Assembly: GCA_014191535.1 (NCBI GenBank) | Contig: BJHC01000026.1 | Location: 1-11,582, forward strand | From: Cyanobium sp. | GTDB lineage: Bacteria; Cyanobacteriota; Cyanobacteriia; PCC-6307; Cyanobiaceae | Length of the DNA stretch: 11,582 nt | Direction of reading: 5' to 3' | Shown here: piece by piece, positions 1 to 11,582 of the stretch | Layout of the letters: every line of letters starts with the position of its first letter | How positions within the stretch are numbered: position 1 is the first letter of the stretch | The notes under the pieces: generated by a model | Databases searched by the model: none | The model's input: only the letters and a program-made list of their open reading frames with translations | What the model was told of the DNA's origin: nothing | Program-made: the position numbers and the translations under genes

Positions 1-433
1 GGTCGGCCCCCACCGCCAGCCGTGCCGCCAGCCGCTGGCGCGCGTGGGCGGCGATTTCATCGATGCCGGGGGTGTCCACCAGCTCCACCCCTGCCAGGCC
101 CGGCACCGCCACGGCCCAGGGTTCCCGTTGCTGGCGGCGGGTGCAGCCGTGGGCCACATCGGTGGCGAACACGCTGCGGCCCAGCAGGGCATTGAGCAGG
201 CTCGACTTGCCCACCCCCACCCGGCCGAACACGGCGACCCGCAGCCGCCGCTCCGCCAGGGCCCGCAGCTGCTGATCGAGGGCCTTGAGTTCCGGCCCCA
301 GGGCCGCCCGCTCCCGGTCGCTCAGCCGCAGCTCGGCCCGCCACTGCCGCAGCAGCAGTTCCGAGCGTTCAGCGCTGGAGGGAGCACCCAAGGGTGGCGG
401 GGCAGTCGGCATGCATTGAAGCGGTTGTGCCAT
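1..433 (-). CDS. P-loop GTPase, N-terminal part (runs off left edge)
   Basis: The visible 144 residues begin a TRAFAC-class (Era/HSR1-like) GTPase. A charged, helical N-terminal region (about residues 20-62) precedes a G domain with a G1/Walker A loop GRVGVGKS (residues 70-77), a possible G2 threonine at 98, and the G3 motif DTPG (120-123). The G4 motif (NKxD) and anything C-terminal lie outside the window. Proteins of this kind in cyanobacteria often carry a C-terminal membrane domain, but that cannot be tested here. Two in-frame ATGs are possible, at 433 and 412; neither has a clear Shine-Dalgarno sequence, and the longer form is given. The gene diverges from pepP with fewer than 40 bases between the starts. 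The GTPase call is safe; the cellular role is unknown. Confidence 0.85.
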   Translation of the reverse strand, partial: MAQPLQCMPTAPPPLGAPSSAERSELLLRQWRAELRLSDRERAALGPELKALDQQLRALAERRLRVAVFGRVGVGKSSLLNALLGRSVFATDVAHGCTRRQQREPWAVAVPGLAGVELVDTPGIDEIAAHARQRLAARLAVGAD

Positions 434-470
434 CGTCGCGCTCAGGACCGCCCTGTGCCTCGGGGCCCCC

Positions 471-1805
471 ATGCCGATCCCCATGTTGATGTCGCAGGAC
501 GTGTACGCCGAGCGCCGTGCCCGCTTCGTGGAAGCCCTGGGGGGCGCGGCGGCGGTGATTCCGGCGGCCCCCTTGGTGACGCACCACGCCGACTGCGAAT
601 GGCCCTTCCGCCAGAACAGCGATTTCTGGTACCTCACCGGGTTTGACGAGCCGGAGGCGGTGGCCCTGTTCCTGCCCCACCGGCCGGAGGGGGAGCGCTT
701 TGTGCTGTTCGTGCAGCCCAGGGAAGCCAGCGCCGAGGTGTGGAACGGCTTCCGCTGGGGGTGCGAGGGGGCGGTGGAGCGCTTCGGTGCCGATCGGGCC
801 CACCCCCGCAGCGAACTGGCGGAGCGGTTGCCCGATTACCTCAAGGGGGCGGAGGCGATCGCCTTCCGGGTGGGCCGCCATCCGGCGGTGGAGCCGCTGG
901 TGCTGCAGGCCTGGGGTGCCCAGCTCGATCGGGCCCCCCGCAGCGGTGCGGCGGCCCTGGGGTTGGTGGCCCCCTGCCCGCTGCTGCACGGGCTGCGGCT
1001 GCGCAAGGCCCCCGAGGAGTTGGTGCGGATGCGCGAGGCGGCGCGGATTTCAGCGGAGGCCCATGAGCTGGCGCGCCAGGTGGCCCGGCCTGGCCTGAAC
1101 GAACGCCAGGTGCAGGCGGTGATCGAGCAGCACTTCCTGGAGCAGGGGGCCCGCGGCCCCGCCTACGGCTCGATCGTGGCCGGCGGCGACAACGCCTGCG
1201 TGCTGCACTACACCGCCAACAACGCCGAGCTGCGGGACGGCGATCTGCTGCTGATCGACGCCGGTTGCTCCCTCAACGACTACTACAACGGCGACATCAC
1301 CCGCACCTTCCCGATCAACGGTCGCTTCAGTGGCGAGCAGCGCGCCCTGTATGAGCTGGTGCTGGCGGCCCAGGAGGCGGCGGTGGCGGCGGTGGCACCC
1401 GGGCAGACCGCCGAGGGGGTGCATGACACGGCCGTGCGGGTGCTGGTGGAGGGCCTGCTGGACCTGGGGCTGCTCAGCGGCGACGCCGACGGGATCATCG
1501 AGCAGGGGGCCTACCGCCACCTCTACATGCACCGCACCGGCCATTGGCTGGGGCTGGATGTGCACGATGTGGGCGCCTATCGCCTGGGCGAACACCACGT
1601 GGCCCTGGAGCCGGGGATGGTGCTCACGGTGGAGCCCGGCCTCTACGTGAGCGATCGCCTGCCGGTGCCGGAGGGGCAACCCGCCATCGCCGAGCGCTGG
1701 AAGGGTATCGGCATCCGCATCGAGGACGACGTGGCGGTGACCGACCACGGCCACGAGAACCTCACCGCGGCGGCCCTGAAGGCCCCCGTGGCCCTCGAGC
1801 GCTGA
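471..1805 (+). CDS. pepP: Xaa-Pro aminopeptidase (aminopeptidase P, M24B)
   Basis: This 444-residue cytoplasmic metallopeptidase removes the N-terminal residue from peptides with proline in second position. The N-terminal creatinase-like domain covers roughly residues 10-175 (the stretch around residues 45-60, FRQNSDFWYLTGF, is typical). The C-terminal pita-bread domain carries all five ligands of the dinuclear Mn site: D263 (IDAG), D275 (GDITRTF), H358 (GHWLGLDVHDVG, with H365 as the second conserved histidine), E388 (TVEPG) and E418 (RIEDD). Length and motif spacing match the E. coli PepP type, so the enzyme should be active. ATGs at 471, 483 and 489 are all in frame; the true start is probably one of the latter two, because MSQDVYAERR looks like the natural N-terminus, but no strong ribosome binding site decides it. 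It converges on the HAD gene with 18 bases between stop codons. Confidence 0.95.
   Translation: MPIPMLMSQDVYAERRARFVEALGGAAAVIPAAPLVTHHADCEWPFRQNSDFWYLTGFDEPEAVALFLPHRPEGERFVLFVQPREASAEVWNGFRWGCEGAVERFGADRAHPRSELAERLPDYLKGAEAIAFRVGRHPAVEPLVLQAWGAQLDRAPRSGAAALGLVAPCPLLHGLRLRKAPEELVRMREAARISAEAHELARQVARPGLNERQVQAVIEQHFLEQGARGPAYGSIVAGGDNACVLHYTANNAELRDGDLLLIDAGCSLNDYYNGDITRTFPINGRFSGEQRALYELVLAAQEAAVAAVAPGQTAEGVHDTAVRVLVEGLLDLGLLSGDADGIIEQGAYRHLYMHRTGHWLGLDVHDVGAYRLGEHHVALEPGMVLTVEPGLYVSDRLPVPEGQPAIAERWKGIGIRIEDDVAVTDHGHENLTAAALKAPVALER
855..862. repeat. HIP1 octamer GCGATCGC
   Basis: One copy of the highly iterated palindrome of cyanobacteria, inside pepP. Here it is extended to the 10-base palindrome GGCGATCGCC (854-863). 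Confidence 0.7.
1651..1658. repeat. HIP1 octamer GCGATCGC
   Basis: Second copy of the HIP1 octamer, inside the 3' part of pepP. Confidence 0.7.
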
Positions 1806-1827
1806 GCCGGGGGGCGGTCGCCCTCAG
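1802..1827. terminator. possible hairpin between converging pepP and HAD genes
   Basis: CTGAG (1802-1806) can pair with CTCAG (1823-1827), enclosing the inner stem GGCG/CGCC (1813-1816 with 1819-1822). There is an unpaired bulge on the left side, a very short loop, and no T-tract on either strand. The structure spans both stop codons, so it could stop transcription from both sides, but the evidence is weak. Confidence 0.25.
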
Positions 1828-2600
1828 GCCAACAGCTGCTCCAACACCGTCAGCACCTGATCGGTGCGATCCAGCAGCCGATCGGCGCCGGCGGCCTGCA
1901 GCTGCTGGCCGTAGTGCTCCCGCTGGGCGGATGCGGCAGCGGCCTGCAGGTGGGGCGGCGGCACCGCCAGGCTGATGAACCGTTGCTGGGGCCGCTGCTC
2001 CCGGGCGCGGGCCACGGTGAGCACATCGGCCACGGTGTCCCCCAGGTAGGCCACGGGGGCGGCCGCTGCGCCGAGGGGGGCCTGCAGCAGCTGTTCCGCC
2101 AGCCGCAGCAAGCCGGTGGGATCGGGTTTGTCGGGGGCGTCCCCCATGGCGATCAGCGGCGGTGCCGCCAACCCCAGCCGCTGTTCCAGCACGAAGCGCG
2201 CCGAGGGGGGCTCCGCGCCGCTCACGAACCCCCAGCGCACGCCGGCGGCACTGAGCTGCTCGAACAGGTGCTGGTCCACCAGCAGCGGTTCGCTGCCGAT
2301 GAACCCGCGCCACTGGGCCGGGTCGCCCTCCGGATCGCCGCCGAAATAGAAGCCGTTGAACACCTCCACCAGCGCAGCAAACGGCGGCAGGGGCTCCAGC
2401 CCCCCCCGGCGCAGCAATTCCAGGGAGGCCTCCCAGTCGTTGTTCCAGCGGCCTTCCGCCTTGAGCCCGTCGATGGCGGCAGGCTCCGGCCGCACCCCGC
2501 TGTAGTGGTGCACCGTTTCCACAATCGCCCGGCGGTAGCTGCCCCCCACATCACGGATCACACCGTCGATGTCGAACAGCAGAACGGCCCGGGGCGTCAG
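1824..2600 (-). CDS. HAD superfamily (subfamily IA) phosphatase, apparent CTG start
   Basis: A 258-residue haloacid-dehalogenase-type hydrolase resembling the cyanobacterial hypothetical group within subfamily IA (TIGR01548-like). Motif I is FDIDGV with the nucleophile D10 and D12; motif II is around S127 (GFVSGAE); motif III is K158 (DKPDP); motif IV is GDTVAD with D188 and D192. The cap between residues 40 and 100 includes a WNNDWEAS stretch that I recall as typical of this group. The first canonical start codon in frame (GTG at 2561) would delete motif I. Upstream of it the frame is open to a TGA at 2637-2639 but contains no ATG, GTG or TTG. CTG at 2598-2600, giving (M)TPRAVLLFDIDG, is the best-placed start. 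The substrate is unknown. The gene diverges from the PSRP-3 gene across 62 bases. Confidence 0.85.
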   Translation of the reverse strand: MTPRAVLLFDIDGVIRDVGGSYRRAIVETVHHYSGVRPEPAAIDGLKAEGRWNNDWEASLELLRRGGLEPLPPFAALVEVFNGFYFGGDPEGDPAQWRGFIGSEPLLVDQHLFEQLSAAGVRWGFVSGAEPPSARFVLEQRLGLAAPPLIAMGDAPDKPDPTGLLRLAEQLLQAPLGAAAAPVAYLGDTVADVLTVARAREQRPQQRFISLAVPPPHLQAAAASAQREHYGQQLQAAGADRLLDRTDQVLTVLEQLLA

Positions 2601-2629
2601 GGTGGCGGCAACAGCGGCTGGTAGGTTAG

Positions 2630-3127
<498 letters not shown>

Positions 3128-3135
3128 TCCCCATC

Positions 3136-3160
3136 GCCCCCGCTCCGGCGGGGGCTTTTT
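3136..3160 (+). terminator. intrinsic terminator of the PSRP-3 gene
   Basis: A perfect 8-base-pair stem, GCCCCCGC (3136-3143) with GCGGGGGC (3148-3155), encloses the tetraloop TCCG and is followed at once by TTTTT (3156-3160). It lies 9 bases after the PSRP-3 stop codon. Read from the minus strand, the A/T run precedes the stem and no U-tract follows, so it should not be an efficient intrinsic terminator for the operon arriving from the right. Confidence 0.93.
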
Positions 3161-3171
3161 GTTGGCCTCCC

Positions 3172-4131
3172 CTATTGGCGCGCCTTCAGCACCTGGTTGA
3201 AGCCGCTGGCGGTGATCAGCGCCGGCTGCGTGGCGGTGTCCACCACAAAGGAGCGCGATTCGCTCTGGGTGCTGCCATCGGGATACACGAACGTCACCAC
3301 CCCCTGCAGGGACACCACGGCGCCGCTGCGGCCGATCTCGCGCAGGTCTGACACGTTCACCCGTTGGAACTGGTTGAAGAAGGCCGGGTCGAACTGATCC
3401 GCGGCACCACCACCGATCAACTGCCGTGCCGCCTCGCCGTTGCCGTTGGAGAGATCGCTGTACAGCTGCTGCACCGTGGCGATGGCGTTGTCCAGGGCGG
3501 CCTGCTGCAGGTCTGGGGCCGGCGGCGGCAGCTGCGTGGCGGTGCTGTCGGGCTGGGGGCCGGGGGTGCTGGCTTGGTCCTGGGCGGCGGGCTGGGGCAG
3601 CAGCGGCAGCCCCTGACGGCTGAGCAGCAGCCAGGTGATCAGCCCGGCCAGCCCCACCGCCAGCACCCCGGCGAGGAACCCCAGGGCCGCCACCAACCCC
3701 TGCCCCGATGCCGGCGGGGCTGGTGGGGCCGGTGCGGCGAGCGAGGCTGCTGAGGGGGCTGGCGGTTCGGCAGCGGGCATGGCCGATTCCGCTTCCGCTG
3801 CTCCGCTGGGGCCCGCTTCCGCCAGGCCCAGCAGGCCCCGCAGCACCGCCTCCATGCGGGCGCAGATGGCCGGGGTGAACACGGGGTTGAGTTCCTGCTG
3901 GAGCCGCAGCAGCAGGCGCCCATCGGCGGGCAGGGGGGGCTGCTGGCTGAGGGCGTTGCCGCAGGCCGGTGTCATCACCAGGTATTTCAGGGCCGGCAGC
4001 AGGGCCCCCTGGCTGTCGCCGCAGTAGTCGCCCACCAGCGCCTGCAGGCGCCTTCCGTCGCAGCTCAGGCCGCGCTCCAGATCAGCGAGAACCTGGCGCC
4101 GCAGGGCGGCTCCCAGCTGGTGGTCGTTCAT
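3172..4131 (-). CDS. single-pass membrane protein of unknown function, last gene of the kinase/phosphatase operon
   Basis: A 319-residue protein that I do not recognise at family level. Residues 1-103 are a soluble, probably helical domain with several Cys residues (24, 37, 57, 90). Residues 104-143 are a low-complexity Ala/Pro/Ser linker. Residues 145-171 form one strong membrane helix. A second Pro/Gln-rich linker follows, then a compact C-terminal domain (about 208-319): a helix (AIATVQQLYSDLSNG) followed by alternating strand-like segments (VSLQGVVTFVYPDG, SRSFVVD). That pattern suggests an NTF2-like or IMS-like fold, which is inference. With no signal peptide ahead of the helix, the N-terminal domain is probably cytoplasmic and the C-terminal domain periplasmic. 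Its ATG lies 50 bases inside the PP2C gene, so it is co-transcribed with the kinase system and may be an output or sensor component. Confidence 0.85.
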   Translation of the reverse strand: MNDHQLGAALRRQVLADLERGLSCDGRRLQALVGDYCGDSQGALLPALKYLVMTPACGNALSQQPPLPADGRLLLRLQQELNPVFTPAICARMEAVLRGLLGLAEAGPSGAAEAESAMPAAEPPAPSAASLAAPAPPAPPASGQGLVAALGFLAGVLAVGLAGLITWLLLSRQGLPLLPQPAAQDQASTPGPQPDSTATQLPPPAPDLQQAALDNAIATVQQLYSDLSNGNGEAARQLIGGGAADQFDPAFFNQFQRVNVSDLREIGRSGAVVSLQGVVTFVYPDGSTQSESRSFVVDTATQPALITASGFNQVLKARQ

Positions 4132-5329
4132 CGGGCCGAGGGGGTGCCGCAGGCATCTTGCCGCCTGCGTCGCGCCAGAGGGTGGCCAGGTGCTGCTCCA
4201 GGGGTGGGCAGGCTCGCAGCGGGCTGCGCTGACTGCGGGCCAGCAGGGCGCCGAGGGGATCCCGCTCCGGGGCGGCCAGGAGCCGCTGCCCCAGGGTGGG
4301 ATCGCGCTGCAGCTGCAGCAGCTGGGCGCGGCGTGGGGTGAGGTTGGCCCGGATGCGGCTGGGGTCGGCGCAGAGGGCCTGCTGTTGCTGCAGCACGGGA
4401 TCGGGCCGGGGGGCGGGCCGCTGCGCCAGGCGGCTCCCCACCACCAGCGCCGTGGCGAGGGCCACAGCCCCGCTGCCCAGAGCGAGTGTCAGAGCGGCCC
4501 GCCGGCGCCATTGGCCACCGGGGCCCGGTTGCGCGCGCCGGCCGATGGCCAGGGAGACATCGTCACCACTGCCCTGGCGGGTGATCTGCTCCAGACCGTG
4601 CTCCAGCTGCTGGGGATCGTCCAGGTCGACCACCTGGCTGCACAGGGCCAGAAAATCGGCATCGCTGGCGCACGATTTGCGCACCCCATCGGTGCTCAGC
4701 ACCAGGCCCCGCAGCTGCGGCTGGGCTTCCAGGGGCTGCAGTTGGGCCCGCGGGGCGCACAGGGCAGCCGCCTGGGGCAGGCAGAGGCTGGCGGTGGCCT
4801 CCGCAGCGGCCCGGGCGCCGAGGCTCTCCTCCTGGCTGATCAAGGCTGCGTCCCCAGTGCGGTGGACGGCCACCAGGTCCCAGTCGCCCAGGCCCGTGCA
4901 GCCCCACCACTGCGGCGCCAGCAGCACCAGCCCCAGGGTGCAGCCGTAGGCCACCGGTTCCAAGGGGTCGGCGTTCTGGGGCTGGTGGCGCCAGTCGTCG
5001 GCGATCGCCGCCTGCCAGCGGCCCTGAATCGTGGCCGGCAGCCCCTCGCACAGCAGGTGCCGCCAGGTGGTGCTGTCGCCGAGGGGGGTGCGCTGCAGGG
5101 CTTCCGCGACGGCGCGTTTGGCCTCCCGGCAGGCCAGAGCACTGCCCCGATCGCTCAGCCAGGAGCGGCTGGAGCCATGGCCATCGGCCACCGCCAGCAG
5201 CTGCAGGGCTTCCCCGCTGGGGCCGCTGAGCTCGGCGCTGAGGCTGGTGTCCTGACAGGGTTTTCCCTGGCGGCGGTGGGCGGCGCCGATCACGCTGCAG
5301 GCCCGTGGCGCCAGCCAGGCGGGGGTCAC
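4082..5329 (-). CDS. PP2C-type Ser/Thr protein phosphatase with C-terminal membrane helix
   Basis: This 415-residue protein should remove phosphate from Ser/Thr residues, presumably opposing the kinase encoded two genes upstream. PP2C motifs in order: D27 after RRQGKPCQD, VADGHG with D49, the YGCTLGL block (128-134), GLGDWD (146-151), LSTDG with D214, and GSGDDVS with D256-D257. These retain the residues expected to bind the metal pair. The usual second Asp of the SDGxxD motif is missing (STDGVRKS). A membrane helix lies at about 279-300, followed by about 115 residues rich in Arg, Pro and Gln with no recognised domain. The start is GTG at 5329, whose last bases form a GTGA overlap with the vWA stop codon; an adjacent GTG at 5332 is also possible. 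Reading further upstream gives Arg/Gly-rich sequence antisense in character, so the longer frame is rejected. The 3' end overlaps the next gene by 50 bases. Confidence 0.9.
   Translation of the reverse strand: MTPAWLAPRACSVIGAAHRRQGKPCQDTSLSAELSGPSGEALQLLAVADGHGSSRSWLSDRGSALACREAKRAVAEALQRTPLGDSTTWRHLLCEGLPATIQGRWQAAIADDWRHQPQNADPLEPVAYGCTLGLVLLAPQWWGCTGLGDWDLVAVHRTGDAALISQEESLGARAAAEATASLCLPQAAALCAPRAQLQPLEAQPQLRGLVLSTDGVRKSCASDADFLALCSQVVDLDDPQQLEHGLEQITRQGSGDDVSLAIGRRAQPGPGGQWRRRAALTLALGSGAVALATALVVGSRLAQRPAPRPDPVLQQQQALCADPSRIRANLTPRRAQLLQLQRDPTLGQRLLAAPERDPLGALLARSQRSPLRACPPLEQHLATLWRDAGGKMPAAPPRPDERPPAGSRPAAPGSR
5001..5008. repeat. HIP1 octamer GCGATCGC
   Basis: Third copy of the HIP1 octamer, inside the PP2C gene. 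Confidence 0.7.
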
Positions 5330-6054
5330 CACACCAGGGGGCCGACGTCGTCGGTGGGATCCAGCACGGTGGGCGGCAGGTCCGGCAGGGGGATGTTGCC
5401 GCCGCTGCTGTCGCCCTGCACCTGGCTGGCGGGCATGGACGCCGCCCCCACCACGGCGGTGGAAGCCCACTGGATGTACTGGGCCAGGCTGGTGGCGTTG
5501 CTGGCCTGCAGCGGGCGCCGCGGCGAGCGTCCACCGCCGGGCGGTTCGGGTCCGATGAACTGCTGCAGCACCTCCAGATCGGCGTCGTGGCCGAGGGCGA
5601 TGGCCAGGCGCACGGCCTTCTGGGCCCAGGGCTGACGCATCAGCGTGGCCAGGCCCGTTTCGAAATCATCGGTGGGCTGGCCATCGGAGATCAGCACCAG
5701 CACCGGCGGCAGGGCCCGCTCCTCCATGGGGGGCGACTGCAGCACCTCCGCCAGCCGCTCCAGGGCCTCGCCCATCGCCGTGATGCCGCCGGCCTCCAGA
5801 TCGCGCCATTGCAAGTGGTCCACCGGTGTGGGCTGCTCCAGGTGCCATTCCGCCCGGTCGGCGAAGCGCAGGGCGCGCACCAGCACCCGTGCCTCCGGGT
5901 TCTCGCGGGCCACCTCCGCCATGCCCGGCAGGGATTGGCGGATCGCCTGGTTGAGGGCCTGCATCTTGCCCTGGGCGGCCATGGAGCCGGAGCAGTCGCA
6001 GAGGTAGATGAAATGCAGCGGCCGGTTGCTGAGCCGAACGTTGGGGAAGGGCAT
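5326..6054 (-). CDS. von Willebrand factor A domain protein (TerY/YegL-like)
   Basis: A 242-residue soluble vWA protein with a full metal-ion-dependent adhesion site: D20-x-S22-x-S24 (CDCSGSM), T92 in GGITAMG, and D124 in LISDGQPTDD. There is no signal peptide or membrane helix, so it should act in the cytoplasm. The short N-terminus leading straight into the first strand (RPLHFIYLCDCSGS) and the LISDGQPTD strand resemble TerY and E. coli YegL. The last 40 residues are Pro/Gly/Ser-rich and probably unstructured. In TerY-P / YegI-K-L systems the vWA protein is encoded with a PP2C and a kinase, and the same trio is contiguous here. ATG at 6054 is well supported by a Shine-Dalgarno sequence 9 bases upstream. 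Its exact role (scaffold, or binding of phosphorylated partners) is not shown by sequence. Confidence 0.93.
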   Translation of the reverse strand: MPFPNVRLSNRPLHFIYLCDCSGSMAAQGKMQALNQAIRQSLPGMAEVARENPEARVLVRALRFADRAEWHLEQPTPVDHLQWRDLEAGGITAMGEALERLAEVLQSPPMEERALPPVLVLISDGQPTDDFETGLATLMRQPWAQKAVRLAIALGHDADLEVLQQFIGPEPPGGGRSPRRPLQASNATSLAQYIQWASTAVVGAASMPASQVQGDSSGGNIPLPDLPPTVLDPTDDVGPLVW

Positions 6055-6063
6055 GGCCGAGGG

Positions 6064-6069
6064 TCCTCC
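6064..6069 (-). promoter_or_regulatory. Shine-Dalgarno GGAGGA for the vWA gene
   Basis: The minus strand reads GGAGGA followed by 9 bases and then the ATG at 6054. It sits in the 18-base gap after the kinase stop, the only internal junction of the operon with no overlap. This is the clearest ribosome binding site in the operon and fixes the vWA start. Confidence 0.8.
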
Positions 6070-6072
6070 GGT

Positions 6073-7407
6073 TCAGGGGCGCAGCACGGTGATCGGGCCG
6101 GCGCCGCTGCGGAGCTGCTGCAGGGCCGCGAGATTACAGGTTTTGCCGGGGGCCAGGTCGATCGTCTGGCCGTTGCTGAGTTGGCCCTGCCAGGTCTCGG
6201 CGCTGAGGTTCTGCAGCCCCAGCAGCTGGGGATCCTCCGGGTGGCTCACCAGCCGTGCCAGGGGCTGGTGAAGGGTGATCGGCCCCCAGGGATCGGCGTG
6301 GTGCCGGTGCAGTTCGTTGCCAACGGCTGCGGTGACGCGGCCGTTGGCCAGTTGCAGCTGCACCGGGGGCGGCAGGGGCGTGCCGCACTGCCAGCAGGCA
6401 CCGGGGGCGGCGGGGTTGGGAAAGGTTTCCTGGCCGCAGTGGGGGCAGAGCTGGCGTTGGTCGAGGCAACGGCTCAGCTGTTGGGTCCACTGGCCCGTGA
6501 GGGGCCGCCGATCCGGATGGCGCAGGCCCGGCCCGAAGCACTGCTCAAACAGCTGCTGCAGCGGCCGCGGGTAAATCGGCCAGGTCACCACGGCGGCGGC
6601 GTGCTCCTCGGGGTGGGGCCGGTTGGCGGGGTCGTTGGGATCAAAGATGAACAGCGCCTCCTCGCCATAGAGGCGGCGGCGGGCCGGTTCATCCAGGCAG
6701 CGGATCGCCAGCTCCCGCTGGCCGCGGAAGGGGTCATGGCGGGTGATCAGCCGGAAGATCAGCACCGCCAGGGAGAACAGGTCGCTGCTGGCACCCGGTT
6801 TGGCCTGCCCGAGCAGCACTTCTGGGGCCATGAAGCCCGGGGTGCCCAGCACGGAGCCGCCCCCCTGGCCGTCGATGTCGACGTTGTCGTTATCGCAGAT
6901 CAGCACCCGGCCACTGCTGGGCTCCAGAAACAGATTGCCCAGGGAGATGTCCTTGTAACAGAGCCCCTTGAGGTGCAGGTGGTGGAAGCCATCCGCCAGG
7001 TGGAAGCAGGCCCGCAGCACGTTCTGGAGGCTGATCTCCAGCTGACCGCCCGCGTGCTGGTGGGCCCCCACGAAGCCCGCTGGCCGCAGGGCCATCAGGT
7101 AGCCGACCCCGGCCTTGGGGTGGCGGATCAACGGCCGGCTGGCCGCCGTGGGCTCCAGCAGCGCCAGGGGCCAGAGGAAGTCGCCGTTGGGGGCCCCCAG
7201 GGCGATGCTCTGGCGCAGGCGCCGCGGCAACTGCGGGTCCCGTGCCAGGCAGGCGGGCAGGTACCACTTCAGGGCCAGTTGCTCACCGCCGCAGCTCACC
7301 GCGTACACCTGCCCCTGGGTACCGCCCCCCAGGGCCCGCTGGATCTGCAGCGGTTGATCCAGCCCCTCGAACCGCAGGCTGGCGCCCTCCGGCAGCAGGC
7401 CGGTCAT
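6073..7407 (-). CDS. Ser/Thr-kinase-like protein with zinc ribbon and C-terminal beta domain
   Basis: A 444-residue soluble kinase-fold protein, presumably the phosphate donor enzyme of the operon. It has a glycine-rich loop GGGTQGQV (27-34), the ATP-anchoring K47 (LALKWY), a catalytic loop YKDISLGN (D153, N158) in place of HRDxxxxN, a CDNDN stretch (D172) in place of DFG, and GTPGFMAPE (188-196) as activation segment end. The helical C-lobe runs to about 315. A zinc ribbon follows: C321-x2-C324 and C338-x2-C341. Residues 349-444 look all-beta, with a pattern (GLQNLSAETWQG, a Gly-Gln turn, LAPGKTCNL) compatible with an FHA-like or Ig-like fold; this is inference. ATG at 7407 overlaps the FHA stop as ATGA. 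Frames extending upstream of it are antisense of the FHA gene's codons. It resembles the kinase of TerY-P / YegI type systems more than receptor-type PknB kinases: there is no membrane helix and no PASTA repeat. Confidence 0.9.
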   Translation of the reverse strand: MTGLLPEGASLRFEGLDQPLQIQRALGGGTQGQVYAVSCGGEQLALKWYLPACLARDPQLPRRLRQSIALGAPNGDFLWPLALLEPTAASRPLIRHPKAGVGYLMALRPAGFVGAHQHAGGQLEISLQNVLRACFHLADGFHHLHLKGLCYKDISLGNLFLEPSSGRVLICDNDNVDIDGQGGGSVLGTPGFMAPEVLLGQAKPGASSDLFSLAVLIFRLITRHDPFRGQRELAIRCLDEPARRRLYGEEALFIFDPNDPANRPHPEEHAAAVVTWPIYPRPLQQLFEQCFGPGLRHPDRRPLTGQWTQQLSRCLDQRQLCPHCGQETFPNPAAPGACWQCGTPLPPPVQLQLANGRVTAAVGNELHRHHADPWGPITLHQPLARLVSHPEDPQLLGLQNLSAETWQGQLSNGQTIDLAPGKTCNLAALQQLRSGAGPITVLRP

Positions 7408-8150
7408 GGGGTGTCCGCCGCCTGGCCGATGGCCTTGCGAATGCCGTTGCGGTGGGCGAGGGCCGTGCGGCGGTTGGCAAAGCTGTGGCGCAGGGCGCGG
7501 CCGTCCCGCAGCACCAGCACCAGACGGTGTTGCTTGCGGGAGCCCAGCAGGATCCAACCGGCCAGGGCCGCCAGTTGTAGGGGCCAGAACAGCAGCGGGA
7601 ACGGCAGCAGCAGCAGCCCCCCCAGACACAGCAACAGCCACCAGCTGAAGATGTGGGGGTGCTGGGGCAGGCTCTGCACCGCCGCCGAGCGGATCGTGGC
7701 CACCGCCACGCTCTGCCCAGCCACCGTCACGCTGGTGGGTGGGCGCACCGGGGCCGCGGCGGCGACGGGCGCCTCAGCAACCGGAGGCGTTGGCGAAGGC
7801 GCGCGCTCTGGTGTTGGCGGGGCGGCTGAGGCTGCCTTGGCCTGGAGTTCGAACACCAGCACCGGCCCCTGGGGCCCCAGGCGGATCTCGTCGCCGTCGT
7901 CGAGGCGGCGGCAGTGCTGCACCCGCTGGCCCTCCAGGAAGGTGCCATCGCGGCTCTGCCACTCGCACACCAACCAGCCCTGGCTGCGGGAGAACCGCAC
8001 CACGGCGTGGTGGTCGGACACCTCCCCCTGGCTGGCGAGGCAGAGGCGGTTGCTGCTGGCCCGGCCGATGGTGAGCGGTTGTGCCGGATCCAGGGGGGCG
8101 CTCTTGCGCCGGTCGCTGGCCAGCACCAGCCGGGCGGTGGGGGCGCTCAT
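7404..8150 (-). CDS. FHA domain protein with C-terminal membrane hairpin
   Basis: A 248-residue protein. The N-terminal forkhead-associated domain (about residues 5-103) has the conserved IGR (28-30), SDHH (45-48, with H48 as the structural histidine) and SRDGTFLEG (66-74, matching the SxNGTxxNG turn with Asp in place of Asn). R30 and S45 are the residues that normally hold phosphothreonine. A Pro/Ala linker (about 104-140) leads to a hydrophobic region of about 36 residues (169-205) with a central PFP kink, likely a two-helix hairpin. A short cytoplasmic tail, basic and rich in Arg and His, ends the protein. It should present a phosphothreonine reader at the inner face of a membrane. ATG at 8150 overlaps the preceding stop as ATGA; an in-frame GTG at 8177 would add nine residues not typical of the domain. 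It probably recruits a protein phosphorylated by the adjacent kinase. Confidence 0.92.
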   Translation of the reverse strand: MSAPTARLVLASDRRKSAPLDPAQPLTIGRASSNRLCLASQGEVSDHHAVVRFSRSQGWLVCEWQSRDGTFLEGQRVQHCRRLDDGDEIRLGPQGPVLVFELQAKAASAAPPTPERAPSPTPPVAEAPVAAAAPVRPPTSVTVAGQSVAVATIRSAAVQSLPQHPHIFSWWLLLCLGGLLLLPFPLLFWPLQLAALAGWILLGSRKQHRLVLVLRDGRALRHSFANRRTALAHRNGIRKAIGQAADTP

Positions 8151-8422
8151 GGTTCCCCGCGGCGGCGGCGCCACCACAGCTGCCAGTCATCGCGCAGGTC
8201 GTTCCACCAGCCCCCATCCCCCTGGCGCTGGGGCACCACCCGGCCCGGGAACAGCAGCGCCTTGCTGGCCAGGGCCAGGGCGATCAGCACCATCAGCAGC
8301 AGCACCCAGCCCGGGATCGCCCCCACCCAGGTGGCGGCGAAGAAGGCGCGCAGGGCATACAACCCGATGGTGAACGCCAGCCAGAGCCGGAAGGGTTCCC
8401 AGGGGTCCCGCTGGCGCTGCAC
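8147..8422 (-). CDS. small two-helix membrane protein, first gene of the operon
   Basis: A 91-residue protein of unknown function. Two hydrophobic helices (about residues 12-31 and 36-58) are joined by a short turn, with a Trp/Arg-rich tail (GWWNDLRDDWQLWWRRRR) that is likely cytoplasmic and amphipathic. Its stop overlaps the FHA gene's ATG by 4 bases, so the two are translationally coupled and it may be a membrane partner of the FHA protein, whose hydrophobic hairpin it resembles in layout. The start is a GTG at 8422 with no clear Shine-Dalgarno sequence; no better start is seen within the frame. It is the 5'-most gene of the operon and faces the PBP gene across the divergent gap. Confidence 0.75.
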   Translation of the reverse strand: MQRQRDPWEPFRLWLAFTIGLYALRAFFAATWVGAIPGWVLLLMVLIALALASKALLFPGRVVPQRQGDGGWWNDLRDDWQLWWRRRRGEP

Positions 8423-8442
8423 CGCTTGGCCGCAAGAAGGCT

Positions 8443-8459
8443 GGCCGTAGCCTATGGCC
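8443..8459. promoter_or_regulatory. 17-base near-palindrome, candidate shared operator
   Basis: GGCCGTAG (8443-8450), central C, CTATGGCC (8452-8459): seven of eight positions pair symmetrically, the exception being 8447/8455. It sits inside the 92-base gap between the operon's GTG (8422) and the PBP gene, 21 bases before the operon start. TAGCCTAT is the most A/T-rich stretch in the gap and could also belong to a -10 element. A competing inverted repeat, AGGCT (8438-8442) with AGCCT (8449-8453), overlaps it. No regulator can be named. Confidence 0.35.
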
Positions 8460-8514
8460 GGGCCGCAGCACCCGCCTGAGCATCCCCTCGCGCTTCGATC
8501 CGCTCCTGGCCCGC

Positions 8515-10755
8515 TTGGCGCCCCCCGCGATGCGCCAGGCCTGGCTGCAGCTGGCCCGGGCCGCTTGGCAGGGGCCCTGGACTGAGCGTCCCGCCGCCAT
8601 CCGTGCCGCCTGGGGCCCCCTCACCGAGCGCCAGGCCCTGGTGGAACTCTGGGTGGGCGGGTCGCGGATCACCGCCCTGCCCCTCGGTGACCAGCGGGTG
8701 CGCTTGGGCCGTGATCCCAGCTGTGAGCTGCCCCTGGAGGATCCCAGCCTCAGCCGGGTGCACGCCATCCTCGAGCGCCAGAGCCCCAGCGACCGCGACT
8801 TCAGCCTCGAGGACTTCAACTCCGCCAACGGCCTGTTCCATCGCGATCGGCGCATTCGTGCCATTCACCTGCGCCACGGCGATGTGGTGCGGCTGGGGTC
8901 GCCGCTGAAGGATCAGGCGCCGGAACTGCGCTACCACCAACCCCGCAGTCCGCTCGAGCAGGCGGTGCATCGCCTGGGCCTGGCGGCCCTGGCGGGTTCA
9001 GCGGTGCTGGTGAGCGGCATGCTGCTGGCGGCCAGCATCGGCGGCGGCTCCCGCATCCGCTCGATCTCCGGGCCGGTCAAGATTTTTGCCGCCAGCGGCC
9101 AGCAGATCGATGGCCAGCAGGGTTCCGCCACGGCCCTGCCCAGCCTGGGGGCCTATCCCCTGCACCTGCGGCAGGCGCTGATGGCCTCGGAGGAGGCGCG
9201 CTTCGGTTGGAACAGCGGCATCGATCTGTTCGGCACCCTGCGCTCCGCGCTGCTGGGCACCGGCGGCGGCAGCGGTCTCACCCAGCAGGTGGCCCGCATG
9301 GTGTACCCCGATGTGGGCCGCGATCTGAGCCTCACCCGCAAGCTGCGGGAGCTGTGGGTGGCTCTGCAGCTGGAGGTGGGCTTCAGCAAGAACCAGATCC
9401 TCAAGCTGTATCTGGATCGGGCCTACCTGGGGTTGGGCACCGAAGGCTTCGAGCAGGCGGCCCAGCTGTATTTCCGCAAGTCGGCCACGGATCTGGATGT
9501 GGCCCAGTCGGCCTTCCTGGTGGGTCTGCTGCCCAGCCCCAATGGCTACAGCCCCTGCAATCCCGACGACCCCGGTGCCGGGCTGGAGCGGCGCAACCTG
9601 GTGCTGAAGCTGATGCACGAGCAGGGCTGGCTCAGCGATCAGGCCCTGATCGATGCCCAGCGGCGCCCCCTCAACATCGACCCCTCCGCCTGCCGGGAGT
9701 CGAGCTACAGCAGCTACCCCTTCTTCAGCGATTACGTGATCGGGGAGCTGGAGGGCACCCGTTTCGGCCTCGACCTCAGCGGCCCCGATGCCGGCGGCAA
9801 CTACGCGGTGATCAGCACCATCCAGCCGGCCCTGCAGCAGCTGGCCCAGGAGCAGCTCAAACGGTTTCTGGAGGGGCCCGCCGCCGCCGCGGGCCTCACC
9901 CAGGGGGCCCTGATCACGGTGAACACCGAAACCGGCGCGATCCTGGCCTATGTGGGGGGCGGTGATTACGGCCGCTCCAGCTTCGATCGGGTGCAGGCCC
10001 TGCGCCAGCCGGGCTCCACCTTCAAGCTGTTCCCCTACCTGGCGGCCCTGGCGGCGGGGGTCTCCCCCAGCGCGTCCATCTCCTGTGCGCCCCTCAGCTA
10101 CGTGGCGGGTTGCCGTGGCGGTGGCGGCAGCACCAGCGTGGCCCAGGGGCTGGCGGCGTCCGAAAACGTGGTGGCGCTGCGGCTGGCGGAGCGGGCCGGC
10201 CTGGCACAGGTGGTGAAGCTGGCCCGCCGCCTGGGGATCACGACCCCCCTGGAGCCCGACTTCAACACCATGCTGGGGGGCCGCGAAACCTATCTCTACG
10301 AGCTGGCGCGGGCCTATGCGGTGGTGGCCAACGGCGGCCTGTCCGTGCCGATGCACGGGGTGAGCCGCATCTACGACCTGGGCATCTGCCAATCGGTGAA
10401 GAGCCTGGATCGCTGTCCGCCCCGGGGAATCACGGTCCCGATCGGCGAACGGGCCCGTCAGCTGATCCCCGCCGACGTGGCCGCCAGCATGGACCAGCTG
10501 CTGGCCGGGGTGGTGCAGGGGGGCACGGGCCGGGCCGCGGCGGTGGTGCCCGACGCCCGCGGCAAAACCGGCACCACCAACAACGGCGTCGATGTGTTGT
10601 TCATCGGCTATTCCCCATCGATGAAGCTGCTCACCGCCATCTGGATGGGCAACGACGACAACCGCCCGGCGGCCGCCGCCAGCGGTGCCCTGGTGGCGGA
10701 GCTCTGGGGGCGGTACATGCAGCGGGTGGCTAGCGCAGCGCCCCCAGCCAGCTGA
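8515..10755 (+). CDS. class A penicillin-binding protein (GT51 + transpeptidase) with N-terminal FHA domain
   Basis: A 746-residue bifunctional peptidoglycan synthase. Residues about 42-135 form a cytoplasmic FHA domain (LGRD with G65-R66, SRVH 80-83, FNSANGLF 101-108). A membrane helix lies at about 155-176. The GT51 glycosyltransferase has the catalytic Glu in ASEEARF (E226, usually ED), GGSGLTQQVAR (251-261), RKLRE with E279, KNQILKLYL (292-300) and AFLVGLLPSPNGYSP. The transpeptidase has S501-TFK, SEN (549-551) and KTG (684-686). All key residues are present, so both activities are plausible. The conserved His of the first GT51 motif is replaced (WNSGID). The start is unsettled: TTG at 8515, ATG at 8530, or CTG at 8476, because the frame upstream of 8515 still reads like protein. 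The FHA domain would bind a phosphothreonine protein inside the cell, possibly one made by the divergent kinase operon. The stop overlaps the opposite gene by 26 bases. Confidence 0.95.
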   Translation: MAPPAMRQAWLQLARAAWQGPWTERPAAIRAAWGPLTERQALVELWVGGSRITALPLGDQRVRLGRDPSCELPLEDPSLSRVHAILERQSPSDRDFSLEDFNSANGLFHRDRRIRAIHLRHGDVVRLGSPLKDQAPELRYHQPRSPLEQAVHRLGLAALAGSAVLVSGMLLAASIGGGSRIRSISGPVKIFAASGQQIDGQQGSATALPSLGAYPLHLRQALMASEEARFGWNSGIDLFGTLRSALLGTGGGSGLTQQVARMVYPDVGRDLSLTRKLRELWVALQLEVGFSKNQILKLYLDRAYLGLGTEGFEQAAQLYFRKSATDLDVAQSAFLVGLLPSPNGYSPCNPDDPGAGLERRNLVLKLMHEQGWLSDQALIDAQRRPLNIDPSACRESSYSSYPFFSDYVIGELEGTRFGLDLSGPDAGGNYAVISTIQPALQQLAQEQLKRFLEGPAAAAGLTQGALITVNTETGAILAYVGGGDYGRSSFDRVQALRQPGSTFKLFPYLAALAAGVSPSASISCAPLSYVAGCRGGGGSTSVAQGLAASENVVALRLAERAGLAQVVKLARRLGITTPLEPDFNTMLGGRETYLYELARAYAVVANGGLSVPMHGVSRIYDLGICQSVKSLDRCPPRGITVPIGERARQLIPADVAASMDQLLAGVVQGGTGRAAAVVPDARGKTGTTNNGVDVLFIGYSPSMKLLTAIWMGNDDNRPAAAASGALVAELWGRYMQRVASAAPPAS

Positions 10756-11582
10756 CCAGGGCCCAGCCCAGTCCGCCCATTAGCCCCCAGGCCCAGCTGG
10801 AACTCAGCAGCCGCTGCAGGGGCGTGCTCTCGTCATCCCCCTGGCGTGGCAGTTGCCAGCCCAGTTGCAGGGCTCCGTACACCAAGAGCAGCACCCAGGC
10901 GGGAATGCTCAGCCCCAGGCTGGAGAAGCCCAGTTCGCGCCAGCGCAGCAAGCTCAGCCCCGCCGCCAGGGCGATCAGGGCGCTGACCGCGCCGCTGGCC
11001 CCACTCCAGCGCCGCTGCACACCCCACCGCTGGGCCAGGGCGGCGGCGGGGGCCAGGCAGGCCAGGGCCGTCAGGCAGTAGCGCAGCACCACATCGCTCA
11101 GCTGCAGGGGGGAGTTGCCCAGCAGCAGGGCCAGCAGGATCAGGTTGGTCACCGCTTCAGGGCCGTTGGCGTGCAGCCAGGGGTTGCTGAGCCAGCGCCA
11201 GGCCTGATGGGGGTCGCCGCTCTGGCTGCTGTCGAGCCACCAGCGCCGCGGCAAGCCTTTGAGCGGGCCCAGGCTCAGGGCCTGCAGCAGCCCCAGCACC
11301 ACCACCAGGGCCATGCCGCCGCTCCAGCCCCAGCCCTCCAGCAGTTCCCGATCGAGGGCGCTGCCGGCCCAGCAGAGCACCAGGGCACCGCTGGCGGCCA
11401 GGGCCAGGCCTGGGGCCAGGGCCCGCCAGCCTTCATCCTTCGCTGCCGGCGCGGGGGCCGTGGTTACCCCCGGTGCTGGGGCCGCGGCAGTGGCCGGCGC
11501 TTCGGCCCCCAGCCCCGTGGCCGCCTCCAGCAGATCCAGCAGTTCCCGCTCGATGGCGGGGGCATAGGTGCGGCTCAGTTGC
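10730..11582 (-). CDS. rhomboid-like intramembrane protein, N-terminus outside window
   Basis: The frame is open to the right edge (284 codons including the stop), so the true start is not in the window; a GTG at 11380 lies inside the first hydrophobic segment and is not the start. After a soluble stretch (LSRTYAPAIERELLDLLEA) and an Ala/Pro linker come about seven hydrophobic segments. WRWLSNPWLHANG...N matches the rhomboid region ahead of and in TM2 (His at 11171-11173, Asn at 11144-11146; the second His of HxxxxHxxxN is Glu, 11156-11158). GASG (10991-11002) matches the catalytic serine motif. The final helix, where active rhomboids have HxxGxxxG, reads WAWGLMGGLGWA (within about 10736-10805) with no His. 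It may therefore be an inactive rhomboid-like protein that binds membrane clients. The rhomboid call is moderate; the membrane-protein call is safe. Confidence 0.75.
   Translation of the reverse strand, partial: QLSRTYAPAIERELLDLLEAATGLGAEAPATAAAPAPGVTTAPAPAAKDEGWRALAPGLALAASGALVLCWAGSALDRELLEGWGWSGGMALVVVLGLLQALSLGPLKGLPRRWWLDSSQSGDPHQAWRWLSNPWLHANGPEAVTNLILLALLLGNSPLQLSDVVLRYCLTALACLAPAAALAQRWGVQRRWSGASGAVSALIALAAGLSLLRWRELGFSSLGLSIPAWVLLLVYGALQLGWQLPRQGDDESTPLQRLLSSSWAWGLMGGLGWALVSWLGALR

Follow-up and report, generated by a model that had tools for sequence, protein, structure and literature searches.

A TerY-P-type kinase/vWA/PP2C operon in Cyanobium is conserved beside a divergent gene for an FHA-domain penicillin-binding protein

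TerY-P triads, which consist of a kinase, a vWA protein and a PP2C phosphatase, are widespread, but ideas about their targets are largely guesses, most of which point to stress or defence. Such triads are reported to lie next to restriction systems and to act as a defence system against T7-like phages (PMC11090510, PMC7699616). The actinobacterial GAP1-N2 systems, as described in PMC7159879, combine a kinase-zinc ribbon-beta domain protein with a PP2C and a stand-alone vWA protein. In Actinobacteria, a conserved seven-gene pstP cluster with rodA, pbpA, pknA/B and fhaA/B is set out in PMC6554272, and the FHA-FHA-ABC transporter Rv1747 is phosphorylated by PknF according to a title cited in PMC6213207. 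Here we describe an operon in an 11,582-nt stretch of Cyanobium sp. DNA (the window) that carries a triad of this type next to the gene for a penicillin-binding protein (PBP) with an FHA domain (FHA-PBP). A literature search of open-licence papers returned nothing that we recognised on this operon or on the pairing of an FHA-PBP with a TerY-P triad.

The ORF list of the window places six ORFs, A to F, all on the minus strand within positions 3172 to 8422. As read from the sequence, neighbouring genes overlap by 4 nt at A/B, B/C and D/E and by 50 nt at E/F, while C and D are separated by an 18-nt gap; the starts of B, C and E were picked by us, and the list also holds longer ORFs for these three. 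The original prediction, made from the letters alone, of a six-gene, one-strand operon with almost no spacing therefore stands, and Pfam and conserved motifs agree with the protein identities that it gave: an FHA protein (B, E 3.7e-14), a kinase with a zinc ribbon (C, Pkinase, 9.8e-16), a MIDAS-complete vWA protein (D, vWA families, 4e-6 to 1e-5) and a PP2C (E, PP2C_2, 2.1e-28). A Pfam scan of A and F gave no match. By hydropathy, four of the proteins (A, B, E and F) contain membrane segments; C and D contain none. The neighbours of the operon in the window are pepP, HAD, PSRP-3, FHA-PBP and rhomboid genes, and a sequence scan located a terminator-like hairpin (3136..3155, plus strand) 3' of the PSRP-3 gene, between two convergent gene ends. 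By the ORF coordinates, A and the FHA-PBP gene are divergent and separated by 92 bp (8423..8514), a presumed promoter region in which a scan for the sigma-70 consensus found no site, so that its promoters are presumptive.

Judged by their sequences, C, D and E form a TerY-P-type triad with membrane-bound companions, as had been predicted; the operon profiles each find an E. coli counterpart, weakly (YegI at 19 bits, PphC at 25.8 bits, YegL at 21 bits). C (6073..7407, minus strand; Pfam and alignments) is a soluble Ser/Thr kinase that has no hydrophobic segment and ends in a zinc ribbon and a beta-rich domain. Residues K47, D153, N158, D172 and the APE motif are invariant in a 13-row alignment, with YKD at the HRD position and DND at the DFG position, and C is predicted to be an active Hanks-type kinase with its catalytic residues kept. 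The CxxC...CxxC cysteines of the ribbon (C321, C324, C338, C341) are invariant in 36 rows. A fold search with C covered residues 11-340 only, and its matches were filled by kinase domains. An FHA-like fold for the C-terminal domain was considered and gained no support from a profile comparison (hhalign probability 0.78, score 14.3; maximum of 60 shuffles, 17.7). We also rejected the idea that C is the sole kinase of carrier genomes, several of which have further Pkinase matches above the cut-off; the source genome, which is incomplete, has one. Full-length relatives of C outside Cyanobiaceae (36-41% identity) occur in records of many phyla, most with a vWA protein and a PP2C alongside, and the E. 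coli proteins YegI, PphC and YegL lie much further away, so the triad is not the specifically cyanobacterial version that was first supposed.

The vWA protein D (5326..6054, minus strand; Pfam and alignment) has a complete MIDAS, DxSxS...T...D, kept in 14 rows, and a conserved C-terminal tail, NIPLPDLPPTxxDPxDDVGPLVW; a search of solved structures gave one weak match, 8s05 (E 0.0013). The PP2C phosphatase E (4082..5329, minus strand; Pfam, hydropathy and alignment) has DGHG and GSGDD motifs conserved in 12 rows, followed by one membrane helix (279-297) and an extracytoplasmic tail with a Cys pair. Two of the 12 rows lack this tail; of the other 10, nine have both cysteines. Loci L026 and L036 encode short PP2Cs without a membrane anchor; the proposed membrane tethering through three or four components thus holds in the window, through A, B, E and F, but does not extend to the phosphatase of these two loci.

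The remaining three proteins are membrane-associated. A (8147..8422, minus strand; 10-row alignment and hydropathy) has 91 aa and probably forms a hairpin of two helices whose ends both face the cytoplasm, a topology in which only residues 40-58 exceeded the hydropathy cut and the first helix was placed by eye. It has 181 homologues, with no Pfam domain in any of the 120 listed, and was not found in any of 41 distant triad loci. B (7404..8150, minus strand; Pfam, hydropathy and alignment) comprises an FHA domain, a linker, a two-helix membrane hairpin (~170-204) and a short conserved C-terminal segment, which resembles DUF6232 at E 0.023 only (Pfam). F (3172..4131, minus strand) was divided by profiles and a predicted structure (mean pLDDT 80.9, pTM 0.41) into a six-helix domain (1-100), a membrane helix (146-172) and an NTF2-like extracytoplasmic domain (208-316). 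We label the helical N-terminal domain, which has no Pfam match, DYCG. Its profile similarity to the DYCG-domain proteins beside distant triads is weak in a plain HMM search and well above shuffles by hhalign (probability 95.3, score 48.7; maximum of 200 column shuffles, 20.2). A search with the DYCG profile reported neither of the F-like proteins at L036:6643-7389 and L026:13428-14603.

We compared the gene content of 18 genomic loci. A-B-C-D occur together in 17, and every locus has E (detected by tblastn in 17 and by profile, at 601 bits, in L032; E of L033 is truncated by the contig end), which indicates that the operon is not a chance arrangement. F is present in only 8 loci, and L033 ends ahead of the F slot; in L030 this slot holds a transaldolase-like gene, and several other loci carry ORFs there that look similar by eye. 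PSRP-3 lies on the same side of the operon in 14 of the 18 loci. The expectation that all six genes would be conserved together was therefore right for A to E and wrong for F, which is ruled out as a core gene; it is a single-pass membrane protein, as first described, that can now be assigned as a lineage-specific DYCG-domain/NTF2-like protein. Nor do the six genes make up the full unit, since the strongest partner, the divergent FHA-PBP, had been left out. The conserved unit is the operon together with this neighbour, seven genes in all, or six where F is absent.

The FHA-PBP (8515..10755, plus strand; Pfam, hydropathy and genome searches) is a class A PBP with an N-terminal cytoplasmic FHA domain (8698..8898, plus strand; Pfam and alignment) and a membrane helix at residues 154-172. 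Across 399 genomes of the order, an ortholog with at least 57% identity is present in 62 of 63 kinase-bearing genomes, the source genome included, and none occurs in kinase-free genomes among the matches listed (E threshold 1e-125, matches listed down to E 6.5e-134). In all 61 same-contig pairs the kinase and FHA-PBP genes lie on opposite strands no more than 5 kb apart, and the remaining pair is on two contigs. This near-exclusive co-occurrence lies within one family and is phylogenetically non-independent. The sole kinase carrier without an FHA-PBP, G005, has no A, B or PBP at its locus, and both FHA matches of its genome fall in an FHA-FHA-ABC transporter 5 kb away. In a set of 50 genomes, the FHA matches of the 18 other carriers are B, the adjacent PBP or a more distant FHA-PBP (15/18), with one extra match in G038, an FHA-FHA-ABC transporter; 24 of the 31 non-carriers have no FHA match, and each of the other seven has a single match, located where the distant FHA-PBP lies.

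The two FHA domains of the unit differ in conservation. The GR, SRxH and SxNG residues of the PBP domain, which we take to be phosphothreonine-site residues, are present in the window and in 17 of 17 relatives. For B, an alignment of 14 of the 18 available proteins has just four rows that keep the R, S and N of the site together; B of the window has the R and S, with D in place of N. Since the site is intact in every PBP, the FHA-PBP rather than B is probably the consistent phospho-reader, with binding predicted from these residues, and because 10 of the 14 B rows lack part of it, B may instead be a scaffold. The added FHA reader of the original prediction is thus confirmed as a domain in B but not as a generally complete binding site. 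All 17 relatives keep the transpeptidase motifs of the PBP. Its glycosyltransferase region is unusual, with an Asn in the first motif, and the PBP may for this reason differ from an ordinary synthase.

A hypothetical ligand for this reader lies in the tail of D, where the Thr229 codon (5368..5370, minus strand), in a TxxD context, encodes a candidate phosphothreonine for FHA docking. When we counted motifs within the 45 C-terminal residues, 33 of 36 Cyanobiaceae vWA proteins had a TxxD (shuffles, 23%), with three relatives lacking it, as did 9 of 33 distant vWA proteins (shuffles, 21%), including 2 of the 3 with an FHA neighbour. The latter count is about chance and rules out the motif as an ancient feature.

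Among the 41 distant loci, the triad is complete in 33, a DYCG protein lies near it in 31, an FHA neighbour in 3 and a PBP in 2 (weak matches). The FHA neighbour in L162 is an FHA-FHA-ABC transporter; a Chamaesiphon and a Thermomicrobiales MAG carry FHA-FHA-ABC proteins beside their triads, and Pegethrix has FHA and FHA-PrsW proteins there. Partner proteins of the triad in other phyla can be approached through the DYCG domain and through the FHA-FHA-ABC proteins that recur next to it.

We give slightly better than even credence to the reading in which the triad of this module switches cell-wall synthesis by reversible phosphorylation. The tail TxxD of D would be the leading candidate site for phosphorylation, the FHA domain of the PBP would bind the phosphorylated partner on the cytoplasmic side, and binding would recruit or activate the synthase at the site of the complex. 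This complex would be anchored and scaffolded by A and B, and by F in the loci that have it. E would undo the signal, and the envelope state could be reported by its Cys-pair tail and by the NTF2-like domain of F. We infer phosphorylation, docking, the direction of regulation and the sensed signal from these features. A more detailed and wider proposal is tentative: (i) the triad may be a dedicated phospho-switch of a peptidoglycan synthase with a cell-wall output, its phosphorylated vWA tail (PPTxxD) being the ligand that a class A PBP, altered in its glycosyltransferase site, reads through its FHA domain; and (ii) triads generally may be portable control units whose outputs are marked by FHA (PBP, ABC transporter, PrsW protease) or DYCG (ankyrin, WD40, LRR, MORN, NTF2-like). 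The pairing with an FHA-bearing cell-wall enzyme suggests that a triad type known from stress and anti-virus systems has been re-used in some small cyanobacteria for cell-wall growth control. Because a single enzyme whose chemistry is known accompanies the triad almost without exception in this family, kinase control of the PBP through FHA is testable.

Three other explanations were weighed. The FHA-PBP might be merely a co-regulated neighbour on a shared divergent promoter region, with the triad, A and B regulating other targets; the divergent layout could mean shared transcription only, and distant triads lie mostly by DYCG proteins rather than FHA proteins or PBPs. We consider this unlikely, given that the PBP has its own intact FHA domain and was found only with the triad among the matches listed for the order, and that A is in no distant locus. 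Rather improbable is a stand-alone six-protein membrane signalling complex with B as its phospho-reader: the translationally tight arrangement of A to F and the membrane segments in four of them favour it, but F was not found in 10 of the 18 loci (one ending before its slot), and the absent PP2C anchors and the seldom complete FHA site of B count against it. An anti-phage or stress system seems very improbable, even though the triad composition is identical to that of other TerY-P triads, with their reported links to restriction systems and T7-like phages (PMC11090510, PMC7699616), and PADLOC matched D to TerY (19.6 bits, weak) and C to defence-kinase models (best mad6, 63 bits, E 6.3e-18, then PD-T4-6 and others). 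PADLOC gave no match for A, B, E or F, the NCBIfam MAD6 model scored C at 27.7 against a cut-off of 460, and the housekeeping neighbours, with PSRP-3 constant in position, are unlike a mobile defence island; a defence-system reading was rejected on these weak scores.

The module resembles TerY-P triads in having all three proteins, a complete MIDAS, a kinase-zinc ribbon fusion and adjacent genes, and differs in its order, kinase-vWA-PP2C, and in the added A, B, F and FHA-PBP. Linkage to tellurite, DNA-processing, restriction or defence genes, which is associated with TerY-P without strictly defining it, was seen in none of eleven scanned window proteins. E. coli YegI, inspected by eye, has a membrane hairpin, a helix-hairpin-helix and a long C-terminal part after the kinase domain, all of which the soluble C lacks. 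GAP1-N2 systems share the kinase architecture and the three-protein set, as described in PMC7159879, but no GAP1 GTPase was seen in the window and the outputs differ. The likeness to Rv1747 and PknF lies in relatives and not in the window, through FHA-FHA-ABC proteins near the triad in G005, Chamaesiphon and the Thermomicrobiales MAG, with the kinases likened by fold. Like the actinobacterial pstP cluster described in PMC6554272, the module groups a PBP with a kinase, FHA proteins and a PP2C that has a membrane helix, all conserved as one cluster; unlike it, the module has a vWA protein, a soluble kinase and a class A rather than class B PBP that itself bears the FHA domain, and neither a PASTA kinase nor RodA was found among the eleven scanned window proteins. 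We therefore regard the module as functionally like PknB-PstP-FhaB-PbpA by analogy, not by membership or homology as a unit. If the analogy is true, cyanobacteria would have reached a kinase-phosphatase-FHA-PBP wiring similar to that of Actinobacteria with a different kinase family.

The original prediction described a six-gene operon, and open reading frame (ORF) calls with domain matches agreed with it in number, strand, order, and domains. On the minus strand, at positions 3172 to 8422, lie genes for a small membrane protein (A), an FHA protein with a membrane hairpin (B), a kinase with a zinc ribbon (C), a vWA protein (D), a PP2C phosphatase (E), and a single-pass DYCG/NTF2-like protein (F). 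The near-zero spacing likewise held, with 4-nt overlaps at A/B, B/C, and D/E, an 18-nt gap at C/D, and a 50-nt overlap at E/F; most relatives' operons also show short gaps or overlaps. Kinase and PP2C catalytic and metal-site residues, and the vWA metal site, did not vary across alignments of relatives. The source assembly (1.94 Mb, 439 contigs, 84% complete, 5.9% contamination) carries the window as contig C26, where a domain match also identified PSRP-3/Ycf65, an indication of cyanobacterial origin.

Of 120 genomes of the order, 19 gave a match to kinase C; a profile search over 399 genomes detected it in 63, spanning 7 of 44 genera (own genome counted in both). The expectation that relatives keep all six genes together held for A to E and failed for F: A-B-C-D adjoin a divergent class A penicillin-binding protein (PBP) gene with an FHA domain in 17 of 18 fetched loci of the order, and E occurs in all 18 (cut by the contig end in L033, and missed by tblastn but found otherwise in L032), but F was matched in just 8. 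Among 39 genome-collection loci, B and the divergent FHA-PBP occur in 37 and A, vWA, and PP2C in 36 each, while F was matched in 15, two of them (L125 and L127) weak and at another place. The three loci lacking vWA and PP2C are on contigs that stop within the kinase gene or soon beyond, and L130, one of the two lacking B and PBP, starts ~0.6 kb ahead of the kinase. Because some loci represent the same genomes in both sets, their counts cannot be summed; for F, several contigs stop before its slot. A transaldolase-family gene occupies that slot in L030, and similar ORFs were seen there by eye in other loci of its genus. Contigs titled Bifidobacterium breve and Microcystis elabens (L129 and L110) bear the Cyanobiaceae operon with FHA-PBP; these titles look wrong. 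According to the available text of a 2007 cyanobacterial kinase survey, WH5701, among others, was omitted because its genome was then unreleased (PMC2176072).

The product of the gene divergent from A (8515 to 10755) is a class A PBP whose N terminus carries an FHA domain. Among the 399 genomes, an ortholog sharing no less than 57% identity is present in 62 of the 63 kinase carriers and, among the matches listed, in no kinase-free genome, where the PBPs are more distant (41 to 46% identity). The Fisher value for co-occurrence is 1.6e-72, which ignores shared ancestry. All 61 same-contig pairs lie on opposite strands no more than 5 kb apart, and the remaining pair is split over two contigs. In an FHA-domain census of 50 genomes (19 carriers and 31 noncarriers), B and the adjacent FHA-PBP were found in every carrier (18) except G005, whose two FHA matches both fall in a 785-aa FHA-FHA-ABC-ABC2 protein ~5 kb from the kinase. 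A distant FHA-PBP occurs additionally in 15 of those 18, and carrier G038 has one FHA-FHA-ABC transporter (FHA-FHA-ABC-ABC2, L182:1780-4155, away from the triad) besides other FHA proteins. Noncarriers gave no FHA match (24 of 31) or a single one at the distant PBP's place (7 of 31). A rhomboid-family gene convergent with the PBP (10730 to 11380) was found in 30 of 39 genome-collection loci.

The window PBP and all 17 relatives (L057 to L071, L038, and L039) retain the FHA site (GR, SRxH, SxNG) and the transpeptidase motifs (SxxK, SxN, KTG), and share an altered glycosyltransferase motif, RFGWNSG(I/L/V)D. In this first glycosyltransferase motif, Asn replaces a His that probably matters for activity; the other aligned proteins, 7 paralogs with an FHA domain and 4 further PBPs, retain the His. 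From sequence and gene neighborhood, we lean modestly toward control of the PBP by the triad (C-D-E) through phosphorylation: kinase C would write, PP2C E would erase, and the FHA-bearing membrane enzyme would read, forming a minimal write-erase-read circuit. That the triad is instead a defense system, as the scores of kinase C against defense-kinase models might suggest, is less likely because the surroundings are conserved housekeeping genes.

FHA domains prefer Asp at pThr+3. The C-terminal 23 residues of D are conserved after a variable stretch, with the terminal Trp more widely shared. Of 36 Cyanobiaceae vWA proteins, 33 have TxxD within their final 45 residues (23% expected from shuffling), as do 9 of 33 distant ones (21% expected). 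Given this tail conservation and TxxD enrichment, Thr229 of D would be the best candidate FHA ligand, and a candidate only. An alignment of 14 of the 18 available B proteins shows the FHA-site Arg in 9, the Ser in 12, and the Asn in 4, with all three in 4; several genomes have Lys or Cys for Arg and Asp or Gln for Asn. The membrane hairpin and C-terminal segment of B are also conserved. In the majority of these genomes, B resembles a scaffold more than it does a strict phospho-reader, although Asn-to-Asp need not abolish phospho-binding. The PP2C extracytoplasmic tail (4085 to 4430) has a Cys pair in 9 of the 10 rows that have the tail and is a possible redox or envelope sensor. Two A homologues (P0027 and P0099) among 120 matches listed are named "RsiW-degrading membrane proteinase PrsW" in their source records.

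The predicted relation to YegI-YegK-YegL was borne out as a weak similarity: C, D, and E profiles recovered Escherichia coli YegI (19 bits), YegL (21 bits), and PphC (26 bits), with E values of 1e-4 to 1e-6 at a database size of 4300. Other cyanobacterial triads scored 74 to 98 (kinase), 41 to 101 (vWA), and 17 to 34 bits (PP2C). Among the best 80 of 567 loci, the nearest named kinase relative is from the metagenome-assembled genome (MAG) "Cyanobacteria bacterium M_DeepCast_200m_mx_001" (85% identity), followed by uncultured Synechococcus, Vulcanococcus, and other MAGs (75 to 72%). The source organism is thus probably a picocyanobacterium resembling Vulcanococcus. Near-full-length relatives at 36 to 41% identity in the same 80 span many phyla, with records labeled Chloroflexi, Anaerolineae, Pyrinomonadaceae, Clostridiales, Caryophanon, Halanaerobacter, Methylococcales, Verrucomicrobia, Acidimicrobiia, Ignavibacteriales, Armatimonadetes, a Methanomicrobiales MAG, and other cyanobacteria, although MAG taxon labels can be wrong. 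Of 41 distant loci, 33 carry both vWA and PP2C genes on the same strand as the kinase gene, sometimes separated by several kb; the order is kinase-vWA-PP2C in 18 and vWA-PP2C-kinase in 15. A was found in none of the 41. FHA proteins lie near the triad in three: Pegethrix (L143, the only one with TxxD) has an FHA protein plus an FHA-PrsW protein (L143:7473-8978), and Chamaesiphon (L151:16368-18872) and a Thermomicrobiales MAG (L162:1-2211) each have an FHA-FHA-ABC-ABC2 protein, as does the Prochlorococcus-like genome G005 noted above (L036:3347-5704). DYCG is our label for a mostly N-terminal helical domain of ~100 residues for which no Pfam match was listed; it characterizes diverse repeat proteins that neighbor triads in records from several phyla (L141 to L180; e.g., L143:4168-5217, L149:11348-12718, and L166:4843-6366). 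COP23 gene groups lie near the triad at L026:13428-16086 and L036:890-2589 (Pfam in both), with trypsin-like proteins (Pfam in L026); F-like proteins were found in L026 (one, by eye) and at L036:6643-7389 (E value of 9.3e-8 to the F profile).

The operon is a known triad in a new form. The architecture itself is already known because the available text of a 2020 eLife study describes, in actinobacterial GAP1-N2 systems, a kinase-zinc ribbon-beta-rich domain protein beside PP2C and a stand-alone vWA protein (PMC7159879). New are the near-exclusive FHA-PBP pairing, two further membrane proteins, and a DYCG-domain member in part of the family. The closest working analogue is the actinobacterial pstP cluster, which, in the available text, comprises its kinases, PP2C, two FHA proteins, RodA, and PbpA (PMC6554272).
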